Positions 1 to 64,000 of a stretch of 64,000 nucleotides of DNA are shown piece after piece (position 1 is the stretch's first letter; the number at the start of each line of letters is the position of its first letter). This DNA comes from an uncultured Bacteroidaceae bacterium. GTDB lineage: Bacteria > Bacteroidota > Bacteroidia > Bacteroidales > Bacteroidaceae. The notes beneath the pieces were generated by a model. That model ran no database searches and was not told the DNA's origin. It saw only the letters and a list, made by a program, of their open reading frames with translations. The translations under genes were made by a program, and so were the position numbers. The DNA lies in assembly GCA_905234605.1 (NCBI GenBank), contig CAJOIE010000003.1:1-64000 (forward strand), written 5' to 3'.

Positions 1-89
1 CTTCTGCTCAGGGTAATGCCGTAGTCTGTAATGACATCCACGATATTCGACCTGTCAAGCACCTGTTCTATGATACTTTCCTTAATCAT
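1..89 (-). CDS. DnaG-like primase of mobile element (N-terminal fragment, runs off window)
   Basis: This reading frame is absent from the ORF track because it leaves the window at base 1. It starts at the ATG complementary to 87-89 and gives 29 residues, MIKESIIEQVLDRSNIVDVI followed by TDYGITLSR. That resembles the start of DnaG/CHC2 zinc-finger primases (a helix followed by 'IVDVI.dyv.L..'), which are common cargo of Bacteroidales mobile elements. The zinc-binding CHC2 residues would lie outside the window, so the family call rests on the first 29 residues only. It follows the HTH gene on the same strand after about 100 bases that contain a GTCTAACAA motif. Confidence 0.55.
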   Translation of the reverse strand, partial: MIKESIIEQVLDRSNIVDVITDYGITLSR

Positions 90-192
90 CTTGCATCTTT
101 TATGTCTAACAATTTTTTCAAAAGATTTGCCACGATGGGCGAACTTCCCAGCCCGCCACGTCGTGGACTTGGTTACAGTTATCTAAACATCC

Positions 193-447
193 TCATGTCC
201 CATTACGTTCCATAAGGAATGCCTTTATCTCAGTATCAAAGAAATAGTATTTCTGATTGAACTTATGACACGGAATCCGCCCTCGTTCACACAGCTTACG
301 CACAGCATCCGCAGAAGGACTTCCGAGGATCCTGCGGACCTCCTCTATACCTATCACGTTCCCCGTCAGATTAATGAGGAAAGGCCGGAGCTCTTCTGCA
401 ATTTCCTTTGCCAGTTGTTTTCTTTCAGGTATGCTCAATGATTTCAT
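193..447 (-). CDS. Excisionase-like helix-turn-helix protein
   Basis: An 84-residue protein. Residues 1-30 form a charged helix; residues 33-80 (IGIEEVRRILG...AVRKLCERGRIP...YYFFDTEIKAFL) fit the HTH_17/excisionase fold: a helix-turn-helix followed by a wing that begins after 'GRIP'. Such proteins bind DNA next to tyrosine recombinases, either to direct excision or to regulate the element. It starts 3 bases after the stop of the upstream 243-aa gene, so the two are almost certainly co-transcribed and translationally linked. Whether it is a true directionality factor or a transcriptional regulator cannot be told from the sequence. Confidence 0.7.
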   Translation of the reverse strand: MKSLSIPERKQLAKEIAEELRPFLINLTGNVIGIEEVRRILGSPSADAVRKLCERGRIPCHKFNQKYYFFDTEIKAFLMERNGT

Positions 448-450
448 TAT

Positions 451-1182
451 CTATGGAGATTGTAAAGATTGTAGCACTTCGTTTTGCGGGTTTGGCATAT
501 TCTGCACCGATTCGGTAACCTTTTCCCGAGAGAACCTTCCATTGAATCTGCTTATTGCAACGGACAGGCACTTCCATTCGTTAGGATCAGAGAATGATAC
601 TGTTTTGCACGTACCCGCTTGAAGGTCGGCTACGACATACGACTTGAACGGAACGGAGGCTTCTTTCCTGGCAGAAGCAGCAGGAATAGTGAAGATGGTA
701 ACTCGCTTGTACTTTGGCTCGAACTTACCGCAAACAGCATAGCCACTTGTAGCCTCTTTTTCATCATTCCGGCCACGGATGTATGCTCTGACAATCTCGT
801 TTTCTATGTTAGAGCGTGTTATGATGGTCATACTCTCTTCTTCCTGGAGCGAATAAATCCACTCCTTCCAGTGTGCGTAGATGGAAGAGTCCTTCCAGCG
901 TTGGAAGTTGTGTCGTTGCTTGTCAATGGACAGGGTAGGATATTTCTTCTGCCTGGTTTGTGCGTCCTCTTTTGGATGCCATCGCGCCTCCGCGCCTTTC
1001 AGTCCGTTCGCCCGCTGGGCCTCGGACCTCACTGTTTGTGTTTTCCTTACCCCGGCCTGTAGCTGTTTGATATGGGATGGAGACACGACGCTAAATCTTT
1101 TTGCCAGCTCACTATTGTGATAGGAGCGGCCTCTCTGTTCAATGTACTGCCTGGTTTGTGGGCTCAGTTTTTGTTTTGGCAT
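451..1182 (-). CDS. Mobile-element protein of unknown function
   Basis: I do not recognise this 243-residue protein. It is basic and rich in Arg, Lys and Gln in its first 90 residues (RSYHNSELAKRF..V..SHIKQLQAG suggests a short helix-turn-helix-like DNA-binding segment), followed by a more mixed C-terminal half with several short beta-prone stretches. There is no signal peptide or membrane segment. It is the first gene of a probable operon with the excisionase-like and primase-like genes, downstream of a region with repeated GTCTAACAA motifs. The base composition is clearly more AT-rich than the chromosomal genes beyond 3.7 kb, as for the rest of the element. Confidence 0.55.
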   Translation of the reverse strand: MPKQKLSPQTRQYIEQRGRSYHNSELAKRFSVVSPSHIKQLQAGVRKTQTVRSEAQRANGLKGAEARWHPKEDAQTRQKKYPTLSIDKQRHNFQRWKDSSIYAHWKEWIYSLQEEESMTIITRSNIENEIVRAYIRGRNDEKEATSGYAVCGKFEPKYKRVTIFTIPAASARKEASVPFKSYVVADLQAGTCKTVSFSDPNEWKCLSVAISRFNGRFSREKVTESVQNMPNPQNEVLQSLQSP

Positions 1183-1297
1183 AACGTTTCGTTTAGGATA
1201 TACTTAGCTTCTTCTGCCTTTAATATATTGGCAGCAAGACCTTCAGGGGTGCAAAGCTATCCTTGGACGAAAGGCGGGTAAAGACCCTCGCCAAAAC

Positions 1298-1364
1298 GTC
1301 TAACAATGAAGTAGTATATTTCTCTTTGTTTTTCCTGTTAGACGCGTCATCATTTGTCTAACAA
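1298..1364. repeat. GTCTAACAA motifs upstream of the element operon
   Basis: GTCTAACAA occurs at 1298-1306 and 1356-1364, and TGTTAGAC in inverted orientation at 1336-1343. A further copy lies at 104-112 just upstream of the primase-like start. The 292-base gap 1183-1474 holds these motifs, the integrase terminator and a second hairpin, and no gene. The placement in front of two element genes suggests operators or iteron-like sites; this is inference. Confidence 0.4.
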
Positions 1365-1388
1365 CCAAAAAGGGGAATATACGAAAAC

Positions 1389-1413
1389 TAAAAAAAGCCT
1401 CCGAAGAGGCTTT
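1389..1413 (-). terminator. Terminator of the integrase gene
   Basis: Read on the minus strand this is AAAGCCTC, a UUCG tetraloop and GAGGCTTT running into a T tract: an 8-bp stem and a classical intrinsic terminator. It lies about 60 bases downstream of the integrase stop codon. A second inverted repeat (CATCGCGC 1421-1428 with GCGCGATG 1446-1453) lies between the two. Confidence 0.75.
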
Positions 1414-1474
1414 CTACAATCATCGCGCCAGTAATAGACTTACGCGCGCGATGTTATAATAAGGTGCATTGAAT

Positions 1475-2599
1475 CTACTGGAAGAAAGTACTCAGGTTCT
1501 CGGCATGACGCTGCACGGTTGACTTGAGGATTTTCGCATAGTGCTGCGTGGTCTTGATGTCCTTATGGCCGAGCATCCTTGCAAGATTCTCCACCGGGAT
1601 GTCGTGGGAAAGGGAGATAGTAGCAAAAGTATGACGGGCCAGGTGGAATGTAAGGTTCTTGTGCAGATTAGCCCGGCTTTCGATAAGATGCAGAAAGTCA
1701 TTCCCTTTCTGATTGCTGATACGTGGCAACTTGTAATTGTATTTGACCAGAACATCCATTGCTGGCTTGTAGATGGGGGTGAAGAAGTTGCTACCTGTCT
1801 TCAGGCGGTTGCCGTCAATGTATACCAGATCCCCATGCTTTTCTGTCATGGTACCGAAATCGAACAGCATCATGTCACAGAATGCCAGCCCCGTGTATGC
1901 GGAGAAAATAAACAAGTCACGTACCCTGTCCTCCTTGGGAGGCAGATTCAGGGAACGTATGAGATTCAGCTCCTCTTCAGTCAACGGGCGGCGTTCCTTG
2001 TATCGGCCTCTGGGATAACTCACACTGTTATACGGGTCGCGGTCTATGATGCCACGCTCGAATACCTGACGGACGTAGCGATGTACCACCTTATGATACT
2101 TGGCCACCGTGATATCACAGCGAGTTCCGTCACGAAGCCATGTGTCGAAGTCGCGGAGATTGTTAGGGGTGAGGTCTGCAAAAGTCTGTATCCGGCCAAA
2201 CTCAATCAGACCTGTCAGAATCACTTCGCGAGAGGTGCGCGTACTTTGCTGTATCTGCTCCTTCTTGATGGCCTCAGTCATATAGTCAACGAAACTACCG
2301 TTGACATCAACCTCCTTCTTCTCCTTCTTTGTTATGCCCAATTTGCTGTTGAGGTTTGCAAGGGTCATTTCCTCGCCGAGAAACACCATCGATGAGACAA
2401 TGGCCTCATAGCGGCCAATTGCCTCGTTCAGTTCCTTGCTGTCTTGATACGCCAGCCACTCCTGAGGTGTCACCCGTTTCATCGGGATAAGCTTACGGCA
2501 TTTCAGGGAAACGTAGATAAGAATCTCCACACTTCCTGTTCCTTTCTTTTCGACTTCTTTACGCCTGTCGAACACTGCGGTTACAAATTTCTTTGCCAT
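1475..2599 (-). CDS. Tyrosine recombinase / integrase of an integrative element
   Basis: A 374-residue site-specific recombinase. The N-terminal ~100 residues are an arm-binding-like domain (Arm-DNA-bind), residues ~105-205 the SAM-like core-binding domain, and ~215-370 the catalytic domain. Visible catalytic-box residues are the lysine in NRLKTG, His and Arg in HLARHTFAT, His in MLGHKDIKTTQHYAK and the nucleophilic Tyr in the same string. The first catalytic arginine is missing: the usual TGLR box reads TGLAF. This substitution is common in the Bacteroidetes integrase group. The gene faces into the element and its promoter side is packed with repeated TTGTAGCAA sites, as expected for a recombinase adjacent to its attachment site. 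It should insert or excise the element whose remainder lies left of the window. Confidence 0.93.
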   Translation of the reverse strand: MAKKFVTAVFDRRKEVEKKGTGSVEILIYVSLKCRKLIPMKRVTPQEWLAYQDSKELNEAIGRYEAIVSSMVFLGEEMTLANLNSKLGITKKEKKEVDVNGSFVDYMTEAIKKEQIQQSTRTSREVILTGLIEFGRIQTFADLTPNNLRDFDTWLRDGTRCDITVAKYHKVVHRYVRQVFERGIIDRDPYNSVSYPRGRYKERRPLTEEELNLIRSLNLPPKEDRVRDLFIFSAYTGLAFCDMMLFDFGTMTEKHGDLVYIDGNRLKTGSNFFTPIYKPAMDVLVKYNYKLPRISNQKGNDFLHLIESRANLHKNLTFHLARHTFATISLSHDIPVENLARMLGHKDIKTTQHYAKILKSTVQRHAENLSTFFQ

Positions 2600-2708
2600 G
2601 GTTAAAATGGTTTTGCAATGGCGAAGAATGGGCTGTGAGCATTAAAAGAGAAAGATGTGAACGTTTTCGTAGAGTACTGATAATGAGAATTATATTAAAT
2701 CATGCAAT

Positions 2709-2906
2709 TTGTAGCAAGCTTGCAAACATTGTAGCAAACGCCTGATTATTGTAGCAACACATTTGATGTATGAACAGACGTAGGAACTACCTCTCATTTC
2801 CTTTTTTCCTTCAAAAACGCACTTTTAAGAGTCATCACGCTTGATTCCTCTCCTTGCCGTCAACCTTGTAGCAAATCTCACGATTTTGTAGCAAGGTTTG
2901 TAGCAA
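2709..2906. repeat. Six TTGTAGCAA direct repeats (probable integrase arm-type sites)
   Basis: Exact copies of TTGTAGCAA lie at 2709-2717, 2729-2737, 2749-2757, 2866-2874, 2886-2894 and 2898-2906, all in one orientation. The first three, and the fourth to fifth, are spaced by exactly 20 bases, about two helical turns. The geometry fits arm-type binding sites for the adjacent recombinase's N-terminal domain, in two clusters flanking a ~110-base spacer. Confidence 0.65.
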
Positions 2907-2921
2907 GCATCTTGTCCTTTT

Positions 2922-2948
2922 CAGTCCACAACAGTCCACCTCAGTCCA
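2922..2948. repeat. Three CAGTCCA repeats at 10-base spacing
   Basis: CAGTCCA occurs at 2922-2928, 2932-2938 and 2942-2948, phased exactly on the helical repeat, directly after the last TTGTAGCAA copy. This could be a second protein's site (for example the excisionase-like protein) or part of the attachment site; the sequence does not decide. Confidence 0.45.
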
Positions 2949-3026
2949 TTTAGTTAGATGAAATGGGTGCTACATAAATGGATTGAGGATGAATAAGATA
3001 ACGTGTAACCGATTGTCTTTTAACAT

Positions 3027-3060
3027 AAAAAGGGAACCTCGCTATAAGATTCCCTTTTTT
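3027..3060 (-). terminator. Terminator of the tRNA array
   Basis: A 10-bp stem (AAAAAGGGAA with TTCCCTTTTT) around a 13-base loop, with T runs on both strands, 9 bases beyond the last tRNA-Asp. It can end transcription of the array and also shield it from the element. Confidence 0.7.
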
Positions 3061-3068
3061 ATGTCTGG

Positions 3069-3143
3069 CGGTGCGTACGGGACTCGAACCCGTGACCCCA
3101 TGCGTGACAGGCATGTATTCTAACCAAGCTGAACTAACGCACC
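3069..3143 (-). tRNA. tRNA-Asp (GTC), copy 1
   Basis: Complete cloverleaf: acceptor GGTGCGT/ACGCACC with discriminator G, anticodon loop CTGTCAC giving anticodon GTC. No CCA is encoded. It is identical to copy 2 over a 78-base block that includes the gene (3068-3145 and 3182-3259). It is the last tRNA of the array and nearest to the integrative element. Confidence 0.96.
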
Positions 3144-3182
3144 GTATATGAAAAACCACTCCTGACGAGAGAAGTGGCTTCG

Positions 3183-3257
3183 CGGTGCGTACGGGACTCG
3201 AACCCGTGACCCCATGCGTGACAGGCATGTATTCTAACCAAGCTGAACTAACGCACC
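3183..3257 (-). tRNA. tRNA-Asp (GTC), copy 2
   Basis: Same sequence as copy 1; anticodon GTC. The spacer to copy 1 contains a short hairpin (CCACT/AGTGG) followed by five T residues on the minus strand, which resembles a weak terminator inside the array. Confidence 0.96.
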
Positions 3258-3294
3258 GTGTGTACCTTAATCGAAAGACCGACAGTGCCTGTGG

Positions 3295-3367
<73 letters not shown>

Positions 3368-3404
3368 AGGACTGCACTCTATCTGTTCGGCATTGCCGAA
3401 GTTG

Positions 3405-3487
3405 TGGGCGGAGATGGATTCGAACCACCGAAGGTAACAACCAGCAGATTTACAGTCTGCCCCATTTGGCCACTCTGGTATCCGCCC
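3405..3487 (-). tRNA. tRNA-Tyr (GTA)
   Basis: Class II tRNA with a long variable arm; acceptor GGGCGGA paired to TCCGCCC, discriminator A, anticodon loop CTGTAAA giving GTA. Confidence 0.96.
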
Positions 3488-3511
3488 TGCTACATTGCTT
3501 GTAGCCGTGTG

Positions 3512-3585
3512 TGACTCCTATAGGATTCAAACCTATAACCTTCTGATCCGTAGTCAGATGCTCTATTCAGTTGAGCTAAGGAGCC
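3512..3585 (-). tRNA. tRNA-Arg (ACG)
   Basis: Acceptor GGCTCCT/AGGAGTC with one G-T wobble and discriminator A; anticodon loop CTACGGA giving ACG, whose A34 is normally deaminated to inosine to read CGN codons. Confidence 0.95.
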
Positions 3586-3609
3586 TTGATGTCGAAGAGA
3601 GAAGTGACG

Positions 3610-3684
3610 TGGGCGCTGACGGATTCGAACCGCCGACCCTCTGCTTGTAAGGCAGACGCTCTGAACCAGCTGAGCTAAGCGCCC
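3610..3684 (-). tRNA. tRNA-Val (TAC)
   Basis: First gene of the six-tRNA array. Acceptor GGGCGCT/AGCGCCC, discriminator A; anticodon stem-loop TCTGC-CTTACAA-GCAGA gives TAC. The array promoter lies about 65 bases upstream. Confidence 0.96.
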
Positions 3685-3746
3685 TTCCGAGGGTGATAGC
3701 TACCTGACGAACTCTTCCGCCTTGTTTTCTCTCTCGAAAGCGGATG

Positions 3747-3778
3747 CAAAAGTATGGCATCCGGTCGACACAAGCAAA
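3747..3778 (-). promoter_or_regulatory. Promoter of the tRNA array
   Basis: On the minus strand TTTG (3775-3778), a 20-base spacer, then TACTTTTG (3747-3754). This is a full match to the Bacteroidales primary-sigma consensus TTTG-N19-21-TAnnTTTG. Confidence 0.75.
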
Positions 3779-3793
3779 CATTTCGCCGTTTTT

Positions 3794-3824
3794 TTTGACA
3801 CATTCTGCGTTGTGCCTACCTTTG
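3794..3824 (+). promoter_or_regulatory. Promoter of the DUF5020 gene
   Basis: TTTG (3794-3797), a 19-base spacer, then TACCTTTG (3817-3824), 21 bases before the chosen start codon. It is divergent from, and almost back to back with, the tRNA array promoter. Confidence 0.75.
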
Positions 3825-3845
3825 CACACATCATTTCAACGATAT

Positions 3846-4592
3846 ATGAAAGCTGTTATACCCTTACGTTTCAAGCTTCTGGCAGTCGTTACGGCTGCAT
3901 TGTCGACGGCTGCGTGGGCACAGACCAACGTGCAGCTGCACTATGATTTGGGGCACGACATCTACGGTCACCGCCTCTCGTCACGTCCGCGCATTACGGC
4001 CACCGTGGAGAGTTTCACGCCCGACCGCTGGGGCTCCACCTATTTCTTCATCGACGCCGACATCAACCCGAAGGCTGTGCGCAGTGCCTACGGCGAAGTG
4101 TCGCGCGAGTTCAACATCGGCAGCAAGGGGTGGGCGGCACACGTAGAGTTCAACGGCGGCCTCAGCGGTGCCTCCGGCAGCTACGACAATGCCTACCTCG
4201 CAGGCCCTGCATGGTCCTGGCTGAGTGGGTGCAGGAGGAAATCTTTCTCCCTGCAGGTACTCTACAAGTACCTCTGCACCCCCTCACACCACGGCGGCAA
4301 GCCCCACAGCGTGCAGCTCACCGAGGTGTGGTCGGTGACCTCGGCAAGCGGGTTGCTGCGCTTCTCGGGCTACTGCGACGTGTGGTACGACGGGGGAGCC
4401 ACCAACCATCTCGTGCTCTCGTCGGAGCCCCAGTTGTGGCTCAACCTGTGGTGCCTGCCCTCGGTGGCCGACGACGTGCACCTCAGCATAGGCACCGAGT
4501 GGGAGGTGACAAAGAACCTCGTGTGGGATGCCGAAGGACACAACAACCGCTGGTATGTCATCCCCACGGCCGCGCTGAAGTGGACCTTCTGA
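3846..4592 (+). CDS. DUF5020 family outer-membrane protein (Tsx-like)
   Basis: The ORF opens upstream, but the start at 3846 (MKAVIPLRFKLLAVVTAALS) gives a clean signal peptide cleaved near AWAQ, and the promoter overlaps the longer N-terminus. The 248-residue product fits DUF5020: NVQLHYDLG, RPRITATVESFTPDRWGSTYFFIDAD and a C-terminal strand ending in aromatic residues (ALKWTF), as in outer-membrane barrels. The family is related to Tsx nucleoside channels. It is followed 10 bases later by a secreted EEP-family enzyme, so a role in taking up nucleosides released outside the membrane is plausible but inferred. Confidence 0.8.
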   Translation: MKAVIPLRFKLLAVVTAALSTAAWAQTNVQLHYDLGHDIYGHRLSSRPRITATVESFTPDRWGSTYFFIDADINPKAVRSAYGEVSREFNIGSKGWAAHVEFNGGLSGASGSYDNAYLAGPAWSWLSGCRRKSFSLQVLYKYLCTPSHHGGKPHSVQLTEVWSVTSASGLLRFSGYCDVWYDGGATNHLVLSSEPQLWLNLWCLPSVADDVHLSIGTEWEVTKNLVWDAEGHNNRWYVIPTAALKWTF

Positions 4593-4602
4593 CACCGCCC
4601 TG

Positions 4603-5592
4603 ATGCACCTCCGCCCCACCCTTTATGCATGCCGCATGGCTGTGCTCGCCGTGTGTCTGCCATTCCTGCTGGCTGGCGCACCTGCACAAGAGCCCCGGCC
4701 ACGGCGTTTGTGCGTGATGGAGTGGAACGTGGAGAACCTTTTCGACACGGCCCACGACGCGGGCTTCCACGACGAGGACTTCCTGCCTGCGGGCTCGCAC
4801 CACTGGACAGGCAGCCGCCTGTGGCGCAAGGTGAACGACATAGCCCGCGTGGTGGCTGTCGTGGCCGACAGCGCAGGCACGCCCGACCTCATAGGCCTCT
4901 GCGAGGTGGAGAACGACTCGGTGCTTACGCTGCTCACACGCCGCTCCGCCATGCGCCACCTCGGCTACGAATATATCGTCACCCACAGTGCCGACGCACG
5001 CGGCATCGATGTAGCGTTGCTCTATCAGCCGGTACACTTCCGCCTGCTGTCATGGCACGCCATACGCGTGAACAGCCGCAGCCACGGTCTGCCTGCCACG
5101 CGCGACCTGCTCTACGCCCGCGGCCTCGCCTTCACCCGCACCGGCATCGACACCCTCCATGTCTTCGTGGCCCATCTGCCAAGCCGCAGCGGCGGGCGTG
5201 CCGGCGACAGCAACCGCCGTCTGGCCGCTCAGACACTGTGGCAGGCCGTGGACAGCGTGCAGCAGCTGCATGCCAGGGCACACATCGTGGTCATGGGCGA
5301 CTTCAACGCCGGCCCGCGCGACCGCCTGTTCCGCCATGCACCACTGCGGCTCACCGATGCGCCGCACGATGCGGGCACCTACTGCTACCGCGGCGTGTGG
5401 CAGTGGCTTGACCACATACTCGTGTCGGAGAGCGTCGGCACACCGCAGCCAGCCCGCAGCCTGCGCCTACCATGGCTGCTTGAGCCTGGCCGCACCTACG
5501 GCACCGACATGCCACGACGCACCTACCGCGGTCCTGCCTACCACGGTGGCGTGAGCGACCACCTGCCGCTGACGCTGACCATTGAGTTGTGA
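4603..5592 (+). CDS. Secreted endonuclease/exonuclease/phosphatase family protein
   Basis: A 329-residue protein with a signal peptide (residues ~1-29) and the EEP fold in order: WNVENLFD (metal/base-binding Asn), CEVEND (catalytic Glu), DVALLYQP, HVFVAHLPSR (His), MGDFNAGP (Asp/Asn) and a terminal SDHLPL (Asp-His pair). These are the residues that bind Mg2+ and cleave phosphodiesters or phosphate esters in DNase I-like enzymes. Substrate could be nucleic acid or another phosphoester. It follows the Tsx-like gene by 10 bases, in one operon, which favours a nucleic-acid substrate. Confidence 0.85.
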   Translation: MHLRPTLYACRMAVLAVCLPFLLAGAPAQEPRPRRLCVMEWNVENLFDTAHDAGFHDEDFLPAGSHHWTGSRLWRKVNDIARVVAVVADSAGTPDLIGLCEVENDSVLTLLTRRSAMRHLGYEYIVTHSADARGIDVALLYQPVHFRLLSWHAIRVNSRSHGLPATRDLLYARGLAFTRTGIDTLHVFVAHLPSRSGGRAGDSNRRLAAQTLWQAVDSVQQLHARAHIVVMGDFNAGPRDRLFRHAPLRLTDAPHDAGTYCYRGVWQWLDHILVSESVGTPQPARSLRLPWLLEPGRTYGTDMPRRTYRGPAYHGGVSDHLPLTLTIEL

Positions 5593-5612
5593 GGGAGAAG
5601 CCCGCCGCTGAG

Positions 5613-5684
5613 TACGCCCATAGGGAATCGAACCCTAATCTGAAGAACCGGAATCTTCCATTCTATCCATTGAACTATGGGCGC
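5613..5684 (-). tRNA. tRNA-Arg (CCG)
   Basis: Cloverleaf with acceptor GCGCCCA/TGGGCGT, discriminator A; anticodon stem-loop GAAGA-TTCCGGT-TCTTC gives CCG. Single gene on the minus strand, convergent with the EEP gene, with its own promoter element at 5765-5772. Confidence 0.95.
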
Positions 5685-5764
5685 TCCGCAGTATCGGGTG
5701 GTGCTCGTGAAGCGGCATCTGCCACGGCAAACAACGCTGCAACATGCCGTCTCCAAGCGAGGCA

Positions 5765-5772
5765 CAAAGGTA
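5765..5772 (-). promoter_or_regulatory. -7 element of the tRNA-Arg (CCG) promoter
   Basis: TACCTTTG on the minus strand, 80 bases upstream of the tRNA. The -33 box is weak (CTTG at 20 bases or TTTG at 24 bases). Confidence 0.5.
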
Positions 5773-6005
5773 GGCCATCGCGCCGACCACACCAAGCAAA
5801 CAACGTTTTTTCTCACGCCGACAGCCACAGCGCGCGGCACACACGCCTCGCTCCCAACTGCCGAAATGCCTATAGCTCGCATGCGCCTCATCTGTGGCAT
5901 GACACACGGATGGCCATGAATTCAAGCCACGGACAACCCTGTACAGACCCGTCTGTAGTAGCAAGGTGCATGCGGGACACCTGCGCACCGTGCACACTGC
6001 ATAAT

Positions 6006-6039
6006 TCCCGACTCCTCTTCCACTGAAGCGGAGTCGGGA
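6006..6039. terminator. Hairpin, 10-bp perfect stem
   Basis: TCCCGACTCC pairs with GGAGTCGGGA around a 14-base loop. No T run follows on either strand, so it may be an RNA-stability or pausing structure and not a stand-alone terminator. Confidence 0.45.
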
Positions 6040-6078
6040 GGAATGCCGAGAGGGGTTCGGGTGAAGCCTCAACACAAC

Positions 6079-6117
6079 TCGCCCCACGACATTGCTGTCG
6101 CGGGGCGAGCCCTTTTT
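6079..6117 (+). terminator. Intrinsic terminator-like hairpin
   Basis: CTCGCCCC pairs with GGGGCGAG, with an inner CGAC/GTCG extension, followed by CCCTTTTT on the plus strand. It sits immediately downstream of the small minus-strand gene and could serve both strands. Confidence 0.6.
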
Positions 6118-6141
6118 CATTATACATTTCACCTGGTTACG

Positions 6142-6330
6142 TCACCTGCTCCAGTCGTCGTCCCAGACGTTGTAGCCTTGGCGGCCACGGTCGGCCTTCA
6201 CGTCCATGCCGGAACCTTGGTCGGCCGGAGTGTCGCCGTTCACAACAGAGCCGCTCACGGCCTGAAGGAGCTCTGTGCCCATGAGGAGTTTCACGCGTAG
6301 CTCCGGAGTGGTATATAGATGCTTGTTCAT
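6142..6330 (-). CDS. Small protein with C-terminal VWDDDW motif
   Basis: Start chosen at MNKHLYTTPELRVKLL (62 residues) inside a longer ORF. It begins with a short amphipathic N-terminus, has a Gly/Asp-rich middle and ends in YNVWDDDWSR. Short proteins beginning 'Y..PE....L' and ending in an acidic, Trp-rich tail are frequent in Prevotella-type genomes and have no known function. It starts 50 bases after the stop of the 1,376-aa secreted protein and is likely co-transcribed with it. No clear signal peptide. Confidence 0.55.
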   Translation of the reverse strand: MNKHLYTTPELRVKLLMGTELLQAVSGSVVNGDTPADQGSGMDVKADRGRQGYNVWDDDWSR

Positions 6331-6380
6331 TGTCGTCTTGTTGCTTTTTACATTATACATCCTGCATTTTAACATTCCGC

Positions 6381-9300
6381 TCAGCGTACAACCTTCTTGC
6401 CGCCTACGATGTAGAGCCCCTTGCGGGCACGGTCAACGCGCTGGCCGGCGAGATTGTAGACGGGAGCTTCGGCCGCGACGGTCTCGATGGCGTTCACACC
6501 CGTTGGAGTGCCGAAGCCGAAGCTGAGGCTCTTCACAGCACCGCCTGCATCATAGGTGAGGTATGCCTTGTAGGCTGTTGCGGTGAAGGCGGCATCCACG
6601 GAGTAGAAGGCCTGCGTGCCGCTCTGGGTCTGAAGCACATAGTTGTTGGCATCGGCAGCGATGGTGGCTGCGGTGTACACGCCAGTGAGCAGACCTGCCG
6701 TGTAGGTGTCAGCACTGGCTGTGCCCCAGCCTGTGAGGGTCTTGCTGAAGTCGTTATCCGAATCCGCGTTCTTGATGATGTATGGAGTGTTTGCGGCGGG
6801 CTCGGCCACGGGCTCCATGGTCACAGTGTTGGTGATGCCGTTGACTGCGTCGGTGCTGTAGAAGGTGATGTTGCCGAAGCCGCTGCTCACGTCGGGAGTG
6901 AAGGGGAAGATGACGGTGCCGTATTTGCCGGCCTTGGCTGCGACGGTCACACTGGCCTGCACTGCCTCGGCGATGCTCCAGTTGCTGTTGGCACTCGACG
7001 TGTAGAGGTCACCATTATTCTCCGCACCGAGCTTCTTGTTGGCGGCAGAGGTGTTGAGGAGGTAGAACAGCCCAGGAGTCGTGGCGTCCGGCGACACAAG
7101 GATGCCCAGCGGTGTCTTCTCGCCATCCACGTCGGTGGCAAGAAGCGTGCGGATGCCGTCGGCACCTGTACTTGCACCCCATGGCACACCGTTGCAGATG
7201 TAGCGCTTCTGACCCTCGTTGTCGGTGAAGTAGATATAATAGGTGTTAGCGTCACCTGTGCTCTCGAACTGGAAGGCCTGAGCCTTGTAGTCGGCTGCTG
7301 TCTGGAAGGGCATGCCATAGCCGCTCTGTGCACCATCATTCTTGGAGAAGGTCAGCGCGCCCTTGTTGGCAAGTGTCAGCTTGTAGTATGCACTGGTAGA
7401 GGGAGCATTGATGGCAGCATTATTGTTGTAGGCAGCAATGGCGGCAGTGAGAGCCGATGTCAGGGTCGTCACGTCGTCCACCTCTGTGTCGGCAGCAAGA
7501 GAGAAGCTCTCTGCATTGCTCTTGGCTGTGGTATATGCTGCCCACAGGCTTGCGTCGGCGGTGGCATCATACTGGAACACACCGGTGCCTGTGTTGGTGC
7601 GCTGTGTGAGCGATGCTACTGTCTTGGCATCGTTGAGAGCCACAAGAGCCTCCATGATGGCCACGTTGTCGGCATCATCGGTCTGCACTGTAGCATCGCA
7701 GAAACTCATCCATCTGTACTGCGCATCGGCGGTAGCCTCGACAGCCACCTCAACCTGAGCAGGCTCTTCGAGAGTGAACCTCACGTAGCGCCACTGCCAT
7801 CCGCGACCTGCTCCGCTATTGGCATAAGTGTGCCCCTCGCCGGTAGTGAAGTCGGTTGCTCCGCTTGTGTTGATACCCAGACCCGTGTCGCCCTTCGGGA
7901 AGTCGTTCACGGAGCCGAGCAGCTCGGGAGCCTCAGGGTCGGTCACGTCGGTCACGTTGAGTGTGAGGGTCACGTGGTCGGCAGCCGTGCGGCCTGCCAC
8001 CTTGAATATATAGTTGCCAGCAGGCAGCGAGAGTGTCTGGTCGTAGGTCACCGTCCAGGAAGGCAAAGTGTAGGCACCACCGCTCTGCTCCAGATACTGC
8101 CTTGAGCCATCATCGCTCCAGTGCTGGCTCGACATAACACCAGCGTTAGAACTCTGGTTCCATGTGCCGAGATCTACGGCATTGTTGAAGTTGGTGTTCA
8201 CGTAGTCGTACTCATCCACCATCAAGTTCTGCGTGGCTGTGAGGGCTGTGGCAGCCGTAGTCGAGGCCGCTGCAGCATACTTGTCGGCGTCAGCATCGGC
8301 AATGCCGAGAGCTTTTGCCTTTGCAATCTCACGTGCCAGTGCCTCGTAGTAGGGGGCAGCTGCCGTGAAAGTTGCTGTGGCGGTGGTCAGGGCGTCTGTC
8401 TTCGCAATGTAGTCGGCCTTGCTTGTGCCTGTAGGCACATTGGCGATAGCGGCATTGAGAGCAGCATATTCCGAGCCTACTGTCACCGTGGAATAAGTCG
8501 TCTTGGCACTGTTGGCAGCTGTGACAGCTTCTGACCAGCGAGTAGCATAAGCCGAGTAGTCGATGGCTGAGCCGTAGAACTTCAGTGTGAAGTTGCGGAA
8601 GATGGTCCACTTGTCGGTCTGCGTGTCTGTATTCTCTATGCCAATCTCCAGGTTTGTGCTGGCATCCTCAAGGGCAAACTTCAGAGCCACACGTCCGTTG
8701 CCTGCATCGAAGTAGTCTTTGGCCATCGACATGGTGTTGACGATGTCTGCACCTACGCCAGGAATGAGTATACGGTCATCGCCGGCATAGAAGTAGGTGG
8801 TGTGGTCGCCTGCGCGGTGGAAGCCCGTCACGCCGAACTCCCATGTGCCGCGCGGCAGGGTCAGGGTCTGGTAGAACTTGAAGTTCTGCTGGTAGAACTC
8901 GGTCTCGCCGTAGTTGACGACAGCCCAGCTATAGCTAGTGTTGGGAGTGCCCTCGGCTGTCCATCCAGTGGTATTCTCGCTCACAGTCGGGTTCACGACG
9001 AGGAAGTTGGTGAGGTCGAAGTAGGCGTTGGTGTCGAAGGTGACAGCCGTGGCGAAGTCGAGCACGTGGCTCTTGATGTCGGCAACGGCTGTGTTGAGTG
9101 CCGAGAGCGTAGTTGCAGCATCGGCAGCGTCAATATAGCCCTGGAAGGCAGCCAGCTCGGTGGTGCCTACTGTGTAGTCGGTCTGCGCCACGAGAGCCTT
9201 AGTCTCAAGGACAAGCGTGTAGGCTGCCTGAATGTCGGAGGTGGCATACGTGGAGACAGCTGTGTTGATAGCGTCGATGGCTGCGGTGTACTCATCTGCC

Positions 9301-10511
9301 GTGGACCATGTTGTATTCTGTTCATCCACCACATCGTCAATAGCTGCGTATGCTGCTGTAGGAATAATGCCTTCGTATGTTGCTGCGTTTGCAACAGCAT
9401 CGTCAAGCATTGCCTGATACATGGCCAAGCTGTAAATCTGAGTCAGCGTGAATTGCCCGAAGGGGTTCCAGATATATTGCCCTGCCCATCCATCAGCTAC
9501 CACACCAAGTTCAATCGTACCATTAGTCACGTAAGTGTAGAACGTATGGCCATAACCGTTGGCTGTTGTGATGCCAGAACGACCATTTGCCTTAGCAGGA
9601 ACATCTATCCAGTGCAGGAATTCCTTCTTGTCGTTGTTGGCATAAACAAACGCAGGGCTACTGGTTTTCTCTGAAACCAAGTTGTTAGCTTCAGCAGAGT
9701 TGGCGGGACGATATGTTCCCACGAAGGTAATCCTATAGAGGCCATTGGGAAGTCCGCTTACCGTCTGCTTGGCATAACCGCAACCATCCCAGTATTCAGC
9801 ACAGCCGCTGCCAACGCCCCAACCTTCCGTTTGACTACTGTTACCTTTTCCTCGATTGCCAAGCATCCCGTGTGACCACCCTTCATCATTGGTGCCAATT
9901 GTGGGGTTAGTAATCTTCGAAGTCTGGTCCACAGAAACGTAGTCCACACCTGCAATCTCGCTTTCCAACGCAGACACAGAGGATATGCCAGTGAGCCCCA
10001 TGGATGTGGCCATCGCAGCTGCACGGCCGTCATAGTAGGCCTGCAGGGCAGCGTCATACTGCGTCTTGGTGAGGAAGTTCCACACGGTAGCCGCCGAGGC
10101 GTCGGTCGTTGTGCCGATTGGTTTCTCCTTGTAGGCATTCTCCGAGCCGTTGTTCACGAGATAGTTGCCGTTCAGGCTGACCGTGTAGCCACCCGTGACT
10201 GCGGTGATGGTGTAGTCAGCCAAAACCTGATCTACATACTGTGCTGCGCCAAGTCCCACATTGACATTCTTGACGGTGTTCCACATCACATTCTTGAGCT
10301 GGTAGACATTCCCCGACACAAGGACTGCCTCAAAGCCGAGACCACCCACGTCCTTCATTACAGCCTTGGTCGACCAGGCGTCACCCTGACTGAGGAATTG
10401 TCCTGTACCAGTGTCCTGCAGCCAGTACACCGTTCCACTGGTCAGCTGCGCACTGGCGCCCACGCTGACCATTGCCGCTAAAGCGGCCAAGAAGAGTTTA
10501 ATCTTCTTCAT
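6381..10511 (-). CDS. Giant secreted protein with repeated jelly-roll and helical modules, T9SS-like C-terminus
   Basis: The start is at MKKIKLFLAALAAMVSVGASAQ (signal peptide), not the upstream ORF start; length 1,376 residues. After an N-terminal ~150-residue domain (YWLQDTGTGQFLS...) come three jelly-roll-like modules with similar openings (NPTIGTNDEGW, NPTVSENTTGW, DLGTWNQSS) and the pattern 'tLp.G.y.f.v.g..R', separated by Ala/Thr-rich helical segments of the FIVAR type. The C-terminus (YNLAGQRVDRARKGLYIVGGKKVVR) matches the beta-strand tail seen in type IX-secreted or Prevotella cell-surface proteins. No catalytic motif seen. Most likely a surface glycan-binding or adhesive protein. Opposite-strand ORFs of up to 591 aa are shadows. 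Confidence 0.75.
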   Translation of the reverse strand: MKKIKLFLAALAAMVSVGASAQLTSGTVYWLQDTGTGQFLSQGDAWSTKAVMKDVGGLGFEAVLVSGNVYQLKNVMWNTVKNVNVGLGAAQYVDQVLADYTITAVTGGYTVSLNGNYLVNNGSENAYKEKPIGTTTDASAATVWNFLTKTQYDAALQAYYDGRAAAMATSMGLTGISSVSALESEIAGVDYVSVDQTSKITNPTIGTNDEGWSHGMLGNRGKGNSSQTEGWGVGSGCAEYWDGCGYAKQTVSGLPNGLYRITFVGTYRPANSAEANNLVSEKTSSPAFVYANNDKKEFLHWIDVPAKANGRSGITTANGYGHTFYTYVTNGTIELGVVADGWAGQYIWNPFGQFTLTQIYSLAMYQAMLDDAVANAATYEGIIPTAAYAAIDDVVDEQNTTWSTADEYTAAIDAINTAVSTYATSDIQAAYTLVLETKALVAQTDYTVGTTELAAFQGYIDAADAATTLSALNTAVADIKSHVLDFATAVTFDTNAYFDLTNFLVVNPTVSENTTGWTAEGTPNTSYSWAVVNYGETEFYQQNFKFYQTLTLPRGTWEFGVTGFHRAGDHTTYFYAGDDRILIPGVGADIVNTMSMAKDYFDAGNGRVALKFALEDASTNLEIGIENTDTQTDKWTIFRNFTLKFYGSAIDYSAYATRWSEAVTAANSAKTTYSTVTVGSEYAALNAAIANVPTGTSKADYIAKTDALTTATATFTAAAPYYEALAREIAKAKALGIADADADKYAAAASTTAATALTATQNLMVDEYDYVNTNFNNAVDLGTWNQSSNAGVMSSQHWSDDGSRQYLEQSGGAYTLPSWTVTYDQTLSLPAGNYIFKVAGRTAADHVTLTLNVTDVTDPEAPELLGSVNDFPKGDTGLGINTSGATDFTTGEGHTYANSGAGRGWQWRYVRFTLEEPAQVEVAVEATADAQYRWMSFCDATVQTDDADNVAIMEALVALNDAKTVASLTQRTNTGTGVFQYDATADASLWAAYTTAKSNAESFSLAADTEVDDVTTLTSALTAAIAAYNNNAAINAPSTSAYYKLTLANKGALTFSKNDGAQSGYGMPFQTAADYKAQAFQFESTGDANTYYIYFTDNEGQKRYICNGVPWGASTGADGIRTLLATDVDGEKTPLGILVSPDATTPGLFYLLNTSAANKKLGAENNGDLYTSSANSNWSIAEAVQASVTVAAKAGKYGTVIFPFTPDVSSGFGNITFYSTDAVNGITNTVTMEPVAEPAANTPYIIKNADSDNDFSKTLTGWGTASADTYTAGLLTGVYTAATIAADANNYVLQTQSGTQAFYSVDAAFTATAYKAYLTYDAGGAVKSLSFGFGTPTGVNAIETVAAEAPVYNLAGQRVDRARKGLYIVGGKKVVR

Positions 10512-10617
10512 GTTAAGGAAATAAGTTAAGTTAATAAAGTTAGTTGTAGGTACAAAGAACGGGTGTGCGCGCCCGCACACAACAATATTCTCGCGTACAT
10601 GCGCGGGAAAGACGCCG

Positions 10618-10625
10618 CAAATGTA
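10618..10625 (-). promoter_or_regulatory. -7 element upstream of the giant secreted protein
   Basis: TACATTTG on the minus strand, leaving a leader of about 100 bases. No clear -33 TTTG at the usual distance. Confidence 0.45.
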
Positions 10626-10975
10626 GCAATAGTGCGCCTTCCACCCCCGACCATGTTAAAGCGTGTTAATCAGCTTGAAAAAGTTGCAGCAAGGGGTGGA
10701 TGAAACAGGAAATGTTGGATAGAGGAACAGCTTGAACGCGTTTTCTGCAAGAAAGAGCGTTTCAGAAACTTGCAGATATGTATGGCGTTGACGCAGTAGC
10801 CCACAAAAAAACTCAGTGGACTGAGTCATTGGGGCTCAATCCACTGAGTGGTACTCACGTCTGCCGCCGCAGGCGAGACGCCTGCGTACCATACTCTCGA
10901 CGGCATGATACCCCTTCTCCCACGGGAGATGGGGGGACAGGGTGAGTATAGAAAGAGAGGTTGGATGGCGAGGCT
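10626..10975. other. Gene-free stretch with the terminator of the tdh-like gene
   Basis: Contains the terminator at 10804-10849. Otherwise no gene or repeat that I can support. Confidence 0.5.
10804..10849 (-). terminator. Terminator of the tdh-like gene
   Basis: ACTCAGTGGA and TCCACTGAGT form a perfect 10-bp stem; on the minus strand it is followed by seven T residues. Confidence 0.75.
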
Positions 10976-11932
10976 TCAGCTGGCCAGACGGGCAGTGAGC
11001 TTCTCGAGCATGTCGCGCGTCATGGCGGCGATGCCGTACTCAGGCCGCCAGCCCCACTCCTCACGTGCGCAACTGTCGTCGAGGCTGTCGGGCCAGCTCT
11101 CGGCGATGGCCTGCTTGAGAGGATCCACCCTGTACTCCATCTCGAAGGTGGGCACGCGGCGCTTAATCTGCGCATAGATATTCTCCGGCGCGAAGCTCAT
11201 GGCGGTAACATTGAAGCCGTTGCGGTGACGCAGGCGTGTGGGGTCGGCTTCCATGAGGCTGATGGCTGCGCGGAGGCCGTCTGGCATGTACATCATGTCC
11301 ATGCGTGTGCCTTCGGCAATGGGGCAGACGAAACGCTCACCGCGCACGGCGGCATAGAAGATGTCAACGGCATAGTCGGTGGTGCCGCCACCAGGAGGTG
11401 TGACATAGCTGATGAGCCCAGGGAAGCGCACTGAGCGTGTGTCCACGCCATATTTCTGATAGTAGTAGTCGGAGAGGAGCTCGGTGGTCACCTTGCTGAC
11501 GCCGTAGATGGTGCGCGGCCGCTGTATGGTGTCCTGCGGCGTGAGCTCGTGGGGTGTGTTGGGTCCGAAGCTGCCTATGCTGGAGGGAGTGAACACGGCG
11601 CACTGCCGCTCGCGTGCCACCTCGAGCACGTTCCACAGGCCGTCGATGCCAATCTTCCATGCCAGGCGCGGCTTCTGCTCTGCCACGACGCTGAGCAACG
11701 CTGCCAGGTTGTAGATGGTGTCCACGCCATGCTCTGCCACGACGGCGGCGAGCTGCTCACCGTCAGTGACATCGGCTACGGCCGAGGGACCGCCTTCGGC
11801 CAGCGCCCCCTTGGGCTCAGCACCAGGAATGTAGCCAGCCACGACGTGGCTGCCACCATATATTTCACGCAGTTTGTGGGTGAGCTCAGAGCCTATCTGA
11901 CCCGTGGAGCCGATGACAAGGATATTCTTCAT
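10976..11932 (-). CDS. SDR-type L-threonine 3-dehydrogenase (NAD-dependent epimerase fold)
   Basis: A 318-residue extended short-chain dehydrogenase: Rossmann motif GSTGQIGSEL at residues 8-17, AALLSVVAE, catalytic-site SSIGSFGP and the YGVSK pair (Tyr-x3-Lys). The sequence resembles the epimerase-like threonine dehydrogenases of Bacteroidetes/Flavobacteria (oxidation of L-threonine to 2-amino-3-ketobutyrate). The nearby gene for 2-amino-3-ketobutyrate CoA ligase supports the assignment. UDP-sugar epimerase is the main alternative for the fold; the missing sugar-nucleotide context argues against it. Confidence 0.8.
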   Translation of the reverse strand: MKNILVIGSTGQIGSELTHKLREIYGGSHVVAGYIPGAEPKGALAEGGPSAVADVTDGEQLAAVVAEHGVDTIYNLAALLSVVAEQKPRLAWKIGIDGLWNVLEVARERQCAVFTPSSIGSFGPNTPHELTPQDTIQRPRTIYGVSKVTTELLSDYYYQKYGVDTRSVRFPGLISYVTPPGGGTTDYAVDIFYAAVRGERFVCPIAEGTRMDMMYMPDGLRAAISLMEADPTRLRHRNGFNVTAMSFAPENIYAQIKRRVPTFEMEYRVDPLKQAIAESWPDSLDDSCAREEWGWRPEYGIAAMTRDMLEKLTARLAS

Positions 11933-11987
11933 ATATCAATGTGAAAGGTGAGAGTTGAGTGGCACACATTGCGCGGCCTGCTCGCCA

Positions 11988-11995
11988 CAAAGGTA
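11988..11995 (-). promoter_or_regulatory. -7 element of the tdh-like gene
   Basis: TACCTTTG on the minus strand with TTG 19 bases upstream; leader about 50 bases. Confidence 0.6.
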
Positions 11996-12081
11996 GGGTT
12001 TCGGTTGGAACAATCAACTCTAAACACTAAACATTAAGCCGCAAGTGCCCAACTTTCACCTCCCGTCTTTCAGCATTCCAC

Positions 12082-12089
12082 TATCTTTG
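12082..12089 (+). promoter_or_regulatory. -7 element of the GH43-like gene
   Basis: TATCTTTG, 37 bases before the start codon; divergent from the tdh-like promoter. No good -33 box. Confidence 0.5.
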
Positions 12090-12126
12090 TGCACCTTTGT
12101 AGGCATAATCATGCACGCACACAGCC

Positions 12127-13719
12127 ATGCCACGCTACTTTCACTCCATTGTGCTGCTACTCGCCTGCCTCATTGCGGCTCCCACGGCAACAGCCTCCGG
12201 CACCATACGTAACGACCGTTTCTGGCTCACCGTCGAAGGCACTCCCATCTACTCGCAAGGCGGCGGCATATTCCGCTTCCACTGTCCGCAGACAGGGCGT
12301 GAGCGCTACTTCTGGTATGGCGTACGCTATGCCGAGGCCGTGCGCTATGCCGCTCAGCCCACGTCCCACCTGCAAGGCTGCACCTTCGAGGCCGTGACAT
12401 GCTACGTCTCCGACGACCTCGTGACGTGGACCACGGTGGGCGATGTGCTCACACGCGACGAGGTGGCACAGCACTGCCGCGTGGGCTGGTTAGGGCGCAT
12501 GGGGGTAGCCCGCGTGGCCGATGCCGGCTGCTACGCCTTGCTCATACAGTGCGACAATAGTGTGCTCTTTGCCACGGCCGACACGCCCACAGACCCCTTC
12601 CACTGGCATCGGCGCAAGGACATGAAGTCGCTCATCGGCACCCACAACACCGGCGACCAGACAGTGTTCACCGACCCCGACACAGGCCGCTCCTACCTCA
12701 TCTACAGCTATGGCAACGGGCGCGACAAGGGCTATGTCTCGGAGATAGGCCTGCGCGGCGACAGCATCGACCTGATGGACTGCACCGAGGTGTTCCGCGG
12801 TGCGAGCCGTGAGGGCAACTGCATGTTCAAGTACGCCGGCCGCTACTACCTCTGCGCCTCCAACATCTATGGCTGGAACGCCTCGCTCCCCTACTACCTC
12901 GTGAGCGACGACATACGCGGCCCCTACCTGCCGGCCAACGACATGCAGGTTATCGGCGGCTCGGAGGCCGACTATGCCCATGTGACACAGACAGGCTTCT
13001 TTGTCGACGTGCGCGGCACGGAGCAGGAGACCATCGTGTACTGCGGCGACCGTTGGACCGACTTTGCCAGCAACGGACTTGGCTACAACCAATGGCTGCC
13101 CATGAGCTTCGACGGTGCCAAGCCGCTGCTCCACTCGCTGTCGGAGTGGGAACTCGATGCCCGCACCGGTCGCTGGAGCGTTGGCCGCGGCAACAACTAC
13201 GTGCTCAACCCCAGCTTCGATGCAGACCGCCAGCAGCTGCCGAGCACCAACAAGCCACGCCAGGAGCACATCACTGGTTGGCAGACCACCGTGCTACGCG
13301 GCCATGCCATTGTGGCAGGCGACACCGCTTCGCCACGCCTCAACCAGCGCAACACGGCAGCCGACCGCGAGCACGTCACAGGCAAGTTTGCGCTGTGCAT
13401 CACAGATGCCGTGCCCTTTGAGCGGCACGTGAGCCAACGCGTGGCAGGCACCCCGGGCATTCCCCTGCCGCAAGCCACCTACACCCTGCGCTGCAACATA
13501 CGCACCACTGCCCAGGCACCACCATTCACTACTATATATATGTACGCGCGTACAGCAGCCGCCACACGCCGCGCAAGCCTGCGCCCCACAACGACGTGGC
13601 AGGCCTTCGAACTGCATGGCATAACGGTGGACGACGGCGAGGTGGAAGTGGGCTTCCATGCCGCAGGCCCCGCCGGAGCCGAGTGCTACATTGACGACGT
13701 GGAGCTCACACGCGACTGA
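12127..13719 (+). CDS. Secreted GH43-like beta-propeller glycosidase with C-terminal carbohydrate-binding domain
   Basis: A 530-residue protein with a signal peptide ending near TATASG. Residues ~25-355 have the layout of GH43 exo-galactanase-like enzymes: GTPIYSQGGGIFRF, YFWYGVRYAEA, VTCYVSDDLVTW, GDQTVFTDPDTGRSYLI, EGNCMFKYAGRYYL and a late GYNQWLP. From about 355 (NYVLNPSFDAD) a jelly-roll carbohydrate-binding module of the CBM4/9 type follows. The substrate is not given by the sequence; a galactose- or arabinose-containing plant glycan is plausible. It lies between tdh-like and kbl genes, an unusual place for a glycosidase. Confidence 0.75.
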   Translation: MPRYFHSIVLLLACLIAAPTATASGTIRNDRFWLTVEGTPIYSQGGGIFRFHCPQTGRERYFWYGVRYAEAVRYAAQPTSHLQGCTFEAVTCYVSDDLVTWTTVGDVLTRDEVAQHCRVGWLGRMGVARVADAGCYALLIQCDNSVLFATADTPTDPFHWHRRKDMKSLIGTHNTGDQTVFTDPDTGRSYLIYSYGNGRDKGYVSEIGLRGDSIDLMDCTEVFRGASREGNCMFKYAGRYYLCASNIYGWNASLPYYLVSDDIRGPYLPANDMQVIGGSEADYAHVTQTGFFVDVRGTEQETIVYCGDRWTDFASNGLGYNQWLPMSFDGAKPLLHSLSEWELDARTGRWSVGRGNNYVLNPSFDADRQQLPSTNKPRQEHITGWQTTVLRGHAIVAGDTASPRLNQRNTAADREHVTGKFALCITDAVPFERHVSQRVAGTPGIPLPQATYTLRCNIRTTAQAPPFTTIYMYARTAAATRRASLRPTTTWQAFELHGITVDDGEVEVGFHAAGPAGAECYIDDVELTRD

Positions 13720-13741
13720 CCACCCAAGAACAAGATAGCTT

Positions 13742-13795
13742 CTATAGTTCCTATAGTTACTATAGCCCCTATAATCCCTATTACTCCTATCCTAA
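13742..13795. repeat. Six imperfect 9-base tandem repeats (CTATAGTTC type)
   Basis: Units CTATAGTTC, CTATAGTTA, CTATAGCCC, CTATAATCC, CTATTACTC and CTATCCTAA follow each other without gaps, ending 15 bases before the kbl start codon. Confidence 0.7.
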
Positions 13796-13810
13796 CAACC
13801 CACCTATCAC

Positions 13811-14998
13811 ATGTACGGTAAATTCCAACAGCACCTCGCCCAGACACTGGCAGAGATCCGCGAGGCAGGCCTCTACAAGGAAGAGCGCCTCATTGAGAGT
13901 CCACAGGCCGCAGCCATCGAAGTGGCCGGCAAGGAAGTGCTCAACTTCTGCGCCAACAACTACCTCGGACTCAGCAACAACCCACGCCTCATCGAGGGAG
14001 CCAAGCGCATGATGGACCGCCGAGGCTATGGCATGTCGAGCGTGCGCTTCATCTGTGGCACGCAGGACATTCACAAGCAGCTCGAGGATGCCATCAGCCG
14101 CTTCTTCCACACCGAGGACACCATCCTCTACGCCGCCTGCTTCGATGCCAATGGCGGTGTGTTCGAGCCCCTGCTCACCGAAGAAGATGCCATCATCAGC
14201 GATGCCCTCAACCACGCCTCCATCATCGACGGCGTGCGCCTGTGCAAGGCCAAGCGCTACCGCTATGCCAATGCCGACATGGCCGACCTCGAGCGCCAGC
14301 TGCAGGCCGCCCAGGAGCAACGTTTCCGCATCATCGTCACCGACGGCGTGTTCTCCATGGACGGCAACGTGGCTCCCATGGACAAGATATGCGACCTGGC
14401 CGAGCGCTACGATGCCCTCGTGATGGTCGACGAGAGCCACTCCGCCGGCGTAGTGGGTCCCACAGGGCGCGGCGTGAGCGAGCATTTCGGCACATACGGA
14501 CGCGTGGACATATACACAGGCACTCTGGGCAAGGCCTTCGGCGGTGCCATGGGCGGCTTCACCACAGGTCGCAAGGAGATTATCGACCTTCTGCGGCAGC
14601 GTTCACGCCCCTATCTCTTCTCCAACTCATTGGCTCCGGGCATCGTGGGTGCCGCCCTTGAGGTGTTTGCCATGCTCGAAGAGAGCAACGAGCTGCACGA
14701 CCGTCTCGTGGAGAACGTCAACTACTTCCGCGACCGCATGATGGCCTCCGGCTTCGACATCAAACCGACACAGAGTGCCATCTGCGCCGTGATGCTCTAC
14801 GACGCTCCCCTCTCGCAGCGCTTCGCAGCACGCCTACAGGAAGAAGGCATCTACGTCACCGGCTTCTACTATCCCGTGGTGCCAAAGGGTCAGGCCCGCA
14901 TCCGCGTGCAGATCTCGGCAGGCCACGAGCGTGCACATCTCGACAAGTGCATAGCAGCCTTCGAGAAGGTGGGACGCGAGCTCGGCGTGCTCAAATAG
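13811..14998 (+). CDS. kbl: Glycine C-acetyltransferase (2-amino-3-ketobutyrate CoA ligase)
   Basis: A 395-residue PLP enzyme of the alpha-oxoamine synthase family, the usual length for Kbl. Signature segments are [60 protein letters not shown] and the PLP-lysine motif [14 protein letters not shown]. It converts 2-amino-3-ketobutyrate and CoA to glycine and acetyl-CoA, completing threonine breakdown after the dehydrogenase encoded 1.9 kb upstream on the other strand. No TAnnTTTG element is evident in the 91-base upstream gap, so it may be read from the GH43-like promoter. Confidence 0.95.
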
Positions 14999-15017
14999 CT
15001 CACCCAGACCTAATGCC

Positions 15018-16094
15018 ATGAACGCACACCGATGCCTGACAGCCGCCCTCGTGGCGGTCATGACATGCACATCGCTGCCCTCCGTGGCGCAACCCACAGC
15101 GCCACGGAGAGGCATGCGTCGCACCACATTCACCACTACGGAGCCGATGGTGCACGACCCCGTCATGGCCTACGAGAACGGCGTGTACTATGTCTTCTCC
15201 ACCGGCATGGGCATACAGCAGATGCACTCACGCGACATGCAGGAATGGACCGTGGAGGCACATCCTGCCCTGCGTCCCATGGCCGCGTGGACACACGACA
15301 GCGTAGCCAGTTTCCGCAGCCACGTCTGGGCTCCCGACGTGCTGCGCTACCGCGGCCGCTGGTGGATGGCCTACTCATGCTCCACCTTCGGGCGCAACAC
15401 CTCGGCCATAGGCCTGGCATCGACAGCCTCGCTGGCTACTACCGACAGCGTGCCACCCACATGGCAGGATCATGGCTGCATCGTGGCCTCACGTGAGGGA
15501 CGCGACAACTGGAACGCCATAGACCCCGCCTTCATCGTCGACGACGAGGGCACGCCATGGCTCGCATGGGGCTCCTTCTGGGACGGCATACAGATAGCCC
15601 GCCTCGACACCACGCTGCACATTGCCCAAGGCGAGCAGCCGCGCACCATTGCCCGCCGCATGGCCTTGCGCGACACCACCTATGCCGCTCCCAACCCCAC
15701 GTCGCAGCATGCGGGGCGCAATGCCATCGAGGCACCCTTCATCTTTCGCCACGGTGGCTACTACTATCTTTTCGTGAGCCACGACTACTGTTGCCGCGGC
15801 ATCCGCAGCAACTACAAGGTGGTGGTGGGGCGTGCCACAAGCGTTGAAGGGCCATACCTCGACAGCCATGGCAAGCCCATGACCGAGGGGGGCGGCAAAC
15901 TCGTAGTGGAAGGCGACAGACAGACCTTCGAGGCCATTGGCCACTGTGCCGTCTACACCATGCCCGACCCAGCCACCGGCCAGCCTCACGACTACTTCGT
16001 GTGCCATGCCTACAGCATAGCACACGACGGTCAGGCCATACTATACCTGCGCCCCATGGAATGGACAGCAGAAGGATGGCCGGTGCTCAAGTGA
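15018..16094 (+). CDS. Secreted GH43 arabinan endo-1,5-alpha-L-arabinosidase-like enzyme
   Basis: A 358-residue protein with a signal peptide (to ~SVAQ) and one five-bladed propeller, the typical size for single-domain GH43 arabinanases. The three acidic catalytic residues are visible: Asp in MVHDPVM (~46), Asp in NAIDPAF (~172) and Glu in NAIEAPF (~237). WAPDVL and SHDYCCRGIRSNY are typical of the endo-arabinanase subgroup. It follows kbl by 19 bases and shares its transcript. Likely acts on plant arabinan in the periplasm or at the surface; exact linkage is inferred from family. Confidence 0.88.
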   Translation: MNAHRCLTAALVAVMTCTSLPSVAQPTAPRRGMRRTTFTTTEPMVHDPVMAYENGVYYVFSTGMGIQQMHSRDMQEWTVEAHPALRPMAAWTHDSVASFRSHVWAPDVLRYRGRWWMAYSCSTFGRNTSAIGLASTASLATTDSVPPTWQDHGCIVASREGRDNWNAIDPAFIVDDEGTPWLAWGSFWDGIQIARLDTTLHIAQGEQPRTIARRMALRDTTYAAPNPTSQHAGRNAIEAPFIFRHGGYYYLFVSHDYCCRGIRSNYKVVVGRATSVEGPYLDSHGKPMTEGGGKLVVEGDRQTFEAIGHCAVYTMPDPATGQPHDYFVCHAYSIAHDGQAILYLRPMEWTAEGWPVLK

Positions 16095-16115
16095 GGGAAT
16101 GGCTCAGGCTCAGGC

Positions 16116-17153
16116 TCAGATGAGAGGAATGCCCGCGGCAGCACACTGCCGGCGCATTGCATCGGGCCAGATGCTGGACTGCGTCTCGCCCACATGAGCC
16201 TTGTGCAGGAGCACCATGCACAGACGGCTCTGTCCGATGCCGCCGCCAATGCTCTGCGGCAGCTCGCCGGCGAGCAGGCGCTGATGGAAATAGAGATAAC
16301 GTCGCTCCTCCATGCCCTGGAGCACCAACTGACGCTCCAATGCCTCGGCATCAACACGTATGCCCATCGACGAGAGTTCCACAGAACGCTCCAGGAGCGG
16401 ATACCACACAAGCAGGTCGCCATTGAGACCCTCGAAGCCGTCGGCATTGGGTGTCGACCAGTCGTCGTAGTCGGGCGAGCGCTGGTCGTGCTCTCTGCCA
16501 TCGCCCAACTTGCCGCCGATGCCGATGATGAACACCGCGCCATGCTCGCGGCAGATGGCGTGTTCGCGCTCCTTGGGGGTGAGGTCGGGATATAGGCGTC
16601 GCAGCTCCTCGCTGTGAATGAAGAAGATGTCCTCAGGCAGGAAGGGCGTGAGCTGCGGGTACATCTCGCTCAGATAATACTCCGTGCGCAGGATGGAAGC
16701 ATATATGCGGCGCACAATGCTGCGCAGAAAGTCCAGCTGACGGTCGGCCACGGTGATGGTGCGCTCCCAGTCCCACTGGTCCACGTAGAGGCTGTGCAGG
16801 TTATCGAGTTCCTCGTCGGCACGCACGGCATTCATGTCGGTCACAATGCCACGCCCGGGCTGCACATGGTAGTCTGCCAGCGTGTTGCGCTTCCACTTGG
16901 CCAAGGAGTGCACTATCTCGGCCTCAGCCTCATCCATATCCTTGATGGGAAACGTCACCGGACGCTCTATGCCGTTGAGGTTGTCATTGAGTCCCAGCCC
17001 CTTGAGCACAAACAGAGGTGCCGTGACGCGCCGCAGCCGCAGCTCGGCACTAAGGGTGCTTAGGAAGAAGTCCTTTATCTTCTTTATGGCCAGCTCCGTC
17101 TGCTGCAAGTCGAGGGCTGGCGTGTAATCCTTTGGGATGATAAGCTTACTCAT
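16116..17153 (-). CDS. asnA: Aspartate--ammonia ligase
   Basis: A 345-residue class II aminoacyl-tRNA-synthetase-like enzyme that makes asparagine from aspartate, ammonia and ATP in the cytoplasm. Characteristic strings are RRVTAPLFV, LNDNLNGIERPV, LHSLYVDQWDWE, HGAVFIIGIGG, SPDYDDW, LLVWYPLL and GGGIGQSRLCM. Length matches the family. It is convergent with the GH43 gene (21-base gap) and has its own promoter. Confidence 0.96.
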   Translation of the reverse strand: MSKLIIPKDYTPALDLQQTELAIKKIKDFFLSTLSAELRLRRVTAPLFVLKGLGLNDNLNGIERPVTFPIKDMDEAEAEIVHSLAKWKRNTLADYHVQPGRGIVTDMNAVRADEELDNLHSLYVDQWDWERTITVADRQLDFLRSIVRRIYASILRTEYYLSEMYPQLTPFLPEDIFFIHSEELRRLYPDLTPKEREHAICREHGAVFIIGIGGKLGDGREHDQRSPDYDDWSTPNADGFEGLNGDLLVWYPLLERSVELSSMGIRVDAEALERQLVLQGMEERRYLYFHQRLLAGELPQSIGGGIGQSRLCMVLLHKAHVGETQSSIWPDAMRRQCAAAGIPLI

Positions 17154-17184
17154 GTCTGCTTATTATTGTTGTCATATTGCGCCG

Positions 17185-17192
17185 CAAAGGTA
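17185..17192 (-). promoter_or_regulatory. -7 element of asnA
   Basis: TACCTTTG on the minus strand with TTG 20 bases upstream; leader about 25 bases. Confidence 0.65.
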
Positions 17193-17463
17193 GCGCCTTT
17201 CTTTCATTCTGACAACAAAACAAGCATCCTTCCTTACAGCCTGCTGCAAGCACGGCATGACAGACGTACGGCATGATGCCCTGACGCGCTCGCCCGCATC
17301 ACATTCAACTCCACAAAGATTATATCGCAGCACTGGCTGCTCGCACAAGATGCAGGAATTGCCCTTCAGGCGAGATTAGTAGTTGTCTGTGTTTGAGCGA
17401 CAACGGCCTCCAGGCCATAAATCCAGTCTATGTGTGCAGCGACGGGAGTTCGGCACAGAATGC
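17193..17463. other. Gene-free stretch between asnA and groEL
   Basis: No coding frame or repeat that I can support. The long plus-strand ORF that begins here only mirrors groEL. Confidence 0.5.
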
Positions 17464-17539
17464 GCGAGGCCGGCTCCTGGTGTGGAGCCAGCCTCGCTGT
17501 TTGTTGTTTCTTGCGCTGTCTCTGCCCGATGGCAGAGAC
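17464..17539 (-). terminator. Two hairpins downstream of groEL
   Basis: GCGAGGC/GCCTCGC with a longer imperfect stem at 17464-17497, and a perfect 9-bp stem GTCTCTGCC/GGCAGAGAC with a CGAT loop at 17518-17539, within 90 bases after the groEL stop. Neither has a long T run on the minus strand, but together they probably define the transcript end. Confidence 0.5.
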
Positions 17540-17554
17540 TGTCGGGCCTTCGGT

Positions 17555-19207
<1,653 letters not shown>

Positions 19208-19241
19208 TTATTACCTTATACCGTTATTCTGTGATACCGCT

Positions 19242-19514
19242 TTATTGGAGCACGGCGACGACGTCGCTCTGGCGCATGATGAGGTATTTCTCCCCTTCGT
19301 GCTCAAGCTCTGTGCCGGCATACTTGCCATAGAGCACCTGGTCGCCCTCCTTGAGCACCATGGTCTCGTCCTTCGTGCCCTGTCCAACGGCAACGACAGT
19401 GCCCTGCAGGGGTTTCTCCTTGGCTGTGTCGGGGATGATGATGCCGCTTGCGGTCTTGGTTTCTGCTGCAGCCGGCTTGATGAGCACGCGGTCTGCAAGT
19501 GGTTTGATGGTCAT
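19242..19514 (-). CDS. groES: Co-chaperonin GroES
   Basis: A 90-residue subunit of the heptameric lid of GroEL, the usual length. It has the N-terminal [10 protein letters not shown] strand, the mobile loop ([21 protein letters not shown]) and [19 protein letters not shown]. First gene of the groES-groEL operon. The upstream region has no clear TAnnTTTG element on this strand and no CIRCE element, so the regulation is not visible. Confidence 0.98.
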
Positions 19515-19623
19515 AGTAGTGAGTTTTGGTTATTTGAAGTGAGTTGTTTTGCGAGTCACACCACACAGACAGCTAAAGGCGTGCCAAACCCTCGCCACTG
19601 ACATTATGACAGACCACAAATCA

Positions 19624-19702
19624 CCCTGCACCGTGGCAACTGACAGGGTGCAGGGTGTGACACCGTGGCCCTGCACCGTGGCAACTGACAGGGTGCAGGG
19701 TG
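19624..19702. repeat. GC-rich palindromic repeat, locus A (two exact 34-base copies)
   Basis: Two identical 34-base copies at 19624-19657 and 19669-19702, each opening with CCCTGCACCGTG and closing with CAGGGTGCAGGGTG so that the ends can pair. The whole lies in the 352-base gap between groES and the divergent secreted-protein gene, which holds no other gene. Related copies occur at four other places in the window. Confidence 0.8.
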
Positions 19703-19795
19703 CTGCATACCCCCTTTGCGGTATGCCGAACTCTCCACATGAGCGCCTTACTGTAAAAAGGTAAGGCAAGACGGCCGTGTATGCAGCATAATGTC

Positions 19796-19803
19796 TACCT
19801 TTG
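19796..19803 (+). promoter_or_regulatory. -7 element of the 578-aa secreted protein gene
   Basis: TACCTTTG, 63 bases before the start codon, downstream of the repeat locus A. Confidence 0.6.
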
Positions 19804-19866
19804 CCGCCGCAAAGCAACAATTAGTCAGTACTAACGCAAACCAATTAACACTAAGAGAAAAAGCTT

Positions 19867-21603
19867 ATGAAGCACTTTACACTTCTCGCAGCCCTCATTC
19901 TCACGGCTGCCACCAGTGCTTTTGCCACCGGACATGAGCGCATCACACAGCATCTGGACCGCCACAACCTGAGCCGCCACACGGCACTGACACAGCGAGC
20001 ATCAGCAGAGCGTCTGGCACGCACGGCCGACGTCACCTCGGCACGCAAGGCCAAGGCCTCGGCCAGCCGCGCCGCTGCCATCACACGCCAGCCCGCCGGC
20101 ACGCTCTATGCCAATGTCATGGCCTCGTATGCCGGCCTTGCCTACAGCTGGCTCGGCGGCTTCTACGACAGCTCGTCGGACGCCTCGGCCATGGACATCG
20201 TTGAGGGCACCGACGGCAACATCTACATCCGCGGTCTGGCACCCGAGCTCTCCACCACTCGCGACTACTGGGTGAAGGCCGAGCCCGACGGCGAGGGATA
20301 TGTCATCAAGCGTCAGCCCATCGGCGAATACGAGGGCTACTACAGCACCACCGTCTACTATGTCGCCCGCATGGTCTACGATGAGCAGGAAGGCTTCGTA
20401 GAGGAAGACTCGAACACCGACATCCACGTCACCTACGCCAACGGCGTGCTGTGCACCTCGGCCGAGATGGCAGATGGCGACGTGGCCTACGGCATAGTGT
20501 ACTACGATGACGAAGATGCCGAATGGTACTGGGACGGCAGTGCCTACTGGGCACTCTCCACAGCCGTGCAGACCGATGTCTATGCCGTGGCCCCCGAAGG
20601 CAGCGAGGTGGAGCAGCGCGTGCTCATGTACAAGTCGGGCGGCGAAAGCTACATCCAGACGGTAGACTTCGTGCAGGCCGGCGACAAGGTCTACCTCCAC
20701 CCCTACGATGATGTGCCTGGCTGGATTGTGGGCACCGTGGACGGCGACAGCATCACCGTTGCCTCTGGCCAGTATCTCGGTGTCGATGAGAACTACGGCC
20801 GCCACTCCTATCTGCATGTGTCGCAGACTGCGCTCACGCTCAACGAGGATGAGCCCGACTACCCCTATTGGTATGACAAGTTAGTGGAGATGCTCGACTA
20901 TGAGGTGTTTGCCATTGACACCGCCACAGGCACCATCACCGGCACACACACTCTCACCATCGACGCATCCAAGAACGACTTCTACTCTATTGCCCTCTAC
21001 AACGAGCCCTCCATCAGCATCTTCCACGAGGTTGCAGCCTGTCCGGCCGACCCCGAGGTGACCTTCTTCTATAACTACGACAACGATTACGGCTATGGCT
21101 TAGTGGACTTCCACATCCCCACCACCGATGTCAACGGCGAGTATATCACACCGTCAAAGCTCTCCTATGTGGTCTACTTCGACGACACCAGCGAAGCCTT
21201 CGAGTTCGACACCGACGACTACGAGAACTTTGAGGAAGCCATGACCGAGATACCCTACGACTTCACCGACGACTGGGACATCTACGACTACGCCGGCGAC
21301 AAGGAGGTATCGTTCTACTTCACCATCGCGCAACTCGTGGGAGTGCAGAGCATCTACCGCGGTGCCGGCGAGGAGCACAAGAGCAACATCGTGGTCTACT
21401 ACGTGAACACAGGCGAGAGTGCCACCATAGCCGTCGACGACCCGCTGAGCAGCGTGCGCTCGGCCACCGTCAAGAGCGTAGCCACCGAAAGCCTCACCGA
21501 CATTGCCGGCCGCAGCGTGGGTGCCAATGCCCGTGGCCTGCTCATCAAGACCGTCACCTTTGCCGACGGCACACAGCACAGCTACAAGCTCCTGCGCAAA
21601 TAA
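19867..21603 (+). CDS. Secreted acidic protein of unknown function, T9SS-like C-terminus
   Basis: A 578-residue protein with a signal peptide (MKHFTLLAALILTAATSAFA). After a basic ~60-residue linker (many Arg/Ala) the body is rich in Asp, Glu and Tyr and in short beta strands, with no motif I recognise as catalytic. The end (LTDIAGRSVGANARGLLIKTVTFADG...KLLRK) is a variant of the C-terminal 'DlaGR.v...GiyI..' tail found in other secreted proteins here. It is followed 26 bases later by another secreted protein gene and probably shares its transcript. Confidence 0.65.
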   Translation: MKHFTLLAALILTAATSAFATGHERITQHLDRHNLSRHTALTQRASAERLARTADVTSARKAKASASRAAAITRQPAGTLYANVMASYAGLAYSWLGGFYDSSSDASAMDIVEGTDGNIYIRGLAPELSTTRDYWVKAEPDGEGYVIKRQPIGEYEGYYSTTVYYVARMVYDEQEGFVEEDSNTDIHVTYANGVLCTSAEMADGDVAYGIVYYDDEDAEWYWDGSAYWALSTAVQTDVYAVAPEGSEVEQRVLMYKSGGESYIQTVDFVQAGDKVYLHPYDDVPGWIVGTVDGDSITVASGQYLGVDENYGRHSYLHVSQTALTLNEDEPDYPYWYDKLVEMLDYEVFAIDTATGTITGTHTLTIDASKNDFYSIALYNEPSISIFHEVAACPADPEVTFFYNYDNDYGYGLVDFHIPTTDVNGEYITPSKLSYVVYFDDTSEAFEFDTDDYENFEEAMTEIPYDFTDDWDIYDYAGDKEVSFYFTIAQLVGVQSIYRGAGEEHKSNIVVYYVNTGESATIAVDDPLSSVRSATVKSVATESLTDIAGRSVGANARGLLIKTVTFADGTQHSYKLLRK

Positions 21604-21629
21604 CGCCACAACGACGCAGCACCACCACT

Positions 21630-23489
21630 ATGAACACCAGACTACACACTGTATGCCTCGCCATAGCCCTCGCCTTCACTGGTGGGGGCTATGCACAGGC
21701 CGACGAGCTCACCTTCAGCTATGGTGAGCCAGCCTACAACATAGGCACCGGCAGCAGCAAAGCCGAGACCATCGACGTAGCCCTCCACCTCAGCGACCCC
21801 GCCCTCGTAGGCCTCGAGGTGCAAGGCCTGCGCATACCCCTGACCACGCTGGCAGGCATCACCGCCGCCCGTGCCTGGCTTGCAACCGAGCTGCCTACCA
21901 TAAGCAAGTCGGTAGCCGGCACGCCCGACGTGCTCTCCATCGACTTCACCCCGACAGCCGACGGCTACTACTACATCTACCTGCCGGAGCCATACACCAT
22001 TACCGAGGCAGGCATCTACGTGGGCTACAGCGTCGACATGCAAGCCTCCGACGTGGCTCCCGCCCCTATTGCCCTGACCAATGTTCAGCGCGATGGCGGG
22101 CTCTACATCCACAGCACCAAGATCTACCGCACGGCGTGGCACGACCTGTCCACCTCCGAAGGCGCGCTGGCGCTGCAAGTGGTGCTCGGCGGCGAACAGC
22201 TCAAGACCAACGCCGTGGCCGTGACCCGCCAGCCCGATGTCAACGTGCTGACAGGCATGGCCACCACCGTCAGCTTCGACATCACCAACCATGGCACGGC
22301 AGGAGCCACCTCCATCGACTATAAGCTCGTCATACAAGCCGACGGAGAGGTACATCCTGCAGAAATCAGCGGCACAGACCACCATGCCGACGTGGCACTC
22401 GCGCCAATCTTTGCAGCCACACAGACGGTGCAGCTCACCATCCCCGCCATCGAGGTTAAGGGACAGTATCACTACTACTACATCATCACCGACGTCAACG
22501 GCCAACCCAACGAGGACATAAACCCGATGAGCACAGCCAGCCTCAATGCCTACAACACGCTGCCCGTGCACCGCCCCGTGCTTGAGGAATATACCGGCAC
22601 ATGGTGCGGCTACTGCCCGCGCGGCTTCGTGGGTCTCGAGGAGATGGCACGCCTCTATCCTGCCGACTTCATCGGCATAAGCTACCACAACGGCGACCCC
22701 ATGCAGATCACCACGCAGTACCCCAACAACGTGGTCAGCTTCCCCGACGCATGGCTCGACCGCTGGTATCAGACCGATGCCTTCTGCGGCGACTCGGACT
22801 ACGGTCTGTTCGGTATTGACAAGGTGTGGCAGCAGGTGCGCGAGGTGTTCACCCCAGCCTCTGTGGAGGTGGGCAGCGAGTGGACCGACGGCAACACCCT
22901 GCACGCCACGGCAGCCGTCACCTTCCCCCTATCGGCCGACGAGTGCCCATTTGAGGTGGGCTTTGCCCTTGTGGCCGACGGCCTGAGCGGCGACGGTTCG
23001 GACTGGCAACAGAGCAACTACTACGCCGGCGACACCAGCTGGCCGGCATCCATGCATCAGTTCACGCACGGCACAGACCACGTGGCCGGCCTCACATACA
23101 ACTTCGTGCTCATTGCCCGCTCCGGCGTGGCCGGTCTGCCTGGATCCCTGAGCAGCCCCATCGAGGAAGACGTGGCACAGACCGTGAGCTACGACTTCGA
23201 CCTCTCGGCCATCAAGGCAGCCATCGTGCCTGCCGACCACAGCAAGTTGCGTGTCGTGGCCATGCTCATCGACAGCCGCACAGGTGCCATTGTCAACGCC
23301 AACATGGCCACAGCCGGCACAGCCACAGCTGCCGTGGGCTCACTGCCTGCCACAGCTGCCGACGTGGCCGTGAGCGTGATGAGCTACGACCTGGCAGGCC
23401 GCCGCATGGCCACCACGGCACGTGGCATCAGCCTGCGCGTGGAGCGCACAGCAGGAGGCCGGATGCGTGTAGGCAAAGTGATGCGCTGA
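21630..23489 (+). CDS. Secreted Omp28-like protein with thioredoxin-fold CxxC domain
   Basis: A 619-residue protein with signal peptide to ~GYAQA. Residues ~25-310 are beta-rich (Ig-like segments). At about residue 320 a thioredoxin-like domain starts with VLEEYTGTWCGYCPRG; the CGYC pair is the redox motif. This matches the Omp28/TlpA-like surface proteins of Bacteroidetes. The C-terminus VMSYDLAGRRMATTARGISLRVE belongs to the T9SS-like tails. Second gene of a pair with the 578-aa protein. Role could be surface thiol exchange; not established by the sequence. Confidence 0.75.
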   Translation: MNTRLHTVCLAIALAFTGGGYAQADELTFSYGEPAYNIGTGSSKAETIDVALHLSDPALVGLEVQGLRIPLTTLAGITAARAWLATELPTISKSVAGTPDVLSIDFTPTADGYYYIYLPEPYTITEAGIYVGYSVDMQASDVAPAPIALTNVQRDGGLYIHSTKIYRTAWHDLSTSEGALALQVVLGGEQLKTNAVAVTRQPDVNVLTGMATTVSFDITNHGTAGATSIDYKLVIQADGEVHPAEISGTDHHADVALAPIFAATQTVQLTIPAIEVKGQYHYYYIITDVNGQPNEDINPMSTASLNAYNTLPVHRPVLEEYTGTWCGYCPRGFVGLEEMARLYPADFIGISYHNGDPMQITTQYPNNVVSFPDAWLDRWYQTDAFCGDSDYGLFGIDKVWQQVREVFTPASVEVGSEWTDGNTLHATAAVTFPLSADECPFEVGFALVADGLSGDGSDWQQSNYYAGDTSWPASMHQFTHGTDHVAGLTYNFVLIARSGVAGLPGSLSSPIEEDVAQTVSYDFDLSAIKAAIVPADHSKLRVVAMLIDSRTGAIVNANMATAGTATAAVGSLPATAADVAVSVMSYDLAGRRMATTARGISLRVERTAGGRMRVGKVMR

Positions 23490-23525
23490 GCCATCAGTCG
23501 GGCCCAAAGGCCATACACCTTAAGC

Positions 23526-23564
23526 AGAGACGCAGAGACGGGATTGCCCCGACTCTGCGTCTCT
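23526..23564. terminator. Bidirectional terminator hairpin
   Basis: AGAGACGCAGAG and CTCTGCGTCTCT form a perfect 12-bp stem between two convergent genes. T-rich sequence follows weakly on the plus strand. Confidence 0.65.
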
Positions 23565-23603
23565 CTCTGTTCATGCAAGCCTGCCGATAGGATGCCAGCT
23601 GTA

Positions 23604-26600
23604 TCAGCGCACAACCTTGTGCTTTCCCGAGAGGTATACGCCATGCCCTGCCTTGGCACTACTGCCGACAGCAGACAAACGGCGGCCGGCAAGGTCGTAG
23701 ACGAAGGCACAGGGTGCATCACTCTGACAGCTGGAGCCATCGGTACATGTCGCATGGCCTGTAGCGGGCAAATCGGTGATGCCCACAGTGGTATCGGTGC
23801 CCTCGAACACATATACCGACGATGCTGCCAGACGCAGCGTGAGCTGTTGGTCGATGTCGATGGGCGTATTCTCGGCAAGTCCTGGCAGTGTGGACTGCGT
23901 GAAGGATGGCTTGAGCACAATGCTGGTGCTGATATAGTCGGGGATGTCGAGAGCCTCACGCAGCGTGGTGCGTAACACCTGTGCCGAGGCCGACGGGTTG
24001 CGCAGCGCAAGCGTGGAACGCGTGCCGTTCCATGCAGCCCAACCGTAGACATTGGCCCGCGTGCCGTCCCACGGATTGCCTCCCACCCAGTGCACATCGG
24101 GCAGCACATCGGCATTGCGACGCTGCCATGCGATACACTCTGCCAAGTCGGCCCAGAGACGGCCGCCAGAGATGCTGTTCATCAAGGCATAGTCGGCATA
24201 CACCTCCACCATCGCCGAGCCGCAGGCAAAGGCACAGCGCAACTCACGCAGCACGGAGGCATAGCTCATATCGGACGACACACTGCCATAGTTAGAGAGG
24301 ATGAAGCCGTGGGTCATCAGCGAGTTGATGGGGCACAGAGGTGAGTTCTGGACAAAGTTCTGATAGACGAGGCGGTCACGGTAAGTAATCCACCGCTCAC
24401 GGTCGCTGCCCTGGTTGCCGATGGTGCCGTAGTCCTGCTCCTGACGCCACACTGCATCGCTCACCTGGAACCAGAAGGGCGAGGCCCATGTGCCCACGGT
24501 GGTGTTGAGGAACACGTCGGGCTTCACCTGACGCACGCGACGCTCTATGCTGATGATGCCCTCGGCATTCTCCTCGCCCGTGGCACCGGCATCGGGCCCC
24601 ACGGCAGAGAACTGCGCACTGATGCCGTCGAACTTGAAGAAATTGAAGTTGTAGTCGGTGAGCATGTTAGTGCACGCCGTGAGGAAAGTGTCATAATAGG
24701 CCTTGTTGCTCAACTGCATGCCGCCGCGCGAAGCCCAGTAGTTGCGACGATAGTTGCCGCTCTGTCCGTAGCCGCCTACAGGACCGAGCCAGGCTCCGAT
24801 GGAGCTGCCCATGGCCGTGGCAGCAGCACTGATGCCGGTGAAGCCGTTGGGGAAGTTGGGGTTGAAAGTCCACGTGCCATACTCATCCCAACCGTCGTCC
24901 CACGCGAAGGAGGCCAGCGACACGCCGTGGACATCATAGAGATGCTCGCGCCACTGTGAGAGCACGTCGAGACACTGAGCCTCGTTGAAGTTGGTGGTGT
25001 AGTCGGGATCGTTGTTGCGGTTAATGTTGAGCTCGAACCACGAATTGTAGAGAGGGAAGGGACGCCATGGCACAGCTCTCTCCCTCTCGCTGTAGGCCAG
25101 GAACGAGCGGCGTGCCTGGCCTGGAGCTATGAGCCCCACCACTGCGCTCACCGACCAGATGTCGCCTGCCTGCAACGTTGTCTGGCGACTCCACACGCCT
25201 TGAATGGGAGTCTCTGTGGCTGCCGGCAGGTGCAGATACTCGTTGAGCGTGTAGCTCAGGTTGATGTTACCCGTCGACGTGTTGTCGCTGCCCGACGGGT
25301 TCAGCACAGCATAATAGCGCAGACGGTAGTCGCCGGCCGCCGGCACGGTGAAAGTGTAGTCGTTGGCGGTCTTGGCGGTGCCGGAGAAGCCTCGATGATA
25401 GTCGGAGCATACCACATTGTCGTCCACGTCGGCCAGCTCCACGCCGGCGATGGTCAGTCCGTGTGCGCCAGAGGCATACATGAAACAGGCGTTGAGGACG
25501 CCTCCGGAGCGGTCGAAGCTGATGGTCCGCTCCATCAGCTGTATATGCGAGGCCTCATAGCCCAACTCAAGGATGCGCGCAGGCACCGCGGCCGCCACGC
25601 TCCACGATGCGGTGTTCCAGGCATCGGTGCGTGTGCCTCCCACGGCAAGCGTGGGATAAGTCAGTGCAGGCACATCATCGTCGCCGGGCAACATGTTGGC
25701 CGACAGGTCGCCGTCGAAGACAATATGCGGAGCCGTCACTGAGCCGCTCCATGTGATGGTGCCGTTGCTGCTGAAGGAGCCGCTGATGACTCCCGTGACT
25801 TCCTCTGTACAGTCGCGGAAATAGCGCACGAGGTAGTAGCCACGCTCTGGGATGTCAAGCGTGTAGGTGTTGGCAGAGCTGCTGCCGCCAGTGGTACCTT
25901 TGTGATAGTCGTGAGCCACGACCTCCCCTGTGAACGGGTCCACGGCATCTACACCGGCAAGGTCGAGTCGATGGCTGCCGCTCGTGTACTGGAACTTCAC
26001 CGTGTGCCGCCCACCGGCCTTGATGCCAAGGTATCCTTGCATGCCTGCAATGTAGTCAGGAGTGAGACCGAGGTCAAGAATGCCTTGCGGAGTGTCGGTA
26101 CCTGGCGACCACGTGAACGACGTGCCCGTCCACGCACCGTATGCGAAAGGTTCACCTGTGATGGTGCCCACAACCGTGTTCTTACCCATCGGTGTCTCTA
26201 AGCCTGCGAAGATATGGTCGCTGGCAATGACCGCGCCGCGCGTGTTGCCCACTACCACGGGAGCCTGCTCACTGCTGGCATTGTCAACGGTATATAGCAT
26301 CGGGACGATGGCATTCATGGCCACAGCACTGCCGGCAGTCAGGTCGAGACTGGTGCGCAGATAGTGGGAACCGTCGCGGAGTATGGCTCGCCACGTCACA
26401 GCAAGGCTGCCACTCGTGAAAGAGGCCTCTATGGCCTGGCCCGCCACACGCTCGGAGCCACGGGCTGCCTCTGCATCGCCCTCCAGAGAGAGCAAGCGCA
26501 CACCCGTGAGCTGCATCTGCGAGGCCTTGAGCTCACTGCCCGTGGCAGGCCTGACGACGAAGAGCTCACTGCCGGCCTTGAGCCCAAGCGCGGCGGAGCC

Positions 26601-26801
26601 ACCGAAGAGCAGCTGCCCGTCGGCAAGGGTGAACGTGGCCATGAACAGGTCGTTGCGGAGCACATAGTCGGTCTGGGCACCGCGCTCCACCACTTCGGCG
26701 TATGCCTGTCCGGCCTGCTGCAACTGCGGGAATGCCACGGCCTGTGCTCCTGCCGCATACGGGAGCAGTGCAGCCAGGGCGGCAATGATGTATGACTTCA
26801 T
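23604..26801 (-). CDS. Secreted clan GH-D-like glycosidase (alpha-galactosidase-type) with two inserted beta domains
   Basis: Start taken at MKSYIIAALAALLPYAAGAQ (signal peptide); an ATG nine bases upstream is also possible. Length 1,065 residues. An N-terminal beta-sandwich (to ~250) is followed by two homologous ~120-residue beta modules (~260-385 and ~410-530) that share the 'G.H.L.iAGV...DYH.G' pattern. The barrel starts near 584 (YNSWFELN), with FAWDDGWDE (~635) and FFKFDG (~725), the Asp likely the nucleophile as in GH36/GH27-like enzymes. The end AFVYDLAGRRLSA...GVYLSGKHKVVR is the T9SS-like tail. Similar proteins are annotated as 'enterotoxin' or alpha-galactosidase-like. Substrate unknown. 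Confidence 0.72.
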   Translation of the reverse strand: MKSYIIAALAALLPYAAGAQAVAFPQLQQAGQAYAEVVERGAQTDYVLRNDLFMATFTLADGQLLFGGSAALGLKAGSELFVVRPATGSELKASQMQLTGVRLLSLEGDAEAARGSERVAGQAIEASFTSGSLAVTWRAILRDGSHYLRTSLDLTAGSAVAMNAIVPMLYTVDNASSEQAPVVVGNTRGAVIASDHIFAGLETPMGKNTVVGTITGEPFAYGAWTGTSFTWSPGTDTPQGILDLGLTPDYIAGMQGYLGIKAGGRHTVKFQYTSGSHRLDLAGVDAVDPFTGEVVAHDYHKGTTGGSSSANTYTLDIPERGYYLVRYFRDCTEEVTGVISGSFSSNGTITWSGSVTAPHIVFDGDLSANMLPGDDDVPALTYPTLAVGGTRTDAWNTASWSVAAAVPARILELGYEASHIQLMERTISFDRSGGVLNACFMYASGAHGLTIAGVELADVDDNVVCSDYHRGFSGTAKTANDYTFTVPAAGDYRLRYYAVLNPSGSDNTSTGNINLSYTLNEYLHLPAATETPIQGVWSRQTTLQAGDIWSVSAVVGLIAPGQARRSFLAYSERERAVPWRPFPLYNSWFELNINRNNDPDYTTNFNEAQCLDVLSQWREHLYDVHGVSLASFAWDDGWDEYGTWTFNPNFPNGFTGISAAATAMGSSIGAWLGPVGGYGQSGNYRRNYWASRGGMQLSNKAYYDTFLTACTNMLTDYNFNFFKFDGISAQFSAVGPDAGATGEENAEGIISIERRVRQVKPDVFLNTTVGTWASPFWFQVSDAVWRQEQDYGTIGNQGSDRERWITYRDRLVYQNFVQNSPLCPINSLMTHGFILSNYGSVSSDMSYASVLRELRCAFACGSAMVEVYADYALMNSISGGRLWADLAECIAWQRRNADVLPDVHWVGGNPWDGTRANVYGWAAWNGTRSTLALRNPSASAQVLRTTLREALDIPDYISTSIVLKPSFTQSTLPGLAENTPIDIDQQLTLRLAASSVYVFEGTDTTVGITDLPATGHATCTDGSSCQSDAPCAFVYDLAGRRLSAVGSSAKAGHGVYLSGKHKVVR

Positions 26802-26830
26802 AGTTTCCATTATATATATATTAGGCACCA

Positions 26831-26838
26831 CAAATATA
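26831..26838 (-). promoter_or_regulatory. -7 element of the GH-D-like gene
   Basis: TATATTTG on the minus strand, 29 bases before the chosen start codon. Confidence 0.5.
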
Positions 26839-26958
26839 GGCAATGACGGATATATGAAAAGCCTGCGGGAAAGAAAAGACAAATGCGGCAGGACACACAT
26901 TATAAATGCATGTCCTGCCGCAAGCGGGAGTATGCCCAGACTGCCTGTGTGGCACAGG

Positions 26959-29550
26959 CTAATCGGTGCTGTTGCTCATGGTCAGCGAGGTGCCTGTGGC
27001 ATCGGCGTCTATCGTGATGGGTTGCTCACGGCTGACGGTGCCCGCGAGGATGGCACGCGAGAGCTGATTGAGGAGCAGACGCTGGATGGCTCGCTTCACG
27101 GGACGTGCACCGAACTCAGGGTCGTAGCCCTCACGCGTGAGCAGGTCGATGGCGGCATCCGTGAGACGGAGCGTCACGCCTTCAGCCTCTGTGCGCTGCT
27201 GCACGCCATGCAGCTGGAGCATTACCACCTGGCGTATCTCGGCCTCACTCAACGGTTCAAACATGATGGTCTCATCAATGCGGTTGAGGAACTCGGGGCG
27301 CACACTCTGGCGCAGCAGGCCGAGCACATGCGCCTTGACGGCCTCGCGTGGCGACGCGGCATGCTCGCGGATATAGTCTGACCCGAGGTTGGAGGTTAGA
27401 ATGATGATGGTATTGCGGAAGTTGACAGTGCGGCCCTTGTTGTCGGTCAGACGGCCGTCGTCGAGCACCTGCAGCAGTGTGTTGAACACATCGGGGTGAG
27501 CCTTCTCTATCTCGTCGAACAGCACTACGGAGTATGGCTTGCGGCGCACGGCCTCCGTGAGCTGACCTCCCTCGTCGTAGCCCACATATCCCGGAGGAGC
27601 ACCAATGAGACGGCTCACAGAGTGCTTCTCCTGATATTCGCTCATGTCGATGCGGGTCATCATGGTCTCGTCGTCGAAGAGGAACTCCGCTAAGGCCTTA
27701 GCCAGCTCCGTCTTGCCGACACCCGTTGTGCCAAGGAAGATGAACGAGCCGATAGGGCGCTTGGGGTCCTGAAGGCCGGCACGCGAGCGGCGCACGGCAT
27801 CGGCCACGGCACTGATGGCCTCGTCCTGCCCTACGACACGGCGGTGCAGCTCTTCCTCCAGATGCAGCAGCTTCTCGCGCTCACTCTGGAGCATACGTGC
27901 CACAGGGATGCCCGTCCAGCGCGACACCACCTCGGCCACATCGGCAGCCGTGACCTCCTCGCGCACCATGGCCTCGGAACCCTGCGCCTCGTGCAGCTGC
28001 TGCGTGAGCTGTGCTATATGAGCTTCCAATGCTTGTATGCGGCCGTAGCGTATCTCGGCCACGCGAGCATAGTCGCCCTCACGCTCGGCACGCTCGGCAT
28101 CAAGGCGCAGCTGCTCCATCTGCTGGCGGTCTTGCTGCACGGAGGCAGCTATCTGCCTCTCACTCTCCCACTTGGCACGCATCTGCTGCTCCTGCTCACG
28201 CAGGTTGGCTATCTGTTGCTCCAGAGCTGCAAGCGAGGCCTCGCCACTCTCGGTCGTGGCTTCGCGCTTGATGCTGGCACGCTCTATCTCGAGCTGGGCC
28301 AGACGGCGTGAAATCTCGTCGAGCTCCTCTGGCACACTGTCGCGCTCCATGCGAAGACGGGCAGCAGCCTCGTCCATAAGGTCGATGGCCTTGTCGGGGA
28401 GGAAGCGGTCGGTGATGTAGCGATGGCTGAGCTCCACGGCAGCAATGATGGCTTCGTCCTGAATGCGCACGCGATGATGGTTCTCATAGCGTTCCTTGAG
28501 ACCTCGCAGTATGCTTATGCTGGCCGCCGTGTCGGGCTCGTCGACCATGACGGTCTGGAAGCGACGCTCCAGAGCCTTGTCCTTCTCGAAGTACTTCTGG
28601 TACTCATCGAGGGTGGTAGCACCTATGGCGCGCAGCTCGCCCCGCGCCAATGCAGGCTTGAGGATGTTGGCTGCATCCATGGCTCCCTCGCTCTTGCCGG
28701 CACCGACAAGGGTGTGTATCTCGTCGATGAAGAGGATGATGCGTCCCTCGCTCTTGGTCACCTCGCCTACCACCGACTTCAGTCGCTCCTCAAACTCACC
28801 CTTATACTTGGCACCTGCAATGAGTGCACCCATGTCGAGCGAATAGAGAGCCACGGAACGAAGGTTCTCGGGCACATCGCCGCGCAGTATGCGGTGAGCC
28901 AGCCCCTCAACGATGGCCGTCTTGCCTGTGCCTGGCTCACCGATGAGGATAGGGTTGTTCTTAGTCCTGCGCGAGAGTATCTGGAGCACACGGCGTATCT
29001 CCTCGTCGCGCCCTATCACAGGGTCAAGACGCCCCGAGCGTGCCTCCTCAACAAGGTTTTTGGCATACTTGCCAAGAGCCTGATAGGTGTCCTCGCTTGA
29101 TGGCGAGGTGGCTTTACTGCCACCGCGCAGCTCAGTGATGGCCGCCGAGAGTTCCTTCTCCGTGACACCAGCATCCTTGAGTAGCTTGGCTGCCGTGCTG
29201 TTGCTCTTCACAAGAGCCAGCAGGAGCTGCTCCACTGTCACGAACTCATCGCCATGCTTGGAAGCAAGAGTCTCTGCTTCGGTCAGGATGGAGTTTGCCT
29301 CACGGCTGAGGTATGGCTCTCCGCCATCCACGCGTGGCAAACTCTGTAGCTGGGCATCGAGAGCTGCACGTATGGCAGCCTCGTTCACGCCAAGCTTACG
29401 GAATACATAGCCCGTCACCTGCTGTCCTGTCGTGAGGATGGCATCAAGCAAATGCTCGGGCTCAATGGCCTGCTGCCTGCGGCTTTCTGCCGAGCGGACA
29501 GCCTGCTGCACAGTCTCCTGTGCCTTAATGGTGAACTTGTCGAATGTCAT
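26959..29550 (-). CDS. clpB: Disaggregase ClpB
   Basis: An 863-residue Hsp100 ATPase, full length. It has the Clp N domain (1-145), first AAA+ module with Walker A GEPGTGKT (~204) and Walker [15 protein letters not shown], the long coiled-coil middle domain (~405-525, Glu/Gln/Arg-rich), second AAA+ module with Walker [10 protein letters not shown] (~602) and [13 protein letters not shown], and the C-terminal domain. It lacks the ClpP-binding tripeptide, as ClpB should. It works with DnaK (encoded 23 kb away) to extract proteins from aggregates. Single gene; no clear promoter consensus in the 135 bases upstream. Confidence 0.98.
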
Positions 29551-29680
29551 AGCTTATATATGTTTATAGAGTTTAGCGATTATGGTTTAAGCGGTACAAC
29601 CACTATTTTGCAAAGGCTGTGCAGCGACCGGCGGAAACGCCAAAAAGGCAGAAGCACAGACAGAATGGCGCAAGAATAAC

Positions 29681-29688
29681 TACCTTTG
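29681..29688 (+). promoter_or_regulatory. -7 element of the DUF2027-Smr gene
   Basis: TACCTTTG; supports a start at 29770 because the longer ORF would begin on top of this element. Confidence 0.6.
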
Positions 29689-29769
29689 CAGCCCACAAGG
29701 CATGCGCAGCGCACTATGCTGCCATACCTTATGGCACATAACGTTACACCTTCAATACTCTCTACATAC

Positions 29770-31065
29770 ATGGAAATAGGCGAAAAGGTAAGATTTCTCA
29801 ATGAAGTGGGCGGCGGGCGCATTGCCGGTTTCGAGGGCAAGGACATCGTACTGGTGGAGGATGAGGACGGCTTCGAGATACCCATGTTGCGCTCACAGGT
29901 GGTGGTCATTGAGACCAATGACAACAACTTTGTGCGCAAGCCTAAGAAGCCATCGCCGGCTGTCACACAAGCCACTCAGCGTGCCGCCGCACACGAGGGT
30001 GCCAGCCTGCGCGCCGCTCTCGCAGCCGGCCTCGATGCCGAAGAGCCGGAGAGCGACCCGACGGATGGCGACATCACATTCCGCCCCAAGCCCAAGGAGC
30101 GCCGCGGAGGCGAGCTGCTCAACCTGCATATAGCCTTTGTCGAGGATGTCGGCCACAGGGCCGATGGTGTGCGCTTCGACACCTACCTCATCAACGACTC
30201 CAACTACTATGTCAGTGCTCTCTACGCCTACAGCGAGAATGCCGCATGGCACGCTGTGTGGCAAGGCACCGTGGTGCCAAACACCAAGGTGCGCATCCAC
30301 ACCTTCGACCGCACCGAGCTACAGCAGTTAGAGCACCTGTCGGTGAGCTTCTTCGCATGGAAAGACGACAAGCCATTTGTACAGAAACCTGCTGCCACCG
30401 TTGAGCTACGCCTCCAGACAGTGAAGTTCTACAAGCTGCACGTGTTTGCAGACACACCTTTCTTCCACTCCCCTGCCCTGCTCTACCAAATCGTGCGCGA
30501 CGATAAGCCGTTGGGGCTCAAAGCCCCGATGTTGGCTTCCGAGGAAGAAACCCCGCTGTCGGCTCCCGAAGAGACATCAGCAGCATTGACTGCTGACCCT
30601 ACATCGCCCGCGTCCCCTTCCGAGGATCACAAGGGAGCATCACCCAGGAGCGACCGCGAGGCTGTCAAGGCCGCCAAGCGTGCACTCAAGCAGGAGCAAG
30701 AAGCCATGCGCAAGAAGCACGAGGCCACGCCACATGAACGCGACCCGCATGTGTCGAAACCTAACCACAGGCCTGAGCAGGACGGCATACTGGAGGTTGA
30801 CCTGCACATCAACGCCCTGCTCGACAACACCAACGGCCTGTCGCCTGCCGTGATGCTCAACACACAGCTCACCGAGTTCCGCATAGTGATGGACCGCAAC
30901 ATAAAGCGCAAGGGACAGCGCATTGTGTTCATCCACGGCAAAGGAGAAGGCGTGCTCCGCGAAGCCATCATCAAGGAACTGCGCCACCGCTATCGCACAT
31001 GCACCTACGAGGATGCTTCGTTCCAACAATATGGTTTCGGTGCCACCATGGTGACTATCCGATGA
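29770..31065 (+). CDS. DUF2027 and Smr domain protein
   Basis: The start is set at MEIGEKVRFLNEVGGGRIAGF, the conserved start of DUF2027 proteins (431 residues). Residues 1-70 form an SH3/KOW-like barrel; a beta-rich middle domain spans ~110-255; a charged Lys/Glu helical linker runs to ~330; and the C-terminal ~85 residues are an Smr domain with DLHI and HGKGEGVLR, the motif seen in MutS2-type nucleases. The family is confined mostly to Bacteroidetes and its role is unknown; the Smr domain suggests nicking or binding of structured nucleic acid. Alone on its transcript. Confidence 0.85.
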   Translation: MEIGEKVRFLNEVGGGRIAGFEGKDIVLVEDEDGFEIPMLRSQVVVIETNDNNFVRKPKKPSPAVTQATQRAAAHEGASLRAALAAGLDAEEPESDPTDGDITFRPKPKERRGGELLNLHIAFVEDVGHRADGVRFDTYLINDSNYYVSALYAYSENAAWHAVWQGTVVPNTKVRIHTFDRTELQQLEHLSVSFFAWKDDKPFVQKPAATVELRLQTVKFYKLHVFADTPFFHSPALLYQIVRDDKPLGLKAPMLASEEETPLSAPEETSAALTADPTSPASPSEDHKGASPRSDREAVKAAKRALKQEQEAMRKKHEATPHERDPHVSKPNHRPEQDGILEVDLHINALLDNTNGLSPAVMLNTQLTEFRIVMDRNIKRKGQRIVFIHGKGEGVLREAIIKELRHRYRTCTYEDASFQQYGFGATMVTIR

Positions 31066-31153
31066 GAACGGCAACGTGACCAACGCTCCGCACTGTCCCG
31101 CCCCACCACTCTAACCTACCCACCGTGCCGCAGGCACCCTAAGCTTTTCGACA

Positions 31154-32416
31154 TTGCAAGACCCTCGCTCCATACATATCGCCGACTATGCATACGACCT
31201 TCCCGACAACCGCATAGCCAAACACCCTCTCGCACGCCGCGATGCCTCCAAGCTGTTGGTGTATCGCAATGGCGACATCAGCGAAGCCCACTTCGCCGAC
31301 CTGCCCGACTTCCTGCCAGCCCGCTCGCTCGTGGTGATGAACAACACACGGGTCATACAGGCTCGCCTGCATTTCCGCAAGGACACGGGTGCCAAGATTG
31401 AGGTGTTCTGCCTTGAGCCTGCCATTCCCCACGACTATGCACTCATGTTCACCCAGACAGGCAGCTGCACATGGCATTGCCTTGTGGGCAACAGCAAGAA
31501 GTGGAAGGAGGGCAGCCTGCAACTGACGTTCACACACGCTGGCACCGAGTGCTCCCTGCAATGTGAGCGCGCCGGTGCCGACCTCATACGCTTCACGTGG
31601 TCGCCCCTGTCGCTCACATGGGCCGAAGTGCTCGAAGCCTGCGGCGAACTGCCCATCCCGCCCTATCTGAACCGCGCCACCGAGGCAAGCGACCTCACCA
31701 CCTACCAGACGGTCTACTCAAAGGTGAAAGGCAGCGTGGCCGCTCCCACGGCAGGGCTCCACTTCACGCCCGACGTGCTTGCCAGCCTTGATGCTCATGG
31801 CATTGAGCGTGCCGAACTAACGCTGCATGTGGGTGCCGGCACCTTCAAGCCCGTGAAGAGCGAGGAGCTGCGCGACCATGACATGCACACAGAGTGGATA
31901 GCCGTGCCACGCACCGTGGTCGAGGCACTGCTGCGCCATGGCGGAGAGTGCACTGCCATCGGCACTACGAGTGTGCGCACCCTGGAGTCCTTATACTATA
32001 TAGGTGTAAAGCTGATGCACGCCCCCGACCTCAACGAAGAGGAACTCACCGTGGGGCAGTGGGAGCCGTATCTCAGCCCCGACAACTCTTGCGCCAGCAT
32101 CGCCGTGGGCTGTGGAGCGGATGCTGCTCCCACCGAGGAGCCGTGCAGCGGGCTTGCCGCCCTGCGCGCCATTCTGGCATGGATGGACGCCCGTGGCTGC
32201 GATGTCTTGCGCACCTCTACACAAATCATCATCGCTCCAGGCTACACCTACCACATCGTGCGCCGCATAGTGACCAACTTCCACCAGCCGCAGTCCACAC
32301 TGCTGCTGCTCGTGTCGGCCTTCGTCGGGGGCGACCGCTGGCGCGACATCTACCGCTATGCTCTCGACCACGACTTCCGCTTCCTCAGCTATGGCGACAG
32401 CTCACTGCTGATGTGA
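31154..32416 (+). CDS. QueA-family S-adenosylmethionine:tRNA ribosyltransferase-isomerase
   Basis: A 420-residue QueA family protein, about 60 residues longer than E. coli QueA owing to an insert near residues 300-335. Conserved segments are YDLPDNRIAKHPLARRDASKLLVY, NNTRVIQARL, GELPIPPYLNR, YQTVYSKVKGSVAAPTAGLHFT, HVGAGTFKPV, GTTSVRTLES and NFHQPQSTLLLLVSAF. QueA adds the queuosine ring precursor from SAM to tRNA. The reading frame is open only from 31115 and has no ATG or GTG before the conserved start, so TTG at 31154 is the likely start codon. Bacteroidetes often carry two QueA-type proteins; this is the longer type. Confidence 0.85.
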   Translation: MQDPRSIHIADYAYDLPDNRIAKHPLARRDASKLLVYRNGDISEAHFADLPDFLPARSLVVMNNTRVIQARLHFRKDTGAKIEVFCLEPAIPHDYALMFTQTGSCTWHCLVGNSKKWKEGSLQLTFTHAGTECSLQCERAGADLIRFTWSPLSLTWAEVLEACGELPIPPYLNRATEASDLTTYQTVYSKVKGSVAAPTAGLHFTPDVLASLDAHGIERAELTLHVGAGTFKPVKSEELRDHDMHTEWIAVPRTVVEALLRHGGECTAIGTTSVRTLESLYYIGVKLMHAPDLNEEELTVGQWEPYLSPDNSCASIAVGCGADAAPTEEPCSGLAALRAILAWMDARGCDVLRTSTQIIIAPGYTYHIVRRIVTNFHQPQSTLLLLVSAFVGGDRWRDIYRYALDHDFRFLSYGDSSLLM

Positions 32417-32464
32417 GCAGGGCACGCCATCGCAGACGTCTGCGCCGATGGCAGTACCCTGCTC
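32415..32464. terminator. Hairpin between convergent queA-like gene and gdhA
   Basis: GAGCAGGG pairs with CCCTGCTC and the interior GCCATCG with CGATGGC, closed by a GCAGACGTCTGC palindrome. It fills the 59-base gap, so it probably terminates both genes without a clear T run. Confidence 0.6.
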
Positions 32465-32475
32465 ATCGGCATGCT

Positions 32476-33813
32476 CTACACTATACCCTGTGCCATCATG
32501 GCCTTGGCCACCTTCATGAAGCCTGCGATGTTGGCACCACGCACATAGTTGATGTAGCCGTCGGCCTCGGTGCCATACTTGACACACTGGGCATGGATGG
32601 CATGCATGATCTGGTGCAGACGCTGGTCGACCTCGGCAGCACTCCAGCTCAGGTGCATGGCATTCTGGCTCATCTCCAGTCCCGATGTGGCCACACCGCC
32701 GGCGTTGACTGCCTTGCCTGGAGCGTAGAGCATATGCGCGGCGATGAAGGCGTCTATAGCCTCGGGGGTGCAGCCCATGTTGGAAATCTCGCCCACACAG
32801 AGCACGCCGTTCTCTATGAGCCGACGGGCATCGTCGCCGTCAAGCTCATTCTGTGTTGCGCACGGCAGGGCTATGTCGCACTTCACCTCCCACGGCCTGC
32901 GGCCTGCCACGAACCGAGCCTCGGGGAATTCCTCGGCATAGGGCTGGCAGATGTCGTTGCCAGAGGCACGCAACTCAAGCATATAGTCGATTTTTTCACC
33001 GCTAATGCCCTCTGGGTCGTAGATATAGCCGTCGGGGCCGCTGATGGTGACCACCTTTGCGCCGAGCTGCGTGGCCTTGGTGGCGGCTCCCCAGGCCACA
33101 TTGCCGAAGCCGCTTATGGCCACGGTCTTGCCCTTGATGTCGTGGCCGTGGGTGGCGAGCATCTCACTGACGAAGTAGAGGCCGCCGAAGCCTGTGGCCT
33201 CAGGACGTATGAGCGAGCCGCCATACTCCAGGCCCTTGCCTGTGAGCACGCCGCTCCAGTCGCGGGTCAGCTTCTTGTACTGCCCGAAGAGGTAGCCCAC
33301 CTCGCGGGCACCTACGCCTATGTCGCCGGCCGGCACGTCGACCTCGGGACCTATGTAGCGATAGAGCTCGCTCATGAAAGCCTGACAGAAGCGCATAATC
33401 TCGGCCTCGCTCTTGCCGCGGGGCGAGAAGTCGGAGCCACCCTTGCCGCCGCCCATGGGCAGCGTGGTCAGGGCATTCTTGAATGTCTGTTCGAAGCCCA
33501 GGAACTTGAGAATGCTCAGGTTGACGCTGGCATGGAAGCGCAGGCCGCCCTTGTAGGGGCCGATGGCCGAGTTGAACTGCACGCGGTAGCCCAGGTTGAC
33601 CTGCACCTCGCCCTTGTCGTCCACCCAGGGCACACGGAAGGTGATGATGCGCTCCGGTTCCACGAGTCGCTCTATGAGCTTTGCGCGCTCGAACTCAGGG
33701 TGCTGATTGTAGACATCCTCAATGCTGAGCAACACCTCGTGCACAGCTTGCAGGTACTCTTTCTCGCCCGGATGCTTTGCTTCCAGGGAGGCCATTATCT
33801 GTTCTATCTTCAT
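32476..33813 (-). CDS. gdhA: NADP-type glutamate dehydrogenase
   Basis: A 445-residue enzyme of the hexameric GDH family, typical length. Motifs: YKGGLRFHASVNLSILKFLGFEQ, the catalytic lysine segment LPMGGGKGGSDF, the Rossmann segment VAISGFGNVAWGA and NAGGVATSGLEMSQN. It interconverts 2-oxoglutarate plus ammonia and glutamate in the cytoplasm, the main ammonia-assimilation route in these anaerobes. A strong promoter lies in the 66 bases between it and the upstream permease gene, so it is not simply part of that operon. Confidence 0.97.
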   Translation of the reverse strand: MKIEQIMASLEAKHPGEKEYLQAVHEVLLSIEDVYNQHPEFERAKLIERLVEPERIITFRVPWVDDKGEVQVNLGYRVQFNSAIGPYKGGLRFHASVNLSILKFLGFEQTFKNALTTLPMGGGKGGSDFSPRGKSEAEIMRFCQAFMSELYRYIGPEVDVPAGDIGVGAREVGYLFGQYKKLTRDWSGVLTGKGLEYGGSLIRPEATGFGGLYFVSEMLATHGHDIKGKTVAISGFGNVAWGAATKATQLGAKVVTISGPDGYIYDPEGISGEKIDYMLELRASGNDICQPYAEEFPEARFVAGRRPWEVKCDIALPCATQNELDGDDARRLIENGVLCVGEISNMGCTPEAIDAFIAAHMLYAPGKAVNAGGVATSGLEMSQNAMHLSWSAAEVDQRLHQIMHAIHAQCVKYGTEADGYINYVRGANIAGFMKVAKAMMAQGIV

Positions 33814-33834
33814 GGTTTGGTTAGTTAGTCATCG

Positions 33835-33866
33835 CAAAAATAGACTGCATGACTGTGACAACCAAA
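33835..33866 (-). promoter_or_regulatory. Promoter of gdhA
   Basis: On the minus strand TTTG (33863-33866), a 20-base spacer and TATTTTTG (33835-33842); leader about 15-20 bases. Confidence 0.75.
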
Positions 33867-33879
33867 CGAAAGGCTGAAA

Positions 33880-34872
33880 TTAGTGATGGCCTATGCCTTC
33901 GCGCATCACATAGAGCACAACGGGAGCACCGATGAGAGGTGTGATGACGTTGATGGGCATCAGGGCCGTGGTGAAGGCGGTTGAGAGGAGGTTGCACGCA
34001 AGGGCGAGTGCGGCACCAATGAGGAGTGTCGCGGGCAGGAGCGCGCGGTGGTCGGAGGAGCATACGAGCAGGCGTGCCATATGCGGCACAGCAAGTCCGA
34101 CGAAGGCTATGGGTCCGCAGAAGGCTGTGGATGTGGCGGTGAGCACACCGGTGGTGAGCAGCAGCATAGTGCGCGTGCGCTCAACATTGATGCCTAAGTT
34201 TGCCGCGTAGTTCTCGCCCAGGAGCATGGCATTGAGGGGCTTGGCCAAGGCGATGGCAGCGGCGATGCCTGCGAGCATGGCCACGGCAAAGGGCATGAGG
34301 CGCTCGGTGGTGACGGCGGCAAAGGTGCCCATGCCCCAGACCATGAACGAGTGGACGCCTTCCTCCGTGGCACCATAGTTGAGGAGTGAGATGAGCGACG
34401 AGGTGATGTAGCTTATCATGACGCCGGCGATGAGCAGCATCACGTCGTGCCGCAGATGCGCCGAGAGCAAGGTGAGCAGCAGCATGACGGCCATGGCTCC
34501 GACGAGTGCGGCGAGGATGACGAGCACGTAGCCGCTGAGGGTCACGCTGCCGGCAGTGAGGCTGCCGCCAAGAGCCAGCATGACGATGGCCACGCCGAGG
34601 TTGGCGCCTCCGTCGATGCCCAGCAGGCTCGGCCCTGCCAGCGGGTTGCGGAAGGCCGTCTGTAGCAGCAGGCCGGCCACGGCCAGTCCGGCTCCCGAGA
34701 GCGTGGCAGTGACAGCTTGCGGCAGGCGGCTGTCCCAGAGTATGTAGGTCCAGGCGGCATTGTCTGAACCGCGCCCCAGCAGCATGTCGGTCACGGCAGT
34801 GGCAGGGATGTGCACCGCCCCCCAGTAGAGGTTGGCCACGAAGAGTGCGGCCACGAGCGCGACACCCTGCAT
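33880..34872 (-). CDS. FecCD/BtuC-family ABC transporter permease
   Basis: The start is taken at MQGVALVAALFVANLYWG (330 residues); the longer ORF start (34929) would translate a GC-rich repeat as protein. The protein is almost wholly hydrophobic with about ten membrane helices. Family segments are LPQAVTATLSGAGLAVAGLLLQTAFRNPLAGPSLLGIDGGANLG, FMVWGMGTF, GENYAANLGINVERTR and FVGLAVPHMARLL. It forms the membrane channel for a siderophore/corrinoid-type importer with the binding protein encoded upstream. No ATPase gene follows; gdhA is next. The ATPase must come from elsewhere if the system works. Confidence 0.92.
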   Translation of the reverse strand: MQGVALVAALFVANLYWGAVHIPATAVTDMLLGRGSDNAAWTYILWDSRLPQAVTATLSGAGLAVAGLLLQTAFRNPLAGPSLLGIDGGANLGVAIVMLALGGSLTAGSVTLSGYVLVILAALVGAMAVMLLLTLLSAHLRHDVMLLIAGVMISYITSSLISLLNYGATEEGVHSFMVWGMGTFAAVTTERLMPFAVAMLAGIAAAIALAKPLNAMLLGENYAANLGINVERTRTMLLLTTGVLTATSTAFCGPIAFVGLAVPHMARLLVCSSDHRALLPATLLIGAALALACNLLSTAFTTALMPINVITPLIGAPVVLYVMREGIGHH

Positions 34873-34942
34873 GGTCAGGGCCAAGAGGGTGCAGGGTCTG
34901 CGGCATATAGGGTGCAGGGAGGCTGGCATGTGGGTGCAGGGT
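34864..34942. repeat. GC-rich palindromic repeat, locus B
   Basis: ACCCTGCATGGT at 34864-34875, then GGGTGCAGGG-type units at 34887-34897, 34910-34919 and 34932-34942. It lies between the binding-protein and permease genes and overlaps the permease start codon. Confidence 0.7.
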
Positions 34943-34970
34943 CTTCGGTTTGTGCTGTGCGCGGTGTCGG

Positions 34971-36116
34971 TCAGAGAGGGCGGTAGTACTTGGGTCGCAC
35001 GCCGCCGAGCAACTCTGGATGGGCTATGGCGATGATGTCGCGCAGCAGCAGCTCGGGGTGGAAGGGTGTCTCCTCATAGAAACGTGTGTGTGAGAGGTCG
35101 CACACGTGGATATGCCTCTCGGCGTAGGCGCGGAAGCGGGTGTAGGGCTGATAGTCGGCAGCGAGCGAGGCGTAGGTGAGCGGCGTGGTGCCGCCCTGCT
35201 TGACGAGCCACAGGTCGGCATCGCCAGCCTCGGCCAGCACGGTCTCGAAAGGCAAGGGCGTGCTGCCGCTGCCGGGGAGGCGGGCAAAGGCATAGTCGAC
35301 GGCGGCATCGCGGAAGAGGCACGCCATGGTGCTGCCGCCCGACGGCACGAACCACTGTCCGCCGTACATCAGCTCCGTGAGCAGACGCGGTCGGCGTGTG
35401 GCACGTGCGGCGGTGTCGCACAGTGCCGTGTAGGCCTTGACCACGCTGCCGAAGATAGTCCTGGCGGCACGTTCCTTGCCGAAGAGCTCGCCATAGAACA
35501 ACATCCACTCCGCACGGCCGAGGGGAGTGCGCTCCATGTACTCGGCGCACTCCACGATGGGTATGCCCAGACTCTCCACACGCCCGTAGCCGCCGCTGTG
35601 CTCAAAGGGTGTCAGCAGCAGGGCGTCGGGATGCACGTCGATTATGCGCTCCACGTTGGGGGCCATGCCGTTGCCGAAGTCGGCCACGGTGCCATCGCGC
35701 AGTCCCTGCCGCACGAGAGGAATGTCAATATACTGCTTCTCACACACGCCGCATATTGCCCCGCCGGCACCGAGCTCGCAGAGGAGCCCGCAGTGAACTG
35801 CCGTGGCCACGCCGGCCCGCCGCACGGGCACGCGCACCACCGTGGTGCCCCCGCCGGCATAGGCCTGCAAGGTATGCTCATCGGCACTCGCGCCCCTTGG
35901 CACAAGCACATAGCGGTGCAACACCGCCGTGCTGTCCCAGGGGTTGACGAGTGTCCAGAGGCTCCAGCCTTCGGGCGTGGTGCCATGACGCAGCAGGGTG
36001 GCATGATCCAACGCGGCGGCTGTCGTGGCAGCTGCCGTGCGCCTGCTGCCTGCGGCGAGCCACACTGCGGTGGCCGCCGCAAGCAGTAGCATGAGGACGA
36101 TGACGATGCGGCGCAT
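34971..36116 (-). CDS. ABC transporter periplasmic substrate-binding protein (BtuF-like)
   Basis: A 381-residue protein with an N-terminal hydrophobic segment (residues ~4-26) that lacks a lipobox, so it is either a cleaved signal or a membrane anchor. The fold is the helical-backbone metal-chelate receptor: VVRVPVRRAGVATAVHCGLLCELG, ICGVCEKQYIDIP, VERIIDVHPDALLLTPFEHSG and the late LLRDIIAIAHPELL. It binds the ligand passed in by the TonB receptor and delivers it to the permease. It starts 11 bases after the propeller lipoprotein gene. Ligand (corrinoid, haem or siderophore) is not decided by this sequence alone. Confidence 0.88.
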   Translation of the reverse strand: MRRIVIVLMLLLAAATAVWLAAGSRRTAAATTAAALDHATLLRHGTTPEGWSLWTLVNPWDSTAVLHRYVLVPRGASADEHTLQAYAGGGTTVVRVPVRRAGVATAVHCGLLCELGAGGAICGVCEKQYIDIPLVRQGLRDGTVADFGNGMAPNVERIIDVHPDALLLTPFEHSGGYGRVESLGIPIVECAEYMERTPLGRAEWMLFYGELFGKERAARTIFGSVVKAYTALCDTAARATRRPRLLTELMYGGQWFVPSGGSTMACLFRDAAVDYAFARLPGSGSTPLPFETVLAEAGDADLWLVKQGGTTPLTYASLAADYQPYTRFRAYAERHIHVCDLSHTRFYEETPFHPELLLRDIIAIAHPELLGGVRPKYYRPL

Positions 36117-36127
36117 TGGGTGGCGGC

Positions 36128-37270
36128 TCAGTGGTTGAACACGATGCCGCGGGGGTCGATGCCGGCTTCGAAGGTGCCGAGGAGCTGTCCGTCGAGGCTG
36201 TAGCGTGCCACATAGCCTGGAGCGAAGTAGTCGCCGTAGCCTGTCTCAGCGTTGAAGCGATAGGATGTGACGAAGATCTCGCCCGAGGTGGGGTCGATGG
36301 CAATGGAGTTGGGTATCTCCACGCCTGCGAGGCTGCGCTCCTCCAAGCTGCCCGTGGCACAGTCGTAGACAGCGAGCTTGGGGCTGCCCGAGTAGGCATC
36401 GGTGACGATGTAGAGCTTATCCTCGTAGGCCGCAGTCATGTCGGCGCCCATGGCCATGTTGGTCACGGTGACAGGTGTCACGGTGCCGTCGGCGTACTTG
36501 CGCAAGCCACCTGCCTTGAGCACCGCTGTCCAGTCGGCGTTGTAGAGGTCGCCGTCCACGATGTAGAGGTCGCCGCCGGCAGCCACCAACTGCGACGGGT
36601 TGTTGATATTCTCGTCGGTGATGGCTGTCACGGTGCCGGCAGTCAGGTCGATGGCCGACACACAGGGTGCCAGGCCCATGCCATAGTCGGAGCAGGCCAC
36701 ATAGAGAGTGTTGCCAATGAGAGCCATGCCCTCGGGATAGGAGCCCACGGTGTAGGTGGCCTTGAGGCTGTAGTCGACAGTGTCGATGGCAGCCACACAG
36801 CCCCCATAGGTGCTCACGTAGACGCGCCCGTCGTGGGCCAGCAGGTGGCGGGGACTCTTGCCGCCGGCAGCACCCAGCAGGTCGGTCGTGCTGACGTGGT
36901 CGAGCGCCAGCTGCGAGGCAGCGTCGACCACCTCCACACGGTTCTCGCCGTCGACTGCCACATAGAGTTTCGAGCCGTAGATGATGCCTGCATTGGGGGT
37001 CATGCCAATGCTGCGGCCATTAAGCGTGGCAAAGATGTTCTGGCGGGCCTGCTGCGTGGTGAAGTCGTAGTAGGTGATGGAACCGGGGATGCCGCCATAC
37101 ATGTTGCCTGAGTTAATCACAAAGACGCCATTCTGCACGCTGGCAGCAGGGACGGGAGTTGTGCCGGGGTCGGCTGGAGTGGAGTTGACGCTCACCTCGT
37201 CGTCGGTGCAGGAGGTGACGACGGCTGCACCCATGGCGAGTGCAGCCAGAAGACTAAGATGCTTCTTCAT
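36128..37270 (-). CDS. Surface beta-propeller lipoprotein, BtuG-like (DUF5074/YncE-like)
   Basis: The real start is at 37270 (MKKHLSLLAALAMG), sharing an ATGA overlap with the TonB receptor stop; the track's longer ORF runs back into the receptor in another frame. The 380-residue product has a lipobox ending VVTSC at residue 21, followed by TDDE, an acidic surface-export type signal. The rest is a repeated blade pattern of a seven-bladed propeller (NSGNMYGGIPGSITYYD, SKLYVAVDGENRVEVVD, GRVYVSTYGGCVAAID, NTLYVACSD, DKLYIVTDAYSGSPKLAVYD). BtuG proteins of this type hold vitamin B12 over BtuB in Bacteroides; the gene order here agrees. Confidence 0.82.
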   Translation of the reverse strand: MKKHLSLLAALAMGAAVVTSCTDDEVSVNSTPADPGTTPVPAASVQNGVFVINSGNMYGGIPGSITYYDFTTQQARQNIFATLNGRSIGMTPNAGIIYGSKLYVAVDGENRVEVVDAASQLALDHVSTTDLLGAAGGKSPRHLLAHDGRVYVSTYGGCVAAIDTVDYSLKATYTVGSYPEGMALIGNTLYVACSDYGMGLAPCVSAIDLTAGTVTAITDENINNPSQLVAAGGDLYIVDGDLYNADWTAVLKAGGLRKYADGTVTPVTVTNMAMGADMTAAYEDKLYIVTDAYSGSPKLAVYDCATGSLEERSLAGVEIPNSIAIDPTSGEIFVTSYRFNAETGYGDYFAPGYVARYSLDGQLLGTFEAGIDPRGIVFNH

Positions 37271-39225
37271 AGTGTGTTTAGTGAAAGGGTTAGGAAATAA
37301 TGTCGGCCAGGCATAGGATACAGCCTGATGATGTCGTACTGCCGGTTGAGGACGTTGCGGCACTCGGCACGGAGGGTGGCCGTGCAGCGGCGCAGACGCA
37401 GCTGGCGCGCCGCCGTGAGCGTCCATTCCCAATATGGCGGCAGGCGGGTGCCGTCGTGGTGCTCGTTGCTGCTGTAGCGCTCGCCACAGCCCTGTCCGCC
37501 GGCTGTGAGCTGCACCCACGGCGAGAGCCAGGCCACACTCACCGCGCCGATGTGGAGCGGCGTATAGGCTATCTGGAGACCATAGTAGGGCGAGGTGGCG
37601 AGTGTGCGGTTGGTTGCTTCCTGAAGGGTGTAGTTGGCCATGATACGCACCGAGTGGCCGCGCCCTGCATCGCAGGCCGCCTGGAGGGTGGCATCGATGC
37701 CACGGGTGCGCACGCGTCCGAGGTTGATGCAGCGGAAGATGAACATGTTGTAGGGCACAGCCTGGATCTTGTCGCTCACGTGGCCCGAGTAGGCATCGGC
37801 CGTAAGGGTCAGCGTGGTGCGCGGCAGGGGCGTGCCCGTGTAGGTGAAGCCCGCGTTGAACATGCTTGTGCACTCAGGCTTGAGGTCGGTGCTGCCGTAG
37901 TGGAAATAGTAGCTCTCGGTGAATGTGGGCGGGCGGAAGATGTCCTTGTAGGAGGCGTGCAGACTGAGCCCTGTCCTGCCCCATGGCTGAACGCTCACGC
38001 CTATGGATGGCGAGAGGTGGCTGATGGAGCGCGCATCAGAGCCCGTGCGCGCACGGTTGGAATGCAGCGAATGGAGCAGGCGCACCGTGGCCGTGGCATG
38101 GTGTGAGTGCCACTTCACAGCTGCCGTCTGCCACAGGGAGTTGCGCTGCGGACGGCGGTCCTGCGGCAGCGTGGAGTTGAGGTTGTGGACGGCATAGTCG
38201 GCAGCATAGGACACACTCCAGTGTGAAGAGGCTGTGGCGAGTGCCGAGAGCGTGGCGTAGTAGTCGCGCTGCCAGTAGGCCGCATCGCGCACATGGCTGG
38301 GATAGAGAGGGTCGGCATAGTCGCTCGCGGCCCAGTCCCACTTGGCTGCGGCACGCATCGTCAGGCGACGGCCCAGACGCTGCGTCCATGCGGCCTGGGC
38401 ATAGACATTGCGCTCGGAGAGTGTCTCGCGGCTCAGCTGCGAGTAGTAGTACACCTGTCCTGGCAGCTGACGGTCGGCACCGTAGGCATAGACCTTGGCC
38501 GTTAGCGTCTGCGAGACCGACGGCTGCCAGAGTGCCGACAGCTCGCCGTGGGCTGCGTCCATGCGGCTGTTGCGGCGGTGCTCACGTGTCACGAGGCTTA
38601 CGTTGCGGAAGGTGAAGGGGTAGCCGTTGTCGGCATGTGTGTAGCTGCCCGTGGCACCGAGGGTGAGACGGTCGCCGAGCGGCTGCTGCACGGTGAGATG
38701 CGGGCTGACGTAGCCGTAGGAGCCGGCACGCACATCGGCACTGACACGCGGCTGCCACCCCGGCAACGGCTGCGCGAGGCTGTTCATGAAGAGCACAGCA
38801 GGCTGGGCTGCCGTACGGGCAGGGACAAAGATGTCGTCGGCATCGCCTATGCTCAGCGAGAGACGCTCCACATCGGCCAGCGAATAACGCCCGAGGTCGA
38901 TCTCGCCGCTAAGGGCATCGCTGAGCATAAGCCCGTCGACAGCCACGCCCGTATGCTTGGTCCCGAGCCCACGCACGGACACCGTCTTCATGCCTCCGGC
39001 ACCGCCGTAGTCGCGCAGTGTGACAGAGGGCAGATGGTGCAAGGCATCGGCAAAGCCGGTGATGCCCATCTGTCGCATCTCATCGCGCTCCAGCACATGA
39101 ACCGGCACAGCAGCGCGCAGGGCACGCGTGCGGGCTGTCTCGACGACATCGACGGGGCGCATCTGCCTTGTGGCCGCAGTGTCGGTCACAAGAGAGCACA
39201 GGCTGAGCACAATGGCTGTCAACAT
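37267..39225 (-). CDS. TonB-dependent outer-membrane receptor (BtuB-like)
   Basis: Start set at MLTAIVLSLCSLVTD (39225) because the longer ORF would read through a tRNA gene; 652 residues. There is a signal peptide, a plug domain (VPVHVLERDEMRQMGITGFADALHHLPSVTLRDYGG...VSVRGLGTKHTGVAVDG) and a ~500-residue barrel ending in an aromatic-rich strand (MPGRHYFLTLSLNTL). Size and the partner genes fit a BtuB-type receptor instead of the larger SusC type. It leads the operon receptor-propeller-binding protein-permease. Only 80 bases separate it from tRNA-fMet, leaving no room for a cobalamin riboswitch. Confidence 0.88.
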   Translation of the reverse strand: MLTAIVLSLCSLVTDTAATRQMRPVDVVETARTRALRAAVPVHVLERDEMRQMGITGFADALHHLPSVTLRDYGGAGGMKTVSVRGLGTKHTGVAVDGLMLSDALSGEIDLGRYSLADVERLSLSIGDADDIFVPARTAAQPAVLFMNSLAQPLPGWQPRVSADVRAGSYGYVSPHLTVQQPLGDRLTLGATGSYTHADNGYPFTFRNVSLVTREHRRNSRMDAAHGELSALWQPSVSQTLTAKVYAYGADRQLPGQVYYYSQLSRETLSERNVYAQAAWTQRLGRRLTMRAAAKWDWAASDYADPLYPSHVRDAAYWQRDYYATLSALATASSHWSVSYAADYAVHNLNSTLPQDRRPQRNSLWQTAAVKWHSHHATATVRLLHSLHSNRARTGSDARSISHLSPSIGVSVQPWGRTGLSLHASYKDIFRPPTFTESYYFHYGSTDLKPECTSMFNAGFTYTGTPLPRTTLTLTADAYSGHVSDKIQAVPYNMFIFRCINLGRVRTRGIDATLQAACDAGRGHSVRIMANYTLQEATNRTLATSPYYGLQIAYTPLHIGAVSVAWLSPWVQLTAGGQGCGERYSSNEHHDGTRLPPYWEWTLTAARQLRLRRCTATLRAECRNVLNRQYDIIRLYPMPGRHYFLTLSLNTL

Positions 39226-39267
39226 CTTGAACGTGAATAGTGCATACCGCGGGCAAACATCATGCAC

Positions 39268-39300
39268 GGAAAAAGGACCGCCTCTTGTGGCAGTCCTTCC
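39268..39300 (-). terminator. Terminator after tRNA-fMet
   Basis: AAGGAC/GTCCTT with an inner GCC/GGC extension, followed by a T run on the minus strand. It lies between the tRNA and the TonB receptor gene, so the operon probably needs its own promoter in the remaining ~45 bases, where I see no good consensus. Confidence 0.6.
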
Positions 39301-39305
39301 CTGTG

Positions 39306-39378
39306 TTGCGGAGGTCCGACTCGAACGGGCGACCTCCAGGTTATGAGCCTGGCGAGCTACCAACTGCTCCACTCCGCG
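39306..39378 (-). tRNA. Initiator tRNA-fMet (CAT)
   Basis: Anticodon loop CTCATAA gives CAT. The first pair of the acceptor is C1 opposite A72, and the anticodon stem carries G-C pairs (CCAGG/CCTGG), both typical of initiator tRNA. Discriminator A; CCA not encoded. Confidence 0.95.
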
Positions 39379-39404
39379 ATGTGACGGTTTCCCGTTTGCG
39401 GTTG

Positions 39405-39412
39405 CAAAGGTA
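39405..39412 (-). promoter_or_regulatory. -7 element of tRNA-fMet
   Basis: TACCTTTG on the minus strand with TTG 20 bases upstream, 27 bases before the tRNA. Confidence 0.65.
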
Positions 39413-39528
39413 GACCTTTCTGAGCTTCTGTGCAAGACCTGCAAGAAAAAAGTTGCCTCATGGCAGTCCCAATGCGCACGTGTGCACAAAGCTGAGGCCA
39501 AATCCTTGGTCGGAAACGCGCGAAAGCC

Positions 39529-39536
39529 TACTTTTG
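39529..39536 (+). promoter_or_regulatory. -7 element of the TetR-fabG-rluA operon
   Basis: TACTTTTG with TTG 20 bases upstream (39506-39508). It supports the start at 39576. Confidence 0.65.
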
Positions 39537-39575
39537 CACGGACTCCACAAGCATGGAGAAAAAGCAACAAGCATC

Positions 39576-40166
39576 ATGGCAGTAGCACGCACACGCCAGA
39601 AGCTGGTGGATGTGGCCCGGCAGCTCTTCGCCAAGAAGGGGCTCGAAGACACCACCATGAACGACATAGCGCAGGCATCGGGGCTCGGACGCCGCACACT
39701 ATACACCTACTTCAAGAGCAAGGAGGAGGTGTATGCCGCCGTAATCGACGGCGAGCTGATGCGCATCTCATCGACCTTCCTCGCCGTGGCACGCAAGCAG
39801 CTCTCGCCCGAGAACAAGCTGGTGGAACTCATCTTTGCCCACCTGAGCCTCATAAAGGAAGCCGTGGAGCGCAACGGCAACCTGCGCGCCCAGTTCTTCC
39901 GCAACATCTGGCAAGTGGAGAGCGTGCGCAAGAAGTATGACCGCATTGAGCGCGACATCTTTGCCAAGACCATTGCCGAGGGAGTGGAACAGGGCATCTT
40001 CGAGATCGACGACCTGTCGCTATACACCGACATACTGCATGCCTGTGTGAAAGGGCTTGAGGTGCCATACATCTACGGCCGCCTCGGCGAAGGACTCAAC
40101 ATACACGGCGTCAGACCCATCATACGCCACCTCATACGCAAAGCCTTCGGCAAGGAACGAGCTTGA
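39576..40166 (+). CDS. TetR/AcrR family transcriptional regulator
   Basis: The start MAVARTRQKLVDVARQLFAKKG is chosen since the ORF upstream overlaps the promoter; 196 residues. The HTH at ~28-50 reads TTMNDIAQASGLGRRTLYTYFKSKEEVYAAV, a textbook TetR DNA-binding domain. The C-terminal ligand-binding domain is not recognisable at family level. It is the first of three tightly spaced genes (38 bases to a FabG-type reductase, then an RluA-type gene 6 bases later), so it may regulate its own operon or fatty-acid genes. No obvious palindromic operator was spotted at the promoter. Confidence 0.92.
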   Translation: MAVARTRQKLVDVARQLFAKKGLEDTTMNDIAQASGLGRRTLYTYFKSKEEVYAAVIDGELMRISSTFLAVARKQLSPENKLVELIFAHLSLIKEAVERNGNLRAQFFRNIWQVESVRKKYDRIERDIFAKTIAEGVEQGIFEIDDLSLYTDILHACVKGLEVPYIYGRLGEGLNIHGVRPIIRHLIRKAFGKERA

Positions 40167-40204
40167 CACTAATCATTCAAACAAAACTATAACATAATAC
40201 TGAC

Positions 40205-40951
40205 ATGGGACTACTACAAGGCAAGACGGCTCTCATCACAGGAGCTGCACGCGGCATAGGCAAAGCCATCGCACTGCGCTTTGCTGCCGAAGGAGCTAAC
40301 ATCGCATTCACCGACCTCGTAATCGACGAGAACGGCGAGGCCACACGCAAGGAGATAGAGGCTCTGGGCGTGACATGCCGCGCCTACGCCTCCAACGCCG
40401 CCGACTTCGCTGCAACAGAGACTTTGGTGAAGCAGGTGAAGGACGACTTCGGAAGCGTGGACGTGCTGGTGAACAACGCCGGCATCACCAAGGACGGCCT
40501 GATGCTGCGCATGACAGAGCAGCAGTGGGATGCCGTGATTGGCGTCAACCTCAAGTCGGCATTCAACTTCATTCATGCCGTGGTGCCGGTGATGATGCGC
40601 CAACGCGGCGGCTCCATCATCAATATGGCCAGCGTGGTGGGCGTGCACGGCAATGCCGGACAGGCCAACTATGCAGCCTCGAAGGCCGGCATGATAGCTC
40701 TGGCCAAGAGCATAGCCCAGGAGATGGGTGCCAAGGGCATACGCGCCAACGCCATTGCCCCAGGCTTCATCGAGACAGCCATGACAGCCCAGCTGCCCGA
40801 GGAGGTGCGCCAGGAATGGTGCAAGAAGATACCCTTGCGCCGTGGCGGCACACCCGACGACGTGGCCAACGTGGCCCTCTTCCTCGCCTCCGACCTGAGC
40901 TCATACGTCAGCGGTCAGGTGATACAGATTGACGGCGGCATGAACATGTAG
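40205..40951 (+). CDS. fabG: 3-oxoacyl-ACP reductase
   Basis: A 248-residue short-chain dehydrogenase with all FabG landmarks: GAARGIGKAIALRFA (NADPH binding), NNAGITKDGLMLRM, the Ser in INMASVVG, YAASKAGMIALAKS (Tyr-x3-Lys), IAPGFIETAMT and YVSGQVIQIDGGMNM. It reduces 3-oxoacyl-ACP in fatty-acid elongation in the cytoplasm. Placed after a TetR regulator and directly before an RluA-type gene. Confidence 0.95.
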   Translation: MGLLQGKTALITGAARGIGKAIALRFAAEGANIAFTDLVIDENGEATRKEIEALGVTCRAYASNAADFAATETLVKQVKDDFGSVDVLVNNAGITKDGLMLRMTEQQWDAVIGVNLKSAFNFIHAVVPVMMRQRGGSIINMASVVGVHGNAGQANYAASKAGMIALAKSIAQEMGAKGIRANAIAPGFIETAMTAQLPEEVRQEWCKKIPLRRGGTPDDVANVALFLASDLSSYVSGQVIQIDGGMNM

Positions 40952-40957
40952 GGAAAC

Positions 40958-41674
40958 GTGGAAGTAGTCTACGAGGACAACCACATCATCGTCGTGCACA
41001 AACAAGCAGGCGAGATTGTGCAAGGCGACAAAACGGGCGACCGGCCGCTGTCGGAGCTCGTGAAAGCCTACATCAAGGAGCACTACGCCAAGCCTGGCGC
41101 AGTGTTCCTTGGTGTTGTGCACAGGCTGGACCGTCCCGTGAGCGGGTTGGTGGTGTTTGCCCGCACGAGCAAGGCTCTCACACGGCTCAACGAGATGTTC
41201 CGCAACGCCACGGTGGAGAAGACCTACTATGCCGTTGTGCACAATGCACCACAGGCTGCCGAGGCGACACTGACACACTACCTGCTGCGCAACGAACAGA
41301 CCAACAAGAGCTACGTGACCAATGCCGGACGGGCAGGAGCCAAGAAGGCCGTGCTCGACTACAGGCTCGCAGGCAGCAGTGAGCACTACCGCCTGCTTGA
41401 AGTGCACCTACACACGGGCCGGCACCACCAGATACGCTGCCAGCTGGCTGCCATAGGGTGTGTCATTGCCGGCGACCTCAAATATGGCGCACGACGCAGC
41501 AACGCCGACGGCAGTATATGCCTGCACGCAGGTCGCATCCGGTTTGAGCATCCAGTGTCGCACACACTGATAGACATCAGTGCGCCACTACCAAAAACAG
41601 GGCCTTGGAAAGGTTTTCAAGACGCCGTGCCTGAACTGGCAACAGCAATCACTCCCGCACCTGCTGGAATGTGA
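40958..41674 (+). CDS. RluA-family pseudouridine synthase
   Basis: A 238-residue protein that begins with GTG at 40958, six bases after the fabG stop; there is no ATG at the conserved start VVYEDNHIIVVHKQAGEIV. Motif II is GVVHRLDRPVSGLVVFART, in which the Asp is catalytic, and LEVHLHTGRHHQIRCQL follows. There is no S4 domain, as in the short RluA/RluE-like types. It isomerises uridine in rRNA or tRNA; the target site is not known. Its 3' end overlaps the convergent lipoprotein gene by 26 bases. Confidence 0.92.
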   Translation: MEVVYEDNHIIVVHKQAGEIVQGDKTGDRPLSELVKAYIKEHYAKPGAVFLGVVHRLDRPVSGLVVFARTSKALTRLNEMFRNATVEKTYYAVVHNAPQAAEATLTHYLLRNEQTNKSYVTNAGRAGAKKAVLDYRLAGSSEHYRLLEVHLHTGRHHQIRCQLAAIGCVIAGDLKYGARRSNADGSICLHAGRIRFEHPVSHTLIDISAPLPKTGPWKGFQDAVPELATAITPAPAGM

Positions 41675-42347
41675 TTTCGTAGAAGCAAGGATACACGCTT
41701 TGCCTTGCAAGAACTGTTCCCTCAGAGTGGGGAACGATGAGCCGCACCTTGGCTATCGACTCGTCGGCACTGAGCTGACGACCTATATGGATGTAGCTGA
41801 AAGGCACCAACCAACCTGAAGGCACCTCGGTGGACGAGTACATGCGATACATGGCTCCCCCGCCGCCATCGGTATTGAAGGAGGCCGTGAAGGTGCCGTA
41901 TGAGTTGGAGATGTCGATGATGTCGGGACTCGAAGAGTAGTAGAGCACATCGTTGCGAGTGAGCAATGAGTCGCTCATGATGTTATATTCCCAGTAGCGG
42001 GCTATGACACGCTTGCTCTGCCCCGAGAGCAGACGCTCGCCGGCACCACGGCGCACGATTTGCATGTAGACACCGCTGTTGCTGAAGAGCACATACTCGT
42101 TGCGCTCCAGACTGGTGACCGTGTCCTGCGCGAGGAACTGCTCTTCAGTGATGACATTGATGCGCCCCACATGAAGAAGCGTGTCGCCGTCGCTGCTGAC
42201 GATGGAAGCATCGCGGGCAATGAAGGCTGCCACTGCCTTACGCTCGTCCTTCTTCTGGTCGGCATAAGTCTTGTCGTCGTGGCATGAACCAAGCGCAATC
42301 GCAACAAGCAGAAGCGTACCGGCTATAGTGAAGAGGCGTGAGCGCAT
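41649..42347 (-). CDS. DUF4827 family lipoprotein
   Basis: The start MRSRLFTIAGTLLLVAIALGSC gives a lipoprotein signal with Cys at ~22, followed by HDDK, an acidic surface-export-like signal; 232 residues. The rest fits DUF4827 (YADQKKDERKAVAAFIARDASIVSSDGDTLL... GWLVPFSYIHIGRQ... FYEITFQQVRE), whose C-terminal half may resemble an FKBP-type fold. Function unknown. It lies 49 bases downstream of the nucleotide-sugar dehydratase gene on the same strand and shares the last 26 bases with the convergent RluA-type gene. Confidence 0.8.
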   Translation of the reverse strand: MRSRLFTIAGTLLLVAIALGSCHDDKTYADQKKDERKAVAAFIARDASIVSSDGDTLLHVGRINVITEEQFLAQDTVTSLERNEYVLFSNSGVYMQIVRRGAGERLLSGQSKRVIARYWEYNIMSDSLLTRNDVLYYSSSPDIIDISNSYGTFTASFNTDGGGGAMYRMYSSTEVPSGWLVPFSYIHIGRQLSADESIAKVRLIVPHSEGTVLARQSVYPCFYEITFQQVRE

Positions 42348-42396
42348 AAGTGAGCAAAGGTTACAACTTGAGAAATGGAGGCAAGGAGCATTAGGG

Positions 42397-44352
42397 CTAA
42401 GCTTTCTGCTCTGCCTTGGTATCGAGCACCTGATAGGCTGAGTGCTGGCTCTTATATTCCGGCACAATGGCTTTCATCTTAGCTACTGTCCGCATGTCAT
42501 CGTAGCGGCACGAGATGGCATATAGCTCATCAATGTCGGCACACACTGCCTTGTAGTCATACTCACGCACCTGGGCTATCTTTATCTTCGCATTGAAGGT
42601 GGGCTTGGTGGCTTCCTCGTCGTTGAGCACTTCCTCATAGAGTTTCTCACCATCACGCAGGCCTGTGAACTCTATTGACACTCCTTCTACCCCGCTGAGC
42701 ATTATCATGCGACGTGCCAGGTCGGCAATACGCACAGGCTTGCCCATATCGAAGACAAATATCTCGCCGCCACGTCCCATGGTGCCTGCCTCGAGCACGA
42801 GCTTGCATGCCTCGGGGATTAGCATGAAGAAACGTATGATGTCGGGATGCGTCACCGTGACGGGACCACCCTGCTGTATCTGCCGCTTGAAGAGAGGTAT
42901 CACAGAGCCGTTGCTGCCAAGGACATTGCCGAAGCGGGTGGTGACAAACTGCGTTATCGGTTTCTGCCCGTTGGCCATCAATGGGGCTGTGCCATCCTTG
43001 ATGGCCTTGTCAAGGCTCTGAACATATATCTCACAGATGCGCTTGGAGCAACCCATGACATTAGTAGGATTAACAGCCTTGTCGGTGGAAATCATCACGA
43101 ACTTGCGTACACCGTAGCGCACCGCCAAATCGGCCATCACGCGCGTACCTATAATATTATTATGCACTGCTTCGCTGGGATTGTCCTCCATCATGGGCAC
43201 ATGCTTGTAGGCCGCGGCGTGGAACAGATAGTCCACCTTATGGCTCTGGAATATGTGCTCCATGCGACTGGCATCGGTGATGGTGGTGACAATGGTCTGC
43301 ACCTTCACGTCGGGGAAGTCGTGCTGCATCATCAGGCGTATGTCGTGCTGGGGAGTCTCGGCCTCATCTATGAGCAACATGCATGCAGGCTTGAAGTTCG
43401 CCACCTGCCGGACAATCTCCGAGCCTATGCTGCCCGCCGAACCTGTTATGAGAATTGTAGTGCCTGACAGCATCTCGCCAACGGCCTTGAGGTCAACATG
43501 TATCTCATCGCGTGGCAGAAGGTCCTCAATCTGTATCTCGCGCAACTGCACATGCATGCTGTCGCCCTTGCCATCCCACTCCTGCATGGCAGCATCGGCT
43601 GTATAGACGGTGATGTTGGCATCCAGCAGGCGCTCCGTGAATGAGTGGTCAATGGTGAGACGTTCCTTCTTCAGCGGCGATACAAGCAACGTGCGCACCC
43701 CACGGGTGAGCATTTTCTTAATCAGGTGTTCATCGTTGTTGAACACGTTCACGCCTTGCAGGATATGCCCTTGCATCTTGTCCTCAGGATCTGCAACGAA
43801 GCCACACAGCTTGAAGCGAGCCGGACGCGACATGCGCAGGTTCTTGGCAATTGCCATGCCTCCCTCGTGGACTCCGTATATGAAGCACCGGCGCACATGC
43901 TGGTCAAGGAGCATGTGGTCATGCATCATCTTGACAAAGATGCGCGCACCACCCATAATGAGTGTTGCTATCAGGGTCATCACCAGCAGCTCGCGAATGC
44001 GCAGCGGAGCCATGTAGGCATCTGAATGGAAGAAGATACGCACCACAATGGCAAAGCTGACGCCTATCAGGTTAGCCACCAGAACGCGATAGAGGTCGGA
44101 GAACGAGGAATAGCGGAAGACCCCCGAGTATGTGCGCATCACACGGAAGCCAATGAGGAAGAACAGCAGGTAGAACAGCAGGGTCCGCAGCAGCGGCCAG
44201 AACATGTGCATTGTGGCTATACGGCCGTGGTTGAGGAAAAATACCGTGAAACCGCTGAATACGACTACTGCACAATCAAAGAGAAGGATGGCCCAGAACG
44301 GGAGGGCACCCCTGGAGAAATACCACTGAAAAACACGTTTTATCCTTTCCAT
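42397..44352 (-). CDS. Membrane-bound nucleotide-sugar 4,6-dehydratase (CapD/WbpM/PglF family)
   Basis: Start MERIKRVFQWYFSRGALPFW; 651 residues. Four or five membrane helices (to ~140) are followed by a Rossmann-like domain (RRCFIYGVHEGGMAIAKNL) and a second catalytic SDR domain: ITGSAGSIGSEIVRQV, FHAAAYKHVPMMEDNPSEAV, SVISTDKAVNPTNVMG-type segment and TTRFGNVLGSNGSVIPLF. The SDR Tyr of YxxxK is replaced by the MGCSKR type, as in this UDP-GlcNAc 4,6-dehydratase family. It makes a 4-keto-6-deoxy sugar for capsule, O-antigen or protein glycosylation. First gene of a two-gene operon with the DUF4827 lipoprotein. Confidence 0.92.
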   Translation of the reverse strand: MERIKRVFQWYFSRGALPFWAILLFDCAVVVFSGFTVFFLNHGRIATMHMFWPLLRTLLFYLLFFLIGFRVMRTYSGVFRYSSFSDLYRVLVANLIGVSFAIVVRIFFHSDAYMAPLRIRELLVMTLIATLIMGGARIFVKMMHDHMLLDQHVRRCFIYGVHEGGMAIAKNLRMSRPARFKLCGFVADPEDKMQGHILQGVNVFNNDEHLIKKMLTRGVRTLLVSPLKKERLTIDHSFTERLLDANITVYTADAAMQEWDGKGDSMHVQLREIQIEDLLPRDEIHVDLKAVGEMLSGTTILITGSAGSIGSEIVRQVANFKPACMLLIDEAETPQHDIRLMMQHDFPDVKVQTIVTTITDASRMEHIFQSHKVDYLFHAAAYKHVPMMEDNPSEAVHNNIIGTRVMADLAVRYGVRKFVMISTDKAVNPTNVMGCSKRICEIYVQSLDKAIKDGTAPLMANGQKPITQFVTTRFGNVLGSNGSVIPLFKRQIQQGGPVTVTHPDIIRFFMLIPEACKLVLEAGTMGRGGEIFVFDMGKPVRIADLARRMIMLSGVEGVSIEFTGLRDGEKLYEEVLNDEEATKPTFNAKIKIAQVREYDYKAVCADIDELYAISCRYDDMRTVAKMKAIVPEYKSQHSAYQVLDTKAEQKA

Positions 44353-44379
44353 GTAAACGTTATTCGCGCCATTATTATG

Positions 44380-44387
44380 CAAAGATA
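44380..44387 (-). promoter_or_regulatory. -7 element of the dehydratase operon
   Basis: TATCTTTG on the minus strand with TTG 20 bases upstream, 28 bases before the start codon. Confidence 0.65.
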
Positions 44388-44479
44388 ACCCAAAAACCAT
44401 TTGCGGCCAAGCCCCCCCCGATTTTTTATTAAAACGGCAACTCCACAGAGCTCGCGGCGAAAATATCGCGGGCTTGCAC

Positions 44480-44509
44480 TTGGTCATTGTGCGAAAAGGC
44501 GTACCTTTG
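44480..44509 (+). promoter_or_regulatory. Promoter of rplM-rpsI(-rpsB-tsf)
   Basis: TTG (44480-44482), a 19-base spacer and TACCTTTG (44502-44509). Confidence 0.7.
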
Positions 44510-44526
44510 CACGCCGATTATTATCA

Positions 44527-44642
44527 AGGGTCACTCTGTAACGACCCTCACCCGCATGTGTTAATAGCTCTTCTCATTGGCCTGGGAGAGTGGTTAGGGA
44601 ATCATCGGGTGCCGCAGGTTTCACCGCACGGTGAGCCTTGCA
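44527..44642 (+). promoter_or_regulatory. Structured mRNA leader of rplM
   Basis: The ~170-base leader can form AGGGTC/GACCCT (44527-44548) and a second hairpin with CACCG/CGGTG (44622-44633) extended by CAGG/CCTTG. Ribosomal-protein operons often carry such leaders for autoregulation; the function here is inferred. Confidence 0.45.
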
Positions 44643-44684
44643 ACAGAACCAAACTGTAATAAACAAACCTCTAAGCAACGAAGA

Positions 44685-45146
44685 ATGGACACGCTAAGTT
44701 ACAAGACCATTTCTGCCAACAAGGAGACCGTCAACAAGGAGTGGGTCGTGGTCGACGCCACAGACCAGGTGCTCGGTCGCCTCGCATCGAAGGTCGCCAA
44801 GCTGCTCCGTGGCAAGTACAAGCCCAACTTCACTCCCCACGTAGACTGCGGCGACAACGTCATCATCATCAATGCCAGCAAGGTCAAGCTCACAGGCAAT
44901 AAGCTCACCGACCGCGTTTACCTGCGCTACAGCGGCTACCCCGGCGGTCAGAAGCAGTCGACCCCTGCCGACATCCTGGCCAAGCCCAATGGTGCCGAGA
45001 AGCTGCTGCGCCGCGTGGTGAAAGGCATGCTCCCCAAGAACAAGCTCGCAAACCATATCATCACCAACCTCTACATCTACGAGGGTCCCGAGCACAAGCA
45101 TGAGGCACAGAGCCCCAAGGCCATTGACATTAACCTCTATAAATAA
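44685..45146 (+). CDS. rplM: 50S ribosomal protein L13
   Basis: The start is MDTLSYKTISANKETVNKEWVVVDA (153 residues). Conserved segments: VLGRLASKVAKLLRGKYKPNFTPHVDCGDNVIIINA, YSGYPGG and VKGMLPKN. It binds 23S rRNA early in large-subunit assembly. Followed after 9 bases by rpsI, the usual pair. Confidence 0.98.
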   Translation: MDTLSYKTISANKETVNKEWVVVDATDQVLGRLASKVAKLLRGKYKPNFTPHVDCGDNVIIINASKVKLTGNKLTDRVYLRYSGYPGGQKQSTPADILAKPNGAEKLLRRVVKGMLPKNKLANHIITNLYIYEGPEHKHEAQSPKAIDINLYK

Positions 45147-45155
45147 ACATCAGAA

Positions 45156-45542
45156 ATGGCAGTAGTAAATGCATTAGGACGCCGCAAGTGCGCCGTAGCC
45201 CGTGTTTATCTGACAGAGGGCTCTGGTAAGATTACCATCAACAAGAAGGACTTCACCGAGTACTTCCCCAGCACCATACTGCAGTATGTGGTCAAGCAGC
45301 CTCTCAACCTGCTCGATGTGGCCGAGAAGTACGACATCAAGGTCAACGTCTTTGGCGGTGGCTACACCGGTCAGAGCCAAGCCCTTCGCCTGGCCATCTC
45401 CCGCGCCCTCGTCAAGATCAACGCTGAGGACAAGAAGGCCCTCCGTGCAGAAGGCTTCATGACACGCGACAGCCGCGTCGTGGAGCGCAAGAAGCCAGGT
45501 CAGCCCAAGGCTCGCCGTCGCTTCCAGTTCAGCAAACGTTAA
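45156..45542 (+). CDS. rpsI: 30S ribosomal protein S9
   Basis: 128 residues, full length, with NALGRRKCAVARVYL at the start, GGGYTGQSQALRLAISRAL in the middle and the C-terminal basic tail ending RRRFQFSKR, which reaches the P-site tRNA. Co-transcribed with rplM. Confidence 0.98.
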   Translation: MAVVNALGRRKCAVARVYLTEGSGKITINKKDFTEYFPSTILQYVVKQPLNLLDVAEKYDIKVNVFGGGYTGQSQALRLAISRALVKINAEDKKALRAEGFMTRDSRVVERKKPGQPKARRRFQFSKR

Positions 45543-45719
45543 TCGGCAATACCCCATCCTTCCTGTGCGGAGGAGATTGCGTTTAGTATCTAAACCGCAG
45601 CGACGATGCCGGCAGCAGCCCGGGAGGCTCGCATGGCAGACTACCCTGTGGTTGGTGTGGACGACACCACAACTGACAAAGAAAGTAAACCAACAACCCA
45701 ACACACGCATCACAACATC
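45543..45719 (+). promoter_or_regulatory. Structured spacer/leader before rpsB
   Basis: The 177-base gap holds GTTTAG/CTAAAC (45581-45595, extended by outer GCGG/CCGC pairing) and a second imperfect hairpin at 45651-45674 (GTTG GTGT with ACAC CAAC). It could be an S2 leader that tunes rpsB-tsf relative to rplM-rpsI; no second promoter consensus is seen. Confidence 0.4.
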
Positions 45720-46505
45720 ATGTCAAGAACAAACTTTGACACACTGCTTGAGGCAGGTTGCCACTTCGGCCACCTCAAGCGCAAGTGGAACCCCGCCATG
45801 GCTCCATATATCTTCATGGAGAAGAACGGCATCCACATCATCGACCTGCACAAGACCGTGGTGAAGGTCGATGAGGCAGCAGAAGCTCTCAAGAACATAG
45901 CCAAGAGCGGACGCAAGATACTCTTCGTTGCTACCAAGAAACAGGCCAAACCCGTAATCGCCGAGAAAGCCACGTCTGTCAACATGCCATACGTCAACGA
46001 GCGTTGGCCGGGCGGCATGCTCACCAACTTTGCCACCATCCGCAAGGCCGTGAAGAAGATGGCCAACATCGACAAGCTGTCGGCCGACGGCACCTATGCC
46101 AACCTCTCCAAGCGTGAGATACTCCAAATCAGCCGCCAGCGCGCCAAGCTCGAGAAGAACCTCGGCAGCGTGGCCGACCTCACACGCCTGCCCGCAGCTC
46201 TCTTCGTGGTCGATGTGCTCAAGGAGCAGATAGCCGTGCGCGAAGCCAACCGTCTCGGCATTCCTGTGTTCGGCATTGTCGACACCAACTCCGACCCCAC
46301 CAACGTGGACTTCGTCATCCCCGCCAACGACGATGCCAGCAAGAGCGTTGAGATAATCCTCGATGCCTGCTGCGAAGCTATTGCCGAGGGCATCGAGGAG
46401 CGCAAGGCCGAGCGTGTGGACACCGAGGCTGCTGCCGAGAAGGCAGAGAGCCAGAGCGCACGCGTAGAGGAGGAGCCCAGCCAGGCACCTGCCGCAGAGG
46501 CTTAA
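45720..46505 (+). CDS. rpsB: 30S ribosomal protein S2
   Basis: Start MSRTNFDTLLEAGCHFGHLKRKWNP; 261 residues, with a typical acidic C-terminal extension rich in Glu and Ala. Conserved: MAPYIFMEKNGIHIIDLHKT, FVATKKQAKPV, NERWPGGMLTNF, and PVFGIVDTNSDP. Followed by tsf, the near-universal neighbour. Confidence 0.98.
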   Translation: MSRTNFDTLLEAGCHFGHLKRKWNPAMAPYIFMEKNGIHIIDLHKTVVKVDEAAEALKNIAKSGRKILFVATKKQAKPVIAEKATSVNMPYVNERWPGGMLTNFATIRKAVKKMANIDKLSADGTYANLSKREILQISRQRAKLEKNLGSVADLTRLPAALFVVDVLKEQIAVREANRLGIPVFGIVDTNSDPTNVDFVIPANDDASKSVEIILDACCEAIAEGIEERKAERVDTEAAAEKAESQSARVEEEPSQAPAAEA

Positions 46506-46556
46506 TCCGCAGTGAACCTATCTATTACGAACTAAACACCACACCATTCACCAACA

Positions 46557-47549
46557 ATGGCCGACATTAAAGATATCAAGAAGCTCCGCGAGATGACCGG
46601 CGCAGGCATGATGGACTGCAAGAACGCCCTCGAGGAGACCAACAACGACATAGAGGCTGCCATCGAAATCATCCGCAAGAAGGGTCAGGCCGTGGCTGCC
46701 AAGCGCAGCGACCGCGAGGCCAGCGAAGGCTGTGTGCTCGTGAAGATTGACGGCAACTTTGCCGCCATCATAGCCCTCAAGTGCGAGACCGATTTCGTGG
46801 CCAACAACGCCGACTTCGTGAAGCTCACACAGGACATCCTCGATGCTGCCGTGGCAGCACGCTGCAAGACCCTCGACGAGGTGAAGGCTCTGCCCATGGG
46901 CAAGGGCACCGTGCAGGATGCCGTCGTGGACCGCAGCGGCATCACCGGCGAGAAGATGGAGCTTGATGGCTACAATGTCATCGAAGGCGAAGCCATCTAT
47001 GCCTACAACCACCAGAACAAGAACACCCTCTGCACCATGGTTGCCCTCAACAAAGCCGTTGAGGATGCCACCGTTGGCAAGAACGTTGCCATGCAGGTGG
47101 CTTCGGCCGCTCCCGTGGCCATCGATGCCGACAGCGTGCCGCAGGAGGTCAAGGACACCGAGCTCCGCGTGGCTATCGAGAAGACCAAGGAAGAGCAGGT
47201 GCAGAAGGCTGTGGAAGCTGCCATCCGCAAGGCCGGCGTGAACCCTGCCCACGTAGACAGCGACGACCACATCGAGAGCAACATGGCCAAGGGCTGGATT
47301 ACAGCCGAGCAGGCCGCCATGGTGCGCGAGCTCAAGGTCAAGGTGGCCGAGGAGAAGGCCCAGAACCTGCCCGAGCAGATGATACAGAACATCGCCCAGG
47401 GTCGCCTCAAGAAGTTCTTCAAGGAGAACTGCCTGCTGGAGCAGGAGTTCATCTGGGACAAGAACCTGAGCGTGGAGCAGTACCTCAAGTCGGTCGACAA
47501 GGAGCTCACAGTGACGGCTTTCCGCCGCTTCACGCTCCGCGCCGAGTAA
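46557..47549 (+). CDS. tsf: Elongation factor Ts
   Basis: 330 residues, longer than the E. coli protein (283) as in other Bacteroidetes. The N-terminal UBA-like domain reads DIKKLREMTGAGMMDCKNALEE; the EF-Tu contact motif TDFVANN (CETDFVANNADF) is present; the C-terminus (EQEFIWDKNLSVEQYL) is conserved. It recycles GDP-bound EF-Tu. Confidence 0.98.
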   Translation: MADIKDIKKLREMTGAGMMDCKNALEETNNDIEAAIEIIRKKGQAVAAKRSDREASEGCVLVKIDGNFAAIIALKCETDFVANNADFVKLTQDILDAAVAARCKTLDEVKALPMGKGTVQDAVVDRSGITGEKMELDGYNVIEGEAIYAYNHQNKNTLCTMVALNKAVEDATVGKNVAMQVASAAPVAIDADSVPQEVKDTELRVAIEKTKEEQVQKAVEAAIRKAGVNPAHVDSDDHIESNMAKGWITAEQAAMVRELKVKVAEEKAQNLPEQMIQNIAQGRLKKFFKENCLLEQEFIWDKNLSVEQYLKSVDKELTVTAFRRFTLRAE

Positions 47550-47578
47550 GCTTACACATACCCTCCCCTACAATAGCT

Positions 47579-47616
47579 GAAAGAGCCGGCACTGCTGACA
47601 GCGTCCGGCTCTTTAT
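47579..47616 (+). terminator. Terminator of the ribosomal operon
   Basis: AAGAGCCGG pairs with CCGGCTCTT around a 15-base loop, followed by TTTAT. It lies 30 bases after the tsf stop. Confidence 0.7.
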
Positions 47617-47831
47617 CGTTGCTCATGCAGCCTCTGCGCTGCGCCACACCAGGTGTGTGCCATCCATGCCGCACCGAAAGGCTGTGCGGCGTGCATCCCA
47701 TGCCACGACACGCGCCGTGCACACGGCAGCGTCGCCGCCGGCCTTCACACCCGATGCGCCGTTGTCGGGAGCCTGCAGCTGCTGTCGCTCTGCCGTCATG
47801 CCCAATGGCTATTACTTTGCAGCGGCACCCC

Positions 47832-49580
47832 CTACTGATGGCTGTTGGTGTTGTAGAGCCCTATCACCGCGCCTATAAAGCCGCCTGAGGCACTGGTGGA
47901 GAGGTTGATGGCATCCACGCCGGTGGCCAGTGTGTGCCAGTCGCCGTCGTCGCCTTCGGCATAGGAGAAGGTGTACCACCGACCACTACCTTCGACACGC
48001 AGACGCAGTACAGCGGCGGCATCGCTGAGTGTGGCCGAGGCTATGACAGCACTCTGCGGCACTATCGGGCCGCGGCCCGCACGACTGCCCTGTGCACGCA
48101 CCAGCACCACGGCCGTGCGCCCGTCGATGATGGTCTTGCCAATCACGAAGTGGTTCTGCTCGTTCTGTAGCAGCACGAGGCCTGCCAGGTCGTGCGCCGT
48201 GTGTGGCACGTAGGCGGCCAGCGTGGTCTCGCTCCTGAAGCATGTGTGCTGCTGCCGGCAGAAGAGGGCATTGACAGGCTTGCGGTCGCACAGGCTCACG
48301 GCCGACGGCTGGATGGTGAGGCCTGCCGGACCGGTGGAGTAGAAGTCCGTGTCGTGGTTGCGCAAGGTCATCCACCGCCACGACAGCGTGTCGGCATCAA
48401 AACAGTCGGTGTAGGCAAAGTTGCCTGTGATGGCTGCCGCCGACGTGTCTGCCCCCTGCATCATGCGCCGTCCCACGGTGGGCACGGCGAGGCCGTTGCG
48501 CAGTATGGTGGGCCATCCGTCATGACTCCACTCCACAGGCAGCAGGTAGGTGTCGCGCCCTGTATTGTAGCAGTCGCCCTCGTATGGGCGGCAACCGAGA
48601 AACACGGCCCACCAGCGGCCGTCTGCAGCTTCCACAAGGTCGGCATGTCCCGCGCTGGTGACCACGTCGGGCCGTTGCGGGTCGAGCCCTGTGCGCTGCG
48701 TGAGTATGGGGTTGCCTGGAGCCTCCTCCCACGGGCCGTAGGGGCTGCGTGAGCGCAGTATGACCTCTGAGTGCCATGGGCCTGTGCCTCCCTCGGCACA
48801 CATCAGGTAGTAGTATTTGCCACGGCGGAAGAGGTGCGGACCTTCTATCCATATCGGACGCGGCTCCACATGCGTGCCGCCGCGCACTATCTCAAGCGCA
48901 CAGTCGGTGTGCGCCATGCCCTCGGGCAGCCCTCGGGCAGGTAGTGGCAGGATGCTGTCGCCTGCCACGTCGAAGCGCAGAAGGCGTATGGAGCGCTGCC
49001 CCTCATAGTCGTGCCCGCCCATGACGGGGCCGTTGTGCACGATATAGGCCTGCCCGTCCTTGTCGAAGAAGAACGAGGGGTCGATGCCGTCCACCTGCGG
49101 CAGGCGTATGGGCTCGCTCCATCCCTGGACCGGGTTGGTGCTCTTGACGAAGAAGTTGCCCATGCCCACATTGGTGGTTATCATGTAGAAGGTGCGGTTG
49201 CGGGCATTATAGGAGATGGCCGGGGCAAAGATGCCGGCACTCACCTGCTGCCCGTCGAGCGGCAGCTGCGAGGCACGCCGTAGCACGCCTCCCTGCGGGT
49301 GCCAGTCCACGAGGTTCTTGCTCGTGAAGAGAGGCACACCGGGCACGAAGGTGAACGATGAGCACACGAGATAGTAGGTGTCGCCGGCTCGGCACACGCT
49401 CGGGTCGGGGTAGAAGCCGGCCAGGATAGGGTTGAAATAGTCGCGGGCAGGATCCATGTCACGCTCGAACCGCGTGTCCGAGCCGGCATAGGTGAAGGCT
49501 GTGAAACGGGCATCCTGTGCGAGTGAGCCGGCAGCCGACAGCGTCAAGGCTGTCAAAAAGCAGATTGCGCACTTTGTCAT
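47832..49580 (-). CDS. Secreted GH43 beta-xylosidase/alpha-L-arabinofuranosidase-like enzyme
   Basis: Start MTKCAICFLTALTLSAAGSLAQ (signal peptide); 582 residues. The propeller domain has the three catalytic acids: Asp in AGFYPDPSV (~57), Asp in DGIDPSFFFD (~163) and Glu in WIEGPHLF (~240), plus the GHADLVEA segment of the xylosidase subgroup. The C-terminal ~200 residues form a concanavalin-like beta sandwich (HDLAGLVLLQNEQNHFVIGK) typical of GH43 two-domain xylosidases. It likely trims xylan or arabinoxylan side chains; specificity is inferred. Monocistronic, downstream of repeat locus C. Confidence 0.88.
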   Translation of the reverse strand: MTKCAICFLTALTLSAAGSLAQDARFTAFTYAGSDTRFERDMDPARDYFNPILAGFYPDPSVCRAGDTYYLVCSSFTFVPGVPLFTSKNLVDWHPQGGVLRRASQLPLDGQQVSAGIFAPAISYNARNRTFYMITTNVGMGNFFVKSTNPVQGWSEPIRLPQVDGIDPSFFFDKDGQAYIVHNGPVMGGHDYEGQRSIRLLRFDVAGDSILPLPARGLPEGMAHTDCALEIVRGGTHVEPRPIWIEGPHLFRRGKYYYLMCAEGGTGPWHSEVILRSRSPYGPWEEAPGNPILTQRTGLDPQRPDVVTSAGHADLVEAADGRWWAVFLGCRPYEGDCYNTGRDTYLLPVEWSHDGWPTILRNGLAVPTVGRRMMQGADTSAAAITGNFAYTDCFDADTLSWRWMTLRNHDTDFYSTGPAGLTIQPSAVSLCDRKPVNALFCRQQHTCFRSETTLAAYVPHTAHDLAGLVLLQNEQNHFVIGKTIIDGRTAVVLVRAQGSRAGRGPIVPQSAVIASATLSDAAAVLRLRVEGSGRWYTFSYAEGDDGDWHTLATGVDAINLSTSASGGFIGAVIGLYNTNSHQ

Positions 49581-49688
49581 TGCGGTGGATGATGTTGACT
49601 GCCCGCGAATATCGCAGAAAAACACCACACGCCAACGCCTGCCGCCCATGAAATTGTGCCAGCCACGCCCTGTCATGGCCGCGAAAAG

Positions 49689-49766
49689 ACCCTGCATGGT
49701 GCCAGCCTGCACCATGCAGGGTGGCAAGCCCGCACGGTGCAGGGTGTACGCCTACACCGTGCAGGG
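49689..49766. repeat. GC-rich palindromic repeat, locus C
   Basis: ACCCTGCATGGT (49689-49700) and ACCATGCAGGGT (49711-49722) form a perfect 12-bp stem; CACGGTGCAGGGTG (49733-49746) and CACCGTGCAGGG (49755-49766) follow. It lies in the 211-base gap between the GH43 gene and the small lipoprotein gene. Confidence 0.75.
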
Positions 49767-49791
49767 ACTGAGAAAAACTGACGGAAGGTGG

Positions 49792-50193
49792 CTACAGCAC
49801 ACGCCACTTGCCATCCTGTCGCACCATGGGCACGCCAAGCTGCTCGGATGCGCCGTCGGCAAAGATGAGCTGCAGAAACACGTGCGCCGTGTCGCCCCAG
49901 ATGGTGTCGCCGACAGGGGTCACCGAGGCGAGCCCACCATTCTCACTCTGCAAGAGGGCGGCATACTCCGCAGCCATGTCGCCGAGGGCCTGCAGCTGCT
50001 CCGTGTCAGCCGACACAGAGGCGGCAAGGCAGGACACATAGTCCGCATGGCGCCCCTCGGCAAGATACACATAACTGCGACAGGCAGCACGACGCACCTG
50101 CCTGTGCTCGCGCTCCATACGCCCCGAGCACGACAGCAACACGAGAAAAAGCAGCAGGATGACAGCAAAGGCTGACAAAGTGGCACGTTTCAT
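49792..50193 (-). CDS. Small lipoprotein (DUF4878-like)
   Basis: The start MKRATLSAFAVILLLFLVLLSC gives a lipoprotein signal with Cys at 22; 133 residues. The mature part (ACRSYVYLAEGRHADYVSCL... GDTAHVFLQLIFADG... VPMVRQDGKWRVL) resembles the small NTF2/cystatin-like folds of DUF4878, in which the last strand ends 'dGkWkv'. Function unknown. Its -7 promoter element ends only five bases before the ATG, so the mRNA may be leaderless. Confidence 0.65.
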   Translation of the reverse strand: MKRATLSAFAVILLLFLVLLSCSGRMEREHRQVRRAACRSYVYLAEGRHADYVSCLAASVSADTEQLQALGDMAAEYAALLQSENGGLASVTPVGDTIWGDTAHVFLQLIFADGASEQLGVPMVRQDGKWRVL

Positions 50194-50198
50194 GGCGG

Positions 50199-50206
50199 CA
50201 AAGTTA
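50199..50206 (-). promoter_or_regulatory. -7 element abutting the lipoprotein start
   Basis: TAACTTTG on the minus strand; its 3' end is five bases from the start codon. Confidence 0.5.
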
Positions 50207-50427
50207 ATAAAGAATAGCACACGGGCGCTCCCTCTGGCACCAAAGAATGCAGGCCGCTGTGCAAACACGGGCACCAAGGCCGTCGTGACACCGTCATGAC
50301 ACAATGCCACACCCGCACTGACAGCCGCGCCACCGCTGGCACGCTATTTGCTGAGTTAAGGGCAGCCCGCACAACCGGACGCAACCACAGACTGAAACAT
50401 ATTAACAACAAAACAACAATACACACT

Positions 50428-52407
50428 ATGGGAAAGATTATCGGAATAGACCTGGGTACGACCAACTCCTGCGTATCCGTCTTCGAGGGCAACGAGCCCG
50501 TCGTCATTGCCAACAGCGAGGGCAAGCGCACCACCCCCTCCATCGTGGCATTCATGAAGGATGGTGAGCGCAAGGTGGGCGACCCCGCCAAGCGTCAGGC
50601 CATCACCAACCCCAAGAACACCATCTTCTCCATCAAGCGCTTCATGGGCGAGACCTACGACCAGGTGCAGAAGGAAATCTCACGCATGCCCTACCAGGTG
50701 GACCGCGGCGACAACAACACACCGCGCGTCAACATCGAAGGCCGCCTCTACACACCGCAGGAAATCAGTGCCATGATACTGCAAAAGATGAAGAAAACCG
50801 CTGAGGACTATCTGGGTCAGGAAGTGACCGAGGCCGTCATCACCGTGCCAGCCTACTTCAGCGACTCACAGCGTCAGGCCACCAAGGAAGCCGGCCAGAT
50901 TGCCGGACTCGACGTGAAGCGCATCGTCAACGAGCCCACGGCAGCCGCCCTGGCATACGGCGTAGACAAGGCCAACAAGGACATGAAGATAGCCGTGTTC
51001 GACCTCGGTGGCGGCACATTCGACATCTCCATCCTGGAATTCGGCAGCGGCGTGTTCGAAGTGCTCTCCACCAATGGCGACACACACCTCGGCGGCGACG
51101 ACTTCGACCAAGTGATAATAGACTGGATGGCATCCGAGTTCCGCAGCCAGGAAGGCGTCGACCTCAAGCAAGACCCCATGGCACTGCAGCGACTCAAGGA
51201 AGCTGCCGAGAAAGCCAAGATAGAGCTCTCCAGCAGCACCAGCACAGAGATCAACCTGCCATACATCACAGCCGTAGGCGGCGTGCCCAAGCACCTCGTG
51301 ATGACACTCACACGCGCCAAGTTCGAGCAACTGGCAGACAGCCTCATACAAGCATGCAAGGTGCCATGCCAGAAAGCCATGCAGGATGCAGGACTCAGCA
51401 ACAGCGACATCGACGAGGTCATCCTCGTGGGCGGCAGCTCACGCATACCAGCCATACAGAAGCTCGTCGAGGACTTCTTCGGCAAGGTGCCCAGCAAAGG
51501 CGTGAACCCCGATGAGGTCGTGGCCGTGGGCGCCAGCATCCAGGGAGCCATCCTCAACAAGGAAGAGGGCGTGGGCGACATCGTGCTCCTCGACGTGACC
51601 CCGCTGAGCATGGGCATCGAGACCCTCGGCGGAGTGATGACTCGCCTCATCGAAGCAAACACCACCATACCCTGCAAGAAGAGCGAAGTCTTCTCCACCG
51701 CAGCCGACAACCAGACCGAAGTGACCATCCACGTGCTTCAGGGCGAGCGCCCCATGGCAGCCCAGAACAAGAGCATCGGCCAGTTCAACCTCACAGGCAT
51801 AGCACCAGCACGTCGCGGAGTGCCACAGATTGAAGTCAGCTTCGACATCGACGCCAACGGCATACTGAAGGTCAGTGCCAAGGACAAGGCCACCGGCAAG
51901 GAGCAGGCCATACGCATCGAAGCCAGCAGCGGCCTCTCCAAGGAAGAAATCGAGCGCATGAAGGCAGAAGCCGAAGCCAATGCCGACGCCGACAAGCGCG
52001 AGCGTGAGAAAATCGACAAGCTCAACCAGGCCGACAGCATGATATTCCAAACAGAAAACATGCTCAAAGAAAGCGGCGACAAGCTCCCCGCCGACGTGAA
52101 AGCCGAGGTGGAAGCAGCCCTCAACAAACTACGCGATGCCCACAAGGCTCAGGACCTCGCAGCCATCGACGCCGCCACAGCAGAGCTCAACAACGCAGCA
52201 CAGAAGATGTACGCCGCAGCACAGCAGGCTGGTGCCGGACAGCCAGGAGCTGACTCCAACGGAGCACAGGGAGCACAAGGCAACCCCTTCAACGGTGCAA
52301 ACGGCCCCTTCAACGGTGCTCAAGGTGGAGCAGGCTTCAACGGCGGCACCCAGGGCAGCCAGCAAGGCGACAACATCCAGGACGCTGACTTTGAGGAGGT
52401 GAAGTAG
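50428..52407 (+). CDS. dnaK: Chaperone DnaK
   Basis: The start is [21 protein letters not shown]; 659 residues, full length. Actin-like ATPase signatures: [36 protein letters not shown]; substrate-binding domain from ~390 ([14 protein letters not shown]) and a C-terminal lid with a Gly/Gln/Asn-rich tail ending ADFEEVK, the DnaJ/GrpE-responsive acidic end. It binds unfolded segments with ATP-driven cycles and passes aggregates on to ClpB. No grpE or dnaJ next to it. The 234-base upstream region has no clear promoter consensus or CIRCE. Confidence 0.98.
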
Positions 52408-52448
52408 TACACCTTCAGGAATGACATAACGGCACAGCAGTCCATTCA

Positions 52449-52487
52449 GGAGGTGAACGCTAATCAGAGGTGTTCACCTCCTTTTTT
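52449..52487 (+). terminator. Terminator of dnaK
   Basis: GGAGGTGAAC pairs with GTTCACCTCC, followed by six T residues; 42 bases after the stop. Confidence 0.85.
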
Positions 52488-52522
52488 ATCCTGTTGTCCC
52501 AACAGCATCGGGCAGGATGTTG

Positions 52523-52530
52523 TATCTTTG
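52523..52530 (+). promoter_or_regulatory. -7 element of the DUF3825 gene
   Basis: TATCTTTG. It lies just before the first ATG of the ORF, so the next ATG (52613) is the likely start. Confidence 0.55.
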
Positions 52531-52612
52531 CTGACAGATGTCAACAGCCACCCGATGCAGCTATTGCGTCGGGTGCCGCACTCTACATATTATTTATTCT
52601 CAACGCCTCGAC

Positions 52613-54379
52613 ATGGAAACGAACAGACAGAACAGCGATATGCCAGCATCAGTGGTCACCGCCAACGGCATCACCATCACCCGCCAACAGATGGAAGAGG
52701 CCTATAGCACGCTGACCAAGATGAAGCCTCTCAACTACCTCAACTTCGACACCTTCCGTGAAAACCTTGAGGCAGCCCTCCACTGCAAGCTCGACACGGA
52801 GGAGCTGCGCACGGCTGTGCTTGAGATGTGCCCTTCAACCAACTTCTTCAACAATCCAAATGGGTACCAATGGAACAATAACGGTATCATAGAGTTTGTC
52901 CCACATGCTTTCCGCGCCACAGCTCTCAAGCGGCAGCTTGCCGGCGAGCAGGCTGTAGCGGCATCATCCGCCACTAAGGACGAACAGACAATTGCTCCGC
53001 AGGCTAAAGTCCAGGGTCCGTCGGGCACCGAGGCCAAGGGCATAAAGCATGCCCAGTCTGTGGCTAACCATGCAAATGCTGAGGCGGACACAGCGATGCC
53101 GACCGATGAGCCACTGGCTACGTTGCGCAGTGTGTATGCTACCCTCGAAGCCTACTCTAATGGTTTCCGCGACCTGGACCTTTTCCATACTAAGTACGAA
53201 CAGCAGACAGGCAGTAGCATCGGCCTCGACGACTTCAAGAAACTGATACGAGGCCATTGTCCGAGGGTCAACTTCTGGGACACGGAGAAGGGAGGCCCGT
53301 TTGTCACGCCATCAGGAGCTACTATCGACAATGCTTTCCGCGCCAACGAGCTGCAAGACGGTGGAATGAAGGCTGGCGACAAGACGCCCGCTCCAAGCAG
53401 GCCCTTGAATGCCCACCAGCTGCTGCTTCAGTTTGCCTATTTCCAGCCTTTCGGCAAGCTCGACGGTCTGCAGCACGCTATCGACCTGCTGGCCAGCAAG
53501 GCCCTGCCTGAGAAATGGAGCTATGGCAGGGGTGCCGACGTGAGCCATCCCATCTTGCGCAACTACCTGCTGCTCACATTCCAACGCCTTATGGCCGAGG
53601 ATGAGGCGAACCGCTCCAACTCTATGTGGAAGACAAAGATCCGCGAGTCGGCCGACGGCAAATGGGTGGTTTTCAACACGGGCCTGGTCGACATATTGTA
53701 CGAACCCATATATGCTCTTTTCTGTCAGAACATCAACAAGGATAAGCAGCATTGGAAGTTCGACACTTTTGTGGAAAGCCGTGATGTACGTCATCAGGAA
53801 ATAGTGCGCATCTTCGGCACCGACCTTCCCGAGCCTGCCCATTATTACAATTCCACGTCCGAGCTGGTCTATGATGTTAAAGCCGAGATAGGGTCGTTCA
53901 ACTGGAAGCACTTCATAGATCACTGTGCTCGTATTCCTCTCGATTTCCTGCGCGACAACGTGACGGGCTTCGACTTCAGTGCCGAGCCAAAGAACGCACA
54001 CTTCTATAAGGCTCTGGCTGCCCACATCAACGACCCTGCCAACACTCGCAGCTTCAACCGCATCAAGAACCGCATAGAGGATGCCATAGCCTATGCCGTC
54101 AAGCGTGTGCGGTGGAACTTCAAGACAGCCATCCCCATCTATTACCCTACCCTGCAGCGTATCTCACTCCTGCTGCCACTCAGCCTGACGGAGCACAACG
54201 ACAATCAGATAGACGTGGCTCTGGTGCTCGAAGCCACTCCTTCGGGTGCCTATATTGCGCACACTATCCTCACGCTTCAGATGGCCTACACCAATGCCCG
54301 CCTCATCACCAGGCCCGACAGTGACTGGCTGCTGGCTGAAAGCATCTCTGCCCATAGCAGCATTGCTGAAGAGGAATAA
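52613..54379 (+). CDS. DUF3825 (OHA-like) protein with two tandem N-terminal modules
   Basis: Start METNRQNSDMPASVV (588 residues). Two ~75-residue modules at ~25-105 and ~180-265 align with each other: both have 'Y.TL', then 'L....L', a CPxxNF motif (CPSTNFF; CPRVNFW) and an AFRAxxL end. They are joined by an Ala/Glu-rich linker. The C-terminal part from ~285 (LLLQFAYFQPFGKLDGLQHAIDLLASKALPEKW, HPILRNYLLLTFQRLMAED, NTGLVDILYEPIYALF) matches DUF3825, related to the OHA domain found with predicted RNA-binding OST-HTH/LOTUS domains. The N-terminal modules may be winged-helix-like nucleic-acid binders; inference. No signal peptide, so cytoplasmic. Confidence 0.7.
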   Translation: METNRQNSDMPASVVTANGITITRQQMEEAYSTLTKMKPLNYLNFDTFRENLEAALHCKLDTEELRTAVLEMCPSTNFFNNPNGYQWNNNGIIEFVPHAFRATALKRQLAGEQAVAASSATKDEQTIAPQAKVQGPSGTEAKGIKHAQSVANHANAEADTAMPTDEPLATLRSVYATLEAYSNGFRDLDLFHTKYEQQTGSSIGLDDFKKLIRGHCPRVNFWDTEKGGPFVTPSGATIDNAFRANELQDGGMKAGDKTPAPSRPLNAHQLLLQFAYFQPFGKLDGLQHAIDLLASKALPEKWSYGRGADVSHPILRNYLLLTFQRLMAEDEANRSNSMWKTKIRESADGKWVVFNTGLVDILYEPIYALFCQNINKDKQHWKFDTFVESRDVRHQEIVRIFGTDLPEPAHYYNSTSELVYDVKAEIGSFNWKHFIDHCARIPLDFLRDNVTGFDFSAEPKNAHFYKALAAHINDPANTRSFNRIKNRIEDAIAYAVKRVRWNFKTAIPIYYPTLQRISLLLPLSLTEHNDNQIDVALVLEATPSGAYIAHTILTLQMAYTNARLITRPDSDWLLAESISAHSSIAEEE

Positions 54380-54433
54380 CTCCTCACTCCTCTGCCCATA
54401 GCAGCATTGCAGAAGAGGAGTGATTTCTCACTC
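54346..54433. repeat. 44-base imperfect tandem duplication across two gene ends
   Basis: Units 54346-54389 and 54390-54433 differ at about five positions. The first contains the end and stop codon of the DUF3825 gene, the second the end of folE on the other strand. Confidence 0.75.
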
Positions 54434-54437
54434 CTCC
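54416..54437. terminator. Hairpin between DUF3825 gene and folE
   Basis: GAGGAGTGA and TCACTCCTC form a perfect 9-bp stem with a TTTC loop; it overlaps the folE stop codon. No T run. Confidence 0.5.
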
Positions 54438-55096
54438 TTCTTGCTTTCTGCGCGAAAGGCAGCCATCGTTTCAGCACGTAGTGCAGGGTCGGCGAATGCC
54501 CCCGTGTAATGCATTGTCGCTGTCTCTGCGTCCTGCTTGGCAACGCCACGCATCTGCATGCACAGGTGTCGTGCCTCCACCAGCACCATTACTCCACGCG
54601 GCGCAAGTGCTTCCTGCATGCACAGGGCTATCTGCTGTGTCATGCGCTCCTGCACTTGGAGGCGATGGCTGAAGGTGTTCACTATGCGTGCTATTTTGCT
54701 CAGGCCTGTTATGTGCCCGTCTGGTATATATGCCACATGCACATGTCCGAAGAAGGGCAGCAGATGGTGTTCGCACAGGGAATAGAACTCTATGCCGCGC
54801 ACAACCACCATGTTGTGGTATTGCTCATCGAAGAGTGCCGAGCGCAGTATGGCGACAGGGTCTTCGCCGTAGCCACGCGTGAGCTCTGCCCACGCACGCG
54901 CCACTCTCTGTGGTGTCTTCACCAGTCCCTCGCGCTGAGGGTCTTCTCCGAGCAGACTGAGTATGGCTGTGTAATGGTCTGTCAGGGCAGCCATGCGTTC
55001 CTCCTGACTCATAGGCTGTTGTGTATGCATCTGTAGCACAGGCTTTGCGGCCTGTTCTTTGCTATAAAAGCATGTGAGCACGTGCATGCCCGCCAT
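54428..55096 (-). CDS. folE: GTP cyclohydrolase I
   Basis: A 222-residue ORF whose start at 55096 lies 11 bases after the SPOR gene stop; starts at MHTQQP (55030) or MSQEER (55012) would give the more usual ~195-200 residues and cannot be excluded. Active-site segments: [17 protein letters not shown] (Zn ligands Cys and His), [31 protein letters not shown] and [12 protein letters not shown] (third Zn ligand Cys). It opens GTP to dihydroneopterin triphosphate for folate or pterins. Last gene of the tpiA-SPOR-folE operon. Confidence 0.95.
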
Positions 55097-55107
55097 GCTT
55101 CAGGCTG

Positions 55108-55644
55108 TCAGTAGCTGATAACTATCTTGCTCTTCACTATGCTTGCCTCGCGGAACTTCTGTGTCTGGCGCATGCGCCGCAGCATGTCGGTGGCTTCTTC
55201 GTAGCTCTTGAAGTCGCCCACCCTGCATATCCAGCGCGGGCTGATGAAGTGGGTGTATACTGCCACTTCGGGGAAGTCGCTCCTCACGAGGTTGGCCATG
55301 TGGTAGGCTTCGGCTTTCGATCTGCGGTCGTTGCCGCCGGCATAGACTTGAATGCGGTAGCCGTTGGTGCGCAGGCGGTGTGTGGCTGCGCCGTTTGTCC
55401 CCGCGGCGGTCTCTGTGGCGGTGCCTGCCGACGCGGCTGCCGTAGTGTTGGCGTCGGCGGTCGGTGTCGTGGCCTGCCCTGGTGCACGTGTCTTGCCGTT
55501 GACGAGTGCCGTGAGCTCTGCGTCCTGGTGCAACACCACCGTTCCCTCACCCGCGTTGCGGCGGGTGAGGTGCTCGGTGAATGTCTGCTGGGCGTGGATG
55601 CTACAGCAGAGTGCAGAGAGGACGACAGCTACTGCTATCTTCAT
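55108..55644 (-). CDS. SPOR domain periplasmic protein
   Basis: Start [19 protein letters not shown] (signal peptide) overlaps the tpiA stop as ATGA; 178 residues. A low-complexity Ala/Thr linker (~60-100) leads to a C-terminal SPOR domain: [69 protein letters not shown] domains bind denuded glycan strands of septal peptidoglycan. Longer ORF start is out of context, inside tpiA. Confidence 0.88.
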
Positions 55645-56399
55645 TTCCAGGCGTCGATAATACCCTTGAAGTCGGCACACTTGAGCGATGCGCCGCCGAT
55701 GAGGCCACCGTCCACGTCGGGCTTTGCAAAGAGCTCGCGTGCGTTGCTGGGCTTGCAGCTGCCGCCATAGAGTATGGAGATGTTCTCGGCAGCCTGCTCG
55801 CCGAAGCGGCCGGCTATGCAGCCACGGATGAAGGCGTGCATGTCCTCGGCCTGCTCGGATGTGGCTGTCTTGCCAGTGCCGATGGCCCACACGGGCTCAT
55901 AGGCGAGGATGATGTTCTGGAGCTCGTCGGCTGTGAAGTCGAAGAGGCTGTCGGCAAGTTGTGAGCCCACCACCTCGTTCTGGCGGCCGGCCTCACGCTC
56001 CTCGAGTACCTCGCCGATGCAGAATATTACCTTGAGGCCGTTGGCAAGTGCCAGACGCACTTTCTCCTTGAGGAGCTCGGCGGTCTCGCCGTAGTACTGA
56101 CGGCGCTCGGAGTGGCCGAGTATGACGTAGTCTGCGCCTGTGCTCTTGACTTGTGCGGCACTGACTTCGCCCGTGTAGGCTCCTTTCTCCTTGTCGGCGC
56201 AGTTCTCTGCGCCTACGCCTATCACTGTGCCGGCCACGGCATCGGCCACCTTGGCCAGGTGGATGAACGGCGTGCAGATGACAACGTCGCAAGCGGGTGC
56301 GTCGGCAGCCAGGGCTGCCTTGAGTTCATTGGCCAGAGTGAGGCCTTCCTGCAGGTTGAGGTTCATCTTCCAGTTGCCTGCTACAATCTTCTTTCTCAT
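55641..56399 (-). CDS. tpiA: Triosephosphate isomerase
   Basis: Start [19 protein letters not shown]; 252 residues, usual length. Active-site residues: Lys in GNWKMN, His in ILGHSERR, Glu in [14 protein letters not shown] and the phosphate loop [10 protein letters not shown]. It interconverts dihydroxyacetone phosphate and glyceraldehyde 3-phosphate. First gene of the operon; the ORF extension upstream crosses the promoter and was rejected. Confidence 0.98.
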
Positions 56400-56452
56400 G
56401 TCGGTCTGAGGGTTTATGGTTTGGTTGCTATGGTTGCTTTCTCTATTGGCTG

Positions 56453-56460
56453 CAAAGGTA
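56453..56460 (-). promoter_or_regulatory. -7 element of tpiA-SPOR-folE
   Basis: TACCTTTG on the minus strand, 53 bases before the tpiA start. Confidence 0.6.
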
Positions 56461-56584
56461 GGCAAATCTGCCAAACGGAGCACTCGCAAGAGGCAAATCC
56501 TGTAGCCACATCGTTGCATGCCGGCAGTTTTGGACTGTTTTGGCTGCATCTGTCGGCGCAAGAGTCGGTAGCCACTGCGGCCGA

Positions 56585-56666
56585 CACCCTGCACCCACAT
56601 CGCCATCACCCTGCACCGTGGTATGCAAACAGGGTGCAGGGAGTTTGTCATCACCCTGCACCCTGT
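56585..56666. repeat. GC-rich palindromic repeat, locus D
   Basis: CACCCTGCACCC-type units at 56586-56597, 56608-56620 and 56653-56666, with CAGGGTGCAGGG inverted at 56631-56642. It lies in the 346-base gap between tpiA and the end of the next gene, which otherwise holds the tpiA promoter only. Confidence 0.75.
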
Positions 56667-56745
56667 CGGAGCTGCTTCATGCTATGTTCTGACGGTTTCC
56701 GTGCAGCCTCCTCCTGCGACACACACCAGAGTGTCGCCGACAGGA

Positions 56746-59700
56746 CTACTGCACGACGATTTTCTGCCCGCGGACGATGTAGATGCCACGGCGCAACGTG
56801 CGTGTGGCATTGGTGCTGACAGTGCGCCCGGCAAGGTCGCAGCAGGCGGCTTCGCGACTGTCGGCCTTAGGCATGAGGTCTGTACCCACCCTGATGCCAT
56901 CCTGGCTGATGATGAATGCCTCGAAGCCGTCGGCATCGGCTGTGGGGAGGCTCAGGTAGGCCCGTCCGGCAGCGAGCGTGCCGGTCGAGGTGATGGGGTA
57001 GAAGCCTGTGCCGTGGTAGCCGTTCATCAGGATGAAGTTGCTGTTGCTGCCGGTGGTGGGGCTCACGGTGGCGGCCGCCGTCACGCCTACGAGTTTATTG
57101 CCGCTGATGGCTGAGGTGGTGCCTGTGGCATAGGGCACCTCATGGTCGCCCGCCTCGCCATGGAGCAAGAGCCCTGTCTGCGCAGGCACGGCAGCTGCCA
57201 CAGGCGTCAGTGCCACGAGGCCGAAGTTGCCTGCGTCGCTCACCGCTGTCACGGCATAGGCGTCCAAGCCCTGCACCTGGCTGAAGTCGAGCGCACTTGT
57301 GCTGGCATAGGTGGTGTAGTCGCTGCTCATGCTGACGAGCACACCTGTAGCGGCATAGTCGTCACGGTGCGCCTCGGTGGTCGCCGTCTGCCGCAGCAGG
57401 GCGGTCAGGGGTGACGTGAGGTCGGGCGTGAGGGCGTAGTTGTCGTAGATGAGCCAGCGGCCTCCGTCGTCGTTGTTCCACATGGAGACGGGGCCGCCGT
57501 CGGCCTCGGCGAACTGTGGGGCTGCGCACACCTGAGTGTGCTCTTTATAGGAAGTGCTCTGTGCCGAGAGCACGAAGTAGCCGTCGCCCCTCGTGATGGT
57601 CACCGGCACAGGCGTGGATGAGAGCGTGGAGTGATAGGCGGGGCTGAGGTACTTCCTTGCACCTATATTATATATATAGTACCGGCCCGGGTATTCCTCC
57701 GAGGTGAGTATGCGCCAGTTGGCGGCAGCCGTCTGCACGGGCATTGCCTGCCGGTAGAGGTCGAGACAGTCGGAAGCGTGACCGCTGCCCGCGGCAGGAG
57801 CTGCGTTGCGCAGTGTGGGCATGTCGTCGTCGCCTGCCACCAGTGCGCCGTAGCCCACGGCGTTGCTGATGTAGTAGGCACGCTCGGCACTGATGTGAGC
57901 CACCTCGGAGAGCTCGCCATACTTGAGCCTACGGCCGTCGGCGGCCAGAGCCGTCAGGGCGGCAGTGAGCTGCTCCGACGTCGTGGCCGTGGAGGCCAGC
58001 AGCGTGCTCACGGCAGAGAGGCGCGTGGCTGTCAGCCAGTCGGTGGTGTCGTAGCCGTTGAAGGTGTCGGCGGCATCGACATAGCTCTGCGCCAGAGCCT
58101 TCAAGGCCTCGAGGTTCTTCTGGTAGAAAGCTATCTCGCCGATGACAAGGTAACGCTGGCCATTGCCCTCGGTGAAGTCGAACCTGATGCGCGACGTGGT
58201 GACCGGGCTGGCAAAGGCTATCGTCTGTGTGTCGGCGGCATCGAGGCTGTAGGTGCCTACGGCTGCCCATGTGGTGCCGTTGTCAGAGACCGACACCTTC
58301 ACGGTCTTGGCCGAATAGGCTGTGGAGCGTCCGCTGGGCAGGCTCAGCGTGACCTGGTCGATGGTGATGTCGCCGTCGTGCAAGAGTGTGAGCGAATGCG
58401 GATAGCTGCTCTGGCTCCAGGCCCACTGCGTGTGCCAGTATGTCGTGGCATCGCCGTCCACAGCCTGTGCGGCCCTTCCGTTGGTGCCCTCGCCGGCCGT
58501 CTCCTGCGACGAACAAGCCGTCACCGTCCAGCCTTCGTTGCCGAGCTCGGTAAGCGTGCTGTTCACCGCGAGCTGCATGCGCTGTTCCTCCTGCGCAAGC
58601 ATGGCAGGGGCGATGTCGCGGTCGAGGAGTGCCTGGAGCGTGGCGTCGTCGGGCACGATGCCGTCGGGCTCGCGGTAGGCAATCAGCGTGCCGCCGGCCT
58701 GTGCCGTGTTATAAAGATAGCCGCCGCTCTGCATGTACATGGCAGGCTCGCCGCCGAAGTCGTCCACGGCCGTCTGCATGATGTCGTTGCGTGCGCCGTC
58801 GGCAGTGCCGCCGTCGGTGTGGCCCCACCAGAACGAGTTGCGGTTGTACCACTTGCCGCTCTGCATGGAACGCGTGAAGATGCGCCGGTAGTAGGCCTTG
58901 TGGGGAGCGTTGCCCTGACTGGTGTTGTAGCGGGTGAACTCCTCAAGGAAGGCGTTGCTCGGGTTGATGTAGTTGATGCGGCCTGCCTCGCGCATGGTGC
59001 CTATGTAGTGCCACTCTGTGTCGACACCCTCGGCCATATACCAGGCAGAGAGGAGGGTGTTGTCGTAGGTGGTGCCGTCGCTGAGTGTTATCTGCTCAGG
59101 GCGCGTGTTGACCAGGAAGCGCACCCATGTGCCCGGCTGCCACAGGTTGCCGTTGAGCAGGATGTGCGTGCCTGTGCCCTCACCGCCGAAGCGCTCGGCC
59201 GTGACACTCTCGGCATCGCCGTGAGCAACGATGCCACTGCGCTTGAAGTCGGCCAGAGTGGGGTCGGAATCGGTGTCGCCGGCATCCCATGCAGAGAATA
59301 TGACGGTGCGATTGGTGGTGGCACCGTTGCCGCCATTGTTCTGTATGCCTATATACCATCCCGATGAAGCCAGACTCTCCACATAAGTGCCGAGGAAGTC
59401 GGCGTCCACAGGCAGGAGCACCTCGTCGTAGGCCCAGTCGAAGGCGTTGCCCTCAGGCATCTGCACGTTGGTGGAGCCGAAGCCGTTAAGGTGGAGCGAC
59501 GGTGCCGAGCGCCACGAGGCCAGCCAGACATTGATGTTGTTGCCGCTGACCGACGTGGTGGCAGTGACAGTGAAGTCCGCCAGAGCAGTCACGCCTGCCG
59601 TGCCGCCGCTGAGAGCCCAGCGGTACCACCCTTCCTGCGGAGCCGTGAAGGCAAACGATGATGCGGCGGCAGAGGCAAGGAGTGTGGTGCCTGTGGTCAT

Positions 59701-59967
59701 GTCGCGGACACTGACCTGCAAGGCGGTGTTGGCCGACGTGACGGCAAAACTGCCCTTGGGACAATGCACATAGAAGACAGGCACGTAGCCGTCGTCGGGC
59801 CAATAGGCTGAATAGGCCACGGCATGGGTCGATGCCCCAGAGACCGTCTCGATGTATCCGCCCGACGTGCCGTTTGGAGCCACCGCGATGGTCCACGACG
59901 TGCCGTCGGCAAAGGCGTTGCCCATAGATACCACTACGGCAAGCAAGATGGCAAGCAGGTGTTTCAT
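56746..59967 (-). CDS. Secreted DUF3472/discoidin-domain protein with T9SS-like C-terminus
   Basis: A 1,073-residue protein with a signal peptide (MKHLLAILLAVVVSMGNAFA). Residues ~25-135 are a beta sandwich of the kind that precedes DUF3472; DUF3472 covers ~150-335 (SSGWYIGIQNNGG...TVIFSAWD, TEWHYIGTMREAGRINYINPSNAFLEEF). A discoidin/F5/8 type C-like domain is at ~490-630 (YPHSLTLLHDGDITIDQVTLSLP...SRIRFDFTEGNG). A further ~250 residues of Ig/beta type follow before the tail CCDLAGRTVSTNATRTLRRGIYIVRGQKIVVQ. Probably a surface glycan-binding or glycan-processing protein; no catalytic residue assigned. Confidence 0.78.
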   Translation of the reverse strand: MKHLLAILLAVVVSMGNAFADGTSWTIAVAPNGTSGGYIETVSGASTHAVAYSAYWPDDGYVPVFYVHCPKGSFAVTSANTALQVSVRDMTTGTTLLASAAASSFAFTAPQEGWYRWALSGGTAGVTALADFTVTATTSVSGNNINVWLASWRSAPSLHLNGFGSTNVQMPEGNAFDWAYDEVLLPVDADFLGTYVESLASSGWYIGIQNNGGNGATTNRTVIFSAWDAGDTDSDPTLADFKRSGIVAHGDAESVTAERFGGEGTGTHILLNGNLWQPGTWVRFLVNTRPEQITLSDGTTYDNTLLSAWYMAEGVDTEWHYIGTMREAGRINYINPSNAFLEEFTRYNTSQGNAPHKAYYRRIFTRSMQSGKWYNRNSFWWGHTDGGTADGARNDIMQTAVDDFGGEPAMYMQSGGYLYNTAQAGGTLIAYREPDGIVPDDATLQALLDRDIAPAMLAQEEQRMQLAVNSTLTELGNEGWTVTACSSQETAGEGTNGRAAQAVDGDATTYWHTQWAWSQSSYPHSLTLLHDGDITIDQVTLSLPSGRSTAYSAKTVKVSVSDNGTTWAAVGTYSLDAADTQTIAFASPVTTSRIRFDFTEGNGQRYLVIGEIAFYQKNLEALKALAQSYVDAADTFNGYDTTDWLTATRLSAVSTLLASTATTSEQLTAALTALAADGRRLKYGELSEVAHISAERAYYISNAVGYGALVAGDDDMPTLRNAAPAAGSGHASDCLDLYRQAMPVQTAAANWRILTSEEYPGRYYIYNIGARKYLSPAYHSTLSSTPVPVTITRGDGYFVLSAQSTSYKEHTQVCAAPQFAEADGGPVSMWNNDDGGRWLIYDNYALTPDLTSPLTALLRQTATTEAHRDDYAATGVLVSMSSDYTTYASTSALDFSQVQGLDAYAVTAVSDAGNFGLVALTPVAAAVPAQTGLLLHGEAGDHEVPYATGTTSAISGNKLVGVTAAATVSPTTGSNSNFILMNGYHGTGFYPITSTGTLAAGRAYLSLPTADADGFEAFIISQDGIRVGTDLMPKADSREAACCDLAGRTVSTNATRTLRRGIYIVRGQKIVVQ

Positions 59968-59977
59968 AGGAGTTGCA

Positions 59978-61507
59978 TTAAGCCACGCGCTCCAGGCGCT
60001 TCATCATGGCAAACATAAACATGGCTGAGAGCAGGCACAGGCCGGCAAACACAAGCCACACCGTGGTGAGTGAGAGGCCACCCCAGAGGATGCCGCCTAC
60101 GGACACTAAAAGGTTGCCGATGGCAGTGGCAACGAACCAACCGCCCATCATCATGCCTTTGTACTTTGGGGGAGCCACCTTCGAGACAAAGCTTATGCCC
60201 ATGGGTGAGAGCAGCAACTCGCCGAAAGTGAGTATAAGGTATACGGATATGAGCCAGTAGGGCGATGCCGGATAGACGGCAGTGCCGGCCTCGATGGCCG
60301 CCTTCTGCTCGTCGGGAGTGGGCAGTCCCTGCGAGGCCAGTATCATCAGACAGAAGGCCACGGCGGCCACAATCATGCCGTAAGCTATCTTGCGTGGTGC
60401 CTTAGGCTCCTTGCCCTTGGCTGCGAGCGCACCGAATATGGCCATCGACACAGGGGTGAGAGCCACCACATAGAAGGGGTTGAACTGCTGGAAGATGGGG
60501 GCACTGATTTCCACCGTGCCCGTGGCATTCTGATACTGCCAGCCCAGGAAGGCACATGCTATAGCAAAGACAAGGCACGACACCATACGCCCCTTGGTTG
60601 TCTTGCTCTGGAAGACAGAGAAGAGGGCATAGACCATGAAGATGATGGCCACGAGGTTCCACACGTTGAAGGGCATGGTGTGCACACCCTCGGCCGTCTT
60701 CTGAGTGAACTGGTTGGCGAAGTAGGTCAGGGAGAGGCCGTTCTGGTGGAACGCCATCCAGAAGAACACCACCACGGCAAAGACGAGCACCAGTGCCGTG
60801 ATGCGCTGACGTGTCTCCTCGGGCGAGAGTTGCTCCACGGCGGTGTTGCCCTGAGCCTTGGCATCCTTCTTTTTGTCGCCTTCCACGTGGCGGAACGTGC
60901 TGCGGAAGCTGTAGTAGATGGCAATGGAAAGGATCAGCGACAGACACGCCACGCCAAAGGCAAAGTGGTAGCTGTCGGCATGGCTGTAGCCAAGGCTCTG
61001 CTGTGCCCACTCCATGATTTTCACGGCTGCCGTAGGTGCGAAGAGCGCGCCGATGTTGATGGCCATATAGAAGATGGAGAAGCCGGAGTCGCGCTGCGAG
61101 GCGTAGCGGGCCTCGTCGTAGAGGTTGCCCACCATCACTTGCAGGTTGCCTTTGAAAAGGCCCGTACCAAATGAGATGAGCAGCAGGGCGGCGAACATGC
61201 CGGCCATGGCGATGCCACTGCCTCCGAGTGGCATTGAGAGCAGCAGGTAGCCCAGGAACATGATGATGATGCCGATGGTCACCATGCGGCCGAACCCGAA
61301 CCGGTCGGCCATGATGCCACCCACGAGAGGCAGGAAGTAGACCATGCCGAGGAAGCAGCCGTAGATGATGCCGGAGAGCGACTCCGACAGTCCGAAGTTC
61401 TCACCGAGGAAGAGGGCGAAGACGGCAATCATGGTGTAGTAGCCGAAGCGCTCGCCCGTGTTGGCTAAAGCAAGGGCATAGAGGCCCTTAGGTTGGTTTT
61501 CAAACAT
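59978..61507 (-). CDS. POT family proton-dependent oligopeptide transporter
   Basis: A 509-residue protein with about 12-14 membrane helices. The N-terminal PTR2 signature is ANTGERFGYYTMIAVFALFLGENFGL (GERFxYY-type, the H+/peptide coupling motif), then GGIMADRFGFGRMV and GTGLFKGNLQVMVGNLY. It imports di-/tripeptides across the inner membrane with protons. It ends 10 bases upstream of the 1,073-aa secreted protein gene, so both are probably one transcript from the promoter at 61541. Confidence 0.92.
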   Translation of the reverse strand: MFENQPKGLYALALANTGERFGYYTMIAVFALFLGENFGLSESLSGIIYGCFLGMVYFLPLVGGIMADRFGFGRMVTIGIIIMFLGYLLLSMPLGGSGIAMAGMFAALLLISFGTGLFKGNLQVMVGNLYDEARYASQRDSGFSIFYMAINIGALFAPTAAVKIMEWAQQSLGYSHADSYHFAFGVACLSLILSIAIYYSFRSTFRHVEGDKKKDAKAQGNTAVEQLSPEETRQRITALVLVFAVVVFFWMAFHQNGLSLTYFANQFTQKTAEGVHTMPFNVWNLVAIIFMVYALFSVFQSKTTKGRMVSCLVFAIACAFLGWQYQNATGTVEISAPIFQQFNPFYVVALTPVSMAIFGALAAKGKEPKAPRKIAYGMIVAAVAFCLMILASQGLPTPDEQKAAIEAGTAVYPASPYWLISVYLILTFGELLLSPMGISFVSKVAPPKYKGMMMGGWFVATAIGNLLVSVGGILWGGLSLTTVWLVFAGLCLLSAMFMFAMMKRLERVA

Positions 61508-61540
61508 ACTGAGAGATGTGTTGGTTGTCTATAGTCGCTC

Positions 61541-61548
61541 CAAAGATA
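61541..61548 (-). promoter_or_regulatory. -7 element of the POT transporter gene
   Basis: TATCTTTG on the minus strand, 34 bases before the start codon. Confidence 0.6.
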
Positions 61549-61592
61549 GCCATTTTTGCATACGCGCATAACATTAAGTGGTGAAAAGGGCA

Positions 61593-61600
61593 TACCTTTG
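61593..61600 (+). promoter_or_regulatory. -7 element of the SulP gene
   Basis: TACCTTTG, 53 bases before the start; divergent from the POT promoter with a 44-base gap. Confidence 0.6.
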
Positions 61601-61653
61601 CACGGCAAACGCCATCTACGTTTTTCTCACATCCGCACATTGCTGCCTCTGTC

Positions 61654-63381
61654 ATGAGCCTGCCGTTTATTACGTCCCTGCGCAGCTACACCCGCGCCAC
61701 CTTCACCTCCGACCTTCTCTCGGGCATCATCGTGGGCATCGTTGCCCTTCCCCTTGCCATAGCCTTCGGCATCGCCTCGGGCGTCACCCCCGAGCAGGGC
61801 ATCATCACGGCCATAGTGGCCGGCCTGGCCATCTCGCTCTTCGGCGGCACCAAGGTGCAGATTGGCGGTCCCACGGGTGCCTTCATCGTCATCATTGCCG
61901 GCATCATTGAGCAATACGGGATGCAGGGGCTCATCGTGGCCACGCTGCTTGCCGGCGTGCTGCTCATCATGCTGGGGCTCTTCCGCCTCGGCACCATCAT
62001 CAAGTATATTCCCTACCCCATCGTGGTGGGCTTCACGAGTGGCATCGCGCTCACCATCTTCACCACTCAGGTGAAGGACCTTCTGGGGCTCACGGTGGAC
62101 GGTGGTGTGCCGGCAGACTTCATCGGGAAGTGGGTGTGCTACGTGCGCCACATCACGACCATCGATGCCGCCTCGGCCGTCGTGGGCATCGGGTCGGTGG
62201 CTCTCATCGCGCTGTGGCCCCAGATAGCCCGTGTGCGCTACACCGGCGGCCGCCTCTCGGCCCTGACCAAGCTGCCAGGGTCGCTCGTGGCCATCATCGT
62301 GACCACTGTCGGCGTGCTGGTGCTCAAGCACTACGGCCTGGCCACAAGCGTGGCGACCATCGGCGACCGTTTCAGCATCAGCGCTGCGCTGCCTGCACCC
62401 GAGGTGCCTGCCATGTCGTGGAGCATAGTGCGCAGCCTCTTCGCGCCGGCAGTGACCATTGCCGTGCTCGGGGCCATCGAGTCGCTGCTCTCGGCCACGG
62501 TGGCCGACGGTGTCACTGGCGACCGCCACGATTCCAACCAGGAGCTGATAGGCCAGGGCATAGCCAACCTGCTCACGCCCCTCTTCGGCGGCATACCGGC
62601 CACGGGGGCTATTGCCCGCACCATGACCAACATCAACAACGGAGGCCGCACGCCCGTGGCAGGCATCGTGCACGCCGTGGTGCTGCTGCTCATCTTCCTG
62701 CTGCTCATGCCCTACGCGCAGTACATACCCATGGCCTGCCTGGCCGGCGTGCTCGTGGTGGTGAGCTACAACATGAGCGGCTGGCGCACGTTCCGTCAGC
62801 TGCTCAAGAACCCTAAGAGCGACATCTCCGTGCTGCTGATCACCTTCCTGCTCACTGTCGTCTTCGACCTCACCGTGGCCATCGAGGTGGGCCTGATGCT
62901 GGCCTGCCTGCTGTGCATGCGCCGCATGGCCGAGACCACACAGGTGAGTGTGCTCACCGACGAGATAGACCCCGAGCAGGAAGTGGACTTCGCCAGCACC
63001 AACCTGGAACACTTCAAGATACCCGACGGCTGCGAGGTCTACGAGATCAACGGCCCGTTCTTCTTCGGCATAGCCAACCGCTTCGAGGAAATCATGGGGC
63101 GCATGGGCCGCCGTCCGCGTGTGCGCATCATACGCATGCGTCGCGTGCCGTTCATCGACTCCACGGGCATGCACAACCTGCAGAACCTCATCACCATGTC
63201 CCACCAGCAGGGCATACACGTCATCCTCTCCGGCGTCACCGACAAGGTGCACGACGTGCTCCTGCGCAACGACTTCGAGCAACTGGTGGGCAGTGCCGAC
63301 ATACTGCCGCACATCAACCTCGCCCTCGACCGTGCACACCAGGTGCTTGCCAACCCCTCAACAGCCACCCACAGCGCATGA
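61654..63381 (+). CDS. SulP family inorganic anion transporter with STAS domain
   Basis: A 575-residue protein. Residues 1-430 are a membrane domain of 12-14 helices with the SulP signatures ALPLAIAFGIASGVTPEQGIITAIVAG, GPTGAFIVI, GIANLLTPLFGGIPATGAIARTMTNINNGGRTPVAGI. From ~455 a STAS domain follows with PFFFGIANRFEEIM and the DSTGMHNL loop. It carries sulfate, bicarbonate or a related anion; the sequence does not fix which. Its stop overlaps the next gene's start (ATGA). Confidence 0.93.
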   Translation: MSLPFITSLRSYTRATFTSDLLSGIIVGIVALPLAIAFGIASGVTPEQGIITAIVAGLAISLFGGTKVQIGGPTGAFIVIIAGIIEQYGMQGLIVATLLAGVLLIMLGLFRLGTIIKYIPYPIVVGFTSGIALTIFTTQVKDLLGLTVDGGVPADFIGKWVCYVRHITTIDAASAVVGIGSVALIALWPQIARVRYTGGRLSALTKLPGSLVAIIVTTVGVLVLKHYGLATSVATIGDRFSISAALPAPEVPAMSWSIVRSLFAPAVTIAVLGAIESLLSATVADGVTGDRHDSNQELIGQGIANLLTPLFGGIPATGAIARTMTNINNGGRTPVAGIVHAVVLLLIFLLLMPYAQYIPMACLAGVLVVVSYNMSGWRTFRQLLKNPKSDISVLLITFLLTVVFDLTVAIEVGLMLACLLCMRRMAETTQVSVLTDEIDPEQEVDFASTNLEHFKIPDGCEVYEINGPFFFGIANRFEEIMGRMGRRPRVRIIRMRRVPFIDSTGMHNLQNLITMSHQQGIHVILSGVTDKVHDVLLRNDFEQLVGSADILPHINLALDRAHQVLANPSTATHSA

Positions 63382-63878
63382 CCACCCCTGCCCCCGCCTT
63401 CCGCCCCATGCGGCGCAGACGCCAGCAGCTGCCCGAGGAGCAGAGCATAGAGATACTGCGGCACGCCACTTCGGGCGTGCTCTCCGTGCTCGGCGACGAC
63501 GGCTACCCCTACGGTGTGCCTCTCAGCTACGTGTACCATGACGGGCGTCTCATCTTCCACAGTGCCGTGACAGGCCACAAGGTAGATGCCATCCGTGCCT
63601 GCAACAAGGCCTCGTTCTGCGTCGTGGAGCTGGACGATGTGCAGGCAGAGCGTTTCACCACCTTCTTCCGCAGCGTGATAGCCTTCGGCCGCATACGCGT
63701 GCTCGAGACCGACGAGGAGAAGATGGCCGCCATCCGCATCCTGGCACACAAGTACTCCCCCCATGCAGGCACCGAAGCCACCAGCCACGAGATTGCGCGC
63801 GGCTTCCCCCACCTGCTCATGTTCGAGCTCGCCATAGAGCACGTCACAGGCAAGCAGGCCAAAGAGCTCATGCCATAG
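63378..63878 (+). CDS. PPOX-fold (pyridoxamine 5'-phosphate oxidase-like) flavin protein
   Basis: The start at 63378 shares ATGA with the SulP stop; the track's longer ORF runs through the SulP gene in another frame. The 166-residue product has the split-barrel flavin-binding pattern: SGVLSVLGDDGYPYGVPLSYVY, LIFHSAVTGHKVDAIRACNKASFCVVE, RSVIAFGRIRVLE. It resembles the NimA-type/5-nitroimidazole reductase-like group of the superfamily. Substrate unknown. Confidence 0.85.
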   Translation: MTTPAPAFRPMRRRRQQLPEEQSIEILRHATSGVLSVLGDDGYPYGVPLSYVYHDGRLIFHSAVTGHKVDAIRACNKASFCVVELDDVQAERFTTFFRSVIAFGRIRVLETDEEKMAAIRILAHKYSPHAGTEATSHEIARGFPHLLMFELAIEHVTGKQAKELMP

Positions 63879-63980
63879 AGCCACACAGCTCCCTTGCAGG
63901 CAGAGAGCCCTCCGGACCCCACCACCGACACGGCAAGCACACAGCGTGTACACATTTATGCACACGCCGTGCGCCGGAGA

Positions 63981-63996
63981 ACACCATGCAGGGTGT
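63981..63996. repeat. GC-rich palindromic repeat, locus E (one unit, at window edge)
   Basis: ACACCATGCAGGGTGT. The array may continue past the window. The 122 bases from 63879 hold no other feature. Confidence 0.5.
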
Positions 63997-64000
63997 AGCC

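Follow-up and report, generated by a model that had tools for sequence, protein, structure and literature searches.

What function could be served by six identical 9-mers lined up between a tyrosine recombinase gene and the 3′ end of tRNA-Asp? The question arises from a 64-kb window, the whole stretch of DNA analyzed here (64,000 nt of a contig from an uncultured Bacteroidaceae bacterium), in which the repeats are flanked by an integrase gene (int; 1475–2599, minus strand) and by the tRNA. With a probability of roughly 0.88, judged from sequence comparison, the repeats are P′-arm sites for the N-terminal domain (N-domain) of the neighboring integrase (Int), and the element that carries them resides in the 3′ end of tRNA-Asp.

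Six same-strand repeats next to an integrase gene

The word TTGTAGCAA was found in six exact copies, all on the plus strand (2709–2717, 2729–2737, 2749–2757, 2866–2874, 2886–2894 and 2898–2906), and nowhere else in the window, confirming the count and common orientation given in the original prediction. Its four intervals of 20 bases have to be corrected: start-to-start distances are 20, 20, 117, 20 and 12 bp, that is, three of 20 and a last one of 12. Genome-wide (2.36 Mb in 26 contigs) there are 11 copies, 6 of them in this cluster and the other five dispersed over contigs C1, C2, C3 and C20, and fewer than 0.001 copies per 200 bp are expected at the background density. Because this background is so sparse, chance is excluded for six copies in 198 bp, as had been claimed; of the even spread through the host chromosome that had been named as counter-evidence, no more was seen than the five dispersed copies.

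Organization of the region between int and tRNA-Asp

Read along the integrase strand, tRNA-Asp is followed by a hairpin (3059–3027), an inverted repeat, TGGAC units (2948–2913), a repeat triplet (2906–2866), 108 bp of intervening sequence, three sites spaced by 20 bp (2757–2709) and, finally, int. The presumed integration target, tRNA-Asp (gtc; 3066–3143, minus strand), has a rebuilt 3′ end and stands in tandem with a second tRNA-Asp copy (3182–3257, minus strand). Its last ~13 nt (CGTACGCACCGCC on the integrase strand; 3067–3079, minus strand) comprise the putative core and host junction. An imperfect inverted repeat with 19-nt arms (84%; 2939–2988) is situated between arm sites and core. In the core-proximal triplet, the integrase-strand word TTGCTACAA lies at 2906–2898, 2894–2886 and 2874–2866 (spacing 12 + 20), and the Int-proximal cluster (2709–2757, minus strand) consists of three copies at exact 20-bp spacing. 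Relative to the core, both clusters are located toward int, in what would be the P′ arm; the counterpart of this arm would lie at the element's other extremity.

Downstream of int, the element encodes a 243-aa protein without family match (451–1182, minus strand) and an 84-aa HTH_17 protein of the MerR/excisionase-like type (193–447, minus strand; PF12728, 1.2e-6), the latter a candidate recombination directionality factor. Neither of these two genes gave a match informative on whether the element is a prophage or an ICE.

The same element in other hosts

About 85,000 species genomes were scanned for TTGTAGCAA-N11-TTGTAGCAA, which yielded 20 stretches, two of them with an integrase-profile match (L045 and L044). 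No such match was present beside the other 18, nor beside isolated pairs in the family genomes; the 18 stretches, like the isolated pairs L007–L011, which also lack an integrase-profile match, were treated as chance occurrences.

L045, a MAG from red deer representing another species with a different host flank, contains the same element with the same integrase and a near-identical cluster. Aligned from position 1, it shows few differences from the window up to 3079, and divergence starts within the tRNA, where 13 nt of its 3′ end are still shared. On this comparison, the core corresponds to these final 13 nt, ending at 3079, the predicted element–host junction. The hairpin (AAAAAGGGAACCT / AGATTCCCTTTTT; 3027–3059), a probable tRNA terminator, is identical in L045 although the host flank differs, and was probably brought by the element. 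A single-base insertion in L045 at about 4044 (window 2403) shifts the integrase reading frame near residue 66 and could be an assembly error.

L044, from sheep rumen, harbors a 95% relative whose integrase is truncated; its TTGTAGCAA sites number four without and three with a single mismatch. The Int-proximal cluster of this relative (L044/L097) comprises five 20-bp units, some of them decayed, compared to three in the window; copy number in this cluster therefore varies. At 1470–1810 of L044, three tandem degenerate tRNA-Asp-like stretches lie beside an intact tRNA-Asp and are possibly remnants of repeated integration.

As the contigs of both the window and L045 stop inside the shared element, and at the same base, the far end of the window element is off the contig. 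That contigs of two species end at one base is what one would expect if assembly breaks at a mobile element present in several copies. The far end was sought in three genomes (G000, G400 and G399) using TTGTAGCAA and the tRNA-tail word. Apart from its occurrences in the two tRNA-Asp genes, the tail word is found in G000 in unrelated sequence, with neither tRNA nor motif nearby. On contig L182 of G399, the tail adjoins a terminator, and the 168 bp of possible element that are left lack the motif.

Features of the integrase protein

The 374-aa integrase (Pfam PF00589 and PF13102) comprises an N-terminal arm-binding-type domain (~1–75), a SAM-like core-binding domain (102–191) and the catalytic domain, with R265, K267, H319, R322 and H345, and Y354 as the candidate nucleophile. 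K267, H319, R322, H345 and Y354 are invariant in the family alignment, as is characteristic of a catalytic tyrosine recombinase. The first catalytic arginine is replaced (TGLA, with A239, for TGLR); R265, two residues before K267, is invariant.

No match of the window's own N-domain to the Pfam arm-binding models was obtained; that of the relative L022, aligned end to end, passes the Arm-DNA-bind_5 cut-off (PF17293, 8.8e-7). An AlphaFold model based on an eight-sequence alignment predicts an N-terminal β-β-β-α domain (block pLDDT about 76–90) with strands at 6–10, 22–31 and 34–43 and helices at 45–51 and 55–73, i.e. the fold of an arm-binding-type domain. Foldseek placed lambda Int (1z1b) among the top matches, with 367 columns aligned over nearly the full length; TM-scores are low (about 0.3), as would be expected if domain placement differs.

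By these features, Int appears to be a heterobivalent tyrosine recombinase similar to the IntCTnDOT subgroup (CTnDOT, NBU1; PMC8138268), whose members likewise come from Bacteroidetes hosts, combine SAM-like core-binding and catalytic domains, and possess an N-terminal arm-binding-type domain missed by Pfam. Part of this subgroup has the first catalytic arginine replaced, and CTnDOT Int carries a downstream substitute (PMC8138268), a pattern shared by A239 and R265 of the window Int, whose placement in the subgroup is by such features. In contrast to IntCTnDOT, the window family targets the 3′ ends of tRNA genes, and one complete relative (G281) is a prophage. The nearest annotated phage relatives, integrases of Bacteroides LoVEphage and related phages, are distant (35% identity over 97% of Int).

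Related integrases have their own words in a common arrangement

Relatives of the integrase (41–59% identity) were collected from viral contigs, the same genus and near-complete genomes of the family. In about 30 related elements, the integrase lies behind a co-oriented tRNA and is accompanied by its own repeat, mostly as triplets spaced by about 12 + 21 bp. At the MAG and complete-genome loci examined, int is located a few hundred bp downstream of the co-oriented tRNA (Asp, Lys, Arg, Thr or Glu). Most upstream regions have a repeated word of their own with the common core NN-TAC-(C/A) on the integrase strand, for instance TTGCTACAA in the window and GGTGCTACC, TGTGATACC, TTTGTTACC, GCTTCCTACC and TGTTCTACC in relatives. 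The expectation that the same 9-mer would recur beside related integrases thus held for L045 and L044, whereas the other relatives mostly share the layout and differ in the word.

When three equal 9-mers with spacings of 9–13 and 19–25 bp were searched for (threshold at least 8/9 identical columns), 27/36 upstream regions scored positive, compared to 0/492 control windows and 0/720 shuffles; some of the 36 regions are near relatives (e.g. L019 and G646), making the effective number smaller and leaving the contrast unaffected. The core-proximal triplet of the window (2866–2906) fits this conserved arrangement. A clean same-strand triplet is absent from nine of the 36, several of which have inverted arrangements; among the 36 regions, G082, G519 and L022 showed neither a clear triplet nor an inverted case.

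Distances between motifs track those between Int N-domains when the rest of the protein is controlled for (partial Mantel r 0.18, P 0.037); no such relation was seen for the remaining parts of Int with the N-domain controlled for (r –0.07, P 0.77). That motif differences follow N-domain differences is no more than suggested by this weak correlation.

TGGAC units phased at 10 bp form a second array

A second repeat, overlooked in the first reading, occupies the interval between the core and the first arm sites. Four TGGAC/AGGAC units with an exact 10-bp period (2913–2948, minus strand), identified from the sequence, a repeat search and GGA lags in the family, read TGTCCTTTTC AGTCCACAAC AGTCCACCTC AGTCCA on the plus strand and end 6 bp from the first arm site. 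The array recurs in the integrase family: within upstream regions, 63 GGA–GGA distances fall on lag 10 and 44 on lag 20, compared to 0–6 for each of the remaining lags up to 25. GGA chains with at least three members were present in 16/36 regions, 1/492 controls and 9/1,080 shuffles.

The array is probably a binding site, for either a directionality factor or a host DNA-bending/architectural protein. Short direct repeats are bound by BldC, a winged-HTH protein that assembles head to tail (PMC5859096), and the directionality factor RdfS forms filaments (PMC11963761); proteins of either sort may serve as models for the factor on the array. As a local candidate for binding the array, the HTH_17 protein may be put forward.

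Repeated sites at both ends of complete relatives

In heterobivalent systems, arm sites bound by the Int N-domain flank the core (PMC11963761). While the window shows the Int side, repeated arm-type sites can be followed to both sides in seven complete relatives of 50–75 kb (Int identity 43–49% to the window; G536 and G369 are near duplicates). Their far ends are marked by a direct repeat of 13–51 bp that contains, or is identical to, the final ~13 nt of the tRNA, and within 300 bp inside this repeat the element's own motif occurs two to five times in all seven. From element-internal densities, 0.04–0.13 copies would be expected (Poisson P 1e-3 to 1e-8). A heterobivalent integrase with P and P′ arms would be expected to show such a layout.

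The prophage nature of G281 is indicated by a tape measure protein, a head maturation protease and a primase, along with weaker portal and terminase matches. Next to int, the window element is unlike G281 in encoding the 243-aa and HTH_17 proteins.

At the far ends of G281, G536, G646 and G589 (L144, L131/L166, L172 and L169, respectively), an arm site was seen within the 20-bp spacer of a Bacteroidetes-type promoter (TTTG-N20-TAnnTTTG-like) directed at the core. In the circular form, transcription from this promoter would run toward int, which suggests that int is expressed once the element has been excised and is repressed by Int itself. Separately, the sequence past the far repeat of G281 (L144, about 15660–15790) looks like a second int-side arm in decay, which suggests that elements are stacked at a single tRNA-Lys.

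Discussion

The arm-site reading of the original prediction gained support from every comparison made, namely the element in another species, the family layout, the far ends and the Int model. We infer that the Int N-domain would contact the arm sites, while the 13-bp tRNA-tail core would be bound by the core-binding and catalytic domains. Bridging by Int would fold the ~160–370 bp that separate core and arms, giving a synaptic complex whose second arm would come from matching sites at the element's other extremity. With spacings close to one and two helical turns, the sites within a cluster would face the same side of the DNA, and a factor on the TGGAC array might set integration versus excision.

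Regulation of int offers another explanation, in which the repeats, and specifically the int-near 20-bp cluster, would be operators of a repressor or directionality factor such as the HTH_17 protein. The clusters are indeed upstream of int, the proximal one 110–160 bp from its start, and direct repeats fit MerR-like proteins oligomerizing head to tail, such as BldC (PMC5859096). However, operators are not needed at the far end of complete relatives, 50–75 kb from int, where the motif is also found, and the motif is tied to the geometry of core and tRNA and weakly tracks the Int N-domain, rendering operators of this kind improbable; Int sites could possibly double as operators.

The 20-bp direct-repeat spacing and the variable number of units (three here, five in the L044 relative) are also reminiscent of iterons, which would mark a replication origin of the excised circular element. 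No replication initiator was recognized in the element stretch on this contig, though, and the motif of relatives follows the integrase, in clusters of two to six on both sides of the recombination core, so that we regard iterons as very improbable. Scarcely any weight, finally, falls to a functionless tandem array arisen by chance or slippage: the Int-proximal cluster does look like a 20-bp tandem unit whose number differs among relatives, but the motif is rare in the genome and kept in both clusters while the sequence in between differs, and the same layout recurs with different sequences across the integrase family.

As P′-arm sites, the repeats belong to a known kind of machinery, an integrase attachment-site arm whose words vary within a kept layout. 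Compared by layout with lambda attP, the region likewise would have arm sites on both sides of the core, unlike the core in sequence, and a directionality factor expected nearby; it differs in its same-orientation triplets (~12 + ~21 bp), the 10-bp-phased TGGAC array and the tRNA target. A broader proposal, which we advance tentatively and at somewhat less than even odds, is that a large Bacteroidales family possesses an evolving arm-site code (a common GTA core, variable neighbors and kept triplet spacing) that would spare co-resident elements at the same tRNA from cross-reaction, together with a previously unrecognized TGGAC array that would seed a filament of a directionality or host factor.

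For gut Bacteroidales, the analysis delimits the attP segment on the int side for an integration system directed at tRNA genes, and provides a sequence-only way to find the arm sites of this integrase family. The TGGAC array is a concrete candidate site for a directionality or bending factor, and the more than ten integrase/arm-motif pairs constitute a natural series from which the specificity of the arm domain could be read.
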